From the NCBI RefSeq assembly GCF_002100115.1, contig NZ_ANBM01000002.1:124001-188000 (forward strand): 64,000 bases of DNA, given 5' to 3'. Shown in pieces: positions 1 through 64,000 of the stretch. The stretch comes from Anaerovibrio sp. JC8. Its GTDB lineage: Bacteria; Bacillota; Negativicutes; Selenomonadales; Selenomonadaceae. Numbering within the stretch: position 1 is the stretch's first letter; every line of letters begins with the position of its first letter. The notes beneath the pieces are model-generated. The model was not told where the DNA came from, ran no database searches, and was given only the letters and a program-made list of their open reading frames with translations. The position numbers and the translations under genes are program-made.

Positions 1-42
1 CATTAAACGATAGCTTTTATTTTTTATATGACATCCTTGCAA

Positions 43-936
43 TCAAAGCCTGATCCATCCACTAGGCACAACATCGTCATAGCTGTATTGCTCACTAACC
101 ATCCACCTTTTTGGGGCTACCACAATCTTATTCTCAGCCACTCCCAACCAGGCGCCCCACCAGCTAAAGGAACTGTTGGCGATAATGTGATGCCGGCAAA
201 GGCTCATTAATCTCATATCCTCGTAGCCATTATCTTCACTGTTATTATCCACAAAATAAATTTCTTGGTTAGTTTTTATATTTTCCTTTGCCCAACCAAT
301 ATCATTGGAAAACACAAACAGCTGTATATCACCGACCTTACCAGTTATATACTCAACGGCTCTTTGATAATAATCCAGGCCACAGACATCAAAATTCGTA
401 GCCAGATAATCCCCCCGTCTGACATGGAGAGCCACCGGATTAGCACAAGACTTGATACGCTGGCTAACTGTAAGGTTTTTACCGACCAATTCAGGAAGAA
501 ATTGAAAATCTGCTAATAACTCCTGACGAATGCTGCTGAAGTATTTCTCAGATTGCCAGTAACCAGTGAGACAAACATTTTTGTTTTTGGCCTGCTCCGG
601 TACCGTATCATCATAGACAGGAGTTTTTTCTTTGATACTTATTCCACTTGGACCAAGCAGACTGCGAATTTTACTCTGAGACTTATGCCTAAATATATTG
701 CGGGTAAAATGCAAATGTTTTAGTGCCCAGTCCCAATACTTGCCAGCCTCATTAATTTTTTTGCAGTTCAGCGGAAAAATATCCAGCTGATAAAGCCGTC
801 TCCCGCGATACTTATTGATTTCGTACCAGCTCATATCAAAAATAATCTCTGTATTGTTTTTTAAGGCCAGCGCTTTGGCCAAGGCGTACTGAAACATTTG
901 ATTTCCCAGCCCGTCCGTCAAATGTGCAATTATCAT
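43..936 (-). CDS. GT11 family alpha-1,2-fucosyltransferase-like protein
   Basis: Predicted GDP-fucose-dependent fucosyltransferase of family GT11, adding an alpha-1,2-linked fucose to a surface glycan at the cytoplasmic face of the inner membrane. Seen: N-terminal GLGNQMFQYA, the HVRRGDY motif (the family HxRRxD nucleotide-sugar site) in the middle, and SSFSWWGAWL near the C-terminus. All three are GT11 hallmarks, and 297 residues is the normal family length. It is the last visible gene of the minus-strand surface-glycan island. No GDP-fucose synthesis genes (gmd, fcl) are in the window, so the donor must come from elsewhere. Family is confident; the exact linkage is inferred. Confidence 0.88.
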   Translation of the reverse strand: MIIAHLTDGLGNQMFQYALAKALALKNNTEIIFDMSWYEINKYRGRRLYQLDIFPLNCKKINEAGKYWDWALKHLHFTRNIFRHKSQSKIRSLLGPSGISIKEKTPVYDDTVPEQAKNKNVCLTGYWQSEKYFSSIRQELLADFQFLPELVGKNLTVSQRIKSCANPVALHVRRGDYLATNFDVCGLDYYQRAVEYITGKVGDIQLFVFSNDIGWAKENIKTNQEIYFVDNNSEDNGYEDMRLMSLCRHHIIANSSFSWWGAWLGVAENKIVVAPKRWMVSEQYSYDDVVPSGWIRL

Positions 937-991
937 TTTTCCTCCACAAATGCCGTTTTAATGTAATATAACATTGCCAATCATGACCTGA

Positions 992-1909
992 TTACTTTAT
1001 ATCAATACCTCGCTTCAAGAGAATAAACATAAATATACATTTTCTTCTAAAATCTAAAAGATTAACTATTTTCTCCTTAGCTTCTTTAGAAATAGACGTA
1101 ATCGACTTATCATCGCGAATTAGATGGTATTGATGCTTGGCCCAGCCCTCTTCCAGTTTTCTGTATATGGTAGAGTTTCTTAACTGAGGCTGACCATCAG
1201 CATATTCTAATAGCCTTTCAAGAACCTCAACCATATCGTGGCGCCTCTTGGCCAGCTTTTCAGCAGATCCCATAATACCGGCCGCATTTTGCCAATAACA
1301 ATAAAGAGGCTCATTAACAATAATACAGCTGCGGCTATAGTAGAGATAAAAAAAAGACGCGTAATTATCTTCATGGTAAAGTCCAGAAGGAAACTCTACC
1401 CGCTTAGCCAAATCACTGCGATATATTGTATTCCATGCTATAACCCAGAGAGCACCTTGACCATAATACTTACAAAGATTATCCTTTTCAAGCAAATGCT
1501 GCCGGGAATTTCCTGAAAACAGTACTTCTTTTTCGTAGCCCTTTCCATCGGTTTCACAATAGCCACATTTAACCATATCTGCATCAGGATGTGAAAGAGC
1601 TTCCTTCATCATTTGGGAAAACATATCCGGTTTTACCCAATCGTCACTGTCCACGAAAGCAATATAGTCACCTTCAGCAGCTTTCACGCCAGTATTGCGG
1701 GCCGCACCCAGGCCGCCATTTAATTGATGAATAACCTTGACGTTATCATATTTTTCAGCGTAATCATCACAAAGCTTACCTGAAGAATCCTCTGAGCCAT
1801 CATCTACCAATATTATTTCTATATCTTTATATTCCTGTGCTAACAGAGAAGTCAGACACCTCTCCAGATATTGTTCTACATTGTATACTGGAACAATTAT
1901 TGAAAGCAT
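992..1909 (-). CDS. GT2 family glycosyltransferase
   Basis: GT-A fold, inverting glycosyltransferase for surface polysaccharide assembly. Seen: N-terminal LSIIVPVYNVEQYLERCL, then DDGSEDSSGKLCD, and the metal-binding FVDSDDW at about residue 90, which are the standard GT2 landmarks. There is no membrane segment, so it is probably cytosolic or peripherally attached. A 323-bp gap separates it from the upstream gene, so it may have its own promoter. Sugar specificity cannot be read from the sequence. Confidence 0.9.
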   Translation of the reverse strand: MLSIIVPVYNVEQYLERCLTSLLAQEYKDIEIILVDDGSEDSSGKLCDDYAEKYDNVKVIHQLNGGLGAARNTGVKAAEGDYIAFVDSDDWVKPDMFSQMMKEALSHPDADMVKCGYCETDGKGYEKEVLFSGNSRQHLLEKDNLCKYYGQGALWVIAWNTIYRSDLAKRVEFPSGLYHEDNYASFFYLYYSRSCIIVNEPLYCYWQNAAGIMGSAEKLAKRRHDMVEVLERLLEYADGQPQLRNSTIYRKLEEGWAKHQYHLIRDDKSITSISKEAKEKIVNLLDFRRKCIFMFILLKRGIDIK

Positions 1910-2232
1910 TATATACTTTTTCCTTTCGATTTTAATAACATAGAGTTACCACATCATAAAGTAATGTGAAATTTAAACTCAAAGGCATTTCTATCAATGA
2001 GCTATTTCCCATCTATCATAGTTTCCCCTCTATAACGTCAAATTTGATTGCTAAAGATTTGTTCACCTATCTATAATTGAAAGCCAATTATAAAAGAATA
2101 TCCGTCCATTTACACAATAAGTCTTCTTGGTATTATACCCATTTGATATTTTATCCACTCTTTGGGTAATCGTCGCATATTACTTTCCTTTATCACTAAA
2201 CTAGATAAATGTTACATCTGTCACTATTGAGT
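1910..2232. other. AT-rich intergenic gap with a possible gene remnant
   Basis: No full gene is visible. On the minus strand a 22-codon open frame (2110-2178) starts with ATG after an AAAGGA site and is closed by TAA. Its peptide (MRRLPKEWIKYQMG...) reads like the start of a degraded transferase gene. A weak promoter-like pair, TTGACG then TGATAG 17 bp later, lies upstream of the GT2 gene. Either reading is tentative. Confidence 0.3.
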
Positions 2233-2592
2233 TTACCCATTAATCTTGTTCCAAGCACTATAGATTATAGTCAACCAATAACCTATCAGGAAAGGGGTCA
2301 GTGCAACACCGATAAAAAGACTTAGCGCATACACAAACAGTAAAACGATTGAAACATAAATTACCAATTTCAAAAAGTTACTTTTTTTATCAAGCAAACA
2401 CGTGAAATCTGTTGCAATAAGCCCAGCAAGCGTACAGATGACAGCCAAAATGATTTCATTGCCATCATTACATAATGCTCCTATATAGAATATGGAAAAT
2501 ACTACAATTAATCCCCACGTACTTCTCTTAAGTCTCTTCATTACGTCACAAAATGGTATAATAATCACCCTCCCGCTAAACTTAATAATCAT
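2233..2592 (-). CDS. Small polytopic membrane protein, unknown function
   Basis: A 119-residue protein with about four hydrophobic stretches (residues about 27-45, 48-66, 75-95 and 97-112), predicted inner-membrane. Its ATG overlaps the stop of the upstream GT2-FkbM gene (ATGA arrangement), so translation is probably coupled. A later in-frame ATG about 17 codons in gives a shorter protein of similar topology, so the start is uncertain. I do not recognise a family. Its place in the glycan island suggests a small accessory or lipid-linked sugar-handling protein, but this is only context. Confidence 0.6.
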   Translation of the reverse strand: MIIKFSGRVIIIPFCDVMKRLKRSTWGLIVVFSIFYIGALCNDGNEIILAVICTLAGLIATDFTCLLDKKSNFLKLVIYVSIVLLFVYALSLFIGVALTPFLIGYWLTIIYSAWNKING

Positions 2593-4382
2593 TTTTCTGC
2601 TTTTATAACGCCACGTCTAACATATGGTTCATCCAACTCTTCATCATAATAGAACAACATATATCCTGGTGAAGTGGTTATCTTGTATCCATATGCTTGT
2701 AAGAATTTTGTTATATCATTTTCGGCATTCGCTTTATGATAGGCACAAAGCAACATAGTTTGAATTCGCCCTAATGTCGTTTTAGCACCTTCTAGCATAG
2801 GTAATTCAAATCCCTCAATATCTGCTTTTATAAAATCCAATTTTTTGTTTTCAAAGTAATCATCAACTGCAACAGTTGTATCACTTGTTTTTGAATCAAT
2901 ATACTTTGGAACAATTTCAACTTTATCACGATACGGTTGAAACGTATACTGCAGTGCCTCTAACCAATCGGGGTTACATTCAAACACGTACACTTTCTGC
3001 GCATCATCTATAACATCCAAAGAAAAGAATCCTTCCGCTGCACCCATATCTGCAACATGTTTACCCTCAATATCAGCTTTTCTCACTGCATAATGATGTG
3101 GAGATAATTCATCCTGTTCCTTGTATATTTCACGCATATAATTTTTGACCTCATGCTCGGACATACTACGCTTCATATACATTTTCTTGCCATTATGAAT
3201 TACATACCGTAATCCTATTGCTTCATCCAAGAATACATCTATATCAAAGTTTTTAAATTTATCTACAAACGGATAAGGAAAAACTGGAATCCCCCCCCCT
3301 ATATATGAATAATTCTTCAAATAATCAAGTATTTCCTTTTTCTCCGCATCTCCATCTATGCTCTCTAAATATTTTACAGTTTCATAGATTTTATTATAAA
3401 TGAATGCTTTGCCACGCTCTTTTTCGCGAATAGACGCTAATAAATTCAGTCGACATCTTTTAATCAAAAATTTCATCCAATTAATATTCATATCTTTAGC
3501 CCACCCAAAATTTAATCTTATTTTTTCTGCAATTTTTTCAGTAACAAACTCTGGCCAATAAATAAACTTCCCCTTTAAGTGATTACAAAAATTCCCGTCA
3601 TCATTCAGCTTTTTCCACAATAATTTCTTGTATTTTGCTTTGTGAAGTATTGGAAATTTATCATAAACATATTGATACTCATAATGTAAAAGGTCTTTAT
3701 CCGCTAAACAACTATATGTTAGTTGACCATCACTTTCCCCTATGGAAATTAAATACTCTCCTAAAAAAAACGATTCTGATGTCTGTAATACTCGCAAATA
3801 TAGATCAATGTCAACCAAATATTTTAAGTTTTCATCAAAAAAAGGGAATTCCTTCATATTACGAAACATGGTTGCACTAGGTGCACCTATACTATTGATA
3901 CGAAAAAGTTCAGCTACATCCTTTTGTAACCGTTTTTGATGTTTATCCGAACTAAACGTAGGCCTTGCCTCTCCATCACGATATTGTAGTGTAGCAGTAT
4001 ATATCATAAAACAGTTAGGATGTGCCTTAAAACATTCAACCATTTTCCGCAAGCTATCCTGCCTTGTAAAAAAGTCATCGTGATGCATAAGTTTTATATA
4101 TCCCTTAGGAGGTAGCATATGCTTTCTAGCCATATTAATAACTTGATTGCAATTTTTCGTAGCCCCCAACGAAATATCATTTCTGTGATATACCAAATTA
4201 GGCATATGCAGTGACTGTATCAGTTTATAAACATTATCTTTTCGCGAATCATCTGATATAAACAATGTATAATTATGATAATCCTGCTTTATAATGGAAT
4301 TAATCAATCTTTCCAGTGTAGCAGGATTCTCGTAACAGGGAACACATATTGCTATATGTTCATCATCCACAATAGATCCCAT
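2589..4382 (-). CDS. Bifunctional GT2 glycosyltransferase - FkbM methyltransferase
   Basis: Two-domain surface-glycan enzyme. Residues about 8-240 are a GT2 glycosyltransferase (ICVPCYENPATLERLI, SDDSRKD, a KLMHHDDFF metal site). Residues about 430-590 are an FkbM-type SAM methyltransferase (VADMGAAEGFFSLDV as SAM loop, FIKADIEGFELPML as the FkbM signature), likely O-methylating a sugar. The linker contains three glycines encoded by an uninterrupted run of nine G on the coding strand (3291-3299). Slippage there would cut off the methyltransferase half. Family calls are confident; the order of reactions and the substrate are unknown. Confidence 0.88.
   Translation of the reverse strand: MGSIVDDEHIAICVPCYENPATLERLINSIIKQDYHNYTLFISDDSRKDNVYKLIQSLHMPNLVYHRNDISLGATKNCNQVINMARKHMLPPKGYIKLMHHDDFFTRQDSLRKMVECFKAHPNCFMIYTATLQYRDGEARPTFSSDKHQKRLQKDVAELFRINSIGAPSATMFRNMKEFPFFDENLKYLVDIDLYLRVLQTSESFFLGEYLISIGESDGQLTYSCLADKDLLHYEYQYVYDKFPILHKAKYKKLLWKKLNDDGNFCNHLKGKFIYWPEFVTEKIAEKIRLNFGWAKDMNINWMKFLIKRCRLNLLASIREKERGKAFIYNKIYETVKYLESIDGDAEKKEILDYLKNYSYIGGGIPVFPYPFVDKFKNFDIDVFLDEAIGLRYVIHNGKKMYMKRSMSEHEVKNYMREIYKEQDELSPHHYAVRKADIEGKHVADMGAAEGFFSLDVIDDAQKVYVFECNPDWLEALQYTFQPYRDKVEIVPKYIDSKTSDTTVAVDDYFENKKLDFIKADIEGFELPMLEGAKTTLGRIQTMLLCAYHKANAENDITKFLQAYGYKITTSPGYMLFYYDEELDEPYVRRGVIKAEK
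3291..3299 (-). repeat. G9 homopolymer tract inside a coding sequence
   Basis: Nine consecutive C on the plus strand, G9 on the coding strand, encoding Gly-Gly-Gly at about residues 362-364 of the GT2-FkbM protein. It is the longest G/C homopolymer I see in the window. Tracts like this in LPS genes of other bacteria are slipped-strand phase-variation switches. At nine units the frame is open. Confidence 0.8.
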
Positions 4383-4511
4383 TTTATTTTCTCGCTTTCC
4401 ATTTCGCCCTAAAATGATTATTAATTTTAAAATATTTTTCCTGTTCAGTGTAATATTGAATATTGACTTTGCATAGCTCTAATTCCAAAATTAAGATCGT
4501 ATATCCATTAA

Positions 4512-5861
4512 CTACCACATTCTTTCTTTAAGAATTACGTTATTAAGTGTAATAACTTTCAACGCTCCGGTACCAACCAATGAATTTGTAGCTATGCCAA
4601 TAGCCTCCACATCTTCTTCATGAATAGTATCCGCATCAAAGGTATATGTCCATTTTCTACGTGGCTCCTGGAAATCAAAATTATCTAAATAGTAACGTCC
4701 TCCACGTAGTTTAAAAGCTAAAAACGGCTGCGGGCCAAAGCTGTCCTGGTCAGTTTCAACAACTAAGATGCATTTTCCTTTATATCGTTTGACTTCAGTA
4801 TTAAGATGTATAGGTGTGTCCGATAACTTTAATACTTTTTTCGCTGCTTCTGAGGCTTTAGCATTTACCCACTTAACATTTGGAAATCTTTTCTCAGCCG
4901 ATTTCAGCATATCATACATATCTTCTATATCCGGCCTCATATCCCTAAAATCGTGGTCTGCAAAGGCAATTATTGTGTCTTCCCCCGCATCAGCACGGGC
5001 AAAAGCCTTGTCCACCTCATCCTGCGTCATACACCGCATACGAGTCCCAACATTCAAACAACGGAAAATTGTACGCCTACAATCGCCTGGCACCTGATAA
5101 TCATCATGTGATGGATGATATGGTTCCCATGTAGAAGGAGCCCGTCTCCAGTCGCCATTACGCCCGTCGGCAATCCCACCTTGTTCTCTATCATACTCCG
5201 TAAATTCTACGGCCTGATTTGCATAATCAAATGGAATATATTGCTCCAACAGCCAATGACTATCCGGTCGCTCAGTATGATAACCTGGCCTAAAACAATT
5301 CGGGAAAAAGCCCTTGTCTATTAGACGCCGTGCCAAAGACTGCAAGATATGAGGTGAATTAATATAAGACGTTGCACAACGATTTGCTTCGCCATATGTA
5401 CTCATCGGATGAGCATGCCACTGAAATTCATCATACTCTATGTCATGCAGCGCATAGAATTGTTTGTAATGATCCCAAACATTATGATACCCTAATGCCC
5501 TGTCGCGAGGATTGGTGACAAAATCAGCCAAATCAACAATGAACCAACTATAAGTCCACCCATTACCATAGGAATCTTTATACTTTTTTCGAAATCCATC
5601 AGACGTCAGGTCAGACAGCATATCTTCCACTTCATACCATGTACGGCAGTAACTTTGAAATCTCTTGCTGAATACATAACTGGCAACTTCTTCAAAACCG
5701 CCTAAATCTATTTCCTTCCTTTGAATCTTTTCCAGTGTCTCATATGATGGCTTTAAACGAATGCCCGTCAAGCCATAAACTCTATCAAAAGTGGCGGTAA
5801 TCGACTCATTTAACGGACCTTCTGTATCAATACAATGAACAACATATACGTTTCCATTCAT
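4512..5861 (-). CDS. NodB-fold polysaccharide deacetylase-like protein
   Basis: Large protein with carbohydrate-esterase-4-like motifs: CIDTEGP near the N-terminus (motif 1 Asp), FQWHAHPMS (motif 2 His-x-His), and CFRPGYHTERPD (motif 3 Arg-Pro-Gly-Tyr). A C-terminal beta-rich part follows. It may remove an acetyl group from a nonulosonate precursor or glycan, but catalytic function is inferred from motifs only. The listed GTG start three bases upstream is less likely than the ATG chosen here, which has GAGGAG 9 bases before it. It follows the cytidylyltransferase gene closely in the nonulosonate operon. Confidence 0.7.
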   Translation of the reverse strand: MNGNVYVVHCIDTEGPLNESITATFDRVYGLTGIRLKPSYETLEKIQRKEIDLGGFEEVASYVFSKRFQSYCRTWYEVEDMLSDLTSDGFRKKYKDSYGNGWTYSWFIVDLADFVTNPRDRALGYHNVWDHYKQFYALHDIEYDEFQWHAHPMSTYGEANRCATSYINSPHILQSLARRLIDKGFFPNCFRPGYHTERPDSHWLLEQYIPFDYANQAVEFTEYDREQGGIADGRNGDWRRAPSTWEPYHPSHDDYQVPGDCRRTIFRCLNVGTRMRCMTQDEVDKAFARADAGEDTIIAFADHDFRDMRPDIEDMYDMLKSAEKRFPNVKWVNAKASEAAKKVLKLSDTPIHLNTEVKRYKGKCILVVETDQDSFGPQPFLAFKLRGGRYYLDNFDFQEPRRKWTYTFDADTIHEEDVEAIGIATNSLVGTGALKVITLNNVILKERMW

Positions 5862-5887
5862 CACGCAGTTCTCCTCTTATGACAAAA

Positions 5888-6637
5888 TCAACCTATATTA
5901 TCCCTTATTTCTCCGAAATCATAATACTTTGAAAATAAATAATTCGCAATAACTTCCATCAATTCAAAATCATTTTCATGGTCCAAATCCAACACTGCTG
6001 TGTCAAACATTTCAATAACTTCGCAATACCCATCCAAGACGCCTTTACCAGAATTTAAGAACTCCGGCGAATACGCATACAACGAGGCATTCATGTCAAA
6101 TATCTCCGGAGCCTGCTGCCTAGCTGTAAAATTAGAATCTATTACCTTTTTATAGCCATGCTCTGTCTTCTTTACCTGGTTGAAATACGGATTTCTGCGG
6201 GCAGTAGCAACCGTTGTAGTCACATCCGCCTTTTTTTCAATATGCTTATTAATAACGTTTTCCAGGTCTATTACACGACGCAACGGTGAAGTAATATCCA
6301 AATCAACGACCATATCATATTTATATTCTTTGCGGGCTTCCATAATCTTCAAGCAATTTTTTATTACAGCCACTTTTCCTACTACATCACCACTTAACTC
6401 GGGCACTCGCTTTATTGTTTCAACTGGTCGTAAACCAGACTCTGCCATCATTGCCAACAATTCATCGCTATCCGAATTAACGACAATATCATATTTGATT
6501 TCAGAATGGCCTTTTAAATATAAATCAATAACAGATAATGTATAGAACGGCAGTGGCCTACCTAAAAACGGCTTTATATTTTTATTCTTTATTCCCTTTG
6601 AACCAGCTCTGCCGCAGATCGTAAATAATGTTCTCAT
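5888..6637 (-). CDS. legF: CMP-nonulosonate (acylneuraminate) cytidylyltransferase
   Basis: Activates a nine-carbon acid sugar with CTP to give a CMP-sugar, the donor for the sugar transferase. Seen: N-terminal LFTICGRAGSKGIKNKNI (the family nucleotide-binding loop RxGSKGxxxKN) and the PLRRVIDLENV and FDMNASLYAYS segments typical of NeuA/LegF/PseF. Its 249 residues match a single-domain enzyme. The ATG overlaps the upstream stop (TAATG) with GGGAG before it. Specificity for legionaminate, rather than sialate or pseudaminate, is inferred from the neighbouring LegB/C/G/H/I and PtmE. Confidence 0.85.
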   Translation of the reverse strand: MRTLFTICGRAGSKGIKNKNIKPFLGRPLPFYTLSVIDLYLKGHSEIKYDIVVNSDSDELLAMMAESGLRPVETIKRVPELSGDVVGKVAVIKNCLKIMEARKEYKYDMVVDLDITSPLRRVIDLENVINKHIEKKADVTTTVATARRNPYFNQVKKTEHGYKKVIDSNFTARQQAPEIFDMNASLYAYSPEFLNSGKGVLDGYCEVIEMFDTAVLDLDHENDFELMEVIANYLFSKYYDFGEIRDNIG

Positions 6638-7581
6638 TATACTTCTCCCTGAGTCAGTCTTAAGACATCTATCGCATGTTTAATATCACTGTCTTCGGCA
6701 ACCTTACCTTCTATCATATCCAGAAAATGTTCAAGTTCCCGAATCTGATAATCATCTCTTTCCTCCTGGAACTCCAGCACTTTATTGGACGATAAAAAAG
6801 AAATCCTGTTATTTGCAATATCACCAACAATAGTGTCCTCTTCTGTAAATAACATCATTTCTCTAATGGTTTTCCTACCGAAATAATCCAGATGCAACTC
6901 CACAACCTTATTAGTATATTCTGCAATATAAATGGCATAATCGTCACTATCAATATCCAGGTTTGATTTTTTGCCAACCATGGCATTTACCTTACCAGGC
7001 TTACCAAACAAAAAGGTCAGATAATCCCATTCATGTATCAAATCTATTGAAACACCTCCACCCATATCTTTGTGGGCACTGTAGGTATTTCTGTAATCCT
7101 GTCCCGGACGCCAGTCTGGCAAATAACTGGAAGAAATACTTCTCACAGATATTATCTTCTCGGTATCTATATTTTTTTTGATATACTGAATGACTGCATT
7201 ATATCTTAGTGGACAAGCAACATAATAAACTGAACCACCTCTAGGGACATACGCGTTAGCCGCCTCTAACTGGGCCATGGAAGTAATCGGCTTTTCAATA
7301 AAAAAGTGCTTACCGTGGCTAGATACCTTATTCAAGGTATCTAGATGGCATTCAGTTGGATTAGTTATAAAGATAACATCATAATCCATGGGCATCTCAT
7401 CAACAGAACCATATACATTATTTATCAAACTGTAAACTGCTTCGCTGCCTTTTTTCGCACATCTTCTGACAGCATCTATATTAAGTGCTATTTGTCTTTT
7501 CTCACAAATATGACTTAAATTTATTATGTGCCGCTTTGCAATTGAGCCAACACCAATAAAACACACCTTGAGTTCTGTCAC
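6637..7581 (-). CDS. Gfo/Idh/MocA family oxidoreductase (intact motifs)
   Basis: NAD(P)-dependent sugar oxidoreductase. Seen: N-terminal Rossmann loop VCFIGVGSIAKRH, the family EKP motif (KHFFIEKPI), and GGGVSIDLIHEWDYL with the expected Asp and His of the active site. GTG start after GGAGGAG; its first bases overlap the stop of the upstream paralogue. Its place inside the nonulosonate operon suggests it works on a nucleotide-sugar precursor or modifies the acid sugar. The reaction is not established by sequence. Confidence 0.8.
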   Translation of the reverse strand: MTELKVCFIGVGSIAKRHIINLSHICEKRQIALNIDAVRRCAKKGSEAVYSLINNVYGSVDEMPMDYDVIFITNPTECHLDTLNKVSSHGKHFFIEKPITSMAQLEAANAYVPRGGSVYYVACPLRYNAVIQYIKKNIDTEKIISVRSISSSYLPDWRPGQDYRNTYSAHKDMGGGVSIDLIHEWDYLTFLFGKPGKVNAMVGKKSNLDIDSDDYAIYIAEYTNKVVELHLDYFGRKTIREMMLFTEEDTIVGDIANNRISFLSSNKVLEFQEERDDYQIRELEHFLDMIEGKVAEDSDIKHAIDVLRLTQGEV

Positions 7582-8558
7582 TTCTGCTCCTCCAATGAGT
7601 CTATCAGCTTCAGAATTTCATAATCCTGAGCAAAGCCATATTCAGCATTTTTGTCACCATTTACAACGGAGAAAAACTCCTTCAATTCATTTTTATAGGC
7701 ATTTTCCACAACAAATGCCCTGTAGCCCTCTTTATGCTCTTCCTTCTCATGTAAATGAACCTGTACCAGTGCATCTTTATCGTTACAGTATTCCAGCAAC
7801 GAATCCGGTGTACCACTCCACTTATAATACTCTTTTTCCCGATATGCCTCTAATCTTCTTACTGCTACAGGCGAAACCACATCAACTATTAAACATCCTT
7901 TATTACCATTTTCGTGCTTCATCGTAATAATGTAATTATCATTATAATCAATATTTAGCTCCGTTTGGCAATCAGAAACTACACTATAATCAATTACTTT
8001 ACCAAATGTCTTCGAAAGCCACGGCAATTCTATTGCCATGATTTCCCTGCACCCATTAGTGCGCTTATCTCCAATAAAGAAATCCTTATAGTTTTCCCAT
8101 GGATGCCAATCTGGCAAATATTGACCAATATGATACACATAATTCCACTTACCACTTGGTGAAATCTTTTCCCGTAAATATCTTATTTCTTCTCTGTACA
8201 AAAAAGTAGATGATAAGAACAACGTGCACCCATTCTTTTCGGCCAACTTCATATTTTCTACATAGCCATCAGATACCAAATTAAGCTCCGTGAAAACATG
8301 CCATTTGTTATTTAAGCATTCAGCAATTATCGCATTATGCGATAGTGGAGAAGTACATACTAATGCCGTGTCAATCTCTACGGCTATTTTTGCTGCAGAA
8401 ATAGTAGAATACGTTGCTATACCATACATTTCTCTGGCTTCTGCCTGACGATCTTCACGTCCATCTACACCATATATAGCAAACTCGGGATATAGCTCTT
8501 TTATAAGCCGTATCCTGCGCTTTCCCATCGAGCCTAAACCAACCACCAATATATTCAT
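7578..8558 (-). CDS. Gfo/Idh/MocA-like protein lacking catalytic residues
   Basis: Paralogue of the gene just downstream: same Rossmann start (ILVVGLGSMGKRR) and same YLPDW motif. Where its neighbour has IEKPI this protein has TELNL, and where the neighbour has an Asp and a His in the SIDLIHEW segment it has Ile at both aligned positions. The catalytic lysine and the Asp/His pair are therefore absent in my alignment by eye. It may be a non-catalytic partner in a heterodimer or have changed chemistry. ATG chosen at 8558 with GGTGGAG 8 bases upstream rather than the GTG at 8567. Confidence 0.72.
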   Translation of the reverse strand: MNILVVGLGSMGKRRIRLIKELYPEFAIYGVDGREDRQAEAREMYGIATYSTISAAKIAVEIDTALVCTSPLSHNAIIAECLNNKWHVFTELNLVSDGYVENMKLAEKNGCTLFLSSTFLYREEIRYLREKISPSGKWNYVYHIGQYLPDWHPWENYKDFFIGDKRTNGCREIMAIELPWLSKTFGKVIDYSVVSDCQTELNIDYNDNYIITMKHENGNKGCLIVDVVSPVAVRRLEAYREKEYYKWSGTPDSLLEYCNDKDALVQVHLHEKEEHKEGYRAFVVENAYKNELKEFFSVVNGDKNAEYGFAQDYEILKLIDSLEEQK

Positions 8559-8602
8559 GCTGCACACTCCACCATAATCTCTAAAAAATGCTTATACTGA
8601 TT

Positions 8603-9754
8603 TCAAACATCATAAAATGGCTTTTTCAAATCAATATGACCGTTAAGAACAGTTGCCGTTGCCCTTTGTGCAATATGCACTGCTGCAGTTCCATCACCAT
8701 ATGGACTTATCACATTTTTGCATACTGACCTATGTTCATCAGATAATGCTTTTTGTATCGCATTTATAATACTTTTCTTGTCAACACTGCAATTAATAAT
8801 ACTTTCAGACTGTAATCTTCCTCTTTGTCTGTCCCCTATATTTACCGTAGGAACATGAAATGCCGGCGTTTCTATTATACCACTGGACGAATTCCCCAAC
8901 ACAAACTCAGAATACCTCATAAGGGACAAATATCGCCTTATTCCAAGTGAAGTATATACATGAAGATTATTTATTCTTGTTTCTGCGTCATCCAGCAACG
9001 CATTAATTCTGGCACCACCTTGGTCAGCATTAGATTTTGTTACAATAAACTCAATAGCTGGAAACTCCTTTATTGCACAGACAAACTCATTTATTTGTCG
9101 CTCTACATCCGCGCCTTCCATTGTAACCGGATGATAGGTACATAACGCATATTTACAATCACTCAATCCAATACTTTCCAACGCTCCTAATTTGCTCATA
9201 TCAGCAACAGTCAGTATATTATCTATACTGGTCGAACCATAATTAAACACCCGGTCAGGAGATTCACCCAATTGGATTACCCGTTTTCTGCTATCCTCAT
9301 TCGTTACAAAATGAAGATAACTCATCTTGGTTATTGAGTGGCGAATCCATTCATCCATAGCCCCCTCAGTAGTGTCGCCACCACACATATGGAATATCGG
9401 GGTTCTAGTATTTCCAGCTGCTATTGCAATAGCCAAAGCTTCATATCTGTCACCAAGCAAGATAACGGCATTGTACTGTTCCCTAGTAAATAACTCTGTA
9501 AATTTTACCAGAGTCTCGGCCTGGTTATTAGAAATATCCAATTCAGTTTCAGATTCAACAGAAATAGGCAGCTTCAAATCCACCCTATCCCCAATTTCAT
9601 TTATGGTCATTCCGTAGTTTTCGCTTAAATGAGTACCGGTGACAATTAAATCTGCCCTGAATTCTATATTTTCTCTTTTTCGTAATTCTTTTATCACTGG
9701 CGACAAAAGACCGTACTCTGCCCTTGTTGCAGTTACAATAGCTATTTTTTTCAT
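8603..9754 (-). CDS. legG: UDP-GlcNAc 2-epimerase (hydrolysing), NeuC/LegG type
   Basis: Hydrolysing NDP-sugar 2-epimerase that releases the free 2-epimerised sugar used by the synthase. Seen: N-terminal IAIVTATRAEYGLLSPV, the HMCGGDTTEGAMDE segment, and GNSSSGIIETP near the C-terminus, all characteristic of NeuC-type enzymes. At 383 residues it is full length. Its ATG overlaps the stop of the upstream synthase gene (ATGA), indicating translational coupling. In the legionaminate pathway the substrate is a diacetamido-trideoxy nucleotide sugar; that specificity is inferred from neighbours. Confidence 0.88.
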   Translation of the reverse strand: MKKIAIVTATRAEYGLLSPVIKELRKRENIEFRADLIVTGTHLSENYGMTINEIGDRVDLKLPISVESETELDISNNQAETLVKFTELFTREQYNAVILLGDRYEALAIAIAAGNTRTPIFHMCGGDTTEGAMDEWIRHSITKMSYLHFVTNEDSRKRVIQLGESPDRVFNYGSTSIDNILTVADMSKLGALESIGLSDCKYALCTYHPVTMEGADVERQINEFVCAIKEFPAIEFIVTKSNADQGGARINALLDDAETRINNLHVYTSLGIRRYLSLMRYSEFVLGNSSSGIIETPAFHVPTVNIGDRQRGRLQSESIINCSVDKKSIINAIQKALSDEHRSVCKNVISPYGDGTAAVHIAQRATATVLNGHIDLKKPFYDV

Positions 9755-10746
9755 AACTCTATTAGTTCATCCTCTGCAAAATCTCTAATAGCTTTTTGCC
9801 CCAAAACCTCATTCCATCGCATTGGGCTTATCCCCGTCCCTGGCCGCTTAGTTGTCAGATTATCCTCTGTAAATGCTTCTCCGGCCTTAATATTTTTGGC
9901 AGCGATAATACTCTTTCTGGCTACGGAAACATTAGCCATTTCTGAAGCTGCCGGCACTTTATTGCCATCCCCCAAAGCCTTTTCCACATTTCTAATAGCA
10001 GAAATCATCGCCTTTAATTCATCCGGTTCAAGACTAGCCTTATGATCTGGGCCTTCCATGTTCCTGTTAAGAGTAAAATGCTTTTCAATGACAGTTGCCC
10101 CAATAGCTACCGCAGCGACAGGCACTTCTATTCCCTTGGTGTGATCAGAATAGCCCACCTCACAGTTACATCGTTCTTTCAGAGTCAACATTGCTCTGAG
10201 ATTGACATCCTCCATTGGGGCTGGATAATTGGTCGTACAATGAAGTAATTTTATTTTTCCTGCCCCATTTGTTTGCAAAGCTTCAATAGCCGCATTTACC
10301 TCATCAAGATTACTCATTCCCGTGGAAAGAATTACTTCTTTTCCTGTCCTGGCTATTTCTACAAGATAAGGATAGTTAGTAATTTCACCTGAAGGTATTT
10401 TCCATATATTCTGCAATCCATCGAGAAAACGAATACTCTCAATTTCAAAAGGCGTTGATAAAAATTGAATGCCTGCTTTCTGGCAATAACTAGCCAACTC
10501 CACGTATTCTTCCTGCTTCAGAGTCAATTTACTAAGCATCGCTTCCTGAGACTCTTCTACGCCCAGATTTTCTTTCTGATACTCAGCCATTTTTGCCTGT
10601 TTTGAAGCCAGCTTATGTGGATTAAAGGTCTGAAACTTCACAATATCTGCGCCACATTTTTTTGCTTCATCTATCAGCCTTTTGGCAATATTTATGTCTC
10701 CATTATGATTAACGCCTGCCTCAGCAATAATCAATACCTTCTGCAT
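9751..10746 (-). CDS. legI: Nonulosonic acid synthase (legionaminate synthase, NeuB family)
   Basis: Condenses the free 6-carbon sugar with phosphoenolpyruvate to give the nine-carbon acid. Seen: IIAEAGVNHNGD at the N-terminus, FSTPF and GEITNYP in the barrel, GYSDHTKGIEVP, EKHFTLNR, and a C-terminal antifreeze-like SAF domain beginning near ARKSIIAAKNI. This is the complete NeuB architecture. An in-frame ATG three codons further upstream (10755) lies directly against the AGGTAGGG site, so 10746 is preferred. The LegI assignment over NeuB rests on the neighbouring dehydratase, aminotransferase and PtmE. Confidence 0.88.
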   Translation of the reverse strand: MQKVLIIAEAGVNHNGDINIAKRLIDEAKKCGADIVKFQTFNPHKLASKQAKMAEYQKENLGVEESQEAMLSKLTLKQEEYVELASYCQKAGIQFLSTPFEIESIRFLDGLQNIWKIPSGEITNYPYLVEIARTGKEVILSTGMSNLDEVNAAIEALQTNGAGKIKLLHCTTNYPAPMEDVNLRAMLTLKERCNCEVGYSDHTKGIEVPVAAVAIGATVIEKHFTLNRNMEGPDHKASLEPDELKAMISAIRNVEKALGDGNKVPAASEMANVSVARKSIIAAKNIKAGEAFTEDNLTTKRPGTGISPMRWNEVLGQKAIRDFAEDELIEL

Positions 10747-10757
10747 AATCTTCATCC

Positions 10758-11327
10758 CTACCTAATAGTTACACCTGCCGGAATTATCTTATAAGGTTCT
10801 ACCTTTCGGCATTGAATAACAGTAGCATTTGCCCCTATAAAGGCATATTCGCCAACATCGACCTGACCACAAAGTACTGCTCCAACAGCAACATGAGTAA
10901 AATCTCCCACCATACATTCGTGTTCCACAAGCGCTTTCGTGTTAATTATTGTCATTTTGCCAATCTTTGCTTCAGCATTTATAATGGTCCCCTTGCCAAT
11001 AAATGTTCCTTCTCCTATTGTAGCAGAACTGGACACTACTGCACTTGGGTCTATCATAACTGGCAGTTTAAAACCAATTTCTTTAAGCCGACTATATATT
11101 TTCTGACGTATTATTCCCTTACCCAAGTAGCCAATGCCAATAGCGGCATTTCTTATACCACTATCAAAAATCTGCCGCAAATTATCATCTGTGCCAAGAT
11201 ATTCGTACTTGGATATGACTTTTGAGACATCAGTATAACCTACAATATGGTATTTACCTTCCCGCTCTATAGTATCAGCAACACTTTTTCCGTGCCCACC
11301 GAAACCGACCAGTACCAAATCTTCCAT
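10758..11327 (-). CDS. legH: NeuD/PglD-family sugar acetyltransferase
   Basis: Left-handed beta-helix (hexapeptide) acetyltransferase with the NeuD/PglD-type N-terminal domain. Seen: LVLVGFGGHGKSVADTI at the start, then imperfect hexapeptide repeats from about residue 90, with IINTKALVEHECMVGDF carrying the catalytic His. In legionaminate synthesis LegH N-acetylates the 4-amino sugar made by LegC, which fits the order here. 189 residues, ATG with GGAGAAG upstream. An O-acetyltransferase role is an alternative. Confidence 0.82.
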   Translation of the reverse strand: MEDLVLVGFGGHGKSVADTIEREGKYHIVGYTDVSKVISKYEYLGTDDNLRQIFDSGIRNAAIGIGYLGKGIIRQKIYSRLKEIGFKLPVMIDPSAVVSSSATIGEGTFIGKGTIINAEAKIGKMTIINTKALVEHECMVGDFTHVAVGAVLCGQVDVGEYAFIGANATVIQCRKVEPYKIIPAGVTIR

Positions 11328-11328
11328 A

Positions 11329-12408
11329 TCACTTCTCCGAAATAATATTCAGCTTCTGCTCCATTCGCTTCATTTCTTCAAATTCGCCCATATCAAGGAA
11401 TGAGTCCTCACTTATCGGATAGGTTCCCACCTTACCACCGTTAGCCATGACTTTTTCCACCAAATGAGTCATATGGAACATGGTATCGTCTGGTATAAGG
11501 TCAATAGTCTCCGGATTAATTACATACATCCCTGTATTTATGAAGTAAGAGAGCTTTGGCTTTTCTTCCATCGAGATTAACTCACCATTTTCACCAGAAT
11601 TGATTACTCCATATGGAACAGTTATATTCTTTAAAGCCGACACCATAGTGATATCATTGTTATTCTTTACGTGATAATCATATATATCAGCATAATCCGC
11701 TCTAATAAGCGCATCACAGTTAGTTACAAACAACGGACAATCAAACTTTTCCTCAATCAGCTTAATGCTACCGCCGGTACCAAGCGGTTTATCTTCCTCG
11801 ACAAATACTATCTCATAATCAGGATCCAAATCATTAAAGTATGACCGCAGCATTCCCTTTTTATAATTGACAGTCATAAAATATTTATCAATACCATAAT
11901 CAACATAACAATCAATTATTCTTTCCACTATTGGCGTAGCACCGATGGGAATGAGAGGTTTAGGCAAAATCTTAGTATATGGATAAAGTCTAGTACCCTT
12001 GCCACCAGCCATAATAACCACAGGAATCCCCTTAAGACTCTTCTTGGACTTACTGATATTACCATTTCTCTCCAAAATGATGATATCCTTAATTATTTTT
12101 TCATCATCAACTATTGGCAGAGCAGTAATGGACCTCGCCAACATTATTTCTCGTGCCTTAAATCGCTCGTTTTCCTTGACAAAAATTGGGTCCCTTTTCA
12201 TAAAATCTTCTACTGAAGCTGACAAGTCCCCCGCTTTCAAAATCCAACGCCGAATATCCCCATCGGTTACACAACCAATAAGATGGTTTTCGTCATCGAC
12301 AATGAAAATCAAGCTACATTCAGAGGCATGTGCATCAATTCTTGCCATGGCATCCACAACCTTTAATGGAAGTGAACATACAAAACCGTCTATTCGCTCC
12401 TTATCCAT
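11329..12408 (-). CDS. ptmE: CBS-domain sugar-1-phosphate nucleotidyltransferase (PtmE-like)
   Basis: Makes the nucleotide sugar that feeds the pathway. In Campylobacter, PtmE is a GlcN-1-phosphate guanylyltransferase, and the architecture is the same here: two CBS motifs at residues about 8-115, followed by a nucleotidyltransferase domain with VVIMAGGKGTRLYPYTK, KPLIPIG, and DMGEFEE near the end. ATG chosen at 12408 after GGAGGAG; the frame extends to a TTG two codons earlier. It overlaps the end of legC by 8 bp. If it is a guanylyltransferase the pathway runs on GDP-sugars. Confidence 0.82.
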   Translation of the reverse strand: MDKERIDGFVCSLPLKVVDAMARIDAHASECSLIFIVDDENHLIGCVTDGDIRRWILKAGDLSASVEDFMKRDPIFVKENERFKAREIMLARSITALPIVDDEKIIKDIIILERNGNISKSKKSLKGIPVVIMAGGKGTRLYPYTKILPKPLIPIGATPIVERIIDCYVDYGIDKYFMTVNYKKGMLRSYFNDLDPDYEIVFVEEDKPLGTGGSIKLIEEKFDCPLFVTNCDALIRADYADIYDYHVKNNNDITMVSALKNITVPYGVINSGENGELISMEEKPKLSYFINTGMYVINPETIDLIPDDTMFHMTHLVEKVMANGGKVGTYPISEDSFLDMGEFEEMKRMEQKLNIISEK

Positions 12409-13579
12409 GAGCAAACTCCTCCAAAACTTCTTTTACCTGCTGTACTACGTACTCTATATCTTCCTTAGTTATCTGAGTACTGGATGGCAAATTCAAAATT
12501 CTCTCCGCATAATATGGTGCTTTTTCAAGTTTATAGGTTGCCTCATGTACATACGGAACCTGTTCGTTGATAAGCCCCCAAATAGCTCTGGTCTGAACGC
12601 CCCGCTTCTCCAAAGCAGTGATTATTTCCCGCATGGTGGCCTGTACTTTATCCCTATTAATTTCTAAGGAATAAAACCACATATTAGAAGAAATATCTTC
12701 CCTAAATCCAATCATTTTACCCAATTCAAAGCCATCAAAAAGCTGGCAATATAGCTTGAAGTTTTCCTGCTTACGGTGGATGAATTCTGGCAATTCTTCC
12801 ATCTGGGCTACACCCAGTGCCGCCTGCAGATTAGTCATACGATAGTTATAGCCCACTTCATTATGAATGTAGTAATGCACATCATCCTTGGCCTGAGTAG
12901 ACAAATATCTAATATGATCTACCACTTTGGTGTCATTAGCTGTAATAGCTCCACCACCACCGGTAGTTATAATCTTATTTCCATTAAAAGAATAGCAACC
13001 AAAATCACCGATAGTACCAGCAAATTTACCAGTTAGTGGACCATCAGTATATTTACTCCCCAAGGCCTCGGTCGCATCCTCAATAACCTTAAGATTATAC
13101 TTCTTTGCAATATCCATAATGGAAACCATATCTGCCATATTGCCAAATACATGCACCACTACGACCGCCTTGACAAGGTGTCCGTTATATGAAAGCTGCG
13201 TACCATCAAAGCTACACTCTTTCTCGCAGAATTCCTGCAATTTCAATGGGTCCATACAGAAGCTATCATCACAGTCAATAAACACCGGTGTAGCAAACTG
13301 GTACTTTACCGGATTCACTGCCGCAATAAAGGTAAGAGGTGGAACCAATACAACATCCCCTGGGCGTACCCCTGCCTCTACCATGGACAGATGCAGTGCT
13401 GCCGTACCACTCTGACAGGCCGCAACGTTGGCCGTATGCAAAAACTTAGCCAGTGACTCTTCCAACTTCGTAATGTAGGCGCCACCAGTGGATACCCATC
13501 CCTGGTCTATGGCATCATCCACATATTTTCGCTCATTGCCTTCAAAATTCGGTATAGATAAAGGTATAAATCTGCTCAT
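12401..13579 (-). CDS. legC: LegC-family PLP aminotransferase
   Basis: DegT/DnrJ/EryC1-type sugar aminotransferase installing the 4-amino group on the keto-sugar made by the dehydratase. Seen: IPLSIPNFEGNERKYV, CQSGTAALHLSMVEA, VPPLTFIAAVNPVKY, DATEALGSKY, and SFNGNKIITTGGGG with the PLP-lysine. This set is typical of LegC. ATG at 13579 is preferred, as GGGAG precedes it by about 8 bases; the open frame runs 15 bp further to a GTG. Overlaps ptmE. Confidence 0.88.
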   Translation of the reverse strand: MSRFIPLSIPNFEGNERKYVDDAIDQGWVSTGGAYITKLEESLAKFLHTANVAACQSGTAALHLSMVEAGVRPGDVVLVPPLTFIAAVNPVKYQFATPVFIDCDDSFCMDPLKLQEFCEKECSFDGTQLSYNGHLVKAVVVVHVFGNMADMVSIMDIAKKYNLKVIEDATEALGSKYTDGPLTGKFAGTIGDFGCYSFNGNKIITTGGGGAITANDTKVVDHIRYLSTQAKDDVHYYIHNEVGYNYRMTNLQAALGVAQMEELPEFIHRKQENFKLYCQLFDGFELGKMIGFREDISSNMWFYSLEINRDKVQATMREIITALEKRGVQTRAIWGLINEQVPYVHEATYKLEKAPYYAERILNLPSSTQITKEDIEYVVQQVKEVLEEFAHG

Positions 13580-13617
13580 TACTGTATCTCCCACTAACTA
13601 TAATATTGCCTTCCCCA

Positions 13618-14826
13618 TTACATTTTACTATCCAACGACTTTCCAGTCTCAATATGCTCAAAATTTGGCAGATAATCCGCCATAATAGCCACCACATCTT
13701 CCTTGGTAGTGCTATCCTGCTCAAAGACTGCCGTTAGCTTATCAAATAATGATTTAACCTTTGCCTTATCCGGAATCTGCTTATCAGTAACAATTCCCAA
13801 GGATTTAAGCCGATTCATATCCACCTTTTCACTACCAGTATAGAATTCCTCATAAGCCTTTTCACCAGAAGTATTTGAGCCAGAATAATGAACCGGATAT
13901 TGCTTGCTGCCATTTTTCAGCTCCGCAGTCTTATCAATGGCCTCCTCATCACTTGCACACTCCAGTACTTCATAGCCATGTGCTTCCAAAAAGGCCGTAG
14001 CAATCTTATCAAAGGTCATCATCTGTGCTTCTTCCAAACGTGGGAAGAAAATCTCTCTGTTATTCCCCAGCATGCAGGACAGCATACAAATCTGTCCACT
14101 TTCTTCTGGAGAAACAAAATAACGCTTTACGTCAGATGGAGCGCTGAGTGGCTGAAGCTTTTGCAATCTAGCAATAAACCCAGCCGGAAGTGAACCATTA
14201 GAAAAGGCCACATTGGCAAACCTGGCCGTCTTAACTGGGAATTTATCGGAATAAGCAAATATAACATCTTCCATAATGCGCTTACTTGCACCCATAATAT
14301 TTACCGGATTAGCAGCCTTGTCAGTAGACACGCAGAAATACTCCTCAGGTGGAATCTCAGCCAGCAAGTCTAACAATTTCTTTGCTTGAAGAACATTATT
14401 CTGTAAAAGTGCTTCCACAGAATAAATATCCTTCTCTGAGCGCACATGCTTGTGAGCAGAAAAATTAGCTACGATATCAAAGCCGCCACGACTACGGAAC
14501 ATCTTTTCAAATACAGAAGATGCAAAATTCATAGGATACGGTACATAATCTTCCGGAACAAACATCCCTTTAGTGGAACGCAAATCACGGGTCAACTCAG
14601 CCAGTCCGTTTTCATTGGTATCCACCACCACTAACGCCCTCGGCTTAAATGGCAAAATGGCCTTGATAAAGGAGGAGCCAATGGAACCAGCTCCACCAAT
14701 TACCAACACTGACTTTCCTGCTATCTTTTTGGATAACATTCCTCTATTTGCTTCAATATCTGCAAGAAACATACTCCGCTCCCGCTTGGTAACATATTTA
14801 TTTATGAATTTGTCTAAATTAAACAC
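13618..14826 (-). CDS. legB: Nucleotide-sugar 4,6-dehydratase (LegB-like SDR)
   Basis: First committed step of the nonulosonate pathway, oxidising and dehydrating an activated GlcNAc. Seen: Rossmann loop VLVIGGAGSIGSSFIK, FSAHKHVRSEKD, and STDKAANPVNIMGASKR (the CapD/PglF-type catalytic region in which the usual Tyr is replaced by Met). The C-terminal 120 residues are less conserved. GTG start with GGGAG 7 bases upstream. First gene of the leg operon in transcription order. It resembles the soluble CapD/FlaA1 class; LegB is assigned by position next to LegC. Confidence 0.8.
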   Translation of the reverse strand: MFNLDKFINKYVTKRERSMFLADIEANRGMLSKKIAGKSVLVIGGAGSIGSSFIKAILPFKPRALVVVDTNENGLAELTRDLRSTKGMFVPEDYVPYPMNFASSVFEKMFRSRGGFDIVANFSAHKHVRSEKDIYSVEALLQNNVLQAKKLLDLLAEIPPEEYFCVSTDKAANPVNIMGASKRIMEDVIFAYSDKFPVKTARFANVAFSNGSLPAGFIARLQKLQPLSAPSDVKRYFVSPEESGQICMLSCMLGNNREIFFPRLEEAQMMTFDKIATAFLEAHGYEVLECASDEEAIDKTAELKNGSKQYPVHYSGSNTSGEKAYEEFYTGSEKVDMNRLKSLGIVTDKQIPDKAKVKSLFDKLTAVFEQDSTTKEDVVAIMADYLPNFEHIETGKSLDSKM

Positions 14827-14885
14827 TTTGTTACTCCCACTACATTACCACACACCAAAAATAGCATTATATAATACCACAGTTA

Positions 14886-16097
14886 TCACTTTGCTATTTT
14901 TAATAAGCAACTATCCAATACATATCTTAGTTCTTCTTCTGTATTAGGTATAAATAGCTTTTGTGGATAAAGTTTTAACAGTCGATCAAACAGTCCATTT
15001 TCAAAGCCATCTTTTGCTTGTATTAGTTGATCTAAAAGAATATAAAAATTATTGTCTTCAGGTCTACCTATAACCGCCTCATACATACACGCTGAGCTTG
15101 AATTTATCGTTATAAAGATGGAATTTTTTACATGCAGATTACTACAAATTACTTCCCATGGAATTGCATTATTGGGAAGTATATTGATATTATTGTCATC
15201 AAATTCATGCTTCATTGAATACCAGGTACGCGGGTGAAATTTCATATATTTTTCTATATTAACCCAACTTATAATTTTTTTAAACCAATCTTTTTCCGCT
15301 TCATACATAGCAGCTAATTTAAAATGTTTTCTGTATGTATTCGCAAAAATGGTTCTAGTTATAATATTGGGATTTTTAAGGTACGACGGCATTGCCTGAT
15401 ACCCTTGATCTAAAAAAATTACAGACCTGTCTAATTCCTGGCCATAAATATCACGCCACTTAAATACCATGTTAATGAGATTGATAAAACTCTCATCTGT
15501 TCTGTCAATCTTAGGAATTTTAACGAAATTGTAATTATCATCATAGCAAACAGAAAGGACTGGCTCATAAAGGTAAATACTATCAAAAATATATTCCTCA
15601 ACCCTATACCCAAAATATGACATAGTCCCTTCATCCAAAAGATTCAATTTGCAATCAGCATTAATACTTTTAATTTGCTTCAATAATAATTTAATCACAG
15701 GGTCTAGTGTTATAAAGAAAACTTCATCATATTTATTTTTTATAAATTCCCCGTTTCCACTAACATTTGAAGCTAGTACATATTTATCTCCGTATATATA
15801 TTCCATTATTCTATTTTTAAGCATATCCATATCATTACTAATGGCCTTAAAAAAGCCAACGCCATCTCTATGGTATGTAGTATTGCGAATATACTGATGC
15901 AATCCTTCTTTCTTGTGACGAAAGAAAAACACATTATTGAAAAGCTTAGTTTTTACTATTCGATTTATAATCTCATCATCATCTTGATGATTATTGCGTA
16001 TAAGAATATCTGCATCCTCATGCATCAATAAATGATATTTTATATTTAGTGCACTCAGTAATTGGAATTCTGTAACACATACAAACAAATACCGCAC
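14886..16097 (-). CDS. GT52/polysialyltransferase-like sugar transferase, candidate legionaminyltransferase
   Basis: Predicted transferase of the GT52/bacterial polysialyltransferase type that moves a CMP-nonulosonate onto the glycan. Seen: N-terminal YLFVCVTEFQLLSAL (family start pattern), LNLLDEGTMSYFG in the middle, KFHPRTW, and ITINSSSACMYEAV near the C-terminus, which match the DEG, KxHPR and SSA landmarks of this class. It lies directly upstream of the leg genes. GTG at 16097 is preferred because AAAGGGG lies 9 bases before it; the ATG at 16106 is flush against that site. Family is moderate; acceptor and donor are inferred. Confidence 0.62.
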   Translation of the reverse strand: MRYLFVCVTEFQLLSALNIKYHLLMHEDADILIRNNHQDDDEIINRIVKTKLFNNVFFFRHKKEGLHQYIRNTTYHRDGVGFFKAISNDMDMLKNRIMEYIYGDKYVLASNVSGNGEFIKNKYDEVFFITLDPVIKLLLKQIKSINADCKLNLLDEGTMSYFGYRVEEYIFDSIYLYEPVLSVCYDDNYNFVKIPKIDRTDESFINLINMVFKWRDIYGQELDRSVIFLDQGYQAMPSYLKNPNIITRTIFANTYRKHFKLAAMYEAEKDWFKKIISWVNIEKYMKFHPRTWYSMKHEFDDNNINILPNNAIPWEVICSNLHVKNSIFITINSSSACMYEAVIGRPEDNNFYILLDQLIQAKDGFENGLFDRLLKLYPQKLFIPNTEEELRYVLDSCLLKIAK

Positions 16098-16152
16098 CCA
16101 TCGCATCCCCTTTAATTGAAGCTATTAATATAAAACGATAACTACCATCATC

Positions 16153-17124
16153 TCATTCCCCAAAAATCATGCGTTTCAGTCGGGCTAGTCTTTTACACTT
16201 TCGTGAAGGCCAAAGGGTAATTTCCTTTGCTTCTGCACTTTCATCACAAGGGCTGGCTTCCATCGCTTCTACAAAGACAGCAAACACATTATACTTGTCC
16301 AGTGTAAGTTCTTTTGCCTTTTTTATTGCCGAATAATGCTTTTCATAAGGATCATCTGCAATGATCTTACGAATAATCTGTACGGCTTCTTCTGGCTTTT
16401 CTATATCAATTTTTGTCATAGTCTCTGATGGATAGTAATCTTCTATATTACTGCATCCATAGTAAATAGGATAGCTCTCTGCCAGATATGCATTCATTAA
16501 TTTTTCTGTAAAGTAATTTTCCTCACGGCAATTTTCAATTACAATGTGGTATTTATAAGGAGCAATTACATCCCATGTATCCTCGAACTCGTTAAAACCA
16601 CGACCAAATAAATCTACCTTATCGCCAAGTTCTTCTTTTAATAATTTCACAAATTCTATCCGTTTGCGATGTAATGGTGTAAGAGTCTTATTTGAGCTTA
16701 TTACGGACAACAGCTTTGTTTTGGGAACACGCTCCATATTTTTCAGTTCGTCATAGTCTTTGTCCTGCTCCGGCAGCCAGCTGCCATTAACCATTTTCGC
16801 TCCCACACTCCAGCGCAGGCTGGAAAACTTACGCGCACAGGGCACACCATAATCCCTATTTTGACTACTAATTATGTTACTGAATTGTTGTATAAAAGGC
16901 TTGCGGAATTTACATGTGGATGTTGGTTCCCCTCCCACATAATAAGTATTTTCAGGTGGGCATTTCGCTGTAACCTTCTTATCTATACCATACAGAACAA
17001 ACCAGTAATCACACTCATAGGTATCATCATTGACAAAAAACTGATAATTTCCCCATATTCCTTTACGGCCTGGAGTCTGCTTGATAATATCTACATCATC
17101 TGTACTTACTTTTACCTTCACCAT
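16153..17124 (-). CDS. GT10 family alpha-1,3/4-fucosyltransferase-like protein
   Basis: Predicted fucosyltransferase of family GT10, forming alpha-1,3 or alpha-1,4 fucose links (Lewis-type in other bacteria). Seen: HIVIENCREENYFTEKLMN followed by YPIYYGC, the conserved alpha-1,3-FucT motif that binds GDP-fucose. At 323 residues with a basic C-terminal tail it matches bacterial GT10. ATG with GGGAGGA 6 bases upstream. Together with the GT11 gene at 43-936 it implies a difucosylated glycan. Confidence 0.88.
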   Translation of the reverse strand: MVKVKVSTDDVDIIKQTPGRKGIWGNYQFFVNDDTYECDYWFVLYGIDKKVTAKCPPENTYYVGGEPTSTCKFRKPFIQQFSNIISSQNRDYGVPCARKFSSLRWSVGAKMVNGSWLPEQDKDYDELKNMERVPKTKLLSVISSNKTLTPLHRKRIEFVKLLKEELGDKVDLFGRGFNEFEDTWDVIAPYKYHIVIENCREENYFTEKLMNAYLAESYPIYYGCSNIEDYYPSETMTKIDIEKPEEAVQIIRKIIADDPYEKHYSAIKKAKELTLDKYNVFAVFVEAMEASPCDESAEAKEITLWPSRKCKRLARLKRMIFGE

Positions 17125-17149
17125 AAATAATCCTCCCAGGCCCCATCAT

Positions 17150-18304
17150 TTAAACATTATCATATGTTTCGTCAGCTAACGCTACAATATTTCTTGCTAA
17201 TTTTTGAGGGGAATAGTCATTATAAGCACGTGTTAATTCCTTGGCATATATCATCCTATTTTCACTATAGCCATTAATAAACAATTCCAATTTCTTACGT
17301 AAGTCTCCCATGTCATTGTTTTTGAATGCCATGCCAATATTATATTCTTTCAAAATCTCAGGATTAACATTATCGGCCGCAATAATCGGTTTTTGATACC
17401 CCATGGCATTACTAATTAGTGCAGATGTATGGTATAAATACCGCTCATTTCCATAAGGAATAGCAACTGCATCAACGCTGGCAATAGCCTTTTGCCAATC
17501 AATACCAATTAATGGTTTATGCAGGAACTCCACACTATCATGAGCCTTATATTTATTGATAATCCTTTCAAAATCAGCTGCGTCGTCAGCAGTCTGCGTT
17601 GCACCCTGTACAAACAATTTCACATTACGTTTATATTGCCCGCCCAAAAAAGCTTCTAAAAGTGATTCTAAGTTTTTTTCCCGACGATACTGACCGTAAA
17701 ACCCAATTGTAAGTTTCTCATCATCCTCAGGAAGGTACGGAACATACTTTATATCTCGCGGTTCATAATTAGGAGGACCATACACGCATAAATGTTTTGC
17801 GGTTAAATTCAATTTATCTTTGGCAAAAGTCTGTACCCCAATACGGATATTAGGCCGATTATCAAATTTTTTCGCCATTGCATTTAATCGGTCTGCTTCA
17901 TTTGGGGTTGCACCATGAATCAAAAATAACACCGGCACCGGTGAATTTTGCAATGGATTATGCTGAAGGGCACGCAAATAGCGGTACGTTGCCGACGGAA
18001 AAATAATGGCATCAAATGCGCCCTGTGTTGCGTATTCATACATAGCTTTATACCATTTTTGCCGATGCCATTCTCTTTTTGCTGACAACAGCATTTTTTT
18101 TACCCCATGAGCACCACGATAAGAAACTCCTGTTCCCGATATATGATGAACCGATACACCATAATTCCATTTGAACTCATGTCCCTCCGGCACATAAAAC
18201 TCAACAGTATGCCCCAAAGCAGACAATTCCTCTACCAAAATGCGGTCAAAATCTATTTCATGCCCCCCTGGGGTTACCACACTCTCCATGATTGCAAAGC
18301 GCAT
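17150..18304 (-). CDS. GT4 family glycosyltransferase
   Basis: GT-B fold, retaining glycosyltransferase for LPS outer core or O-chain. Seen: N-terminal TPGGHEIDFDRILVEEL acceptor-binding region, then IGFYGQYRREKNLESLLEAF at the start of the donor domain, SVDAVAIPYGNERY, and SNAMGYQKPIIAADN. 384 residues is normal. ATG with GGGAGGA upstream, 6 bp after the upstream gene. Sugar specificity unknown. Confidence 0.85.
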   Translation of the reverse strand: MRFAIMESVVTPGGHEIDFDRILVEELSALGHTVEFYVPEGHEFKWNYGVSVHHISGTGVSYRGAHGVKKMLLSAKREWHRQKWYKAMYEYATQGAFDAIIFPSATYRYLRALQHNPLQNSPVPVLFLIHGATPNEADRLNAMAKKFDNRPNIRIGVQTFAKDKLNLTAKHLCVYGPPNYEPRDIKYVPYLPEDDEKLTIGFYGQYRREKNLESLLEAFLGGQYKRNVKLFVQGATQTADDAADFERIINKYKAHDSVEFLHKPLIGIDWQKAIASVDAVAIPYGNERYLYHTSALISNAMGYQKPIIAADNVNPEILKEYNIGMAFKNNDMGDLRKKLELFINGYSENRMIYAKELTRAYNDYSPQKLARNIVALADETYDNV

Positions 18305-18310
18305 ATTCTA

Positions 18311-19060
18311 CTATTCCTCCCGTTGCTTATAATAAAGCTTAACATATTTTGTCATCGTATAAAAATAATGATTCAACGCAAAAATCAATCCCTGTTTGCC
18401 ATCTAACAGACCCAACCGCAGAATATAAAATCGGAAAAAAGCAAACAGCGGATGAAATAAAATATCTGCGAAGGATGCACGTTTCCCTTGCGCATGCATA
18501 CGTTCCGCCATCAGAGTTGTGTATTGATTAAACTTTTCAAAATATCGATCCCAATCATTATACGTGTGATGGTGCATTACACCTACCAAATCATAGTACG
18601 GAAGAGTAGTCTCAACATGCTCGTGGACTTTTCCTATCCAATGTATTGAATCACGGGGATATAAACGGGAGCTCCAATCCGGGGCATGTCCACCATGTTT
18701 CATCATCTGACCAAATAATACATTAATTCTTTTTATTCTGTAAGCAGCTTTCTTGTCGGAATATGCTATTGCCTTTATTTCCTCTCCTGCTTCCTTAGTC
18801 AGGCGCTCATCTGCGTCAAGGTAGAAGACCCACTTGGCATCTGTCTGATTTAATGCAAAATTACGCTGCCCAGCAAATCCTTCATCGCCCATAGGATGAA
18901 CCACAAATCTGGCCCCTAACGCTTCCGCCTTAGCCTGTGTCTTATCCGTACTACCAGAATCTATAACTATTATTTCATCAGCAAACAATGCACTCTTTAT
19001 ACAATCTTCAATATTTGATTCTTCATTTTTTGTTAAAATCACAACTGCCAAATTTGGCAT
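18311..19060 (-). CDS. WaaE/KdtX-type GT2 LPS core glycosyltransferase
   Basis: GT2 enzyme of the WaaE/LgtF group, which add beta-1,4-glucose to the LPS inner core heptose in other bacteria. Seen: LAVVILTKNEESNIEDCI, IIVIDSGSTDKTQAKAE, GFAGQRNFALNQT, WVFYLDADERL, and WIGKVHEHVE. This string of motifs is diagnostic of the subfamily. A basic C-terminal stretch could bind membrane. Fits its place between the outer-core genes and the heptose genes. Confidence 0.85.
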   Translation of the reverse strand: MPNLAVVILTKNEESNIEDCIKSALFADEIIVIDSGSTDKTQAKAEALGARFVVHPMGDEGFAGQRNFALNQTDAKWVFYLDADERLTKEAGEEIKAIAYSDKKAAYRIKRINVLFGQMMKHGGHAPDWSSRLYPRDSIHWIGKVHEHVETTLPYYDLVGVMHHHTYNDWDRYFEKFNQYTTLMAERMHAQGKRASFADILFHPLFAFFRFYILRLGLLDGKQGLIFALNHYFYTMTKYVKLYYKQREE

Positions 19061-19105
19061 GTAATCACCTCAATAAAACCTTCAGAGAATACATGAAATT
19101 TTTCT

Positions 19106-20023
19106 CTATTTCTTTAATGCAGACAGACTATCTGATATGGATAGATCGATTTCATCCAATAAGCTGAATCTTTTTCTGTACACAGCACGTTTTCTTACAG
19201 GTACCTCTTCCATGCTCTTGCGTTGCTCTGCCAGTGGTAATTCATCAAACCGTTTATCCTCAGTATGATTACCACCTGCCTCCAACCAAAAATCGCTAAA
19301 GGAGGTCTTCAGCTTGCGGTCCATGCGCACATGATTATTGGCATAATAGCCATCATTCGTTACCGCATATATATGCCGCAAATCAAGACCTCTGGCCAGT
19401 GCCTGAGCAATGTAAAGAATAAGGTTCTTTGTACGGTAGCTATGACAATGCTTCGTCACTTGCTTGATGACATCCTTGGCGTCCTCCATATTAGGGCCCT
19501 GCATGGCTCCAATCCACATGGACCAATCACCATTTTTATCAGTGGCAATCCAAAATATTATCTGATAAAGCGGTAATTTATCCAAGCGCAACATGACAGA
19601 AAGCATCCCTTCCTTGCGCTGTCCCGGCTCATAAAACAATGACGCCCACAGCTCCTTGCCGTGAAATTCCATACCACTCCAAAGCTTCAAATCTCTGCCC
19701 TGATAAATATCCAGCAACGTCTTTGGCTGTAATTTTTCCACCAGATAGTCCATATGCTGCCTGACAATTTCTACCCGTTCATCAAAGGTTGATTTCATAT
19801 AAAAAAATGCCCTGGTAGGCTGTTCATAGACAAACGGATTCAACTGCTGTATTTTCTTCAATAATGGTGTGCTATGAAGATAATGCCATATAGCATTTAT
19901 ACTGTTGCAATTAGTCAAGCAACGGACCAAAAAAACATAGTAACGGCGTTTCTCCCGGATATTATTCAGATTATAGATTCTGTGACCAATGATCCTATAT
20001 CTCTTAAAAACACTTTCCTGCAT
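19106..20023 (-). CDS. VirK/YbjX family (DUF535) protein
   Basis: Member of the VirK/YbjX family, often linked with LPS or outer-membrane genes and peptide resistance, of unknown biochemical activity. Seen: LYQIIFWIATDKNGDWSMWI, IGAMQGPN, and LRHIYAVTNDGYYANNH, matching the DUF535 core. 305 residues, no signal peptide, so probably cytosolic. ATG with AGAGGTGATA upstream. Co-directional with the core LPS genes. Confidence 0.8.
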   Translation of the reverse strand: MQESVFKRYRIIGHRIYNLNNIREKRRYYVFLVRCLTNCNSINAIWHYLHSTPLLKKIQQLNPFVYEQPTRAFFYMKSTFDERVEIVRQHMDYLVEKLQPKTLLDIYQGRDLKLWSGMEFHGKELWASLFYEPGQRKEGMLSVMLRLDKLPLYQIIFWIATDKNGDWSMWIGAMQGPNMEDAKDVIKQVTKHCHSYRTKNLILYIAQALARGLDLRHIYAVTNDGYYANNHVRMDRKLKTSFSDFWLEAGGNHTEDKRFDELPLAEQRKSMEEVPVRKRAVYRKRFSLLDEIDLSISDSLSALKK

Positions 20024-20109
20024 ATAGTATCACCTCTTGTCAGCTAAAATGCCAATCGGCAATATTCTGCCCCACTGAAAATGTATTAACTCACTATTAC
20101 ATTATGCTG

Positions 20110-20607
20110 CTATCTAACAATTGGAAAAATAATATCAAAAAGGTTGCCGCCTGTATATCGTATGCCTGTTACCCCAGCGGCTTCGGCGCACTCCACATCT
20201 CTGGCACCATCACCTATAAGGAAAGAATTCGCCAAATCAATATCATGTTCCTGCTGAGCCTTAAAAAGCATGCCGGGCTTTGGCTTGCGGCAATCACACT
20301 CTATGGCATATTCCTTCACTTTCCCCGTAGGGTGATGAGGACAATAGTAAATACCATCAAGATGGGCCCCATGCTTTTTCAGGTCCTCATTCATCCAGTT
20401 ATAGAGCTTCATTATGTCAGACTCTGGATAATATCCTCTGGCAACTCCGCTCTGATTAGTAATGACAATAGCCAAATAGCCATTGTCATTGCAAAACTTT
20501 ATGGCGTCTATGGCGCCCTCTATCCATTTAAAATCCTCAATCCTATGAAGGTAATGCACCTCTTCATTCAAGGTACCATCCCGGTCAAAAAAAACCGCTT
20601 TATTCAT
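20110..20607 (-). CDS. gmhB: D-glycero-beta-D-manno-heptose 1,7-bisphosphate 7-phosphatase
   Basis: HAD-superfamily phosphatase of ADP-heptose synthesis, removing the 7-phosphate. Seen: AVFFDRDGTLNEEVHYL (HAD motif I), IVITNQSGVARGYY (motif II), CDCRKPKPGML with the GmhB-type Cys cluster (CPHHPTGKVKEYAIECDC, zinc loop), and LIGDGARDVECAEAAG (motif IV). 165 residues is a single-domain enzyme. Lies 8 bp after hldD in the same direction. The phosphorylated kinase product it needs is made by the upstream heptose kinase gene. Confidence 0.9.
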   Translation of the reverse strand: MNKAVFFDRDGTLNEEVHYLHRIEDFKWIEGAIDAIKFCNDNGYLAIVITNQSGVARGYYPESDIMKLYNWMNEDLKKHGAHLDGIYYCPHHPTGKVKEYAIECDCRKPKPGMLFKAQQEHDIDLANSFLIGDGARDVECAEAAGVTGIRYTGGNLFDIIFPIVR

Positions 20608-20615
20608 ATCACTAC

Positions 20616-21617
20616 CTATTTGCCGTACTTAAAATAACCACCGTCATCCAGGAAATCGCAATATTCCTTTACGGCTTCATACATATCATAGAAGCCCTGG
20701 TCATAGCCGGCCTCCAGCAGTTTGCTGGTATCAGACTGGGTGTAGTTCTGATACTTGCCCTTTAAGACCTCTGGGAAATCACGATACTCGATACGGCCGG
20801 TGCCCAATGCCTTGATTACGCTGTCAGCCACCTCATTATAGGTGTGGGCCACACCGGTGCCGCAGTTGTAAATGCCGCTTGGCCCATTGTGCTGCCAGAA
20901 CCACAGATTCACCTTTACCACGTCCTTGACGTAGATAAAATCACGCTTCTGACCACCATTTGGTACAGGGGTGCCATCGCTGAAATTGCCCCAGCCTTCA
21001 AACAGGCGGCACACACCGGTTTCCTTAACCTGATGATACAGCTGATAGAAAATGGAGGCCATATTGCCCTTGTGATGCTCCTGAGGACCATATACGTTGA
21101 AATATTTCAGGCCCACAATCTGGCTCTGGGTATCGGACATGACCTGACGGACATAGCGGTCAAAGAGCAGCTTGGAATAGGCATAAGGATTTAATGCATC
21201 CTCACACTCGTCACCCTCACGGAAGCCGTTTTCCCCACCACCATAAGTTGAAGCAGAGGAAGCGTAGAGGAAAGGAATCCGATGCTCCATGCAGAAATGA
21301 AGCACAGCCTTGGAATATTCATAGTTGGCCTTCATCATGTAGTTTACATCGTATTCCATGGTGTCGGAGCAGGCCCCCTCATGGAACACCACGTCCACAT
21401 CCACGCCATCAAAATCCTTATTTTGAATAGCAGCAAGGAAGTCATCCTTGTGCATATAGTCAATAAACTGCAATCCCCGTAAATTACGATAGGACTGACT
21501 ATGCTCCTTACGGTTATTTAAATCATCAACAATCAGGATATCACTACGCCCCTGACGGTTGAGCTCCTTTACAATATTGCTGCCGATAAAGCCGGCTCCA
21601 CCAGTTACAATAATCAT
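20616..21617 (-). CDS. hldD: ADP-L-glycero-D-manno-heptose 6-epimerase
   Basis: SDR enzyme that converts ADP-D-glycero- to ADP-L-glycero-D-manno-heptose, the donor for LPS inner core. Seen: IIVTGGAGFIGSNIVKEL (NADP loop), FHEGACSDTMEYD, YASSASTYGGGE, and YAYSKLLFD (catalytic YxxxK). The FHEGACSDT and GLKYFNVYGP motifs are specific to HldD. 333 residues, full length. Three bases separate it from the upstream kinase gene. Confidence 0.95.
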   Translation of the reverse strand: MIIVTGGAGFIGSNIVKELNRQGRSDILIVDDLNNRKEHSQSYRNLRGLQFIDYMHKDDFLAAIQNKDFDGVDVDVVFHEGACSDTMEYDVNYMMKANYEYSKAVLHFCMEHRIPFLYASSASTYGGGENGFREGDECEDALNPYAYSKLLFDRYVRQVMSDTQSQIVGLKYFNVYGPQEHHKGNMASIFYQLYHQVKETGVCRLFEGWGNFSDGTPVPNGGQKRDFIYVKDVVKVNLWFWQHNGPSGIYNCGTGVAHTYNEVADSVIKALGTGRIEYRDFPEVLKGKYQNYTQSDTSKLLEAGYDQGFYDMYEAVKEYCDFLDDGGYFKYGK

Positions 21618-21620
21618 TTA

Positions 21621-22628
21621 TCAGTCATCCTCCTCGGACTGGCTATGCTGCAAAAGCACAGCTTCCAACTCATCCTTGCTTACGGCGTAAGTACCCAGCT
21701 TGCCCACAACTACGCTGGCTGCCAGATTTGCCAGATATGCTGCCTCCCGTGGTATCAGCCCACCGGCAATACCAAGAGCAAATACAGCAATAACCGTATC
21801 GCCGGCACCGGATACATCAAATACCTCCTGAGACTTAGTAGGAATATGAACTGCCTCACTTGGGGTCACCATGGACATACCGCACTCAGAACGGGTAGCC
21901 AGTACATTCTTAATCTTGAACTTGCTCATTATATAGGTCGCCGCCTGCTGAATGGCTTCGTCGCGGTTCTTTATAGGCTTTTCCAAAATCTCGTTGATTT
22001 CCTTCACATTAGGGGTGATGTAATCAGCATTGGTATATTTGTTCCAGTCACGTCCCTTCGGGTCCACCAGCACAGGAACATTGGCATTGTTGCACATTTC
22101 AATGACACTCTCGCAAACCTCATCGGTGCAGGCCCCCTTGCCATAGTCAGACAGAATAATAGCATCCACATCATCCAGGGTCTGCTCAACAAAGTTTAAC
22201 AGACGGTTGGCATAAAGAGGCTTTACCGGTTCAGTGTCCTCAAAATCAAGACGCAGCATCTGCTGATGTCCTCCGATAACCCTCAGCTTTGTGGTGGTAG
22301 GCTCCTCACGGTAAATAATACCCTTGTAGTCAATACCACGGGAAATAAACTTGTCCACCAGAGTCTGGCAATGATAGTCATCACCCACAAAACCGGCAAT
22401 AGATGTTTTGCAGCCCAAAAGAGCCAAATTGTGTGCTACGTTGGCCGCACCACCCATGGTGTCCTTAGTGTCAATCACTCTTGTAATTGGCACAGGAGCC
22501 TCCGGGGATATTCTGGTAACCTCGCCGTAGTAATACTTATCCAGCATTACATCGCCGACTACAAGAATATGCACCCTGGACATGCCCGAGGTCACAAATT
22601 CCTTCAATCTATCCTTGTTTGTGGTCAT
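21621..22628 (-). CDS. hldA: Heptose 7-phosphate kinase (HldE N-terminal domain type)
   Basis: PfkB-family kinase that phosphorylates D-glycero-D-manno-heptose 7-phosphate at C1. Seen: VVGDVMLDKYYYGEVTRISP, GGAANVAHNLALLGC, ILSDYGKGACTD, VDPKGRDWNKY, and FDVSGAGDTVIAVFAL (catalytic Asp). The DPKGRDW and ITPNVKE pair is the standard HldE1 signature. The adenylyltransferase half is absent and is encoded separately at 25890-26366. A second, more divergent kinase is at 26396-27394. Confidence 0.9.
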   Translation of the reverse strand: MTTNKDRLKEFVTSGMSRVHILVVGDVMLDKYYYGEVTRISPEAPVPITRVIDTKDTMGGAANVAHNLALLGCKTSIAGFVGDDYHCQTLVDKFISRGIDYKGIIYREEPTTTKLRVIGGHQQMLRLDFEDTEPVKPLYANRLLNFVEQTLDDVDAIILSDYGKGACTDEVCESVIEMCNNANVPVLVDPKGRDWNKYTNADYITPNVKEINEILEKPIKNRDEAIQQAATYIMSKFKIKNVLATRSECGMSMVTPSEAVHIPTKSQEVFDVSGAGDTVIAVFALGIAGGLIPREAAYLANLAASVVVGKLGTYAVSKDELEAVLLQHSQSEEDD

Positions 22629-22643
22629 GATACTATTTCCTCC

Positions 22644-23825
22644 TTACTCCGCTTTTGTTGCTTCAACAACCCGGCATTGATAGGCGCCATACTCCCGTGG
22701 CACATTGCCTGCCTGGTCTTCATATTTTGCCAGCAGCTCCCATACATATTTCATTACGGTTGCTACTGTAATATTCTTCATACATGCCAAATTACGCTCA
22801 CCTTCGTGGGGACATTGATGAATCCCACATGGGTGACAAGGCTCAGGACTTTTTACAAGTACGTCCTTGGCATCATAAGGGTAAAATCCCGGCACCGGGG
22901 AAGCCCCAAACATGGTAACAACTGGTACCCCCTGGGATACCCCCACATGCATCGGTCCTGAATCCGTAGTCAGCATAAGGGCGCATTTTTTCAGCATGGC
23001 TGCCAGCTCTGCCAAGGACAGCTTTCCAGTAAATATTTTTATCAAATTACTTTCCTTGTTTTTCATCTGGCCAATACACTGCTCAACAATATCAGTGTCC
23101 ATAGGGCCGCCAAAGAAGGCCACACCATAGCCCTTATCCAGTAGTTCATCAGCACATTGTGCAAAATATGAATCGATCCACCGCTTGGTTATCCAGCTGG
23201 CCCCAATATTAAAGGCCACCACCTTTGTATCGTCTGAGTAATTCTCCTGCCAGATTTTTTCAGCTCTGGCTGCATCCTCTTCACTAACCCACATTTCCAG
23301 GCCGCCATCATCGATTTTCTCTATGCCCAGACATTCCTTTAACACGTCCAGATGAGCATGAACCTGATGCTTCCAGCCTGGCACATACTTAAATGGGGGG
23401 AATAAATGGAAAGGTCCCTGACCAATATGATGGGCCACGGAAGGATTGTTTATTACCTTGGAAAAGAACAGGGAAAACAGGGGCTTGCTGTAGCCCACAA
23501 TAGTCCCGGCCCCACTGAAGGCTGCCAGGGCTGATGCCCGTTCATTGCGATGCAAATTTATTACCAGATCATAATTCTTCTGCCGCACCTTCATGATGAA
23601 TTTTATAAATGCAGGCAGAGAATTATCTTCACCTTTTTTATCTATCAACAGACACTCATCCAACCATTTATTGTGCACCACCAGGTCTGACAGCTTCTTG
23701 TCTGCCAGCAGGGTTATTCTGGCTTGGGGATAATTGGCCCGCAGGGTACGAAGAACCGGTGTTGCCAGCATCAAATCCCCTATATGCATAAGGTTTATGA
23801 CCAAAATGTTATTGTATTTTTTCAT
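22644..23825 (-). CDS. GT9 heptosyltransferase-like protein
   Basis: GT9 family glycosyltransferase for LPS core assembly, using an ADP-heptose-type donor. Seen: ILVINLMHIGDLMLATPVLR, VINLHRNERA, AFNIGASWITKRW, and LTTDSGPMHVGVSQGVPVV, the family donor-site region. It has a C-terminal cysteine cluster (CHPCGIHQCPHEG then CM) seen in many non-enterobacterial GT9 enzymes. Its 5-prime end overlaps the previous gene by 17 bp. Which heptose it adds cannot be told. Confidence 0.87.
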   Translation of the reverse strand: MKKYNNILVINLMHIGDLMLATPVLRTLRANYPQARITLLADKKLSDLVVHNKWLDECLLIDKKGEDNSLPAFIKFIMKVRQKNYDLVINLHRNERASALAAFSGAGTIVGYSKPLFSLFFSKVINNPSVAHHIGQGPFHLFPPFKYVPGWKHQVHAHLDVLKECLGIEKIDDGGLEMWVSEEDAARAEKIWQENYSDDTKVVAFNIGASWITKRWIDSYFAQCADELLDKGYGVAFFGGPMDTDIVEQCIGQMKNKESNLIKIFTGKLSLAELAAMLKKCALMLTTDSGPMHVGVSQGVPVVTMFGASPVPGFYPYDAKDVLVKSPEPCHPCGIHQCPHEGERNLACMKNITVATVMKYVWELLAKYEDQAGNVPREYGAYQCRVVEATKAE

Positions 23826-24834
23826 ATAAGTCCTTTGCCTTTAGTTTTTTTATGCACACATTATCACTGCACGGTCCCTTGCCCCAGCAAGGTGAACATG
23901 ACTCGTTGGTGTAGAGATAATGACTGTTTTCATTTTGTGGCCCCCATACCGTGGGATCGGTTGGTCCAAACAAGGCTATTGTCGGACAGCTTACTGCTTG
24001 GGCAATGTGCATAGGCCCTGTATCCACCGTGAACATGGCTTTGGCATTTTTTATAAATACAGCCAGCTCCTGCAAATTCAGCGTCCCCGCAAAAATATGG
24101 TTTTCAGGCAGGTCAGCCGCCCTTGCATAGTCCACGAGACTGCTTTTTTCCTTTGTTCCTCCAATAAGATATACGGGATAACTGTTTTTTAACTCCTGAA
24201 TAAGCTGAACCGCCATTTCCATAGGCATATTTTTTCGCTCATAGCTGCCAAAAGGACATAATACATAATACTTCCCGGACTCAATGGAATGATCATTCAT
24301 TTTTCCCTCCATAGAGGAAACAGCTTCCTGTGGAGGATTTAATACCAATGAGGTATCATCCGTGGAAAAGCCGAAGGGGCTTAATACTTCCAAATGATTT
24401 TGGGTTTCATGCTTTATACCCTTCCTCACATGGCTGGCAGCCCAAGTCAAAAAAAGACTGCCATGCTGGGCATCATAGCCCAGACGATATGGTATTCCAG
24501 CCAACCAGGCCACCACGGCCCCCCTTACCGCAAAGTTCATGCATACAGCCAAATCAAAATTATTATGCTTCAGCTCCCGTGAGATTTTCCACATTCCGGA
24601 CAGCCCTTTGTGTTTGCCACGCTTATCGTAGACAATAACCTTATCTAAATAAGGATTCATCTGGGCTACACTTTCCGTAAGGGGAACAGTCAGCATTGTT
24701 ATCTCCGCTGTAGGCCACTGATTACGGATCGCTCTGGTAACAGGTGTGGCCAATATCACATCTCCTATGAAGGCCAAATCTATAATCAATATTTTGTTGG
24801 GATTTAATTGACTAGGTTTTATTATTGTGGACAT
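23809..24834 (-). CDS. GT9 heptosyltransferase-like protein
   Basis: Second GT9 enzyme of the cluster. Seen: ILIIDLAFIGDVILATPVTR, AVCMNFAVRGAVVAWLAG, CPFGSYERKNMP, and FTVDTGPMHIAQAVSCPTI, then LFGPTDPTVWGP and a Cys cluster (ESCSPCWGKGPCSDNVC). 341 residues, full length. It probably transfers heptose or a related sugar at the inner membrane. Order relative to the other two GT9 enzymes in core synthesis is unknown. Confidence 0.87.
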   Translation of the reverse strand: MSTIIKPSQLNPNKILIIDLAFIGDVILATPVTRAIRNQWPTAEITMLTVPLTESVAQMNPYLDKVIVYDKRGKHKGLSGMWKISRELKHNNFDLAVCMNFAVRGAVVAWLAGIPYRLGYDAQHGSLFLTWAASHVRKGIKHETQNHLEVLSPFGFSTDDTSLVLNPPQEAVSSMEGKMNDHSIESGKYYVLCPFGSYERKNMPMEMAVQLIQELKNSYPVYLIGGTKEKSSLVDYARAADLPENHIFAGTLNLQELAVFIKNAKAMFTVDTGPMHIAQAVSCPTIALFGPTDPTVWGPQNENSHYLYTNESCSPCWGKGPCSDNVCIKKLKAKDLYEKIQ

Positions 24835-24862
24835 TTCATACCCTGTTTTTCTATTTCAGTGG

Positions 24863-25897
24863 TCATTTCCCCACCAGAATCTGCTTTAATTTCTTTTCCA
24901 CCGCATCAGGATGGATTACAGACAGGCATTCCAATCCCTTAGGGCAGGCCCGCTTCCAGCAATATTTGCATGGACGGTTGGCCTCAATGGCATTGTCCAG
25001 CTGGCCATAAGGTCCATTGCGGTTGGCGTCCGTCGGTCCCATGACCATCACTGTTGGTGTTCCCAGGCCGGCTGACAGATGAACCGGACCCGTATCGCCG
25101 CCTACCACTGCCTGGGCGTTTTGAATAAGGTAGGCCAGCTGCTTTAATGTGGTCTGTCCCACCAAATTAATTGGGGGGATTTCCGCCGCTGCTTCAATAT
25201 CCGCCGCCAGGGTGCTGTCAAGAACGCCGCCACCAATAATTACTGGAATTATTTTCAGTCCGTAAAGCCAGTCGCTAAGCTGGGCATAGTAACGGGTAGG
25301 CCAGCGTTTGTTGGGCCAGTTGGCCCCAACCGCCAGAACCACATAAGGATTTTCCATACGGGCTCCGGCCTGCTGCATGGCCCCCTCAGCAGCAATTTTG
25401 TCCCGCTGGTCAATCTCCATAGGGAATACAACCTGGTCAACCCTGCAGCCCAGCTCCCGGGCCACATCAAGATAACGCTCCACAATATGTCCCTGGGAAT
25501 TGGGCCCCACAACAGGACGGCTGATTTTGTGGCTCATTTCCCGCATATTGCAGGTTCCCAGACGAATCCGTGCCTTGGCATTCCAGACAATGGCTGCCGA
25601 CTTGAAAAGCCCCTGCAAATCCAGGGAGGCATCATAGCGGTCTGCCCTGATTATCTTGGAAAATGGCCCATAATTTTTCAAAAAGCCCTTAAAGGACTTA
25701 AATTTCTTCTTTTCAAAAACAATTATATTGTCTATATAAGGATTGTCCTTCAGCAAATCGTAGGCTGGTGGCTCCACCACCCAGGTGATTTTTGCCTCAG
25801 GATAGGTCTCCTTGATGGCGTAGGACACCGGCAGGGCGTGAATCACGTCGCCAATGGCACTCAGCTTTACAACCAGAACACTTTTTATATTAGCCAT
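24863..25897 (-). CDS. GT9 heptosyltransferase, WaaC-like
   Basis: Third GT9 enzyme, the one most like heptosyltransferase I (WaaC). Seen: VLVVKLSAIGDVIHALPVS, SLDLQGLFKSA, GANWPNKRWP, VGGDTGPVHLSAGLGTP, and GPTDANRNGPYG. It also has the C-terminal CKYCWKRACPKGLEC cluster. ATG at 25897 is preferred over GTG at 25906 (GGGTGA site 5 bases before). Its start overlaps the 3-prime end of rfaE2 by 8 bp, suggesting coupled synthesis of donor and transferase. Confidence 0.87.
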   Translation of the reverse strand: MANIKSVLVVKLSAIGDVIHALPVSYAIKETYPEAKITWVVEPPAYDLLKDNPYIDNIIVFEKKKFKSFKGFLKNYGPFSKIIRADRYDASLDLQGLFKSAAIVWNAKARIRLGTCNMREMSHKISRPVVGPNSQGHIVERYLDVARELGCRVDQVVFPMEIDQRDKIAAEGAMQQAGARMENPYVVLAVGANWPNKRWPTRYYAQLSDWLYGLKIIPVIIGGGVLDSTLAADIEAAAEIPPINLVGQTTLKQLAYLIQNAQAVVGGDTGPVHLSAGLGTPTVMVMGPTDANRNGPYGQLDNAIEANRPCKYCWKRACPKGLECLSVIHPDAVEKKLKQILVGK

Positions 25898-26366
25898 TGC
25901 TGTCACCCGCCTGAATCTTTCTTATGATATTGGTGGTGGACCGACCTTCTACCAGATTCACCAATTCTACTTTCCCACCATATTTCTGCACTATCTGACC
26001 CTCTGGCAAGGTTTCCAGGGTATAATCCCCGCCCTTCACATAAACGTCAGGATGAACCTTGGTAATAAGTGCCTCCGCCGTGGGCTCGTCAAATATTACC
26101 ACATAATCCACACATTCCAGGGCATCAGCCACCTCTGCCCGGTCCTCCTGGCAATTGATAGGACGGGCTGGTCCTTTGATGCTCCTGACAGAGGCATCAC
26201 TGTTAAGGCCCAGCACAAGGCAGTCACCAAAGGAACGGGCCCTTTTCAAATATCTCACATGTCCGGCGTGGAGGATATCAAAGCAGCCATTAGTGAAAAC
26301 CACCTTTTGGCCCCCCTCCCGCAGGATCTGACAAAAATCTGCTATTTTTGAACCGTCTATAAGCAT
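25890..26366 (-). CDS. rfaE2: D-glycero-beta-D-manno-heptose 1-phosphate adenylyltransferase
   Basis: Adenylyltransferase half of the heptose pathway, made as a free protein of 158 residues. Seen: VVFTNGCFDILHAGHVRYL (HxGH nucleotidyltransferase motif), GLNSDASVRSIKG, and VKGGDYTLETLPEG, then a C-terminal GRSTTNIIRKI (the STTxII signature). The open frame extends 62 codons upstream into the preceding gene; the internal ATG at 26366, which lines up with the family start, is chosen. It follows the second kinase gene after 29 bp. Confidence 0.93.
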   Translation of the reverse strand: MLIDGSKIADFCQILREGGQKVVFTNGCFDILHAGHVRYLKRARSFGDCLVLGLNSDASVRSIKGPARPINCQEDRAEVADALECVDYVVIFDEPTAEALITKVHPDVYVKGGDYTLETLPEGQIVQKYGGKVELVNLVEGRSTTNIIRKIQAGDSNG

Positions 26367-26395
26367 AATATGCACCTGATGGTAAGGAATAATCC

Positions 26396-27394
26396 TTACA
26401 TATTTTTCTTGATATAATCTCTTAATTCCCGGGTACTTACAGTGGAAGTACCCATTTTTCTTACTGCAATTCCGGAAGCAATATTGGAAAGAGTTGCCGC
26501 TGCCAAAGGCTCCACTCCCGCTGCCAAAGCCAGAATAACCGTTGCCACGCATGTATCGCCGGCACCGGATACATCAAATACCTCACTCTTGTCAGATACC
26601 GGGATATTATCTACTCTGCCATCAGCCCTAAAAAGAGTCATACCCTCTTCACCACGGGTAATAAGTACCCCCTTGGCCTCCATTTTCGCCAGAAGCTCTC
26701 TGCCGGCTGCCATAAGTTCTTCTTCATTATTGAGGGTACGGCCCACTGCTGCCGCCAGCTCCGAGTCGTTCTGCTTAATATAATCCACAGTTTTAAACCG
26801 AAGAATATCATAGCGGGAATCAACAATGGTAGGAATGTTATGCTGGTGACAATAACCGAAAATCTGCTGTTTCAGCTGCTCCGTAATGGTGCCACTACCA
26901 TAATCACTGAGCACCACCCCTTTAACCTTCGGCAATACCGCCGCCAAATACCGACTTAGCTGTGTCTCATGCTCAGGCTTCATAGGTGCCTTGTTTTCCT
27001 TGTCAATGCGGACAATCTGCTGACTGACAGTGGTTCGCCCCCCGGCAATAACCCTGGTCTTGGAAATAGTGGGACGTTCATCATCTCTGACCAACCCCTC
27101 CACATCTACGCCACGGCCTTCCAGAATTTCTGTCAGGCCTCTGGCACCGCTGTCATTGCCCAGGAGCCCAGCCGCATGAACCTTGCCCCCAAGAGTAGCG
27201 GTATTATTTACCACATTGGCAGCACCACCGGCCACCACCTTTTCAGCAGCCTGCTCCAAAACCAGCACCGGAGCCTCTCTGGATATTCTGGAAATGGTGC
27301 CCTCCAGATAGATATCAGCTATCATATCACCAATTATCAGCACTTCAGAGCCCTGCATCTGATCTATAACATTCAACAATAAATCTTTATCCAT
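26396..27394 (-). CDS. Second PfkB kinase, HldE1-like and divergent
   Basis: PfkB-family kinase related to heptose-phosphate kinase. Seen: LIIGDMIADIYLEGTISRIS, VAGGAANVVNNTATLGG, VLSDYGSGTITEQ, and FDVSGAGDTCVATVILA with the catalytic Asp. The DPKGRDW motif of its paralogue at 21621-22628 is replaced by DSRYDILRF, and ITPNxKE by IKQNDSE, so substrate recognition probably differs. It is directly followed by rfaE2. ATG at 27394 has AAGGAG 6 bases upstream; an upstream in-frame GTG (27415) would overlap lptD. Confidence 0.82.
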   Translation of the reverse strand: MDKDLLLNVIDQMQGSEVLIIGDMIADIYLEGTISRISREAPVLVLEQAAEKVVAGGAANVVNNTATLGGKVHAAGLLGNDSGARGLTEILEGRGVDVEGLVRDDERPTISKTRVIAGGRTTVSQQIVRIDKENKAPMKPEHETQLSRYLAAVLPKVKGVVLSDYGSGTITEQLKQQIFGYCHQHNIPTIVDSRYDILRFKTVDYIKQNDSELAAAVGRTLNNEEELMAAGRELLAKMEAKGVLITRGEEGMTLFRADGRVDNIPVSDKSEVFDVSGAGDTCVATVILALAAGVEPLAAATLSNIASGIAVRKMGTSTVSTRELRDYIKKNM

Positions 27395-27408
27395 CATCGG
27401 CTCCTTAA

Positions 27409-28944
27409 TTACCACGGATTAAACTGCAGAGTGAAGTTCACCTGATGTCTCTTTGCCCTGTAACGGGAAATAAGCTGCAGACAGTGGAATTCGTGGAACC
27501 AGTACAAGTCCATGTCTGCAAGGGTATAGTTACTCATATCAAAGGCTGTTCCCACTAAAACCCGGTCCCGGTCATTAAATTTATAACTAAACCCTGCTGC
27601 CAGCTTGCGGGAATAATCATCCAAATCATAATCGAACACGGAATTCTTGCTATTGGCCTGTGAATAGCTATATCTGGTGTAATATGACCAGCGCTTATCC
27701 ACGTCACGTCTTATCAATGCAACGTACCCAAAGCCTTTGATACGGGAATGGTTGGCAGTCTCATCGGTAATGGAATAAGTGGTACTTAAATCCAACTTAT
27801 GATTGCCCCCCAAATCAATAGGATTATGACTTAATGTTAGGCCATAGTAAGAATGCATACTATGAGTATTGCCCTGACTCCAATGACCCCTTTCATAAAC
27901 CAGGCCAGCAGTAAATGGTATCTCTCCCAAAGAAATACTCTTGGTATACCTAAAGGAAGGTGCTTTTTTAATCCACTTATTATTGCCACTTTCGTAATAA
28001 CCGGTCATCAGCTCAAAGGTACCAAGATTATTACTGTAAACTATGCCACCATGACTATGAAAACCAAGTTTCCCGGCATATTTTACTTCTGAATTCAAAT
28101 ACAAATTTTTAGCCAGATAGAAGTCAAATTCCTTGCTTATCCACCAGCCATCGTCATTGTTGTAACCCACTCTTGGCAAATCCATCTGGTCGTCTTTGCC
28201 ATCCAACCTAAAGACTCGTTTCTTGACAGAATAAACCGGCACATCTCCCAGCCAAAACTTCATCTCATGGCAAATCATTTTATCTCCAGGATAAATCTCA
28301 ATTTTAGCCGCAGTAGTGCGATAGTCCGGATGCTGGGCAGAGCATTTGGTTATATATCCATCAAAAAGCACAATTTTGTCAGGGTACATTTCAATGCGCT
28401 TGCCCTTAATGTACTCACGGTCAATTTTACCATTTACATCTTCCATGCTGCCAGTCTTCTTGCCATAATTGTATTGGATTTTATAGCCATCCACTACAAT
28501 CTTGGCCTGACCTGGGGTCATCTGAACCACATGCCCCTTTCCGGGAACATTCACTTCTGTATTATCCAGATTGCCCTTCACTTCCTCTGTCTGAAAACGC
28601 TGGGCATCCAAGGAAGTAATATTGACCTTGCCGGTGGCATAAAAATCACCGGTTCGCTGGTCGTAGAACAGCTCATCCCCTTCCAGGGCCACCGGAACAT
28701 GCTTGTTGGGGTCCAGAGGATCCCTCAGATTCTTGCGCATTTCAAAGGCATCGTGTATAAGTTGTTTTTGCTCATCCTCTATGGCATTTTCCCGTTCAGA
28801 ACGCTTGTTATTTTCCAAATAATCCAACACATCTGCATTGGTGTCGGTGCTGGCATTATATTGGGAAGCTGCTGTCAGTGATGGCAGGGCCAATGTGGCC
28901 AGTACCACGCCTGTATACAGTATTGCCTTGGTTTTTCTATTCAT
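27409..28944 (-). CDS. lptD: LptD-like LPS-assembly outer membrane protein
   Basis: Outer-membrane LPS transport porin. Seen: signal peptide at residues 1-26 (basic start, hydrophobic core, SLTAAS), an OstA/LptA-type N-terminal jellyroll region (VALEGDELFYDQRTGDFYATG, about residues 85-210), then a long beta-barrel region with alternating aromatic strands ending in Phe-Asn-Pro-Trp, a terminal aromatic typical of BAM-assembled barrels. At 511 residues it is shorter than the 784-residue E. coli protein. It heads the core LPS operon. Confidence 0.8.
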   Translation of the reverse strand: MNRKTKAILYTGVVLATLALPSLTAASQYNASTDTNADVLDYLENNKRSERENAIEDEQKQLIHDAFEMRKNLRDPLDPNKHVPVALEGDELFYDQRTGDFYATGKVNITSLDAQRFQTEEVKGNLDNTEVNVPGKGHVVQMTPGQAKIVVDGYKIQYNYGKKTGSMEDVNGKIDREYIKGKRIEMYPDKIVLFDGYITKCSAQHPDYRTTAAKIEIYPGDKMICHEMKFWLGDVPVYSVKKRVFRLDGKDDQMDLPRVGYNNDDGWWISKEFDFYLAKNLYLNSEVKYAGKLGFHSHGGIVYSNNLGTFELMTGYYESGNNKWIKKAPSFRYTKSISLGEIPFTAGLVYERGHWSQGNTHSMHSYYGLTLSHNPIDLGGNHKLDLSTTYSITDETANHSRIKGFGYVALIRRDVDKRWSYYTRYSYSQANSKNSVFDYDLDDYSRKLAAGFSYKFNDRDRVLVGTAFDMSNYTLADMDLYWFHEFHCLQLISRYRAKRHQVNFTLQFNPW

Positions 28945-29040
28945 CGGATTTAATCCCCTATCTAAAAATGGGCGTACTTGCCCCTAATTGCATACATACT
29001 CTACTATATGATACTCCTTTTAACCTCATAACACAAGAAA

Positions 29041-29075
29041 GCCTCTTCCGATAAGTATAAATTATCGGAAGAGGC
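29041..29075. terminator. Bidirectional rho-independent terminator
   Basis: Perfect 14-bp stem (GCCTCTTCCGATAA and its complement) around a 7-base loop. T-rich tracts lie on both sides. It ends the 29102-30037 gene on the minus strand. Confidence 0.85.
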
Positions 29076-29101
29076 TCTATTTTTTCATCTAATCTTTCAA
29101 A

Positions 29102-30037
29102 TCAGAACTGCTCTGCACTGGTGGTAGGAATAGCATATACTGTGCTGTCCTTTGCGGTCTGGAGGTACATTTCTGTTCCCTCAGGAAGATCGATGTTCTT
29201 GCCCTTTACAAAGGCACCGCCGATGATACCGATAGGTCCAAGGATAATCATGCTGGCCAGGCTGGCACCGGCTGCCATACCTAAACGCTCCATATTCTCC
29301 TTGGCTTCCTCACCCAATGTCATGTCAATCTTGGTGCCGTCAACGGCCTCAATGTCCTTGAAGTCAATCTGAATCTTGGCATCACGGCCGAAGTTCTTGG
29401 CCTGGGATACCTCAGTAATCTCACCTTCACCAAGAGCACCTTCCGTAATGAGGAGCATGTCATTTTCGATAACATCCTCTGCTGCCCGGAACTTAATTAC
29501 GTCACCCTTCTTCAGCTCCTTGGCATTAACCGGAGTAACCAGAGCAATCTTTACCAGGGTATTGGCTGGTACATTTACCTGTGTCAATGGAATAGTAGTA
29601 CTGCCAAAGGCGAAGGTTGCCAGATCCTCAATGCGCTTCTTGATGGATGCATCAGAATTCTTGCCGTTAATCTGCAGCTCCATATCGCTGATGCGCTTCT
29701 GGATAGGGTCCGCACTTACCTTGTGAGCAATGGTCCACTCCAGTGCATTGAGCTGGGTAACAAGGGATGGGCCGGAAGAATTATCAAAGGCTGCATCATA
29801 CAGGGCATTGATACGGTTCATCATGCCGCCGCTGGTATTGGTGCACTCGTAATCCTTCTCCACTTTCTTAATACGTTCCACAATGGCACCGGTCTGCTCT
29901 TGACCGTAGGTGACTACCTCCACAGCAGCCAGCTTGCCATTGGCTGTGTTTGGTACCTCTGCGGCTGCGGTGCCCAGAGATGAAACCAGGAACACGCCGC
30001 TTACAAGGATGCTAAATAATTTCCTAAACATTTTCAA
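29102..30037 (-). CDS. Exported protein of unknown function
   Basis: A 311-residue secreted or envelope protein I do not recognise. Seen: clear signal peptide (KMFRKLFSILVSGVFLVSS, cleavage after TAAAE or nearby), a helical region at about 50-150 (IKKVEKDYE, IEDLATFAF), then a beta-rich region with LKKGDVIKFRAAEDVIEND. A hydrophobic glycine-rich stretch (AGASLASMIILGPIGIIGG) near 250-275 may insert in membrane. GGGGAGG site before the ATG, and its own terminator. It lies between the LPS and tetrapyrrole operons and may be an envelope or surface-polysaccharide-linked protein, but nothing more specific is supported. Confidence 0.75.
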   Translation of the reverse strand: MKMFRKLFSILVSGVFLVSSLGTAAAEVPNTANGKLAAVEVVTYGQEQTGAIVERIKKVEKDYECTNTSGGMMNRINALYDAAFDNSSGPSLVTQLNALEWTIAHKVSADPIQKRISDMELQINGKNSDASIKKRIEDLATFAFGSTTIPLTQVNVPANTLVKIALVTPVNAKELKKGDVIKFRAAEDVIENDMLLITEGALGEGEITEVSQAKNFGRDAKIQIDFKDIEAVDGTKIDMTLGEEAKENMERLGMAAGASLASMIILGPIGIIGGAFVKGKNIDLPEGTEMYLQTAKDSTVYAIPTTSAEQF

Positions 30038-30073
30038 ATCCTCCCCGATTTTTATGTTTTATAAGTTGTTGTA

Positions 30074-30260
30074 AAGGGAGTGAACTAGTGTGTTTCACGC
30101 CGTCACAGTACTAAAAAATTTTATTGCTCGTATATAGTGGTAAAAAACATAACTCGCTTCGCTCAGACAAATGATTTTTCCCACTATGATCAAGGTATAG
30201 CAATAAAATTTTTCTTAACGTACTGGTACTCAATGTTCAACACACCAGCTCACTGCCCTC
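30074..30260 (+). repeat. Long intergenic palindrome, copy A
   Basis: About 187 bp between hemL and the exported-protein gene that folds on itself from end to end. The outer arm GGGAGTGAACTAGTGTGTT pairs with GGGCAGTGAGCTGGTGTGTT on the complement, and an inner arm AAAATTTTATTGCT is perfect. The centre holds ATAACTCGCTTCGCTCA. Shares its core with copies B, C and D. Confidence 0.8.
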
Positions 30261-30328
30261 TTATCCTCCTCATAACATCATATACAATTGTAACCTTTGA
30301 ATCTGATTAAAATATGAATAAAAATAGA

Positions 30329-31648
30329 TTATTTTAGGAATTCGGCCACTTTTTTCAAGGCTACGCCTGCGGCTTCGATGGTTCTGTCAATGTCCTCGTC
30401 TGTGTGGGCGCCGGACATGAACAGGGTTTCGAACTGGGATGGGGCCAGATAAATGCCCTGCTCAAGCATGGCCTTGAACCACACCTTGAAGGCCTCCTGA
30501 TCGGATGCGGCAGAGGTGTCGTAATCCACTACTTCCTTGTCATTGAAGAAGAAGCCAAACATGGAGCCTGCCTGCTGAACCTGGAGGGTTACGCCGGCCT
30601 CCTTGGCCTTCTGGGCAATACCCAATACCAGCTTCTTGGTCTTAATGGTAAGCACACGGCTATAATCCGGTTCGCCCGGCTCTGGCTCCTGGGTAATAAT
30701 CTTCAAGGTTTCCAATCCAGCAGTCATGGCCAGCGGATTGCCGGACAAGGTACCAGCCTGATAAACAAGACCAGCCGGGGCGATATGAGTCATAATATCC
30801 CGACGGCCACCGTAGGCTGCTACTGGCAGACCACCACCAATAATCTTGCCCAGACAAGTGAGGTCAGGCTTAACAGCATAAGCCTTCTGGGCACCGCCCA
30901 AGGATGCTCTGAAGCCGCACATTACCTCATCAAAAATCAACAAAGAACCCGTCTCTGTGGTGAGCTTTCTCAGTAAATCAAGATAGCCCGGCTTTGGCAG
31001 TACCAGGCCCATATTGCCGGCCACAGGCTCCACAATAACTGCAGCAATTTCCTTGCCGCTCTTTTCCATAACCTCTGTAAAGGCTTCAAAATCGTTGTAT
31101 GGAATGGTAATAGTATCATTGGCAGTACCCGGGGTTACACCAGGGCTGTCCGGAACGCCAAAGGTGGCCAGTCCGGAACCGGCCTTTACCAACAGGCTGT
31201 CACTATGACCATGATAGCAGCCGATGAACTTCAAAATCTTGTTACGGCCAGTAAAGCCACGAGCCAGACGCAGAGCACTCATGGTGGCCTCTGTGCCGGA
31301 ATTTACCATGCGGATAACCTCAATGGAAGGATATACCTCCATTACCAGCTTGGCCAGCTCACTTTCAATGAGAGTAGGTGCACCATAGCTGGTACCACGG
31401 GTAGCCGCCTCCTGCAGGGCCTTTACCACCTGTGGATGGGCATGACCCACCACCATTGGGCCCCATGAGCCCACGTAATCTATATATTCATTGCCGTCAA
31501 TATCAAAAATATGGGAGCCCTCAGCCTTGGCGATAAAAGGAGGGTTGCAGTCAACATTTCTGTAGGAACGTACTGGGCTGTTTACACCGCCGGGCATTAA
31601 GGTCTTCGCTTCTTCAAAGGCTGCGGCAGATTTCTCTAAATTAAGCAT
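30329..31648 (-). CDS. hemL: Glutamate-1-semialdehyde 2,1-aminomutase
   Basis: PLP enzyme that turns glutamate-1-semialdehyde into 5-aminolevulinate, the last step of the C5 pathway. Seen: [45 protein letters not shown], and [18 protein letters not shown] with the PLP-lysine. 439 residues, full length. Separated from upstream hemB by palindrome B, so its expression may depend on reading through or processing that hairpin. Last gene of the tetrapyrrole run. Confidence 0.95.
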
Positions 31649-31683
31649 ATTATAATCCTTTCCTGTTAAATATAATTGCTTTC

Positions 31684-31881
31684 AGTACAGTAAGGATAAT
31701 GCTGTGTTTCACGACGTCCCGGCACTAAAACTTTTGATTGCTCTTATATAGCGGCAAAAATCATAACTCGCTCCGCTCAAACATAATGATTTTTCCCACT
31801 ATAATCAAGGTATAGCACTAAAAAGTTTCTTAACGTACCGTGACTAATTGTTCAACACATCATCACCCTTACTTGTCTCAT
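31684..31881 (+). repeat. Long intergenic palindrome, copy B
   Basis: About 198 bp between hemB and hemL, same orientation as copy A. The outer arm ACAGTAAGGATAATGCTGTG pairs with the complement AAGTAAGGGTGATGATGTG. The core CACTAAAACTTTTGATTGCT pairs with the TAGCACTAAAAAGTTTCTTA side. The centre has ATAACTCGCTCCGCTCAAAC. It ends 3 bp from the hemB stop codon. Confidence 0.8.
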
Positions 31882-31884
31882 GTT

Positions 31885-32862
31885 TTACCTTTCCATAAGC
31901 CATTTGGCGGCGTCGATTGCATGATAGGTAATAATAATATCGGCTCCGGCCCGCTTCATGCTGGTAAGGGTTTCCAGCACAATGCGTTTTTCATCAATCC
32001 AGCCATTGGCTGCAGCTGCCTTCACCATGGCGTACTCACCACTGACGTTGTAGCATGCCACCGGAAGATTAATGCGGTCACGGACCTTGGTAATGATGTC
32101 CATATAGGCCAGGGCCGGCTTCACCATAATAATGTCAGCCCCCTCAGCCAGATCAAGCTCCACTTCCTTCATGGCCTCGCGGCTGTTGGCAGGGTCCATC
32201 TGGTAAGCCCGACGGTCACCAAACTGTGGTGCGGAATCCGCCGCATCACGGAATGGGCCATAGTAGCCGGAGGCATATTTTACCGCATAGGACATAATGG
32301 ACACGTTAATAAAGCCGTTTTCATCCAGGGCCTCACGAATGGCAGCCACCCGGCCGTCCATCATGTCGGATGGAGCAATAATGTCTGCACCGGCCTGGGC
32401 CTGGCTTACGGCTACCTTCTGAAGCAGCTTCAATGTGGCATCGTTGTCCACATAGTGGCCGCACAGCTGGCCGCAATGGCCGTGGCTGGTATACTGGCAA
32501 AGACATACGTCGCCGATAATAACCAGCTCCGGCACAGCCTCCTTGATGGCCTTAATGGCACGCTGCACCGGGGAATTCATATCCCAGGCACTGGAGCCAA
32601 TTTCATCCTTGTATTCCGGCAAACCAAAGACCTCAACGGATGGAATGCCCAGCTCATGAATTTCCTTGGCCAGCTCCACCGCCAAATCCACAGAATAGCG
32701 GTAGCAGCCCGGCATACTGGAAATTTCCTCTTTTTTGTTTTCCCCCGGAATTACAAACATAGGATAAACGAAATCCTTGGCAGAAAGTGAGGTCTCCCTT
32801 ACCATGGCACGTACATTTTCACTGATACGCATACGACGGGGACGCAGCTTCTGGTCAATCAT
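31885..32862 (-). CDS. hemB: Porphobilinogen synthase (5-aminolevulinate dehydratase)
   Basis: Joins two 5-aminolevulinates into porphobilinogen. Seen: [31 protein letters not shown] (the cysteine-rich zinc-binding motif), the lysine loop [12 protein letters not shown], and [10 protein letters not shown]. 325 residues. ATG at 32862 overlaps the cobA-hemD stop by one base, with AAGGAGG 7 bases before it. Strong translational coupling with cobA-hemD. Confidence 0.95.
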
Positions 32863-34379
32863 CAAAATGCCTCCTTAAGGGCCTCTACAAGACCATCAAT
32901 GGTATATTCTTCAGCCTCAACGCTAACCGCAAGGCCGTGCTTCTTCATGGTGTCAGCCGTAATAGGGCCGATAGCCGCCAACTTAGCCTGCTTCAATAAG
33001 CTTGTATCGTTACCAATCAGTTTAAGGAAATTGATAACAGTGGAGGAGCTGGTGAAGGTTATGGCATCAATCTGGCCATCAGTCAAGGCCTGCTTAATGT
33101 CCTCAGCGGCAACCTCCCCCATTACGGTTTCATAGGCTGTTACTACATCCACCTCAGCTCCGGCTTTACGCAGGGTATCCGGAAGGATTTCCCGTGCCTC
33201 CGCCGCTCTTGGAATCAGCACCTTGGTACCTTCCTTAATCTCGCCCTTCAATGCCTCAATAATTCCCTCCGCCTGGTAGCGGTCCGGAACCACATCGGCC
33301 ATGAGGCCACGGGTCTGCAAGGCCTCTGCAGTGGCAGAGCCAATGGCACACAGCTTGGCCTGGGCCAAAGCCCTGGCATCCTTGCCCGCCTGCTGGAGAC
33401 GCTGCCAGAAATGTTCTACACCGTTGGCACTGGTAAAGATAAGCCAGTTGTACTTATTAAGCTCAGCAATAGCCCCATCCAAGGCCTTGTAGCCATCAGA
33501 CGGTGCCTTTATTTCAATAGCTGGTGCTTCGATGCACTCAGCACCCAAATCTTCTAATTTAGCTGTCAGCTTGGAGGCCTGGGCCCGGGAACGGGTTACC
33601 AGCACCTTCTTGCCAAACAATGGCTTCATGGCGATATTATCAAACCATGCCAAATCCTTCCGGAGATTTACCACGTCCCCTACCAGGAAAATACATGGTG
33701 GCTTGATGGCCTCTCTTTTGGCCATATCAGCGGCATCAGCCAGAGTGCTGGTCCACACCTGCTGCTGAAGCTTGGTTCCCCAACGGATAATGGCAATAGG
33801 GGTATCGGCTGAACGGCCGTTTTCAATCAGCTTGGAAGTAATCTTCGGCAAATTGGCTACACCCATAAGAAATACCAAAGTGTCCGTAGCCTTGGCCAGC
33901 TGTGGCCAGTTAATGTCCGAGGTCTCCTTGGTAGGGTCCTCATGACCGGTGATTACGGAGAAGGAAGCTGCCACCCCACGATGGGTAACCGGAATACCAG
34001 CATAGGCTGGTACGGAAATGGCAGAGGTAACTCCCGGCACAATCTCAAAAGGCAGATTGTTTTCCTTCAAAAGCAGGGCTTCCTCGCCGCCCCGACCGAA
34101 AACAAATGGATCACCGCCCTTAAGGCGAACTACGGTCTTGCCCTCCTTGGCCAAATCCACCAGCAGCTGACAAATCTTGTCCTGGGTCATGGTGTGCTGG
34201 CTGGAGGCCTTGCCCACATAGATGTATTCTGCATCCTTTGGAGCATACTGTAAAATACGTGGGTCGGCCAGACGGTCATATACCACGGTATCAGCTATTT
34301 TCAGGCAATCACATGCCTTGAGGGTTAACAGGCGATAGTCTCCAGGACCGGCGCCAACGAGAAATACTTTTCCTGCCAT
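32862..34379 (-). CDS. cobA-hemD: Uroporphyrinogen-III C-methyltransferase / uroporphyrinogen-III synthase fusion
   Basis: Bifunctional enzyme. Residues 1-245 are the SAM-dependent methyltransferase ([51 protein letters not shown]) that makes precorrin-2. Residues about 250-505 are uroporphyrinogen-III synthase ([41 protein letters not shown]). Such fusions are common in Firmicutes. The operon thus leads to siroheme or cobalamin precursors. Strong AAGGAGAA site before ATG. Upstream lies palindrome C. Confidence 0.95.
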
Positions 34380-34409
34380 ACTGTTCTCCTTATGTTATCT
34401 CCTTAATAT

Positions 34410-34594
34410 TGGCAGATAACAGTTGCCTATCGCAAGAACAGGTCACTAAAAATATTTTTTACTATTATTGGAATAGCGATAAAAATTATAACTCGCTACG
34501 CTCAAACAAATAATTTTTATCACTAATGCAGGTATGTAAAAAATATTTTCTTAACGCGACCTGTTCAACCGCGCTAGTCAACTGTCATTTGCCA
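34410..34594 (+). repeat. Long intergenic palindrome, copy C (diverged)
   Basis: About 185 bp between hemC and cobA-hemD. The outer arm TGGCAGATAACAGTTGCC pairs with TGGCAAATGACAGTTGAC of the complement, and GAACAGGTC pairs exactly. The centre has ATAACTCGCTACGCTCAAAC as in copies A, B and D, but the arms are different. The pairing is kept despite that. Confidence 0.75.
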
Positions 34595-34617
34595 CTTCAT
34601 GTACTATAATTATCACT

Positions 34618-34805
34618 TAATAAAGCGGGGGAATTTTTTCGCCTGCAAGAACGGAGTCCACCTGCCGGAGGCTCATCATGGGCACTATATCTTTGAACGG
34701 CAAGATGTATGTGCGACTATGTCGCCTTCGAAGACGACTAAACACTCATTACATGATGATTTGGACGGAGGGATGAAGCCGAAAAAGTTTCACCGCTTCT
34801 TTTAT
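34618..34805. repeat. Second type of long palindrome, 3-prime of hemC
   Basis: About 190 bp adjoining the hemC stop. Outer arms AAAGCGGGGGAATTTTTTCG and, on the complement, AAGCGGTGAAACTTTTTCGG pair imperfectly. Inner CATCATG and CATGATG pair, and the centre holds GTCGCCTTCGAAGACGAC, itself a palindrome. Its sequence does not match copies A-D. It could be the hemC 3-prime structure or a different repeat family. Confidence 0.6.
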
Positions 34806-34810
34806 CTTTA

Positions 34811-35752
34811 TTACAGCTCTATACCTAACTCAGCTAAAACATTGCGGCCGCCGGCTTCCAGAAGCCGATCTGCCAGCTGCTGTCCCAAGGCTTCTGCATC
34901 CGCTGGCTGGCCCATGATGTGGTCTCTGTAGACCTTGCTGCCGTCCAGAGAGGCTATAACTCCCTCCACATTGAGGACGCCATCATTCATAGTGCCGTAT
35001 ACGCCCACAGGGACCTGACAGCCACCTTGAACTCGGTTTAAGAAGGACCGCTCGGCCTTGGTGCAGGTCAGTGTATCCTCATCATTAAGGAAGGCCACCA
35101 GCTCGTTGACTTCATAATCATCGGCTCTGGATTCCACAGCCAATGCCCCCTGGCCTACTGCAGGCAGACATACCTTCTTGTCCAAAACATCCGTGATGCG
35201 GCTGCCAAAGCCCAAACGCTTCAGTCCTGCTGCCGCCAGAATAATGCCGTCAAAGTTTTCCTCCTCCAGCTTGCGAAGGCGGGTATTTACATTCCCCCGA
35301 AGATCGCAGATGGTAAGGTCCGGTCTGACACTTAAAAGCTGTGCCTTCCGTCTGAGACTGGAGGTACCGATTTTCGCCCCCTGGGGCAGCTCACTGAAAA
35401 GCTTGTACTTAGGGCTTACAAGCACATCCCCCGGGTCCTCTCGTTTGGTAACCGCAGTGATTTTAAGCCCCTCCGGCACCTCCACCGGCATATCCTTCAG
35501 GCTGTGCACTGCAATGTCTATTTCGCCATTGAGCATGGCGGTTTCCAGCTCCTTGGTAAAGAGACCCTTGCCGCCGATTTTGGCCAGCGGAGCATCAAGG
35601 ATTTTATCTCCCTTGGTGGTCATAAGCACCCGCTCCACCACCAGGCCGGGATACTGCTTTCTCAGCCTGTCGGCAATGTGATCAGCCTGCCATAGGGCCA
35701 GCTGACTGCTACGGGTACCGATTACAATTTTATCTTTTTTCATTTCATTCAT
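34811..35752 (-). CDS. hemC: Hydroxymethylbilane synthase (porphobilinogen deaminase)
   Basis: Polymerises four porphobilinogens into hydroxymethylbilane. Seen: IVIGTRSSQLALWQADHI, TKELETAMLNGEIDIAVHS, LRRKAQLL, and the dipyrromethane-cofactor cysteine in FLNRVQGGCQVPVGVYG. 313 residues, full length. ATG at 35752 overlaps the end of hemA by 8 bp, with GGAGGA 8 bases before. Followed by a long palindrome. Confidence 0.95.
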   Translation of the reverse strand: MNEMKKDKIVIGTRSSQLALWQADHIADRLRKQYPGLVVERVLMTTKGDKILDAPLAKIGGKGLFTKELETAMLNGEIDIAVHSLKDMPVEVPEGLKITAVTKREDPGDVLVSPKYKLFSELPQGAKIGTSSLRRKAQLLSVRPDLTICDLRGNVNTRLRKLEEENFDGIILAAAGLKRLGFGSRITDVLDKKVCLPAVGQGALAVESRADDYEVNELVAFLNDEDTLTCTKAERSFLNRVQGGCQVPVGVYGTMNDGVLNVEGVIASLDGSKVYRDHIMGQPADAEALGQQLADRLLEAGGRNVLAELGIEL

Positions 35753-37037
35753 CTATGGATTCCTCCTGCAGCTTAAACAGCTTGCGGATGGCAAACTTCA
35801 GCACTCTTTCCCGTGAAGTGCCTGCTGTATTGTTAACCATGCGCATAGGATCCCGAAGCATCTTGCGCACTATCATATGGGTCATTTTTTCAACGGCCTT
35901 GTATTCTTCCTCAGTAAGGTCCGGCAGCTTTCTCATGGCTCGCTTAAGCTCCCGCTCACGGATGAACTCCGCCTTGTCGGTAAGCTGGGCCATAAGTGGC
36001 TGCATGGAAAGGTAGTTAAACCGCTCCAAAAGGGCATCCACCTCTTCCTGAATTATGCGCTGGGCTCTGATAGCCTCACGCTGACGCTCCTGAAGATTAT
36101 CGTCAACCACTGCCTCCAAGTCGTCAATATTAAATAGCTTTACTCCGGCGAGACAGCCCACATCAGGCTCCACGTCCCGGGGTACAGCAATATCTATTAG
36201 CATCAATTGCTTGCCACGGCGTGCCCCCATGACATGAATCATGTCCCGCTTATAAATAACATAATGTGGAGCACCGGTGGAGGTAATAATAATATCCACC
36301 TTGTCCAGCAGGGCAAAAACATCATTAAGATCCACAGCTGTACCGCCGTACTTGTCTGCCAGCAGCTCTGCACGCTCAATATGGCGATTGGCCACATACA
36401 GCTCCTTCAGGCCTTGGCTCATAAGATGGGTTGCAGTAAGCTCCGCCATCTTGCCGGCACCAAAAAGAAGAACACTGCAATTGGAGAAATCTCCAAAGGT
36501 GCCCTTGGCCAGCTCCACCGCAGCATAGCTTACGGATACAGCATTAAAGGCAATCCTGGTCTCCGTCCGCACCCTTTTTCCGGCAGCAATGGCCCGGTTG
36601 AACATCAGATTCAAAATGGTGCCGGTGGCTCCCGCCGTCTGGGCAATGGCATAGGCCTGCTTCACCTGGCTGAGAATCTGTCCTTCTCCAATAACCAGTG
36701 AGTCCAGACTGGCTGTCACCCGCAAAAGGTGCTCAATGCATTCCTCGTCCTCATATTTATAGGTGTACTGCTGGAAGAATTCCGGCGCGCACTCCGTTTT
36801 GTTCAAGTCACACCAAAAGCTGGCCAGGGCATTGCTGCTCCCCCGGCGCACCACCGCATATACCTCACTGCGGTTGCAGGTAGAAAGGACCACAGCCTCG
36901 TGGAGATGCTCATACTTATATAATTTTTTTAGGCCCTCACGGATGGTTTCCGGTGAAAGGCTGAATTTTTCCCGCACTTCAACTGGAGCTGTTCTGTGGT
37001 TAAGACCCAGCGCTATTAATTGCATTCCTGATTTCAT
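35745..37037 (-). CDS. hemA: Glutamyl-tRNA reductase
   Basis: First enzyme of C5 tetrapyrrole synthesis, reducing glutamyl-tRNA to glutamate-1-semialdehyde. Seen: LIALGLNHRTAPVEVREKF, VVLSTCNRSEVYA (catalytic Cys), GEGQILSQVKQAY, VLLFGAGKMAELTATHL, and a C-terminal dimerisation helix. The open frame begins at 37058; ATG at 37037 is preferred (AGGG site upstream, better family fit). It overlaps the 3-prime end of the met8-like gene by about 38 bp. Confidence 0.93.
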   Translation of the reverse strand: MKSGMQLIALGLNHRTAPVEVREKFSLSPETIREGLKKLYKYEHLHEAVVLSTCNRSEVYAVVRRGSSNALASFWCDLNKTECAPEFFQQYTYKYEDEECIEHLLRVTASLDSLVIGEGQILSQVKQAYAIAQTAGATGTILNLMFNRAIAAGKRVRTETRIAFNAVSVSYAAVELAKGTFGDFSNCSVLLFGAGKMAELTATHLMSQGLKELYVANRHIERAELLADKYGGTAVDLNDVFALLDKVDIIITSTGAPHYVIYKRDMIHVMGARRGKQLMLIDIAVPRDVEPDVGCLAGVKLFNIDDLEAVVDDNLQERQREAIRAQRIIQEEVDALLERFNYLSMQPLMAQLTDKAEFIRERELKRAMRKLPDLTEEEYKAVEKMTHMIVRKMLRDPMRMVNNTAGTSRERVLKFAIRKLFKLQEESIDE

Positions 37038-37647
37038 GTTTCGCCCTATCCAAATCATGATTATAAATTAAATCTATTATTTCCGGCGTCAAGGCCTGAC
37101 GCCATATTTTCTGTCTTTGCTGAGAGGTGGAAGCTCCACTCCCGCTCGTATCCCGTATAAGCTCCTGACGCAGCTGCTCAATAAACTCCGCTATTTCCCC
37201 AAAGCCCTGATGGTACCGTTTTTCCATATCCTGCCTCAACAAACGGGTAAAGGCAGGACTAGCACCCTCGCTGGACACGGTAAAAAGCAATGGCCCCTGA
37301 TTCACCACTCCCGGCACTGTAAAATCGCCCAGCTCCGGCTCACTGGCCACATTGACGAGTATCCCCAGCTCCCTGGCATCCGTGGCAGCCTGACGGTTCA
37401 CGGCCCTGTTATCCGTGGCACAGAAGGCACAAAAAAAACCTTCCAGCAATTCTCTGCTGTAAGTCTCCTGTTTCCATATAATTTTCTTATCGCTGGACCA
37501 GTCACGAATCCGCTGATCAGCCTCAGGGGATATTACCGTTATCAGGGCATTATTTTCCAGCAGCCGCTGTATCTTTCTGCAGGCCACCTGACCGCCCCCT
37601 ATCACGGCACATTTTCTATTGTCCAGCTTTAGGTTAATTGGATACAT
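37000..37647 (-). CDS. Precorrin-2 dehydrogenase / sirohydrochlorin ferrochelatase, Met8-like
   Basis: CysG N-terminal/Met8-type enzyme: NAD-dependent oxidation of precorrin-2 and possibly iron insertion for siroheme. Seen: MYPINLKLDNRKCAVIGGG (start and Rossmann loop), ATDNRAVNRQ, and NVASEPELGDFTVPGVV, then GASPAFTRLLRQDME. 215 residues, full length. First gene of the tetrapyrrole operon, with a hairpin-plus-TATAAT element 50-100 bp upstream. Together with cobA it points to siroheme as one pathway end. Confidence 0.9.
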   Translation of the reverse strand: MYPINLKLDNRKCAVIGGGQVACRKIQRLLENNALITVISPEADQRIRDWSSDKKIIWKQETYSRELLEGFFCAFCATDNRAVNRQAATDARELGILVNVASEPELGDFTVPGVVNQGPLLFTVSSEGASPAFTRLLRQDMEKRYHQGFGEIAEFIEQLRQELIRDTSGSGASTSQQRQKIWRQALTPEIIDLIYNHDLDRAKHEIRNAINSAGS

Positions 37648-37697
37648 TTTATCCTCTTCAATGAAACGATTAAATGATGAATCTAATTCATTATTTA

Positions 37698-37745
37698 ATT
37701 ATAACGCAGTTGTTCAAATTTTTCTATGCAATAGAAAAATATTCC
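37698..37745 (-). promoter_or_regulatory. Hairpin/TATAAT element H3, upstream of the tetrapyrrole operon
   Basis: On the minus strand: GGAATATTTTTCT, short loop, AGAAAAATT, then TTGAACAACTGCGTTATAAT. The stem is A/T-rich. The TATAAT could be a -10. TTGAAC followed 16 bp later by AATAAT is another possible promoter reading. Related elements at 44711-44760, 53338-53390 and 58169-58216. Confidence 0.6.
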
Positions 37746-37836
37746 TCTTGGCGTTTCAACAAGGTGCAACAAAATACCTTCACCCTGTTATACTGCATTT
37801 ATGCAGATTTTCCAACGTTCAGGGGAAATCTGCAAA

Positions 37837-37868
37837 CTAAAAGAGCCACGGCAGCACTGCCATGGCTC
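37837..37868 (-). terminator. Rho-independent terminator of the response regulator gene
   Basis: Stem GAGCCATGGCAG / CTGCCGTGGCTC on the minus strand with a short loop and a following TTTTAG run. It lies 10 bp after the stop codon of the regulator gene. Confidence 0.8.
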
Positions 37869-37878
37869 ATTGGTTGTA

Positions 37879-38550
37879 TTAGTCAAGCTTCATTATATTG
37901 TGCTTCAAAACATATATAAGGGCCTGGGTACGGTCGTTAACATTCAGCTTACGGAAAATGTTGGTAAGGTGATTCTTTACGGTCTTCTCACTGACAAACA
38001 GGGCCTGGGCAATATCCTGATTACTGAAGCCCTTGGCAATACAGGAGAGAACATCCAGCTCTCTGGCAGTAAGGCGCTCACCGCGGCCTGTGCGCCACAG
38101 CTCCTTGGCCTTTTCGTTAATATCATCATCTACGCAGAGGCTGCCAAAAATGCGCTCCTCCAGCTCAGGATAGATATAGGCACCGCCCTCGTGAACGATA
38201 TGAATTGCCTTAACGAGCATCTCAGGCTCTACATCCTTTAACAGATAGCCGGAAGCGCCGTTCTTGAGCATTTCCAGCACGTAGTTGTCGTTATCGTGAA
38301 TGGTCAGTGCAATAATCTTTGTATTGCACTTGGCAGCCTGAAGCTGGCTGGCAACATCCAGGCCATTAAGACCGGGCATATTAAGATCCAGCAATAATAT
38401 GTCAGGCTGTAACACCAAAGTCCTAGCCAAGGTTTCCTGGCCATCCTCAGTCTCCCCAACAACCTCTATATCATCTTCAAAATTCAGTACTCTTTTAAGA
38501 CCCTGTCTCAAGAGAGCATGATCATCAGCAATCAGTACTCTTATTGCCAT
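37879..38550 (-). CDS. NarL/DegU-type response regulator
   Basis: Two-component response regulator with an N-terminal receiver and a C-terminal LuxR-type HTH. Seen: VLIADDHALLRQGLKRVL (acidic pocket), ILLLDLNMPGLNG with the phosphorylated Asp, GASGYLLKDVEPEML, then LTARELDVLSCIAKGFSNQD and VSEKTVKNHLTNIFRKL. ATG at 38550 is chosen over the TTG at 38556 (GAGGT 7 bases upstream). No histidine kinase gene is adjacent, so it is an orphan here. Target genes unknown. Confidence 0.9.
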   Translation of the reverse strand: MAIRVLIADDHALLRQGLKRVLNFEDDIEVVGETEDGQETLARTLVLQPDILLLDLNMPGLNGLDVASQLQAAKCNTKIIALTIHDNDNYVLEMLKNGASGYLLKDVEPEMLVKAIHIVHEGGAYIYPELEERIFGSLCVDDDINEKAKELWRTGRGERLTARELDVLSCIAKGFSNQDIAQALFVSEKTVKNHLTNIFRKLNVNDRTQALIYVLKHNIMKLD

Positions 38551-38759
38551 TATCAATACCTCACTTCATTCAGTAAAAAAATGCAATCAATCTGCACCCC
38601 AACATTATACCATATTTACTGTTCCTGTTGAAGCATTTTCCCATAGCCATTTTTTACCATCTTTTTTCATAAGACCTTTGTACTAGTGGTCTCACAAAAA
38701 ACTCTCCAATGATAGTCTACCACCCGCCAATGAATTATTTATGAAATCAAACAACAATA

Positions 38760-40046
38760 TTATCGCAAAATATTTGCCTTAATAAAAATTGTAATTTCCT
38801 CCTCTGTTGTTTTGGTGGAGGTTGCCTTGAAAAAATTCCCCAAAATAGGAATATCACCCAAAAACGGAATCTTCTGAAGCTGCTTAACCTCCTCCCTGCT
38901 GATAAGACCACCAATAATAAGGGTTTCCCCATCCTTCAGCCGCACCCTGGTCCGAGCTGAACGCTTATGGAAGCTGTAGGCGTTCATTTCCTTCACATAG
39001 CTGGGAGCGCTCACCTCAATGTTAAGCTGGGAATCAATATAGCCATCATCATTAACGAAGGGTCTGCACTGCAAAATAATCCCCGCCGGCCTGTATCTGA
39101 TGGATGTGGTGGTGGCAGTGTTGGTGATGGAGACCTCCGGAACCGGCACCTCACCCCCTATATTTATTACCGCCTCCTGTCCCTGCATAGTCACAATATT
39201 TGGTCGTGACAACACTCTGGCCTTCCCCTGGCTGATCAGTAAATCCAAGGCAGCATCATAGGAAAAATCGTGAAATAGTTTGGTCCATTCCCAGGTGACG
39301 CCCAGCTTTTCCAAATCTTCCCGCTTAACAGCCACCACCCGGGCCTCCAGTGACACCTGTTGTGCCGGTACATCCAGCTGCCCCAGCAGCCGACGTACAT
39401 CACGGGCCTCCTCAGCCGTTCCATATACAAGAAGGGAACGGGTATTTATATCCACTGCCACCCGGGAGGCTTTATTGCTGTTGCCAACACTACTGTAAGT
39501 GTCACTTCTCCCCTTATTGTCCCCTTTTATGATATTCTCCTCTATGCCGAGTCCCCCATTTTTCTCTTTGTTTTCGCTTTTTCCAGGATTTTCAGATGCT
39601 TTGTTTTTTGTGGAGCTTTTGTTGGCCTTCCTCATATCTCCCACATTTTTATTCTGAAAATACAGCTCCACATCCCGTTTCAGTTCTTCCAAATCCCCAT
39701 AGGCCACGGGAATCACATGAACCTGTCCCATGCTGGAAACAATATCTCTGCCCCTGCCAATAATAAGGGTACCCTCCTGCTCACTTATATCAAGACCGCC
39801 GGCCACAACGATTCTGTCAATGGCCTCCCGTGGGGTCACATCCTGAAAATTCACGCTGACATGGCTGTCAGCACTGCTGTCCATAATGACATTTATATTC
39901 CCCTCCCTGGCAGCGAAGCGGATGAGCTCTGCGGCACTGCCGTCGCTGACCCGCATGGACAGGGCCTCGCACTGCCCGTAAAAGCAGCTGAACAGATTTA
40001 TAAGGCATCCCAATATTCCTGCTATAATTATTACTTTTCTACCCAC
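38760..40046 (-). CDS. Secretin family protein (PilQ/GspD-like)
   Basis: Outer-membrane secretin, likely of a type IV pilus or type II secretion machine. Seen: signal-like N-terminus (about residues 1-28), an STN/short N-domain (SAAELIRFAAREGNINVIMD), a second N-domain with INTRSLLVYGTAEEARDVRRLL near residue 195-220, a low-complexity Lys/Asn/Gly linker at about 140-185, and the secretin domain with VLSRPNIVTMQGQEA and LKDGETLIIGGLI. At 428 residues it is short for the family. GTG start with GGGAGAG upstream. Its partner overlaps it by 16 bp. Confidence 0.87.
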   Translation of the reverse strand: MGRKVIIIAGILGCLINLFSCFYGQCEALSMRVSDGSAAELIRFAAREGNINVIMDSSADSHVSVNFQDVTPREAIDRIVVAGGLDISEQEGTLIIGRGRDIVSSMGQVHVIPVAYGDLEELKRDVELYFQNKNVGDMRKANKSSTKNKASENPGKSENKEKNGGLGIEENIIKGDNKGRSDTYSSVGNSNKASRVAVDINTRSLLVYGTAEEARDVRRLLGQLDVPAQQVSLEARVVAVKREDLEKLGVTWEWTKLFHDFSYDAALDLLISQGKARVLSRPNIVTMQGQEAVINIGGEVPVPEVSITNTATTTSIRYRPAGIILQCRPFVNDDGYIDSQLNIEVSAPSYVKEMNAYSFHKRSARTRVRLKDGETLIIGGLISREEVKQLQKIPFLGDIPILGNFFKATSTKTTEEEITIFIKANILR

Positions 40047-40630
40047 AATTCTCTCCCATTAACCTTCACTTTTACACGATGTCCTTCGATCGACTCCACT
40101 GAAAGGTCTCCCGTTCCTTCCCCCGGGTACAGCATATATTGGCTGCCCCCATATTCCAGCAGTACAGCCGTCCCCTCTTTTCCTTCCATGACTCCCCTTA
40201 TATGAGGTGCCTTGGGAGCTGCTTTTTTATTGCCGGAAGCATTACTGCCCCCGCCTGTCGTGGCTCTGATTCCCCCATTCTCTCCGCCCTCCTTGGCTCC
40301 TTTATTGCTCTTTGGAATTATCTTTGTTCCTTCATTTTCCCCAAAGGGATTGTGAAGCCCGTGAAATTCCTGCACCCCCTTCATTCCCTTTATTTCCTTA
40401 AAGCCCGTCTTGGAGGGCCTGTCCTCCTTATCTGCACTTCCCTCCGAAAAAGCAGTAATGGCCTGAGAGGAGTCTCCCAGGCCATCTGTTGCCGTCAATA
40501 TCAGAAAAAGAAGGGCGCAGACCGCTATAAACAAAGCAATCCGCGCCAGCATACATTCCTTCAATATTTCCAATAACTGCAATACATGCCGGCCAGCCTT
40601 TTCAGCGAGGAATTTTAACATTCCCTGCAT
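40031..40630 (-). CDS. PilP/GspC-like inner-membrane partner of the secretin
   Basis: Predicted single-pass inner-membrane protein: N-terminal basic stretch, transmembrane segment ARIALFIAVCALLFLILTAT at about residues 28-48, a low-complexity glycine/lysine-rich periplasmic linker, then a compact C-terminal domain with PHIRGVMEG and LLEYGGSQYMLYPGEGTG. This pattern resembles the HR or PilP domain of pilus and type II secretion proteins. ATG at 40630 has AAAGGAG 7 bases upstream; an earlier ATG at 40651 lacks a site. Overlaps the secretin gene. Confidence 0.6.
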   Translation of the reverse strand: MQGMLKFLAEKAGRHVLQLLEILKECMLARIALFIAVCALLFLILTATDGLGDSSQAITAFSEGSADKEDRPSKTGFKEIKGMKGVQEFHGLHNPFGENEGTKIIPKSNKGAKEGGENGGIRATTGGGSNASGNKKAAPKAPHIRGVMEGKEGTAVLLEYGGSQYMLYPGEGTGDLSVESIEGHRVKVKVNGRELWVEK

Positions 40631-40759
40631 TTTGCTACTCCTTTTCGACATATTATGCTGACGGAAAAACCATGCAAAAGGAATACACGCTTGCGAATTC
40701 CCGCCGTATAATATTGCTCTATTAAATTTTTAACTGCAAATATTTTTGCCTGTTATGAA

Positions 40760-42208
40760 TTACTTTTTCAGAGCCTGAAGGCTTGGTCCCATAATGCGCT
40801 TATAGGCCTCAACGCCAGGCTGGTTAAAGGCATCCACATCAGCCAGCTCGCCCTCGTAGGCAATGGTCAAAGCCAGCATATAAAGGAGCTCACCCAGATG
40901 ATAAGCATCCAACTTAGGCAGTGAGAACAGGGCATTGAAGCGGTTGTTGGAGGCCAGTGCATCCGCATTGGACTGACGGGCCACCTCCAGGGCCTGACTC
41001 ATCTTTACGCCGGAAATATCTGCCAGCTTCTTAACCTCCGGGAAGGAATTAGGAATAACGAAGTCTGTATCCCAGTTTTCCACCCGAATGAACTGTACCA
41101 CCTTGTTCAGCTTGCCCTCCTGATGCTGCTGGGTCTGGGCATGCATATCCGTGGTGCCCACAGCCACGATTGGGGTACGTCCGTAATAAACATCCTTGCC
41201 GTTTCTGTCCTTCTGCTTTCCAAGGGACTCAGCCAACAGCTGAATATACCACTCGGAAACGGATTTCAGATAGTCACCATAAGGCATCATAACTTCCATG
41301 TCACGGCCGTACTTTTCGGAAGCAATATACTTCAGCACTGCATTCAGCAGGGCCGGATTCTGCCATACATCTTCATTCTGGCAGGCAATATCCATGTCCT
41401 TGGCACCGTTGAGGAAGGCCTCAATATCAAAGCCGCACACTGCAGCCAGTACCAGGCCCACATCGCAGAAAATGGAGAAGCGTCCGCCCACTCCGTCCGG
41501 AACGCTGTACTGCGGCCAGTTGTTGTCCATGGCCAGCTTCTTCAGGATGGTTGGCTTTTCCTCGTTAGGATCAGTAACGGCAATTACCTCCACCTCAATA
41601 TCCGGATTCTTTTTCAGCTCCTCATAGATAACCATGAAATTGGACATGGTATCCAGGGTGCCGCCGGATTTGGAGATAACCATCAAATCCACCACCAGCT
41701 TGCGCTTCAGATGGGATTTGGCAATACGTGCCGAACGCTCCAGCTCCTTGATCAAATCCCCGGTGCGCCGAGGGTCAATGTTGTTGCCGCTGAAGTAAAT
41801 CTTTGGCATGCCGCCGCGCTCCTCGGTGGTCATGGAATTCCAGAACTCACCGCACTGCACATCGAAAATAACCTTGTCTCCCAGATAGGAGCCGCCAATG
41901 CCAAGGGAAACCACGGCATCCACACGGTTCTTTACGGAATCGGTAAGCTCCTTCAGATGCTTGATGGAAGCAGGAGAATTGAGGTGCCCCTCCTCCACGT
42001 AAGGCAACTGGGAGAAATAAACCTTCTCCGGGGTGCCGTCCTTGGACAGATGCCCACGGATTATGCCCTCTTCACGCATTACCTTGATGGCCTTGTTGGC
42101 CTCATCAATTTTGCCGGCCAGTTCCTTCACGTCTTCCTTGGTAACCTTGCCGTCACCCACCAGATTGCCGTAATCAAAAGTGAAACCGGATTTTAATTTT
42201 AACTCCAT
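40760..42208 (-). CDS. pgi: Glucose-6-phosphate isomerase
   Basis: Interconverts glucose-6-phosphate and fructose-6-phosphate. Seen: VVSLGIGGSYLGDKVI, VISKSGGTLDTM (SIS phosphate-binding loop), GVGGRFSIFCDVGLVLA, the DMHAQTQQHQEGK segment, and the lysine near ALTIAYEGELADVDAFNQPGVE. The family signatures are clear at 482 residues. Single-gene unit between the secretin pair and the MATE gene. Confidence 0.93.
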   Translation of the reverse strand: MELKLKSGFTFDYGNLVGDGKVTKEDVKELAGKIDEANKAIKVMREEGIIRGHLSKDGTPEKVYFSQLPYVEEGHLNSPASIKHLKELTDSVKNRVDAVVSLGIGGSYLGDKVIFDVQCGEFWNSMTTEERGGMPKIYFSGNNIDPRRTGDLIKELERSARIAKSHLKRKLVVDLMVISKSGGTLDTMSNFMVIYEELKKNPDIEVEVIAVTDPNEEKPTILKKLAMDNNWPQYSVPDGVGGRFSIFCDVGLVLAAVCGFDIEAFLNGAKDMDIACQNEDVWQNPALLNAVLKYIASEKYGRDMEVMMPYGDYLKSVSEWYIQLLAESLGKQKDRNGKDVYYGRTPIVAVGTTDMHAQTQQHQEGKLNKVVQFIRVENWDTDFVIPNSFPEVKKLADISGVKMSQALEVARQSNADALASNNRFNALFSLPKLDAYHLGELLYMLALTIAYEGELADVDAFNQPGVEAYKRIMGPSLQALKK

Positions 42209-42283
42209 AGAAAATCCCCCTTATAAATCTTTCACCTTACATATTTCTCTACAAAGCACAAAATTCCTTGTTAATTTATAAAA

Positions 42284-43651
42284 TTATTCCTGATTTTGGG
42301 CTCTCTTTATTTTACGGATATTTTTCTTCATCTTGTGCAAAGTATAATAATAGGCCAGGGCCAACGGTATGCATGACCCGAACCAGGCCGCCGGGCTGGC
42401 AATGGTGGCACCCCAGAAGCCCAGGGTATCCACGAAGCACAGACCGACAATGGCACGCATTACCAGCTCCATAATTCCCGCAAAGGTTGGCACAAAGCTC
42501 TGGCCCAGCCCCTGAAGGGTGTTGCGGTAAATAAACAGCAGTGCCAGCACAATATAGCAAACAGAGGTAGTCACCAGATATACCTGTCCCAGTTCAATAA
42601 CCTCCAGCTCATCTGCACCTACAAAAAGCTCCATAAAGTTAGGCCCGAAAATTACGTTGAATATACCCACCAGAATACTGAAAGCCCCGGACATAAGGAT
42701 GCACTGGTTAACGCCCTTTTTGATGCGGGCAAACTTTCCTGCACCGTAATTCTGGGCAGTATAGGCCGCCATTGCAATACCAAAGGACATCATTGGCATC
42801 AGGGCAATGGTCTCCACCTTCTGGGCTGCAGCAAAGGCTGCCACCGGCACCGGTCCCAGGCGGTTCAGGGCCATCTGAACGATAATGGTACCCACGGCAA
42901 TAATGGAGGTCTGAAAAGCCATAGGAAGGGCAATGACCATGTGCTTTTTCATGAAATCCCAGTCAAGATTTTCCCAATCCCGACGGCGGATTCTTAAATA
43001 TGGCACCTTTTTCCAAATGTAGGTCACCACAATAACCCCACCGATAAACTGGGAAACCAGAATGCCATAGGCAGCTCCCGGAATTCCCCATTCAAATACC
43101 AGCAGGAAAAGCGGCTCCACAATAATGTTTATAACGAGGGCCGTGGCCAAAATGTAGGTTGGACGCCGGCTATCCCCCAGAGCCCTTATGAGATTGGCCT
43201 CCAGCATGAACACCACCGTAATGGGAATACCGGCGCAGACAATGGAAATAAAGTCCACTGCCCCCTCCAGAATCTCCGGCGGCGTATCCATGAAAACCAA
43301 TATATTCCTGGAAAAGGTGTAGCCGATAATGGCCAGAATTACGCCTACCACCAGGCCCAGCACCAGACAGGCCGCAGCACTTCGATGAACACCCTCGTAA
43401 TCCTTGGCCCCAAAGCGCTGTCCCGTAAATATGGAAAGGCCTGAGGAAAGGCCAATAACAAAGCCCACCATCAAAAACATGATGCAGCCGGTACAGCCCA
43501 CTGCTGCCAGGGCCTCAACCCCCAGAAAGCGGCCTACTATCAGGGTATCAACGAAGCCGTAAAGCTGCTGGAAAATATTGCCTCCAATCAGGGGCAGGGT
43601 AAAGAACAGTATTAACTTGGCAGGACTGCCTTCAGTTAAATTTTTTGTCAT
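42284..43651 (-). CDS. MATE family efflux transporter
   Basis: Twelve-helix multidrug/Na+ or H+ antiporter in the inner membrane. Seen: 12 hydrophobic segments, ILFFTLPLIGGNIFQQLYGF at the start, VDTLIVGRFLGVEALAAVG, the second repeat beginning at ALPMAFQTSIIAVG, and a basic C-terminus. 455 residues is typical. Substrate is unknown. Overlapping no neighbour; a 49-bp gap precedes it on the coding strand. Confidence 0.88.
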   Translation of the reverse strand: MTKNLTEGSPAKLILFFTLPLIGGNIFQQLYGFVDTLIVGRFLGVEALAAVGCTGCIMFLMVGFVIGLSSGLSIFTGQRFGAKDYEGVHRSAAACLVLGLVVGVILAIIGYTFSRNILVFMDTPPEILEGAVDFISIVCAGIPITVVFMLEANLIRALGDSRRPTYILATALVINIIVEPLFLLVFEWGIPGAAYGILVSQFIGGVIVVTYIWKKVPYLRIRRRDWENLDWDFMKKHMVIALPMAFQTSIIAVGTIIVQMALNRLGPVPVAAFAAAQKVETIALMPMMSFGIAMAAYTAQNYGAGKFARIKKGVNQCILMSGAFSILVGIFNVIFGPNFMELFVGADELEVIELGQVYLVTTSVCYIVLALLFIYRNTLQGLGQSFVPTFAGIMELVMRAIVGLCFVDTLGFWGATIASPAAWFGSCIPLALAYYYTLHKMKKNIRKIKRAQNQE

Positions 43652-43700
43652 AGATATAACCTTACTTTCGTAAACACGGGAAACGTAGTGAATTAGTGAT

Positions 43701-44459
43701 TTAGTAGCTTAGATAACGGGTAACCATACTTCGCAGCTTCTCCTGCAGGAATATGGTAGTATCAGCCAGGGCATCAGCACTGGGCCGCAGCTTGTGAATA
43801 TTAAAGCTCTGGGGATGGCTGGCACGAAAATCCGCCGGGGCCGGTATTACATCAATGCCCTCCTTGGCAAAGTTAAGCACTGAACGGCTCATATGAAAGG
43901 CTGAGGTAACCAAAACAGGCTTGTGCCACCCATGCTCCGCCATAATTTGTGCCGAATAAATTGCATTCTGCCGGGTATTAAGGCTCTGGTCCTCGATAAG
44001 GATATCCTTGGCGGGCACTCCCAACAAAGTAAGCTCTCGTTGGGCAATATGGGCCTCGTTGCCACTGTCATCATAAACCTGGCCGCCGCTGACAATAACG
44101 GGCAGACCAGTCTTTTTGTAAATCTGGGCCACCAGGGCCATGCGGCTGCCTGCCGCCCCGGAAAGAGTTCCTTCCCCATCCAATGACGGGGTGCCGGACA
44201 AGGCACCGCCCCCCAGCATAATGATGCAATCTCCGTCAAATTTATCCGGCATGGAATAATCATTTTCCAGGGTGCCAATCAGCAGGCTGGAAAACCATGT
44301 GGTGGACAGCAGATAAAATACTATGGTAATGCCTCCCAAAATGGAAGCAATTTTTCGTTCTTCCCGGCGCCACAGCCAAACAGACATCACCAGAAACAGC
44401 ACAATAAATATTCCCGGCGGCATCAGCAGGCTGGCACCAAATTTTAATATATAAATCAT
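43701..44459 (-). CDS. YdcF/ElyC family (DUF218) protein
   Basis: Membrane-anchored protein of the DUF218 family, linked in other bacteria to envelope and peptidoglycan homeostasis. Seen: two N-terminal transmembrane segments (LLMPPGIFIVLFLVMSVW and ASILGGITIVFYLLST), then CIIMLGGGALSG, LPVIVSGGQV, and LVTSAFHMSRSV of the DUF218 core. ATG at 44459 has GGAG 6 bases upstream, while the ATG at 44471 has none. Function in this organism is unknown. Confidence 0.82.
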   Translation of the reverse strand: MIYILKFGASLLMPPGIFIVLFLVMSVWLWRREERKIASILGGITIVFYLLSTTWFSSLLIGTLENDYSMPDKFDGDCIIMLGGGALSGTPSLDGEGTLSGAAGSRMALVAQIYKKTGLPVIVSGGQVYDDSGNEAHIAQRELTLLGVPAKDILIEDQSLNTRQNAIYSAQIMAEHGWHKPVLVTSAFHMSRSVLNFAKEGIDVIPAPADFRASHPQSFNIHKLRPSADALADTTIFLQEKLRSMVTRYLSY

Positions 44460-44488
44460 AATCTTCTCCATAATTTAGGATTATTATT

Positions 44489-44697
44489 GGGCAGGGGACT
44501 GCTTGGTTGAACATTGAGTCCCAGTGCGTTAAGAAACTTTTTATTGCTATTCTTTGCTTATAGTGGTAAAAATCATTTGTTTGAGCGACGCGAAGCCAGT
44601 CCTGTAAGAGCGAAGCGAGTTATGATTTTTAGCACTATATAAGAGCAAGAAAAAGTTTTAGTGCTGGGACGACGTGAAACCAAGCAGTCTCCTGCCC
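44489..44697 (-). repeat. Long intergenic palindrome, copy D (opposite orientation, enlarged loop)
   Basis: About 209 bp between the YdcF and cupin genes. The terminal arm GGGCAGGGGACTGCTTGGTT pairs with GGGCAGGAGACTGCTTGGTT on the complement. The core matches copies A and B in reverse. The centre carries an extra CGACGCGAAGCCAGTCCTG segment that also appears near 53301. Confidence 0.8.
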
Positions 44698-44710
44698 TGA
44701 TATTTTAAAA

Positions 44711-44760
44711 GAATTTTTTTCCTTTTAAAAGGGAAAAAATTGAACATTTGCGTTATAATG
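44711..44760 (+). promoter_or_regulatory. Hairpin/TATAAT element H1, upstream of the cupin gene
   Basis: AATTTTTTTCC, a short A/T loop, GGGAAAAAATT, then TTGAACATTTGCGTTATAAT, about 70 bp before the cupin start codon. Alternative promoter reading: TTGAAC with TACTAT 16 bp downstream. Confidence 0.6.
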
Positions 44761-44829
44761 TTACTATATTATCATACTTTGAGAAATATGGTTATCATAT
44801 TATTTCAGTAAATGAAGGAGAGAGAAATT

Positions 44830-45174
44830 ATGCAGACTTTAACAAGCAACATCGTAAAGGCTGAGAACAAGGCCGGCGGCAAGGGTACCATTACCATCGA
44901 GAAGCTTCTGGGGGAAAAAGAGCTGGGTGGTAACGACATGTTCGCCAAGGTTACCATTCCACCTGGATGCTCCATCGGCTTCCATGAGCATCATGGCAAT
45001 GCTGAGACCTACCACATTTTGCAGGGTGAGGCCCTCTACAACGACAATGGCAAGGAAATGACCATTGGTGTAGGCACCACCACCTACTGCCCTGACGGGG
45101 AAGGCCACGGCATCGAAAACGCCTCCTCTGACAAGGATCTGGTATTCATGGCCCTGATTTCCAAGACCCTGTAA
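44830..45174 (+). CDS. Cupin domain protein
   Basis: Small single-domain cupin. Seen: IPPGCSIGFHEHHGNAETYH and the second motif PDGEGHGIENAS, giving the His/Glu metal set of a beta-barrel. 114 residues. ATG at 44830 has AAGGAGAG 7 bases upstream and is preferred over the ATG at 44812. Enzymatic role unknown; many such proteins bind metal and act as small sugar or stress-response proteins. Carries element H1 in front and a convergent terminator behind. Confidence 0.85.
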   Translation: MQTLTSNIVKAENKAGGKGTITIEKLLGEKELGGNDMFAKVTIPPGCSIGFHEHHGNAETYHILQGEALYNDNGKEMTIGVGTTTYCPDGEGHGIENASSDKDLVFMALISKTL

Positions 45175-45203
45175 TTCCACAAAAAGCTGAATAACGTAGC
45201 TAA

Positions 45204-45235
45204 AAGCCCGCTCTGCACCTTTGCAGAACGGGCTT
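45204..45235. terminator. Convergent bidirectional terminator
   Basis: AAGCCCG, CTGCA and their complements form a stem with a short loop, followed by a T-rich tract on each strand. It separates the cupin gene from the histidine kinase gene. Confidence 0.8.
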
Positions 45236-45247
45236 ATTTTTGTTCTA

Positions 45248-46702
45248 TTAAACCTCTTCCTCAATAACAGGAATCATCAAAATAAACTTGGTACCCTTGT
45301 CCAGCTCACTTTCCATGGAAATGCCAATGTCGTGATTATCGGCAATCCACTGGGCAATGGACAGGCCCAGGCCGGTGCCCCCCGGCTGCCCTGCAGCCTT
45401 GGTACGGGAGCTGTCCACCCGATAGAACCGCTGGAAAATCTTTTCCTGATCCTCCGGTGCAATGCCAATACCATTATCGGCAATTTCCAGACACATATAC
45501 CGTGGCATGGCGTGGCTGTCAATGGTGATGGTGCCCCCCTCAGGGGTATATTTAATACCGTTTTCGAGGAAAATACGGATAAGCTCCTTCATGATGACCT
45601 TGTCACCCAAAATGTAGCCTTCCTCGTTGCGGAGAAGCTCAATGGTATGTCTGGTATCCGTAACCTTCAGCTTTTTGTAGACGTCCTCCACCAGCTCGCT
45701 GAGCTCCAGAGGAACCTTGTTCACTATCTGGCGGTTCTGATCTGCCCGGGCCAAAAACAGCAGCTTTTCAATAAGCTCCTGCATATCCTCTGCCTCGGTC
45801 TTTATGGCCTGAATGCCCTCCTCCAGGGTTTCAGCATCTGAACTACCCCAGCGGCTCAGCATATCCGCATAGCCCTTAATGACTGTCACCGGAGTACGCA
45901 GCTCATGAGAGGCATCGGATACAAAGCGCTGCTGTACCTTGAAGCCTTCTTCTATGCGGTCCAGCATCCGGTTAAAGGTGGTGGCCAGCTCCGTCATCTC
46001 ATCATGGCTTGGTGGCACCTCCAGCCGGGCACTCAAATCACTTACCTCAATGGATTTAGCGGTACCGATAAAGTCCCTCAATGGCCGGAAGGCCCGCTTG
46101 ATTCCCAGATAAACAATAAGCACCACCAGCAAAATACCCAGGGCCGCACCCAAAACGATACGCTCCTGAACCTTGGCAAACATAGGCCGCTCTGCCGTAA
46201 TAACCCGGCTAAACACCAGCGTGTAATTGCGTCCCTTGAATTCCATAGGCACTTCATGATAGTAAATCATAAAATGCTTCAGGCGAACCAGCTGATACTT
46301 GTCAGACATCCAGAACATCTTGTCCATGACAAAATTGTCCCGCAGCAGCTCCACAGAGGCAAAATGCTTGTCCGTATCATAAACCACCTTGCCATCCTCA
46401 TTCAGCACCCGCAGCACTACTCCCGGCAGCAGCACTTCCTCCGTAGCCTCATGGGGCTTTTGTGCCGCCTGGGTCATAAAATTGGGGTCCTGAATTTTAT
46501 CCAGGGCGATCTCCACACTGATGGTCATTTCCATTTCCGCCTGATGGTAAATTACGTAGTACATACCCACCACCGAGGCCACACAGGCGCACCCCAGCAG
46601 TATGGTTATTACCGCAGCATACATCAGGGTAAGGCGGGTGGAAATCTCCCATTGCTTGGGATAATTGATGATTCTTTTCCAGAGACTAGTCTTTGACGAC
46701 AT
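45248..46702 (-). CDS. Sensor histidine kinase
   Basis: Membrane sensor kinase of a two-component system. Seen: TM1 at about residues 24-50 (TLMYAAVITILLGCACVASV), a periplasmic loop of about 130 residues, TM2 at about 185-205 (ALGILLVVLIVYLGI), a HAMP domain, H-box FVSDASHELRTPVTVIKGYA, N-box IFLENGIKYTPEGG, and G-boxes DNGIGIAPEDQEKIF and GGTGLGLSIA. 484 residues. It overlaps the regulator gene by 17 bp and its signal is unknown. Confidence 0.93.
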   Translation of the reverse strand: MSSKTSLWKRIINYPKQWEISTRLTLMYAAVITILLGCACVASVVGMYYVIYHQAEMEMTISVEIALDKIQDPNFMTQAAQKPHEATEEVLLPGVVLRVLNEDGKVVYDTDKHFASVELLRDNFVMDKMFWMSDKYQLVRLKHFMIYYHEVPMEFKGRNYTLVFSRVITAERPMFAKVQERIVLGAALGILLVVLIVYLGIKRAFRPLRDFIGTAKSIEVSDLSARLEVPPSHDEMTELATTFNRMLDRIEEGFKVQQRFVSDASHELRTPVTVIKGYADMLSRWGSSDAETLEEGIQAIKTEAEDMQELIEKLLFLARADQNRQIVNKVPLELSELVEDVYKKLKVTDTRHTIELLRNEEGYILGDKVIMKELIRIFLENGIKYTPEGGTITIDSHAMPRYMCLEIADNGIGIAPEDQEKIFQRFYRVDSSRTKAAGQPGGTGLGLSIAQWIADNHDIGISMESELDKGTKFILMIPVIEEEV

Positions 46703-47384
46703 AGCCTACCCCCCGCATGGTATGAATGTATTTCTCGTTGAACTTATCATCCAGCTTGGCGCGCAAGTAGCGGATATATACATCCACCACATTGGTATCA
46801 CCCATGTAATCATACCCCCAGACCTGGGAAAGAATCTGGTCACGGGTGAGCACGCTGCGCTTGTTGCGGATAAGGTATTCCAAAAGGTCGAATTCCTTTT
46901 TGGTCAGCTCCACCAGTACATCATCCACCATAACCTCATGGCGGACAATATTCATGGTAAGATTCTTCAGCTTGAGCTCCTCCCCGCTGGAGGTCTCAGG
47001 GGAATGCTCGGAGGCAGTGTGCTTTCTCAGGGCCACCCGCATCCGGGCAAAAAGCTCAGGAATGGCAAAAGGCTTGGTAACGTAATCATCGGCACCGATA
47101 TCCAGGCCCTCTACCTTGTCATTTACGTCATCCCGGGCAGTGAGCATAATAATGGGCACATCAGAAAGCTCCCGAACCTTTCTGCAGATTGTAAGACCAT
47201 CCATATCCGGAAGCATTACATCCAAAAGCACCAGGTCAAAATCCCCCTGAATTATGCGCTCGTAGGCACGACTGCCGTTTGATTCCGTCTCAGTTTCAAA
47301 GCCCTCATGCTCCAGCTCCATCTGCAGGAACCGGGCAATGCGGGTCTCATCCTCCACGATAAAAATCTTTTTTCCCTCTGCCAT
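46686..47384 (-). CDS. OmpR/PhoB-type response regulator
   Basis: Winged-helix response regulator, partner of the downstream kinase. Seen: IFIVEDETRIARFLQ (acidic pocket), DLVLLDVMLPDMDGL (phosphorylation Asp), GADDYVTKPFAIPEL, then a C-terminal wHTH with LTKKEFDLLEYLIRNKRSV and VWGYDYMGDTNVVDVYIRYL. 232 residues. First gene of the pair, with GAGGT before the ATG. Regulon unknown. Confidence 0.93.
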   Translation of the reverse strand: MAEGKKIFIVEDETRIARFLQMELEHEGFETETESNGSRAYERIIQGDFDLVLLDVMLPDMDGLTICRKVRELSDVPIIMLTARDDVNDKVEGLDIGADDYVTKPFAIPELFARMRVALRKHTASEHSPETSSGEELKLKNLTMNIVRHEVMVDDVLVELTKKEFDLLEYLIRNKRSVLTRDQILSQVWGYDYMGDTNVVDVYIRYLRAKLDDKFNEKYIHTMRGVGYVVKD

Positions 47385-47418
47385 ATTTATACCTCGCTAT
47401 ACATGACTTACAGTAGTC

Positions 47419-48297
47419 TCATTTAACGTACTTCTGGCGGAACATCTCGATGAAATGCTGACAGCTGCTGGAAAGAGTGCGGCTCTTCAGCCAGGATACA
47501 ACAGTATGGGTGTAGATTTCTGCCTCCTCAAGATGCTTGAACACAATATCATCTGAGCGCATAAGGCTGCGGGCAGACAACGGAACCAGGGAGATACCAA
47601 TACCCCGCTGGGTCCACAGCATATTCTGAATCTGGCTGTCGCTGACACTTAAAATATTTGGCTCAAACTTGGCCTTCTGGCAATGGGACATGAAGGCGGT
47701 TTTCCAGCGCAGTGGCACCAAAAGCGGCTTGTCCTTCAAATCTGTAATGTGTATAAATTCACTGTCAGGGTCGTCGCAGAAGCTCTTGTGCATGGCCAGA
47801 ACCAACGGCTCATCAGGCAGAATAATGGACTCATAGGAGGCATTGTCCACCTGGGTACGGGTAATGGCAATTTCAATAATATGGCTGTCCAAGAGCTCCA
47901 GCATGCGGGCACCCTCGCCCTCCCACACCTGGAAGGTCACCAGCGGATATTTCTTGGTAAAATCCTCCACCAGCTCCGGTATCAGCATGGAGCCCGAGGA
48001 GGTTATGGTGCCCAGCTTAATAGTGCCGGCCACACCGGAGCCTATATCAATAAGCTCCCGCATGGTGCCATCCACCATGCCCAAAATGTGCTTGACCCGG
48101 GAATAAAGCAGCATTCCCGCATCAGTGAGGCGAATACGGCGGCTGCCACGCTCAAATAGCTTTACTCCCAAAGAGGTTTCCAGACGCTTCATCTGGCGGC
48201 TGAGGGCCGGCTGGGCCACATTGAGGCGAATGGCCGCATGACTGATATTGCCTTCTTCAACGATGGCGTAAAACGCCTGCATATCTTTAATTTCCAT
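47419..48297 (-). CDS. LysR-type transcriptional regulator
   Basis: LTTR with N-terminal winged helix and C-terminal effector domain. Seen: MEIKDMQAFYAIVEEGNISH, AAIRLNVAQPALSRQMKRLE (HTH), GVKLFERGSRRIRLTDAG, and a type-2 periplasmic binding fold afterwards. 292 residues is standard. It lies 69 bp downstream of nagA and could regulate that gene or the two-component pair, but no target is shown. Confidence 0.92.
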   Translation of the reverse strand: MEIKDMQAFYAIVEEGNISHAAIRLNVAQPALSRQMKRLETSLGVKLFERGSRRIRLTDAGMLLYSRVKHILGMVDGTMRELIDIGSGVAGTIKLGTITSSGSMLIPELVEDFTKKYPLVTFQVWEGEGARMLELLDSHIIEIAITRTQVDNASYESIILPDEPLVLAMHKSFCDDPDSEFIHITDLKDKPLLVPLRWKTAFMSHCQKAKFEPNILSVSDSQIQNMLWTQRGIGISLVPLSARSLMRSDDIVFKHLEEAEIYTHTVVSWLKSRTLSSSCQHFIEMFRQKYVK

Positions 48298-48366
48298 AGA
48301 ATCATACCTTCCGAAATATACATATATTTACATATATAATATACTTTTATATTAAACTATGCAAAT

Positions 48367-49530
48367 TTATTTCAAATAAATCGTTTTTCCTGCACAAATT
48401 GTTATAGCTACATTTACATTTGCATCAAAAACTGCAAAATCTGCCATTTTCCCAACCTCAATGGAACCCATATCCCCTTCCATGCCTATGCCCCTGGCAG
48501 GGGTTATGGTGGCGCACTCCACCACCTGCCATACTGGAACATGAAGATTATTGGCATAATTATATATGGCACGGTCCATGGTAAGGACACTGCCGGCAAT
48601 GGTACCATCCTCCAGCACCGCCTTGCCGTCAGAAACAAATACCTTCTGTCCCCCCAGCTCCGATTCACCGTCCCCCAGGCCACAGGCCCGCATAGAATCC
48701 GTAATCAGTACAGTTCGGGTATTACCCTTGACCTTGTTTACGATGCGCTGAGCACCGGGAGCCACATGAATATTGTCAGCTATCAGCTCGCAAAACGCAT
48801 CTGAATCCAGGGCAGCACCCACCACCCCTGGATTGCGGTGATGCAGTCCTGTCATGGCATTAAAAAGATGGGTTATATGGGTTGCTCCCCGATTGATGGC
48901 ATCCATGGCGCACTCATAGTCCGCCGCCGTATGCCCCAAGGACACCCTGATGCCCGCCCCGCGGCAGTTTTTTATAAAATCGCTGTCCGCCGGCAGCTCC
49001 TCAGGAGCAATGGTAATGAGCCTGATAATATCCCCGTAGTCACTGATTAAATCAAAATCGGCCTTCTGAATATTGCTGGCCTTCTGGGCCCCCTTGTGCT
49101 TTTCACTTATAAAGGGTCCCTCCATATTGGCACCAATAATTCTGGCACCCTCCCGGTAGGACATGGCCTGTCGCACTGTATCCAGTGCCTCATAAACCCG
49201 TGGCATATCATAGGTCATAGTGGTAGGCAGCATGGATGTTACCCCCGTTGCTGCCTGACAAAGAGCCATCTGACGAAGGCCTGTCTCCCGGCAGTCCATG
49301 GTATCTGAGCCGGCACAGCCATGAATATGAAGGTTGATAAAGCCCGGAGCCACATACTGTCCCTGGGCATAGTGAACCTCCTCAAAGGCATTGCGTCCCC
49401 TGCGGTCAAATTCTTCCTTGTCAATTATCTCTGTAATCCGGTCCTCATAGACCACCACTTTATCCTGTTCCACCCGAAAGGCCCCATCAAGCCCCGGGGT
49501 AATGAGCCTGCCGTTTACGATTGCTTTCAT
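48367..49530 (-). CDS. nagA: N-acetylglucosamine-6-phosphate deacetylase
   Basis: Amidohydrolase releasing acetate from GlcNAc-6-phosphate in amino-sugar recycling. Seen: PGFINLHIHGCAGSDTMD (metal His-x-His), ANMEGPFISEKHKGAQ, RVSLGHTAADYECAMDAI, and HITHLFNAMTGLHHR. All major NagA motifs are present at 387 residues. It is divergent from deoC, with a palindromic site in between, and is not adjacent to nagB. Confidence 0.92.
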   Translation of the reverse strand: MKAIVNGRLITPGLDGAFRVEQDKVVVYEDRITEIIDKEEFDRRGRNAFEEVHYAQGQYVAPGFINLHIHGCAGSDTMDCRETGLRQMALCQAATGVTSMLPTTMTYDMPRVYEALDTVRQAMSYREGARIIGANMEGPFISEKHKGAQKASNIQKADFDLISDYGDIIRLITIAPEELPADSDFIKNCRGAGIRVSLGHTAADYECAMDAINRGATHITHLFNAMTGLHHRNPGVVGAALDSDAFCELIADNIHVAPGAQRIVNKVKGNTRTVLITDSMRACGLGDGESELGGQKVFVSDGKAVLEDGTIAGSVLTMDRAIYNYANNLHVPVWQVVECATITPARGIGMEGDMGSIEVGKMADFAVFDANVNVAITICAGKTIYLK

Positions 49531-49564
49531 ATTTCCCTCTTATTTTCCTTATGCTATAATCAAA

Positions 49565-49593
49565 TTCAGTTGGAGTATAAAAATTCAACTGAA
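49565..49593. promoter_or_regulatory. Perfect inverted repeat between divergent nagA and deoC
   Basis: TTCAGTTG and CAACTGAA, separated by 13 bp, in the shared upstream region. Could be an operator or mRNA hairpin; arms are 8 bp with no mismatch. No regulator was identified. Confidence 0.45.
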
Positions 49594-49646
49594 TACGTCT
49601 CATTTTTCTATTAAAAATATATCACGATACAGGAGGATTTTCTATT

Positions 49647-50312
49647 ATGAAGGGTTCTGAAATACTAGCCCATGTGGACCACACCTTGCTGAAGCCAACT
49701 GCCACCTGGGAGCAGATAAAGGAATTGTGCCGGGAGGCCATTGCCTGCAAAACCGCCTCAGTTTGCATTCCTGCCAGCTATGTGGCACCGGTTCATAAAG
49801 AATTTGGAGATAAAATAAATATCTGCACAGTTATCGGCTTTCCTTTGGGCTATGACAGCAGAGAAGCAAAAATTATTGCTGCTGGGCAAGCCGTAAAAGA
49901 TGGTGCAAAAGAAGTTGATATGGTCATCAATATTACGGACGCCAAAAACGGCTTTTTTGACAAAATCACTGAGGAAATTGCCGCCATCAAGCAGGCAGTA
50001 GGAAACAATATCCTTAAGGTAATTATTGAGGCCTGCTACCTTACAGAGGCAGAAAAGAAAGCCCTTTGCAAGTGTGTTACTGAAGCCAAGGCTGACTTCA
50101 TAAAGACCTCCACCGGCTTTGGTTCCGGTGGGGCCACCCATGAGGACATAAAGCTCTTTGCTGCCAATATTGGTCCTGATGTAAAAATGAAGGCTGCCGG
50201 CGGTATCCGCACCCTGGAGGACATGAAGCAGTATCTGGCAGAGGGCTGTGAGCGCATCGGCGCCAGTGCCGCAGTTGGACTACTGAAGGATAAAATGGAT
50301 TTAGAGGTCTGA
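49647..50312 (+). CDS. deoC: Deoxyribose-phosphate aldolase
   Basis: Class I aldolase splitting 2-deoxyribose-5-phosphate into acetaldehyde and glyceraldehyde-3-phosphate for nucleoside catabolism. Seen: HVDHTLLKPTATWEQI, VCIPASYVAPVHKEF, EVDMVINI, and FIKTSTGFGSGGATHED with the Schiff-base lysine. 221 residues, full length. AGGAGG site upstream. Works with the phosphopentomutase encoded at 58314-59489. Confidence 0.95.
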   Translation: MKGSEILAHVDHTLLKPTATWEQIKELCREAIACKTASVCIPASYVAPVHKEFGDKINICTVIGFPLGYDSREAKIIAAGQAVKDGAKEVDMVINITDAKNGFFDKITEEIAAIKQAVGNNILKVIIEACYLTEAEKKALCKCVTEAKADFIKTSTGFGSGGATHEDIKLFAANIGPDVKMKAAGGIRTLEDMKQYLAEGCERIGASAAVGLLKDKMDLEV

Positions 50313-50327
50313 GTAATAAAAATTTCT

Positions 50328-50390
50328 AAAAGAGACTGGTGGTTTTCACGCCGTTCCAGAACTCAATGTTCAATTCACCAGCCCCTTTTC
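50328..50390 (+). repeat. Internally deleted palindrome, copy E
   Basis: Only the two ends of the palindrome remain: AAAAGAGACTGGTGG and TTTCACGCCGTTCCAGAACT, then CTCAATGTTCAATTCACCAG. About 125 bp of core present in copies A-D is missing, yet the arms still pair. Confidence 0.65.
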
Positions 50391-50420
50391 AGACCTTATT
50401 CAAATAATCATACTAAAAAA

Positions 50421-50451
50421 GACAGGCACAGATTACATCAATCTGCCTGTC
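50421..50451. terminator. Bidirectional rho-independent terminator
   Basis: GACAGGC...AGATT pairs with AATCT...GCCTGTC, with A- and T-rich flanks on both sides. Serves deoC (+) and the 50464-50784 gene (-). Confidence 0.85.
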
Positions 50452-50463
50452 TTTTCATTTGTC

Positions 50464-50784
50464 TTAATCTAAGGTTGGGTGAGCCTTAACGTACTCCACT
50501 GGACGGCTCCAATCCACATGAACCTCAGTGTTCTCCCAAAGTCTGGTGAGCACGGTCTGGAAGCTTCTTACATCTGCCAGAGGATCAAAGGTTTCCTCGG
50601 TGAAATCCAGCAGGGACTCATGAGGTACCTTAATAACGTGCTTCTCGCTGAGGAACTTCTCAGCATCGGCTACTGCCTTGGCATCGTCCAAAAATACCTT
50701 TACGGTCTTTGCCTCAGTATCATATTCAACCCAGCCGTTTACGCCACGGCAGCTGACAGCCACACTATATATCTTATCTTCCAT
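50464..50784 (-). CDS. Small cytosolic protein of unknown function
   Basis: Acidic, 106 residues, no signal or membrane segment. N-terminal VAVSCRGVNGWVEYD suggests a small beta-rich fold; the rest is helical (AVADAEKFLSEKH). AAAGGAG before the ATG and a strong terminator after it argue it is a real gene. I do not recognise a family. It neighbours another small acidic protein gene (50858-51466). Confidence 0.7.
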   Translation of the reverse strand: MEDKIYSVAVSCRGVNGWVEYDTEAKTVKVFLDDAKAVADAEKFLSEKHVIKVPHESLLDFTEETFDPLADVRSFQTVLTRLWENTEVHVDWSRPVEYVKAHPTLD

Positions 50785-50857
50785 TTTTCTTCTCCTTTAA
50801 GATTAGAATTCAAAAATACTAGAAATATTATACTACAAAAGTAAAATTTGGCTAGTC

Positions 50858-51466
50858 TTAATTAAGCTTGGAATCAGGAGTATATACTGCCACCTTCTTG
50901 AAGAAGCGGTCATTTATCTCCATAACCTCCTGGGCCGGCATCCGATAGAAATTCACCCGGCCTGCTTCCAAAGGCTTTGGCAGCCCTGATGGCTTGGAAA
51001 TCTCAATCCAGCGATATGGAGCCGGATTGCCCTCCTCGTCCTCGTCGTAATAGAGAGTATCCTCAGGCCTTGGTTCCTCGGTGCCATCACACATCGGAAA
51101 GTTCAGCTTAATCTGCTCAATAAACATGAGGCAGGTTTCCTCGGACATATCCAAAGTGCCTTCCTTGCTTTCATCGTCACCATTGTAGGCAGCAATAAAA
51201 ATGGCCTTGCCCCAGATAATCTGGTCGCTGTCAGCCCCCGGAAAACGGCGGTTTGGCTTCATGCCCAGAGCAGCCGCCAAATCATTTACCAGAATAAACA
51301 GGGAAATACCCGGCTGAATCTGAAAGAACTCCACGGCACCGTAGTTGCCCTCAAGGGTGTCCTTGATGGCCTCATCGTGAGGGCCATGAGCCGCCGGAAG
51401 CTTGATAATGGAAGGGTCCTTGCCTGGTTCAATCAATATAGCACGCATTAACTGCTGGTTACTCAT
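50858..51466 (-). CDS. DUF3846-like acidic protein
   Basis: Cytosolic protein of 202 residues. Its N-terminal part (MRAILIEPGKDPSI ... FILVNDLAAALGMKPNRRFP ... IIWGKAIFIAAYNGDDE) resembles the DUF3846 pattern of plasmid- and phage-type proteins; the similarity is by eye. The C-terminal half is acidic and unfamiliar (PAPYRWIEISKPSG). No catalytic motif can be named. Downstream of a 6S-like RNA locus, on the opposite strand. Confidence 0.55.
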   Translation of the reverse strand: MSNQQLMRAILIEPGKDPSIIKLPAAHGPHDEAIKDTLEGNYGAVEFFQIQPGISLFILVNDLAAALGMKPNRRFPGADSDQIIWGKAIFIAAYNGDDESKEGTLDMSEETCLMFIEQIKLNFPMCDGTEEPRPEDTLYYDEDEEGNPAPYRWIEISKPSGLPKPLEAGRVNFYRMPAQEVMEINDRFFKKVAVYTPDSKLN

Positions 51467-51619
51467 CTGTGTCTATCTTCCTTCCTAATTGCAGCTTCTT
51501 TTGGTATTTTTCCTTTATATCTGAATGAAGCATTTTTGTATAATACTTTGTATATAGTAACTATAATTTTACCACACTATTCTTTAATCTTACTCACCTT
51601 TTTACCATTTTGTCAAGTC

Positions 51620-51648
51620 TTGTTATTCCCCCAAACCTATGGTATTAT
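51620..51648 (+). promoter_or_regulatory. Promoter of the 6S-like RNA
   Basis: TTGTTA (-35), 17-bp spacer, TATTAT (-10). Predicted transcription start near 51655. Confidence 0.6.
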
Positions 51649-51654
51649 ACAGCT

Positions 51655-51879
51655 AAAGAGGGATAATCTTCTTTGACCGTAGCGTCCATTCATCGTCTAA
51701 CCGACTCTTTTTCATAAGGGAATCTGATTTTGTGCAGCAGATGCTGGATCGTCTCCGAACGAATAGCAGAACCTGTTACTTAGGATACCCACTTTAACAC
51801 ACAGGTTTAGCCTGTTGGACTACGGCATATGCGGACCCCGCTTTCGAGGAGCTGTTACTTCGGTAGCAGCTCCTTTCTT
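51655..51879 (+). ncRNA. ssrS: 6S RNA (candidate)
   Basis: An ORF-free stretch of about 225 nt with its own promoter and a terminator hairpin at 51848-51873. It resembles 6S RNA: CCGTAG(CG)TCC at 51677-51687 pairs with GGACTACGG at 51816-51824 as the stem flanking a bubble. CCCACTTTAAC ... AGGTTTAGCC and the following ACTACGGCAT read like the 3-prime half of proteobacterial 6S, and AGCAGATGCTGGATCGTC is like its apical loop. 6S RNA binds sigma-70 RNA polymerase in stationary phase. Call is by eye, without a covariance model. Confidence 0.65.
51848..51879 (+). terminator. Terminator of the 6S-like RNA
   Basis: GGAGCTG(T)TAC pairs with GTA(G)CAGCTCC around a TTCG tetraloop, followed by TTTCTTG. 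Confidence 0.75.
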
Positions 51880-51902
51880 GTATTGTGAAAGGTAAAAAAT
51901 GA

Positions 51903-53210
51903 TTATTTATTCTGGGTGCTGTCCTCAGACATACGGCGAATGGCCTTCCGCATCTGGGCCACATTTTCCTCCACGGAAAGCTCCGGGAAAAATGCCCGCA
52001 CAGCGTAAATCTGCTCCTCATGATTATTGGCCACCACCACGCTGACCCGGTCCCCCATAATGCGCTTCACCTGATGCATAACCAGCCGCAGATGCTCCGA
52101 ATCTGTCAGAAGTATATATTTGTTGGCAATATCACTGTGGGCCGCATTGACAATTTCCTCCACTGACGGACCGGAGGAATCGCTGCCATCAATAATAACC
52201 GTAGCTCCGGCCTCCTGAAGCTTCTGGGCCCATTCGGTGTCATCAGCCACTGTCAGCAGGGCCTGAGGCATAATGCAGGCCTGCTGCACCATGGCCATGG
52301 CATGTGGCTCCGCCATAATATTGATATGAATCTCCCCCACATGGCCCCAGGCAACGGCACGCTCCAGAATAGTGCCGGGATGCTCGGAATGAACATGGAT
52401 GAATATGGCCTTGAAGCGGCGTTCCACCACCACAAAATTGCCAATCTCCTGAAGCTCCTTTTCGATGAGAGGCACCGACAGCTTTGGATTGGCCACCAAA
52501 AAGCTGACACAGTAAGGACGGGCCTTGTCATTGGTAGGGCTCACAATGCCCCGGGCCTCATACATTTTCTTGCCCACATCAATCGGCGGCAAATTCAGAT
52601 CACCCTGGAGGCCCTTCAGACAGCCCTCCAGAAACACCTGAAGAATCTGCTCACCGCAGTCAAGATGACCCACTTTATTCTCCTGGCTGGCCTTTATGGC
52701 CGCCTTCAAAATATCGCTGATATGCTTGCCGGATTTCACTGCATCGTGGGCACCCTTGGCCACCACCTTGGAGGCGACGATTATTGGCCGGTTCTTTTCC
52801 TCCGGAACTGCCTTCTGGGCGTATAAAATCCCATACTGGAAGGCCTTGCCAAATTCCTGGGAGGTAGCCGTGTACTTGCCGATAAGGCCTTTGGCAATGC
52901 CCCGTAAAATCTGGGAAACAATAACTCCCGCATTTCCCCGGGCACCCAAAACAGACGCGTCAGCAACGCGTCTGGCCAAGCCGCCAATACTTTCATTTAC
53001 TGCCTCCGTCAGCGGAATTACCGCCGCTCCCATGGTTCTGAGCACATCAGAGCCCGGTTTGCCGGAGTAGAAAAAGGCACTGGATTCCTTGACGGCATTT
53101 ATATTTTCAAATTCATTGAGAAATTCCCCGTAAGCGCCCAGCACCATGCGCTTATAGTCACTTCCCGTGATTTTTTCCCCTGTGCTTTCCGTATCTACAG
53201 TATCTGTCAT
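51903..53210 (-). CDS. FakA/DAK2-like protein with degenerate metal site
   Basis: Related to FakA/YloV, the fatty-acid kinase subunit with a DhaL-like domain. Seen: VLGARGNAGVIVSQILRGI (DAK2 loop) and the FakA-type middle domain YCVSFLVANPKLSVPLIEKE with IFIHVHSEHPGTI. The DGDTGTNM Mg/ATP loop expected near residue 50 is replaced by SGKPGSDV, so two of the metal-binding aspartates are gone in my alignment. At 435 residues it is shorter than typical FakA (about 550). May be a non-catalytic regulator or lipid-binding protein. Confidence 0.72.
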   Translation of the reverse strand: MTDTVDTESTGEKITGSDYKRMVLGAYGEFLNEFENINAVKESSAFFYSGKPGSDVLRTMGAAVIPLTEAVNESIGGLARRVADASVLGARGNAGVIVSQILRGIAKGLIGKYTATSQEFGKAFQYGILYAQKAVPEEKNRPIIVASKVVAKGAHDAVKSGKHISDILKAAIKASQENKVGHLDCGEQILQVFLEGCLKGLQGDLNLPPIDVGKKMYEARGIVSPTNDKARPYCVSFLVANPKLSVPLIEKELQEIGNFVVVERRFKAIFIHVHSEHPGTILERAVAWGHVGEIHINIMAEPHAMAMVQQACIMPQALLTVADDTEWAQKLQEAGATVIIDGSDSSGPSVEEIVNAAHSDIANKYILLTDSEHLRLVMHQVKRIMGDRVSVVVANNHEEQIYAVRAFFPELSVEENVAQMRKAIRRMSEDSTQNK

Positions 53211-53270
53211 TTTTAAACTAATGCCTCCATAACAGCATAGTGACTTTATTCACTTATCAAAATCAAGTAT

Positions 53271-53337
53271 AACGAGGTTTCATATATCTATGACCTCGTT
53301 GCGACGCGAAGCTAGTCCTGAAAGGGAAACGCTGAGC
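53271..53337 (+). repeat. Short hairpin with the loop module of palindrome D
   Basis: AACGAGGT and ACCTCGTT form a hairpin, directly followed by GCGACGCGAAGCTAGTCCTG, which matches the extra segment in copy D (GCGACGCGAAGCCAGTCCTG). Probably a remnant of the same repeat family. Confidence 0.5.
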
Positions 53338-53390
53338 GGAATATTTTTCTTCCTCTTAGGAAGAAAAATTCGAACAATTGCGTTATAATT
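53338..53390 (+). promoter_or_regulatory. Hairpin/TATAAT element H2, upstream of the FtsA-like gene
   Basis: GGAATATTTTTCTTCC, short loop, GGAAGAAAAATT, then CGAACAATTGCGTTATAAT, 110 bp before the start codon. Same layout as H1 and H3. Confidence 0.6.
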
Positions 53391-53502
53391 ATAATAAGTT
53401 GTATTTTTTCAAACTCACAAAAAGGATTATACTATGTTATTCTAGAAATATCTCTAGAAACCTTTTTTCAGGTTGAATTTTTGAATAAACGAGGACTTTA
53501 TA

Positions 53503-56190
53503 ATGGCAAAATCCGTTACAAAAAAAGAAAAAGAAGCTGTGGATAGCGAATTGAAACCCAGAACTACCAGAAGAACATCTGCCAGAAAAGCGGCATCAGT
53601 GGCTGAAAGCACTGCACCGGCTGAAGCTGTCGAGGCTGTAAGGGCTGTCTCTGTGGAAGCTGTCAAAGCTGAGGAAGTAAATACACCTGCGGAAACAGCA
53701 GATGTTACTGAAGCTGCCGACGTGGCAGAAGAAACTCCAAAGGCAAAAAGAGCAACCAAAACCCGGGCTACCAAAAAGCGGGGAGCCAAAAAGAAAGCTG
53801 CTGAGCCAAGAAAAGAGCGCAAGGAACGTATCTTTGCCCTTGATATCGGTACCAGAAGCGTTATTGGTATCGTAGCCGAAAGGGAGGCCAGCGGACTGAA
53901 AATCGTGGCCACCGAGCGTCAGGAGCACAAGACCCGTGCCATGCTGGACGGTCAGATTCACGATGTTCCTCAAGTTGCGGCCATTATTGATAATGTAAAA
54001 AAGGCTCTGGTTAAGCGAACCGGTCCACTGAAAAGTGCCGCAGTAGCCGCTGCCGGCCGTGCATTATATACCATGACTGCTGATGCGGATATGGAAGTCA
54101 ATGGTATTATCACGGCAGAGCAGGAACGTGCCCTGGATTTTGCCGGGGTACAGGCAGCCCAGGCCAAGCTGGCTGCTTCCAAGACCATTGATGATCCAAC
54201 CAAGTATTATTGTGTAGGCTACAGCACCATAAAATATGATTTGGACGGCATTCAGCTGAAGACCCTGGTGGGCCAGCGGGGCCGTATAGCCAATGCTACA
54301 GTTATTGCCACCTTCCTGCCCCGTCAGGTTATTGACTCCATGCACTCCGCCCTTCAGGCTACCAAGCTGGATATGCGGGCCCTTACTCTGGAGCCAATTG
54401 CCGCCATTAACGTGCTGATTCCTCCTACCATGCGCCATCTGAATCTGGTGCTGGTGGATATTGGCGCCGGCACCTCCGACGTGGCCATTACCAAAAACGG
54501 CTCCGTTATTGCCTACGGCATGGTGCCACAGGCCGGTGATGAAATTACAGAGGCCATTTCCCAGCGGTTCCTGCTGGACTTCAACGTAGCCGAAAAATTA
54601 AAGAGAGAGGCTGCCAACGGCAAGGACGTTCATTTTACGGATATTCTTGGCGCAGAGTACGATCTGACTGCCAAGGATGTTCTGGAGCCTGTTCTGCCAA
54701 ACATCAAGAGTCTGGCGGAGGCCATTTCCAAGCAGATTATGGAGCTTAACGGCAGTGACCAGCCTCAGGCTGTAATTCTTGTAGGCGGCGGTGCCCTGAC
54801 TCCGCATCTTGCAGATTATGTTGGTGAGGTTTTGGGACTGACCCCTGGCCGTGTGGCTGTGCGCCATCCGGAGAAGATCGACGGTATTCTGGAAATTCCG
54901 GATGAGCTTAAGCTGCCGGACGCAGTTACCCCATTGGGTATCTTAAAGGTTGCGGCTCTTACTTCACTGCATTTCCTTAGAATTTTCGTGAACAACGATG
55001 AATACAGCCTCTTTAATTTTCGTGAGCTCACTGTATCCGATGCCCTCCTGAATGCCGGCATTCAGCTTAAAAAAATGAATGGCCGTCCGGGGCTTGGCGT
55101 GATGCTCACCATTAACGGCGAAAACAAGTTTATTCCTGGTACCATGGGCACCATGGCACAGCTGAATATTGACGGCCGTCCGGCCACACTGGATACTGTG
55201 GTCAAGGAGGACAGCCGCATTGAGATTATTCCGGGTGAGGACGGTACCCAGCCGGAGGTAACCATCAATGATGTGCTGGAAATTCCGCCTTCCTACACTG
55301 TTTATATCAACGGTGAGGAGCGCAGCATCGATGCCCAGTTCACCATCAACGGACAGGCTGCCGAGCCGGGACAGCTTCTTAAGGACGGGGATATTATTAC
55401 CAGCAAGGACACCCGCCTGCTGGGTGAAGTACTGAATTCCCTGAATCTGCCGCCTATGGGCCGTAAAATCAAGTACACCCTGAACGGCAAGGAAGCCCAG
55501 TTCACCGTAACCCCTACCATATTGCTGAATGATAATCCTGCCACCCTCTCCACAGAGGTCCATGAAAAGGATTATATCGAATACATCGAGTCTGAGGAGC
55601 CTAAGCTGGGCAACGTGCTGAACGTGTCCGAGCTGGATGCTACTCTAGTAATCTATTACGAGGGCCAGGAGCATAAGATTCCTTCAGCCACTGTTTCCCT
55701 TGAGGTAAACGGCCATCCTGCCAGCACCGGAACCATTATTGATGACGGTGCCGAGGTGCGCTACATGAAGTCCCTGCGGGCTACTACCACCATCAGTGAT
55801 GCACTGCTGGCCGTAGGCTTCCAGCCACCTGCCGCTTCCTCCAGAAAATCCTTTACCATTATGGTAAACAAGCAGCCGGTTAACTTCACCGACCCGATTA
55901 AGAACGGCGATACTCTGGAGGTTATTCTTACTGATTATCAGCCACACCAGAGTGGAAGCAGCAATGATACTGCAGCTTCGGCCGCATCTTCTGAGACAGC
56001 AAAGCCACAGCTTGATGCCAGTGGCATGCCTGTTTCCCCTACGGAGAGCAGCTTCTCAGCCCCGCCAATGACCGAGGCTGCCAAGCGTGACCGGGAGCGG
56101 CTGGCAGATAAAATCAACAGCATTCCGGGGCTTAGTGCCGCATTAAACAGTTCCCGCAATAACACAAAGAGTCCGTTCCTTGATGACTGA
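53503..56190 (+). CDS. FtsA-like ASKHA protein with C-terminal beta-domain repeats
   Basis: An 895-residue protein. Residues 1-105 are a Lys/Ala/Glu-rich low-complexity tail (KSVTKKEKEAVDSELKPR...). Residues about 108-490 are an FtsA/PilM-type actin fold: FALDIGTRSVIGIVAE (phosphate 1), LVDIGAGTSDVAITKNGSV (phosphate 2), and ILVGGGALTPHL (adenosine). The rest holds several similar beta-rich units, each with a TINGE, LNGKE or YINGEE-type hairpin and a D/G-containing GD turn. A Pro/Ser linker leads to a short helical C-terminus. No ftsZ is nearby. Its role in division or shape is inferred from the fold only. Confidence 0.8.
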   Translation: MAKSVTKKEKEAVDSELKPRTTRRTSARKAASVAESTAPAEAVEAVRAVSVEAVKAEEVNTPAETADVTEAADVAEETPKAKRATKTRATKKRGAKKKAAEPRKERKERIFALDIGTRSVIGIVAEREASGLKIVATERQEHKTRAMLDGQIHDVPQVAAIIDNVKKALVKRTGPLKSAAVAAAGRALYTMTADADMEVNGIITAEQERALDFAGVQAAQAKLAASKTIDDPTKYYCVGYSTIKYDLDGIQLKTLVGQRGRIANATVIATFLPRQVIDSMHSALQATKLDMRALTLEPIAAINVLIPPTMRHLNLVLVDIGAGTSDVAITKNGSVIAYGMVPQAGDEITEAISQRFLLDFNVAEKLKREAANGKDVHFTDILGAEYDLTAKDVLEPVLPNIKSLAEAISKQIMELNGSDQPQAVILVGGGALTPHLADYVGEVLGLTPGRVAVRHPEKIDGILEIPDELKLPDAVTPLGILKVAALTSLHFLRIFVNNDEYSLFNFRELTVSDALLNAGIQLKKMNGRPGLGVMLTINGENKFIPGTMGTMAQLNIDGRPATLDTVVKEDSRIEIIPGEDGTQPEVTINDVLEIPPSYTVYINGEERSIDAQFTINGQAAEPGQLLKDGDIITSKDTRLLGEVLNSLNLPPMGRKIKYTLNGKEAQFTVTPTILLNDNPATLSTEVHEKDYIEYIESEEPKLGNVLNVSELDATLVIYYEGQEHKIPSATVSLEVNGHPASTGTIIDDGAEVRYMKSLRATTTISDALLAVGFQPPAASSRKSFTIMVNKQPVNFTDPIKNGDTLEVILTDYQPHQSGSSNDTAASAASSETAKPQLDASGMPVSPTESSFSAPPMTEAAKRDRERLADKINSIPGLSAALNSSRNNTKSPFLDD

Positions 56191-56192
56191 CC

Positions 56193-56221
56193 TTGATTAA
56201 TTTTCCCTATTACGTTATAAT
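56193..56221 (+). promoter_or_regulatory. tRNA-Gly promoter
   Basis: TTGATT (-35), 17-bp spacer, TATAAT (-10) ending 12 bp before the tRNA. Confidence 0.75.
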
Positions 56222-56233
56222 AGGGAATTGAGC

Positions 56234-56307
56234 GCGGGCGTAGTTCATTGGTAGAATGGAAGCTTCCCAAGCTTTAGAGGGGGGTTCGATTCCCCTCGCC
56301 CGCTCCA
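56234..56307 (+). tRNA. tRNA-Gly (CCC anticodon)
   Basis: Cloverleaf reads directly: acceptor GCGGGCG pairs with CGCCCGC, T-arm GGGGTTCGATTCCCC, anticodon loop TTCCCAA (anticodon CCC) on stem GAAGC/GCTTT, and encoded CCA. It reads the GGG codon. Confidence 0.95.
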
Positions 56308-56318
56308 GATTAAAATTA

Positions 56319-56357
56319 AAAGCTGAGACAGATGCATTTGCATTCGTCCCAGCTTTT
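56319..56357 (+). terminator. Terminator after tRNA-Gly
   Basis: AAGCTG(A)GAC and GTC(C)CAGCTT stem, followed by TTTTTTG. Confidence 0.8.
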
Positions 56358-56560
56358 TTGTTTATCTTTTTTAATATAGTTTATCAATATATATTATTTT
56401 TATAATCAGTTTTAATCAATTGTTATAGTAAATATTCTAAAGAAGTATAGTTAAACCACAATCTTTAGATGATTTTGTAGGACTAAGGTGCTATAATAAC
56501 AGATGTAGATAATTTATTTTATTTATCTACTGCATTATTTTTTTAAGGGAGAGGTTTGTA

Positions 56561-56857
56561 ATGAGAAGAAAAAATTCTGTTGCTGAGGCTGAGCAGAACC
56601 GGATTGATGAAGGTTTAAAGGCTCATATGTATGTCAGCATAGATAATATACAGGAGGAGAAGATGTTTTTGGAATATTTCCTCAAGGATGACATTGTGAA
56701 AAACTGCTACAGCAATTACAGCTCCGGTTATGACTATATGTTGTCCCTGAATCCCCAAAACTCGGGTAACCTTAACAGCTTCTGCTCTCAGATGAGGAAA
56801 ATGCTGCCAAGTCTGAAGTCCACCACCATGATTTATGGGGGGAGACAGCTAAAGTAA
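56561..56857 (+). CDS. Small protein of unknown function
   Basis: 98 residues, no membrane segment or signal, mixed charge. Contains a helical start (VAEAEQNRIDEGLKAHM) and a Tyr/Ser/Asn-rich middle (CYSNYSSGYDYMLS). GGGAGAGG 7 bases before the ATG and a TATAAT 60 bp upstream support expression; a perfect terminator follows. I do not recognise it. Confidence 0.65.
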   Translation: MRRKNSVAEAEQNRIDEGLKAHMYVSIDNIQEEKMFLEYFLKDDIVKNCYSNYSSGYDYMLSLNPQNSGNLNSFCSQMRKMLPSLKSTTMIYGGRQLK

Positions 56858-56892
56858 CAGTTTCACAGCTACCTGTCAATGACCACCAAAAA

Positions 56893-56921
56893 AGCCGGCA
56901 GAAAGGAGAATCTGCCGGCTT
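56893..56921. terminator. Bidirectional rho-independent terminator
   Basis: AGCCGGCAGA and TCTGCCGGCT with a 9-base loop, flanked by A- and T-runs. Confidence 0.85.
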
Positions 56922-56972
56922 TTCATTTTACTGCTTCTTATTTGCTGTAATTATCTTGGCTGTTTTGCCATG

Positions 56973-58109
56973 TCATGCTTCCCCGTTATCAGCTCTGTCA
57001 TGCTTTACTGTAACAATTGGGAACGGAATATCGATGCCTTCCTCACGGAACCGCTTGGTCAGCTCCTTGATGAAGATATGCTTCATGCGGTACTGATGGG
57101 TAAAGGCCTTACAATTTAAGAAAACATTAAATTCTATGGCACTGTCCCCAAAGGTGTGGAAGGATACCGCCGGCTTGGCTGGCGGAACAAAATCATCGGC
57201 TGCCAGGCCCTTTTCTGCCAGCAGCTCCTGGGTTACGCTGTCCTGAACCCGCTGGGCCACCTCCATGGCCACGGCCTCCACCTTGTCCAGATCGCTGTCA
57301 TAGGACACACCGCAAGGCACCTTTATGCGGGTATCCTGGGCCGGCATGCTGTAGTTGGTCAGAATAGCCGAGGCTATCTGCTGATTTGGTACCACAATGG
57401 TATTGCCGTCCAGATTTTCAATGGTGGTGTACCGCCAGGCAATATCCTTTATTTTGCCCTCCTGACCGTTACTGAGGCGGACAAAATCATTGTTGCGGAT
57501 CTGGGGTGCGAAAATTATGGTAAAGCCGGCAAAAATGCTGGCCATGGTCTCCTGCATACCAAGGGCCAGGGCCATACCGCCAATACCCATGGCAGTGATA
57601 AATGGAGTAATGGAAATGCCGCATTCTGCCAAAATAATGATTATACCTATTACATAAATGCTCCAGCTCACCATATCAGTAAGCAATGAAGTCTCGGAAA
57701 TATTATCATGCCGTGCCACTATTATGTTATTGATAACCCCTGTAGCCGTGCGGGCAATGACCTGCACCACTGTAATAATCAGTATTATGAAGAAAATGTA
57801 GGTCAGCAGATGCTCCACCGGAGCCGGCAGGCTCATCATCTTTGTGAGAAAGCTGAGATACAGGGACACCACAATAAGCATTGGGGCTCCCTTCATGCCG
57901 CGGATAAGGGCAGCCTTCCAGCTGTTCTGCTTCAGGGTAGGGTGAGTCTCAATGTATCTGCCCACATATCTGTTGCACAGTCCCCCCACGGCGATGGCCA
58001 GAATCAGGCCGATTATCGGAGGCAAGAGCAACAACATTATCTGTTTTGGATCAAGAGTATCCACATATTCATGAAACATGTGAATATCAAAGGCTGTAAA
58101 ATCAATCAT
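56973..58109 (-). CDS. MscS-family mechanosensitive ion channel
   Basis: Small-conductance mechanosensitive channel type protein in the inner membrane. Seen: about five transmembrane segments in the first 190 residues, the pore region GIGGMALALGMQETMASIFAGF, then the beta domain with LSNGQEGKIKDIAWRYTTIE and VPNQQIASAILTNYS. 378 residues, longer than the E. coli protein (286), so it belongs to the larger MscS-like group. Element H4 lies directly upstream. Confidence 0.9.
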   Translation of the reverse strand: MIDFTAFDIHMFHEYVDTLDPKQIMLLLLPPIIGLILAIAVGGLCNRYVGRYIETHPTLKQNSWKAALIRGMKGAPMLIVVSLYLSFLTKMMSLPAPVEHLLTYIFFIILIITVVQVIARTATGVINNIIVARHDNISETSLLTDMVSWSIYVIGIIIILAECGISITPFITAMGIGGMALALGMQETMASIFAGFTIIFAPQIRNNDFVRLSNGQEGKIKDIAWRYTTIENLDGNTIVVPNQQIASAILTNYSMPAQDTRIKVPCGVSYDSDLDKVEAVAMEVAQRVQDSVTQELLAEKGLAADDFVPPAKPAVSFHTFGDSAIEFNVFLNCKAFTHQYRMKHIFIKELTKRFREEGIDIPFPIVTVKHDRADNGEA

Positions 58110-58168
58110 ATATTTCCTCCCAATCAGGACATAATCTGTTATTTATATGCTATATACATTACCTTTTA

Positions 58169-58216
58169 AATTATAACCCAATTATCCGAAATTTTCCTGT
58201 AAAAAGAAAAATATCC
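58169..58216 (-). promoter_or_regulatory. Hairpin/TATAAT element H4, upstream of the MscS gene (degenerate)
   Basis: On the minus strand GGATATTTTTCT, loop, AGGAAAATTT, then CGGATAATTGGGTTATAAT. It keeps the hairpin and TTATAAT but has several substitutions relative to H1-H3. Confidence 0.5.
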
Positions 58217-58313
58217 CCTGCCCTTCTGATATGCGTGGTGAAAATTGCAGGTTATGGCGGAAAATTGTAGAATTATAATAGGACAACAATATTTTATGAA
58301 TGGAGGAATTCTC

Positions 58314-59489
58314 ATGATATTCAAGCGAATATTTCTCATAGTGCTGGACAGCTTTGGCATTGGTGCCGAGCCGGATGCCGGGGAATTTGGGGATGCAGAA
58401 ACCGTCAATACCCTGAAAAGTGTCCTGACCTCAGACAAGCTGAACATTCCCAACCTAAAAAAGTTAGGCCTCTTTAATATTGAAGGCGTAGAGTCAGCTG
58501 ACAAGGAGGCTGAGCCCGGGGCTTCCTTTGCCCGTCTGCAGGAGGCCTCCAAGGGCAAGGATACCACCATCGGCCATTGGGAAATTGCCGGCCTGGTTTC
58601 TGATACGCCACTGCCGACCTATCCTGATGGCTTCCCGCCGGAAATCATCAAGCAGCTGGAGGATGCCTTTGGCCGCAAGGTTATCTGCAACAAGCCATAT
58701 TCCGGCACCCAGGTCATTCACGACTATGGCCAGGAGCATATGGACACCGGGGCCCTCATTGTCTACACCTCGGCAGACAGTGTGCTGCAGATTGCCGCCC
58801 ATGAGGATGTAGTACCAGTGGACCAGCTGTATGAATACTGCAGGCAGGCCCGCAAAATCATGACCGGTGAGCATTCCGTGGGCCGCATTATTGCCCGCCC
58901 GTTTATCGGCGAGTTCCCTAACTTTGAGCGTACTCCTAGACGTCATGATTATTCCATGGAGCCACCGGGGGATACCATTCTTGACCTCATGAAGGTGGCC
59001 GGCAACTCCGTTGTCAGCATCGGAAAGATCAATGACATATTTGCCGGCCGGGGAATCAGCCGCCATACGGCCATCACCAGCAACGAGGATGGCATGGAAA
59101 AGGCCATTGCAGAGCTGGGCAAGGATTATTATGGACTGTGCTTTGTAAATCTGGTGGACTTTGACATGAAATACGGCCACCGCCGTGATGTGGACGGCTA
59201 TGCTGCTGCCCTGACCCGCTTTGATGAGCAGCTTGGTGAATTCCTGCCTAAGATGAAGCGGGGTGACGTGCTTATCATCACCGCGGACCATGGCTGCGAC
59301 CCACTGGCTGCCGGCACGGACCATACCAGGGAATACGTGCCAATGCTGGTATGCGGCGAAGGCGTAAAAAAAGGAATCGACCTGGGCACCCGCCACAGCT
59401 TTGCGGATATAGCGGCCACCATTTCCAAGATTATGCGTATTCCTTACGCTACCAAGGGTAAGAGCTTCTGGGAGGAAGTCAAGGAATAA
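58314..59489 (+). CDS. deoB: Phosphopentomutase
   Basis: Metal-dependent mutase converting (deoxy)ribose-1-phosphate to the 5-phosphate, feeding DeoC. Seen: IFLIVLDSFGIGAEPDA (metal-binding Asp), TTIGHWEIAGL (phospho-Thr region), and ITADHGCDPLAAGTDHTREY. 391 residues. The open frame begins at 58245; the ATG at 58314 is chosen because it matches the family start and has GGAGG 8 bases before it. Not adjacent to deoC but same pathway. Confidence 0.94.
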   Translation: MIFKRIFLIVLDSFGIGAEPDAGEFGDAETVNTLKSVLTSDKLNIPNLKKLGLFNIEGVESADKEAEPGASFARLQEASKGKDTTIGHWEIAGLVSDTPLPTYPDGFPPEIIKQLEDAFGRKVICNKPYSGTQVIHDYGQEHMDTGALIVYTSADSVLQIAAHEDVVPVDQLYEYCRQARKIMTGEHSVGRIIARPFIGEFPNFERTPRRHDYSMEPPGDTILDLMKVAGNSVVSIGKINDIFAGRGISRHTAITSNEDGMEKAIAELGKDYYGLCFVNLVDFDMKYGHRRDVDGYAAALTRFDEQLGEFLPKMKRGDVLIITADHGCDPLAAGTDHTREYVPMLVCGEGVKKGIDLGTRHSFADIAATISKIMRIPYATKGKSFWEEVKE

Positions 59490-59582
59490 TTGGTTGCCGA
59501 ATTATACCTTTTTAATATGGTAAAGTTTTATACTTACCCACTTATCCCCAATTTTTAATATGCATGAGTTGTATATACAATA

Positions 59583-59611
59583 AGAAGGTGGTCTGTTACT
59601 GACCACCTTCT
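59583..59611 (+). terminator. Terminator after deoB
   Basis: GAAGGTGGTC and GACCACCTTC with a 7-base loop, then TTTCATTTT. Confidence 0.85.
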
Positions 59612-59676
59612 TTCATTTTCTGTATATTTATGCATTTTACTCACATATCCACATATAACCTTGTGGATAAGGTAAA

Positions 59677-59725
59677 CCACAACATATAGTGTTGAAGTTT
59701 GACACTAAATACTATATATAGTAAA
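59677..59725 (+). promoter_or_regulatory. Tandem NrdR boxes in the nrdD promoter
   Basis: Box 1 CCACAACATATAGTGT at 59677-59692 and box 2 around TACTATATATAGTA at 59710-59723. Their centres are 31 bp apart, three helical turns, as known for NrdR. Box 2 covers the spacer of the core promoter. NrdR represses RNR genes according to ATP/dATP level. Confidence 0.6.
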
Positions 59726-59727
59726 AT
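59699..59727 (+). promoter_or_regulatory. nrdD core promoter
   Basis: TTGACA (-35), 17-bp spacer, TAAAAT (-10). Confidence 0.75.
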
Positions 59728-59764
59728 CGTTAGTAGATTATAGAGGGGGGACAGGTAAGTTTAC

Positions 59765-62041
59765 ATGGCAAGTAATATACAGAATATACGAAAACGCAAT
59801 GGGGACATTGTCCCATTTATTCCACAGAAGATAACGGATGCTATCCGCAAGGCCAATATGGAATCCATTGATGATACCTTTTCAGCCAAGGAGCTGGAGC
59901 GTCTTACCAATGAAGTAACAGAGGCCATTTCCGTCAAGGATATTCCTTCCGTGGAATTTATCCAGGACGCCGTGGAAAAGGTGCTTATAAGCAATAACTT
60001 TGCCAGCACCGCCAAGGCCTACATTATCTATCGGGCAGAGCACACCAAGATTCGTGAGGCTCAGGGGAACCTGATGGATATCTACAACGAGCTTACCTTT
60101 AAGAAATCAGCCGACGCAGATATTAAGCGGGAGAATGCCAATATCGATGCGGACACGGCTATGGGAACCATGCTGAAATATGGTTCCGAGGGGTCAAAGT
60201 ACTACATTGATAATTATATCCTGCCGAAGGATATTGCCGCTGCCCACATTGACGGCGACATTCATATCCACGACAAGGACTTCTATATGCTGACCGAGAC
60301 CTGCTGTCAGATTGACCTCATTAAGTTATTCAAGGATGGTTTTTCCACCGGTCACGGTTATCTGCGTGAGCCAAACGGCATCCGCTCCTATGCAGCTCTG
60401 GGCTGTATTGCCATTCAGGCCAATCAAAATGAAATGCACGGTGGACAGTCCATTCCAAACTTTGATTATGCCATGGCACCGGGTGTGGCCAAGACCTTTG
60501 CCAAGGAGTATTTCCGGGCATTGAGTGCCTTTTTTATTGCTGTTCTCAGCATGAATGCCAATGATGCCAAGCTGCTGGCCAAGGAAATCCAGCGTTGTAT
60601 CCCTATGGATATTCGTCTGGGAAACACCGATGAATACATGCACCGTCTGGTGGACTTCCTGCCAAACCATCAGCAGAGCCACAATTATCAGGCCATTTCA
60701 CCAAATCAGACAGAGCGTGCCCACAATTACGCTGTGGCTACTGCGGTGGATGCCACTGAGGATGCCACCTATCAGGCTATGGAGGCATTTATCCATAACC
60801 TTAATACAATGAATTCCCGTGCCGGTGCCCAGGTGCCATTCAGCTCCATCAATTATGGAACTGATACCTCTCCTGAGGCCCGCATGGTTATCCGCAACCT
60901 GCTGAAGGCCACTACTGCCGGCCTTGGAAACGGCGAGACACCAATCTTCCCGGTTCAGATTTTCAAGGTTAAGGAAGGAATCAACTACAACAAGCATGAT
61001 CCTAACTTTGATTTGTTCCAGCAGGCTATACGCACCTCCGCCAAGAGGCTGTTCCCTAATTTCAGCTTCCTGGATGCACCGTTTAATCTCCAATTCTACA
61101 AGGAAGGGGATTACGACACCGAGGTGGCCTACATGGGCTGCCGTACCAGGGTTATGGGCAATGTTCACGACAAGAACCGCCAGGTAACCTGCGGCCGCGG
61201 CAATCTCAGCTTTACCAGTATTAACCTGCCTCGTCTGGCCCTCAAGGCCAAGGGCAATAAAAAGATATTCTTCAATGAGCTGGACAGCATCATTGAGCTG
61301 GTATTCCGCCAGCTGCTGCACCGCTTCAAGATTCAGTGCAGCAAGACCGTCCGCAACTATCCGTTCCTTATGGGACAGGGTGTATGGATTGACAGTGAAA
61401 AGCTGAAAATCGATGACAGCGTGGCCGAGGTTCTGAAGCACGGTACCCTGTCCATGGGCTTTATCGGCCTGGCCGAAACCCTTATTGCCCTCATGGGCAA
61501 GCATCACGGTGAATCCGATGAGGCTCAGCAGCTGGGTCTGGAAATCGTGGGACACATGCGCAAGCGCATGGATGAAAAATCCCAGCAGACCGGCCTGAAC
61601 TTCACCCTGCTGGCCACTCCTGCAGAGGGCCTCAGTGGACGCTTTGTCCGCCTGGACCGCAAGGAATACGGTGAAATCCCTGGAGTTACTGACAAGGATT
61701 ATTACACCAACAGCTTCCACGTACCGGTTTATCACAAGATAGCCGCCGCAAAGAAGCTGGAGCTGGAGGGACCATACCACGCCCTGACCAATGCGGGTCA
61801 TATCAGCTACGTGGAAATGGATGGGGACCCTTCCAAGAATTTGAAGGCCTTTGAAGCCATTGTGCGCTGCATGCACGATAATGGCATCGGCTACGGTTCC
61901 GTAAACCACCCTGTGGACCGGGACCCTGTATGCGGCTACAACGGTATTATTTATGACGTATGCCCACAGTGCGGCCGCAGCGAGGCTGCCCACAAGAAAC
62001 GCCGTATTGTACGCCGTCCACCGCAGTTTTGCAATGATTGA
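59765..62041 (+). CDS. nrdD: Anaerobic ribonucleotide reductase large chain lacking the glycyl-radical loop
   Basis: Class III RNR catalytic chain. Residues about 4-95 are an ATP-cone (IRKRNGDIVPFIPQKITDAI), followed by the NrdD barrel (DGDIHIHDKDFYMLTETCCQ, NEMHGGQSIPNFDYAM, TCGRGNLSFTSINLPRL). The chain ends with DPVCGYNG, CPQCGR and RRPPQFCND, where known NrdD chains continue into the radical loop RRxxGYL. Here that loop is missing from this protein. Two in-frame stops (TGA 62039-62041, TAG 62054-62056) separate it from the next gene, which supplies the loop. NrdR-controlled promoter upstream. Confidence 0.9.
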   Translation: MASNIQNIRKRNGDIVPFIPQKITDAIRKANMESIDDTFSAKELERLTNEVTEAISVKDIPSVEFIQDAVEKVLISNNFASTAKAYIIYRAEHTKIREAQGNLMDIYNELTFKKSADADIKRENANIDADTAMGTMLKYGSEGSKYYIDNYILPKDIAAAHIDGDIHIHDKDFYMLTETCCQIDLIKLFKDGFSTGHGYLREPNGIRSYAALGCIAIQANQNEMHGGQSIPNFDYAMAPGVAKTFAKEYFRALSAFFIAVLSMNANDAKLLAKEIQRCIPMDIRLGNTDEYMHRLVDFLPNHQQSHNYQAISPNQTERAHNYAVATAVDATEDATYQAMEAFIHNLNTMNSRAGAQVPFSSINYGTDTSPEARMVIRNLLKATTAGLGNGETPIFPVQIFKVKEGINYNKHDPNFDLFQQAIRTSAKRLFPNFSFLDAPFNLQFYKEGDYDTEVAYMGCRTRVMGNVHDKNRQVTCGRGNLSFTSINLPRLALKAKGNKKIFFNELDSIIELVFRQLLHRFKIQCSKTVRNYPFLMGQGVWIDSEKLKIDDSVAEVLKHGTLSMGFIGLAETLIALMGKHHGESDEAQQLGLEIVGHMRKRMDEKSQQTGLNFTLLATPAEGLSGRFVRLDRKEYGEIPGVTDKDYYTNSFHVPVYHKIAAAKKLELEGPYHALTNAGHISYVEMDGDPSKNLKAFEAIVRCMHDNGIGYGSVNHPVDRDPVCGYNGIIYDVCPQCGRSEAAHKKRRIVRRPPQFCND

Positions 62042-62068
62042 ACAAAATTAATTTAGGTGAATTTATAT

Positions 62069-62374
62069 ATGAAAGGAAAGTGCAAAAAAATGGTAGTAAA
62101 TGGAATTGATGTAACCGTAAAGGGACTGAATGATGTCAGCGAGCAGGAAATCATGAGCTACATCGACATGCTGGAGGAGGAAAACGATGAGGATCTCAGC
62201 AGCCTCACCATTTCCCCGGCAGAGGATGGCTCCGTGGCCCTGGATTACGTGTTACAGCCAGCCAAGTTCGAGCGTATCCGTCGCATCACTGGTTATCTGG
62301 TGGGCACTATTGACCGCTGGAACAACGCCAAGCGTTCCGAGGAGCATGACCGCGTAAAGCATGGCCTTAATTAA
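62069..62374 (+). CDS. Free-standing glycyl-radical subunit of anaerobic RNR
   Basis: About 101 residues. The C-terminal 35 contain FERIRRITGYLVGTIDRW and AKRSEEHDRVKH, which match the radical-bearing loop of NrdD, with the Gly in GYL as the expected radical site. The first 60 residues (VTVKGLNDVSEQEIMSYIDM, then an acidic stretch) may dock onto the large chain. Same reading frame as nrdD but behind two stops, with its own AGGTGA site 8 bases before the ATG. GTG 62057 and ATG 62090 are alternative starts. It overlaps nrdG. Confidence 0.83.
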   Translation: MKGKCKKMVVNGIDVTVKGLNDVSEQEIMSYIDMLEEENDEDLSSLTISPAEDGSVALDYVLQPAKFERIRRITGYLVGTIDRWNNAKRSEEHDRVKHGLN

Positions 62375-62858
62375 GCTAGCGGGTACGGTCAATGATTCAG
62401 TTGTAGACGGTGAAGGTTACCGTTTTACCATCTTCACCCAGGGTTGCCCCCATAACTGCATTGGCTGCCACAATCCCCAGACCCATGATTTTGACGGAGG
62501 TCATGAGGAAGATACTGATGATATACTGGGGACTATTCTGGATAATCCGTTGCTGCAGGGTGTCACCTTCAGTGGTGGCGAGCCCTTCTGCCAGCCGGTG
62601 CCATTGACTGATTTGGCACGAAAGATTCATCAGCATGGCCTGGATGTGTGGTGCTATACCGGCTACACCATAGAACAGCTCTTAAGGGGAACCCAACAGC
62701 AGGTGGAGCTGCTGAAGGAGCTGGATGTTCTGGTGGACGGCCCCTATCAGGAATGGAAGCGGGATATATCCCTCAGCTTCCGGGGCAGCAGTAATCAGCG
62801 GGTTATTGATGTACAGGAAACACTGAAAAGAAACGAAGTCGTTTTATATGAGGTGTAA
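62361..62858 (+). CDS. nrdG: Anaerobic RNR activating enzyme (radical SAM)
   Basis: Radical-SAM activase that abstracts a hydrogen from the RNR glycine. Seen: FTQGCPHNCIGCHNP (CxxxCxxC for the 4Fe-4S cluster), GEGYRFTIF, VTFSGGEPFCQ, and WCYTGYTIEQL. 165 residues, normal for NrdG. Overlaps the glycyl-radical gene by 14 bp, so the two are probably translated together and physically interact. The target glycine is on the separate small protein. Confidence 0.94.
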   Translation: MALIKLAGTVNDSVVDGEGYRFTIFTQGCPHNCIGCHNPQTHDFDGGHEEDTDDILGTILDNPLLQGVTFSGGEPFCQPVPLTDLARKIHQHGLDVWCYTGYTIEQLLRGTQQQVELLKELDVLVDGPYQEWKRDISLSFRGSSNQRVIDVQETLKRNEVVLYEV

Positions 62859-62871
62859 TGACGTATGTTAC

Positions 62872-62893
62872 GGGGAGATTTTCTCCCCTTTTT
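62872..62893 (+). terminator. Terminator of the RNR operon
   Basis: GGGGA and TCCCC hairpin followed by TTTTT. Confidence 0.75.
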
Positions 62894-62932
62894 CTTTTGC
62901 CACTTTTTCTTGGCAACTTTTTGTTTCCTGCG

Positions 62933-62961
62933 TTGACACCCATTTTTTCAAATGTTACACT
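62933..62961 (+). promoter_or_regulatory. Promoter of the threonine ammonia-lyase gene
   Basis: TTGACA (-35), 17-bp spacer, TACACT (-10), about 38 bp before the start codon. Confidence 0.65.
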
Positions 62962-62998
62962 TTTATGTAAATCATTTAATTAGTAAGGAGATAAGTCC

Positions 62999-64000
62999 AT
63001 GGCAGAAGAAGTTAAAGTAAATACTATAGAGGAAATACTGGAAAACACCACTATTGCCGATGTTTATAAGGCAGCCAAGCAGCTGGACGGAGTGGCCAAG
63101 AAAACCAAGCTCATTGAGAGCCCGTTTTTTTCTGACCTCTGCGGCAACAATGTTTATTTGAAGCCTGAAAACATGCAGAATACCGGCTCCTTTAAGCTGA
63201 GAGGCGCCTACAACAAGATCAGCCAGCTCAGCGATGAGGAAAAGAAAATTGGTGTTATTACTGCTTCTGCCGGTAACCACGCCCAGGGTGTAGCCTTTGC
63301 TGCCCAGCAGCTGGGAGTAAACGCAGTTATCTGTATGCCGGCCACCACCCCACTGTTAAAGGTGGAAGCCACCAGAGCCATGGGGGCCGAGGTAGTGCTT
63401 CACGGTGACAGCTTTGATGACGCTTATGCCAAATCCCTGGAGCTTCAGAAGAAAAAGGGCTATGTATATATTCATCCATTTAATGACAAGCAGGTTCTTC
63501 TGGGTCAGGGTACCACTGCCCTGGAAATCATTGACGAGCTGAAGGATGTGGATGCCATCCTGGTACCAATCGGCGGTGGCGGCTTTGCCAGCGGCGTGGC
63601 CCTGGCTACCAAGGCTGTTAATCCACACGTCAAGGTAATCGGCGTTGAGCCTGAGGGTGCAGCCTGCATGGAAAATTCCTTCGCAAGAGGACAGGTGTCC
63701 AGCCTGACAGCAGTGGATACAGTAGCTGACGGCTGTGCCGTTAAGACCCCTGGCGACCTTACCTATGCCTTCTGCAAAAAGTATCTTGACCAGATTATTA
63801 CCGTTTCCGAAATGGAAATCATGTCCGCTCTCCTTTCCCTTATTGAAAAGCACAAGCTTATCGCCGAGGGTGCAGGAGTACTGAGTCTGGCGGCCCTGAA
63901 CAAGCTGCCATTCAAGGGCAAGAAGGTAGTTGCCATTGTCAGCGGCGGTAATATTGATATCTCCACTATTTCTGCCCTGATCGACAAGGCACTTATTGCC
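62999..64000 (+). CDS. ilvA: Threonine ammonia-lyase, 3-prime end outside window
   Basis: PLP-dependent threonine dehydratase giving 2-oxobutanoate. 334 codons are visible and the frame is still open at the window edge. Seen: NTGSFKLRGAYNKI (PLP-lysine), TASAGNHAQGVAFAA, VPIGGGGFASGVA (phosphate loop), and SGGNIDIS near the edge. AAGGAG 8 bases before ATG. It is truncated by the window, so a C-terminal ACT domain (biosynthetic or catabolic regulation) cannot be judged. Neither TdcB nor IlvA is excluded. Confidence 0.93.
   Translation, partial: MAEEVKVNTIEEILENTTIADVYKAAKQLDGVAKKTKLIESPFFSDLCGNNVYLKPENMQNTGSFKLRGAYNKISQLSDEEKKIGVITASAGNHAQGVAFAAQQLGVNAVICMPATTPLLKVEATRAMGAEVVLHGDSFDDAYAKSLELQKKKGYVYIHPFNDKQVLLGQGTTALEIIDELKDVDAILVPIGGGGFASGVALATKAVNPHVKVIGVEPEGAACMENSFARGQVSSLTAVDTVADGCAVKTPGDLTYAFCKKYLDQIITVSEMEIMSALLSLIEKHKLIAEGAGVLSLAALNKLPFKGKKVVAIVSGGNIDISTISALIDKALIA

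Follow-up and report, generated by a model that had tools for sequence, protein, structure and literature searches.

A class III ribonucleotide reductase of Anaerovibrio sp. JC8 and other Selenomonadaceae whose glycyl-radical loop appears to lie on a separate small protein

The glycyl radical of class III ribonucleotide reductase (RNR) is placed in the NrdD chain itself in the accessible text of papers that deal with this enzyme (PMC9531940, PMC9669993, PMC12662201, PMC4390871, PMC3019208). The canonical systems of NrdD and its activase NrdG, such as those of Prevotella copri (8p23), phage T4 (1h78) and Streptococcus thermophilus (9d3x), have in common with the locus described here the ATP-cone, the barrel, the finger-loop cysteine, the CPxC motif, the sequence of the radical loop and an NrdG encoded next; the difference is that here the loop is found on a second polypeptide, behind a 59-residue N-terminal domain that is absent from NrdD.

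Free-standing radical parts are known for another glycyl radical enzyme, pyruvate formate-lyase, for which GrcA/YfiD of E. coli and Y06I of phage T4 are spare parts, believed to take the place of the C-terminus when this is lost at the glycine (PMC8683613). The accessible part of that paper (Andorfer et al. 2021) names these two as the only validated spare parts and regards spare parts for other glycyl radical enzymes as possible. The resemblance to the protein described below is that of a free, small protein (94 aa here) with an intact radical loop, of which there is a phage version; the loop here, however, is of the NrdD family, matching PF13597 only and not PF01228, and it would be needed by a large chain without a loop of its own, rather than for repair alone. 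Two further systems share the feature of a divided RNR gene. The split class II enzyme NrdJa/NrdJb also has its catalytic chain in two polypeptides but, according to the accessible portions of the descriptions (PMC9669993, PMC4520616), it is B12-dependent and its second chain consists of the C-terminal domains that handle the reductant, not of a storage radical. Phage nrdD genes, too, can be in more than one coding piece where introns or inteins interrupt them, but these pieces are, in the accessible text, rejoined by splicing or broken (PMC3653736), whereas here each piece is a conserved protein, often with a locus of its own. No description of a two-piece class III RNR, or of a spare part for a class III RNR, was found in the open-access literature.

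The window analysed is a stretch of 64,000 nucleotides from Anaerovibrio sp. JC8, and the features of the operon at 59765-62858 are collected in Table 1. The gene order is nrdD, small gene, nrdG; the first 14 bases of nrdG lie within the 3' end of the small gene, and the scan that listed a terminator-like stem 3' of nrdG listed none between the three genes. The promoter-like site before nrdD is weak evidence, since the consensus scan found 10 such sites where 5.0 were expected. Two in-frame stops, TGA (62039-62041) and TAG (62054-62056), separate nrdD from the small ORF. The ATG at 62090 is the start that is conserved in relatives and gives a protein of 94 aa, with AAAGGAAAG immediately 5' of it; the GTG at 62057, which would give a 105-aa version, is not the conserved start. 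A preliminary description of this DNA had reported a 758-residue NrdD without a radical loop, a next ORF carrying that loop in the same frame beyond a TGA and a TAG, and then nrdG, and each of these points was borne out in the window. It had also given the small ORF about 100 residues, some 60 of them extra; the extra part exists, and its exact size is 59 residues.

Table 1. Operon features in the window, with the evidence for each
Feature	Position	Strand	Evidence
Promoter-like site TTGACA-17-TAAAAT, 5' of nrdD	59699..59727	+	Consensus scan, 11/12 positions (weak evidence)
nrdD, catalytic chain without radical loop, 758 aa	59765..62041	+	PF03477 67.1 bits, PF13597 632.9 bits
Free glycyl-radical subunit (putative), 94 aa	62090..62374	+	PF13597 533-562, 30.8 bits
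nrdG, radical-SAM activase	62361..62858	+	TIGR02491 155.4 bits vs cut-off 126.1
Terminator-like stem 3' of nrdG	62872..62888	+	Stem GGGGAGATTTTCTCCCC, then T-run

The large chain has, in order, the ATP-cone, the barrel, the finger-loop cysteine (MGCRTR), CPQC and then a new short tail, RRIVRRPPQFCND, and it ends in CPQCGRSEAAHKKRRIVRRPPQFCND. Its ATP-cone and ten-stranded barrel of the NRDD family are those of a class III RNR, its fold matches 8p2s (Z 31.5 across 521 residues), and an activase is available in the adjoining NrdG. The cysteine of MGCR(T/S), which from alignment to T4 NrdD and from what is known of class III RNR we take to be the thiyl-radical cysteine, is kept in all 58 loopless and all 29 loop-bearing chains, a count that leaves out 6 divergent loci. 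What the chain does not have is the radical glycine loop at its C-terminus: the PF13597 match covers positions 1-540 of 562 and stops there, and the profile search with PF13597 found no other radical glycine loop in loopless NrdD. The large chain with a radical glycine of its own that the preliminary description had considered was not found. In the tail, Arg751 is invariant across 25 aligned rows and a pattern like Phi-x-Phi-x-Arg is present in both large-chain paralogues; such a tail on both kinds of chain fits a common docking site, although by itself it shows nothing.

The small protein consists of the N-terminal domain followed by FERIRRITGYLVGTIDRWNNAKRSEEHDRVKH, in which Gly68 is the predicted radical residue; its last 35 residues form the whole loop, and its match to PRK14704 is to positions 583-617 of 618. 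The profile search that the preliminary description had proposed for this ORF returned exactly the end that is missing from NrdD, at a score above the PF13597 cut-off of 26.2 bits, and the large chain (1-540) and the small protein (533-562) together make up one full profile, cut just before the radical glycine. Both Gly68 and the loop are invariant in 47 aligned small proteins.

The preliminary description saw this split at a single locus, where it is indeed present, but it is not local: a second loopless NrdD lies outside the window, and nearly all sampled Selenomonadaceae have the same arrangement. A PF13597 profile search of 61 Selenomonadaceae genomes that were at least 98% complete (many genomes in the analysis being drafts or MAGs) found loopless NrdD in 58, the match ending at about 531-541 of 562, and in 57 of these 58 the loop was on a short separate ORF. 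The exceptions are G238 and G239, with loop-bearing NrdD, and G277, whose NrdD runs into a contig end; one further genome (G164) has both a loopless and a loop-bearing NrdD, and its small gene is interrupted by an HNH-bearing insert. No match to PF02867 was found in 46 of the 61 genomes, and 44, among them the genome studied here (99.99% complete), had neither a PF02867 match nor a loop-bearing NrdD; the small gene was present in all 44. It is in this sense that no other RNR was detected, and PF02867 may miss a monomeric class II RNR. Because no other RNR was detected in these genomes, the two-piece enzyme must work in them, unless they make no deoxynucleotides de novo or possess an RNR that PF02867 missed. 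That the loopless NrdD is simply degenerate is ruled out by the same 44 genomes, by the retained catalytic residues and by the conservation of the genes.

The second loopless NrdD of this genome (NrdD2) is also 758 aa long; it is encoded about 65 kb upstream of the first, with neither a small gene nor nrdG next to it. The genome has one small gene and one NrdG above the TIGR02491 cut-off, so that a single radical subunit and a single activase are probably common to NrdD1 and NrdD2. The small gene and nrdG are neighbours in many Selenomonas and Mitsuokella loci where no NrdD is present for about 5 kb to the left or right, and across the family sample an NrdD2-like chain is often the sole large chain.

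With the small protein as query, matches were obtained in 261 of the 380 genomes of the class, a number that includes ordinary NrdD loops. In 25 class genomes, picked for contrast or as earlier matches, both loop-bearing and loopless NrdD are accompanied by free loop ORFs (about 94-114 aa); the N-terminal layout of these ORFs is alike and their N-terminal sequence weakly alike. The preliminary description had asked whether other Negativicutes show the split, and an evenly drawn class sample of 55 genomes answers that they do: a free small gene is present in each of the 16 that have loopless NrdD, and the other 39 divide into 18 with one and 21 without (16/16 against 18/39, Fisher p 7e-5 with kinship ignored). 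Among 90 genomes sampled across the phylum, NrdD ends at 531-540 in six (G000, G243, G445, G383, G429 and G458), and a free loop ORF is found in 6/6, below the family cut-off in G383 and G429 and as a 49-aa frame in G458; among the other 72 genomes with a match above cut-off there are three with a free loop ORF (G412, below cut-off, G428 and G489).

The small protein could be only a spare for NrdD that has been cut by oxygen, the loopless NrdD having a different mechanism or a different source of its radical. The 18 class genomes in which the small gene accompanies an intact NrdD are as expected of a repair part and consistent with rescue of an oxygen-cleaved enzyme, and GrcA/YfiD is such a part for pyruvate formate-lyase, as far as the accessible text goes (PMC8683613). 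This reading is nevertheless very unlikely, given that loopless NrdD and the small gene occur together in the proportions stated above in three samples, and that in the 44 genomes without loop-bearing NrdD or a PF02867 RNR a part that served only for repair would lack a target.

A search of Pfam and NCBIfam at E up to 1 matched the 59 N-terminal residues to no family. When the small protein was modelled with AlphaFold2, this part was built as a strand, a helix and two strands (block pLDDT 82-90; loop 51-57), but a Foldseek search with that model gave no match to PDB or viral structures at E up to 0.001. A profile search of PDB sequences with the small-protein alignment returned only NrdD loops and chance matches, and PHROGs holds no family of its own for the protein, the matches being to the end of phrog_487 plus weak ones. 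Purifying selection acts on the N-terminal part, judged by dN/dS values between 0 and 0.28 in 11 pairs from Anaerovibrio-type loci, and the dN of the loop is at most 0.025. Relatives that have no glycine adjoin an IscR-like gene in G238, G239 and G224, all with loop-bearing NrdD, and G137 has one in the same position plus an ordinary small gene. Because these glycine-less relatives stand beside an IscR-like gene, the N-terminal domain can, it appears, have another use.

The small gene is also carried by phages. The viral loci studied are the best 80 of 241 relatives, found with small proteins as query and so biased towards free copies: 10 of these 80 encode a fused NrdD, in 10 a loopless NrdD is accompanied by a free small gene, and the remaining 60 contain a free small gene but no NrdD. 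Complete records were searched for 44 of the 80, selected among those with a free small gene: a loopless NrdD is also present in 6, and 38 have the loop match only, although these records may be fragments. Of 70 free phage copies, 69 retain the glycine; the copy at L269 has arginine, which, like the glycine-less relatives, suggests that the domain may have other roles. In Anaerovibrio slackiae (L117) the small gene follows holin and amidase genes on a contig of 55,741 bases that is listed as viral, and the copy at L119 is near ParA-like and terminase genes. A search of locus L171 against Rfam found no intron family. Carriage by phages of the small gene alone, like the glycine-less relatives beside an IscR-like gene, is what one might expect if the main role of the protein were to regulate or inhibit NrdD or NrdG, with the loop borrowed as a recognition element. 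The invariance of loop and glycine in the 47 aligned proteins, the retention of glycine in the phage copies and the lack of any other radical glycine loop in loopless NrdD argue against this, and we consider it slightly less likely still than a role in repair alone.

In 24 distinct loci where NrdD and the small gene are adjacent, between 12 and 91 nt separate the stop from the ATG, and the relative frames are distributed 7:9:8, that is, at random; judged from these loci, the shared frame in the window is chance. Furthermore, in loop-bearing NrdDs the loop follows within about ten residues of CPxCG, and the 59-residue domain is therefore not an insert of a joined protein. The idea that a sequencing error, stop-codon read-through or a programmed frameshift makes one ordinary NrdD out of both ORFs, a frame or stop error having been considered in the preliminary description and the window's ORFs being in one frame with only a TGA and a TAG between them, is for practical purposes ruled out by these frames and differing spacers, by the many relatives in which the small gene adjoins no NrdD, by the distance between NrdD2 and the small gene, and by the N-terminal domain, which has no place in loop-bearing NrdDs.

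With the complete loop, the random frames, the co-occurrence (57/58, 16/16 and 6/6) and the lack of any other detected RNR in 44/61 genomes, it is very probable, as the preliminary description had proposed, that this is a two-subunit class III RNR made of a loopless NrdD and a separate small radical protein. The large chain would bring its ATP-cone and barrel, together with the finger-loop cysteine on which the thiyl radical forms. NrdG would make the glycyl radical on Gly68 of the small protein, either alone or in the complex, and the loaded loop would then enter the barrel of the large chain and oxidise the finger-loop cysteine. What holds the two chains together is probably the N-terminal domain of the small protein and the new tail on the large one. 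Efficient activation of YfiD is reported, in the accessible text, to require that it be bound to its damaged partner (PMC8683613); if such behaviour holds here, the large chain would gate activation.

In an AlphaFold2 model that reads both ORFs as a single chain the loop was not positioned in the barrel, so that docking gains no support from it; of the 25 rows in its alignment, 6 cover the small part, which makes this a weak test. The mean pLDDT of this model is 71, falling to 28-36 in the last 40 residues, and VIA-align matched it to NrdD structures only up to residue ~744, the loop not being covered. At low confidence, residues 745-750 of the tail form a strand next to the small domain in this model, a feature to which no evidential weight is given.

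Several observations bear on the origin of the arrangement. A tree of 64 NrdD cores requires 15 changes of the loop, at least 8 of them on well supported branches, and so shows recurrent loop change, as far as a quick tree with SH-aLRT support only and long-branch warnings allows; the share of losses is not defined by it. In G014, G032, G088, G288 and G318 the loop of the small protein is of the type RRITGYLS...FNDAK, as in loop-bearing relatives of their loopless chain, and in Selenomonadaceae the loops of the small protein and of loop-bearing relatives are both of the type FERIRRITGYLVGT. Loopless chains outside the family often end in what appear to be the first residues of the loop (VRRVKKA, VRKIRRIARP), and the NrdD of G445 ends FERIHRITE-stop inside the loop, one residue before the glycine, its small gene being unlinked (L253, L252). 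From these chain ends, therefore, the breaks are at or just before the glycine, which is the site at which oxygen is reported, in the accessible text, to cut glycyl radical enzymes (PMC3019208, PMC8683613).

A free radical part, like GrcA/YfiD, may at first have replaced the end of NrdD cut by oxygen at the glycine. A truncated NrdD with this part would be equivalent to a cut enzyme with its spare, and truncations could therefore be fixed again and again. By analogy, we slightly favour the view that the small radical part began as a spare part and later became obligatory. A wider proposal, which we put forward tentatively and with somewhat less confidence, is that of a mobile radical subunit, charged by NrdG and serving several catalytic chains per cell, which phages would carry alone to restore or re-route the NrdD of the host, or an oxygen-damaged NrdD; a chain's own loop would thereby have become dispensable, and its losses would have been fixed repeatedly.

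If the two-subunit reading holds, it offers a route from repair part to obligatory subunit and a new kind of phage gene that would act on dNTP supply, and it makes these small proteins named candidates for spare parts of RNR, a question that is directly testable. Analyses that discard short sequences would miss the small protein; Burnim et al. 2022 state in the accessible text that RNR sequences of <400 residues were removed (PMC9531940). A separate small chain could also ease the study of radical transfer. For the Selenomonadaceae, it seems that an essential enzyme of a whole bacterial family holds its storage radical on a separate, exchangeable protein.

In the Selenomonadaceae genome G164, which carries both a loopless and a loop-bearing NrdD, the small gene for the free glycyl-radical subunit (locus L171, contig C135) is broken by an insert of approximately 0.75 kb that lies precisely between the radical glycine and the following tyrosine and that encodes an HNH_3 endonuclease. 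Neither this small gene nor the sequence that follows it matched an intron family in Rfam. A second half-loop is sited on contig C58 of the same genome. The small-protein module, including its loop, is also contained within a larger protein at L114, where the neighbouring gene is cytosine-methylase-like.

Small-protein relatives lacking the glycine, with a C-terminal end that reads FERIRRIS or FERIRRV, are found in three genomes with a loop-bearing NrdD (L177/L243 in G238, L178 in G239 and L176/L244 in G224) and in one that also has an ordinary small gene (L170 in G137). Within the stretches read, an IscR-like gene adjoins these relatives in all four genomes, and likewise adjoins a similar N-terminal match in G277 (L345). 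On a viral contig (L269), arginine occupies the radical-glycine position of the free small protein (ITRYLVG), as if this were a decoy or a decayed copy.

The inverted repeat upstream of nrdD in the window is probably the terminator of the preceding gene. The class I/II ribonucleotide reductase gene of Anaerovibrio G105 is perhaps broken or interrupted, its match being spread over two frames. L111 and L112 are identical matches whose listed sources are water-deer MAGs of two genera, Selenomonas and 'Mailhella'; they probably reflect a mis-binned or mobile contig.

Coordinates of the features discussed
Feature	Location	Position	Details
Inverted repeat	window, upstream of nrdD	59582-59612	12 bp, strong, with T-run
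Protein containing the small-protein module	L114 (G218:C650)	1603-2880	425 aa
Class I/II ribonucleotide reductase match	G105:C45	103269-104923	271 + 471 aa

At L251 (G458:C2, from the phylum sample), a divergent loopless NrdD is followed by a radical-SAM gene and then by a 49-aa frame with SRVVGYLSPVSDWNKGK; perhaps a different branch of NrdD has split independently here.
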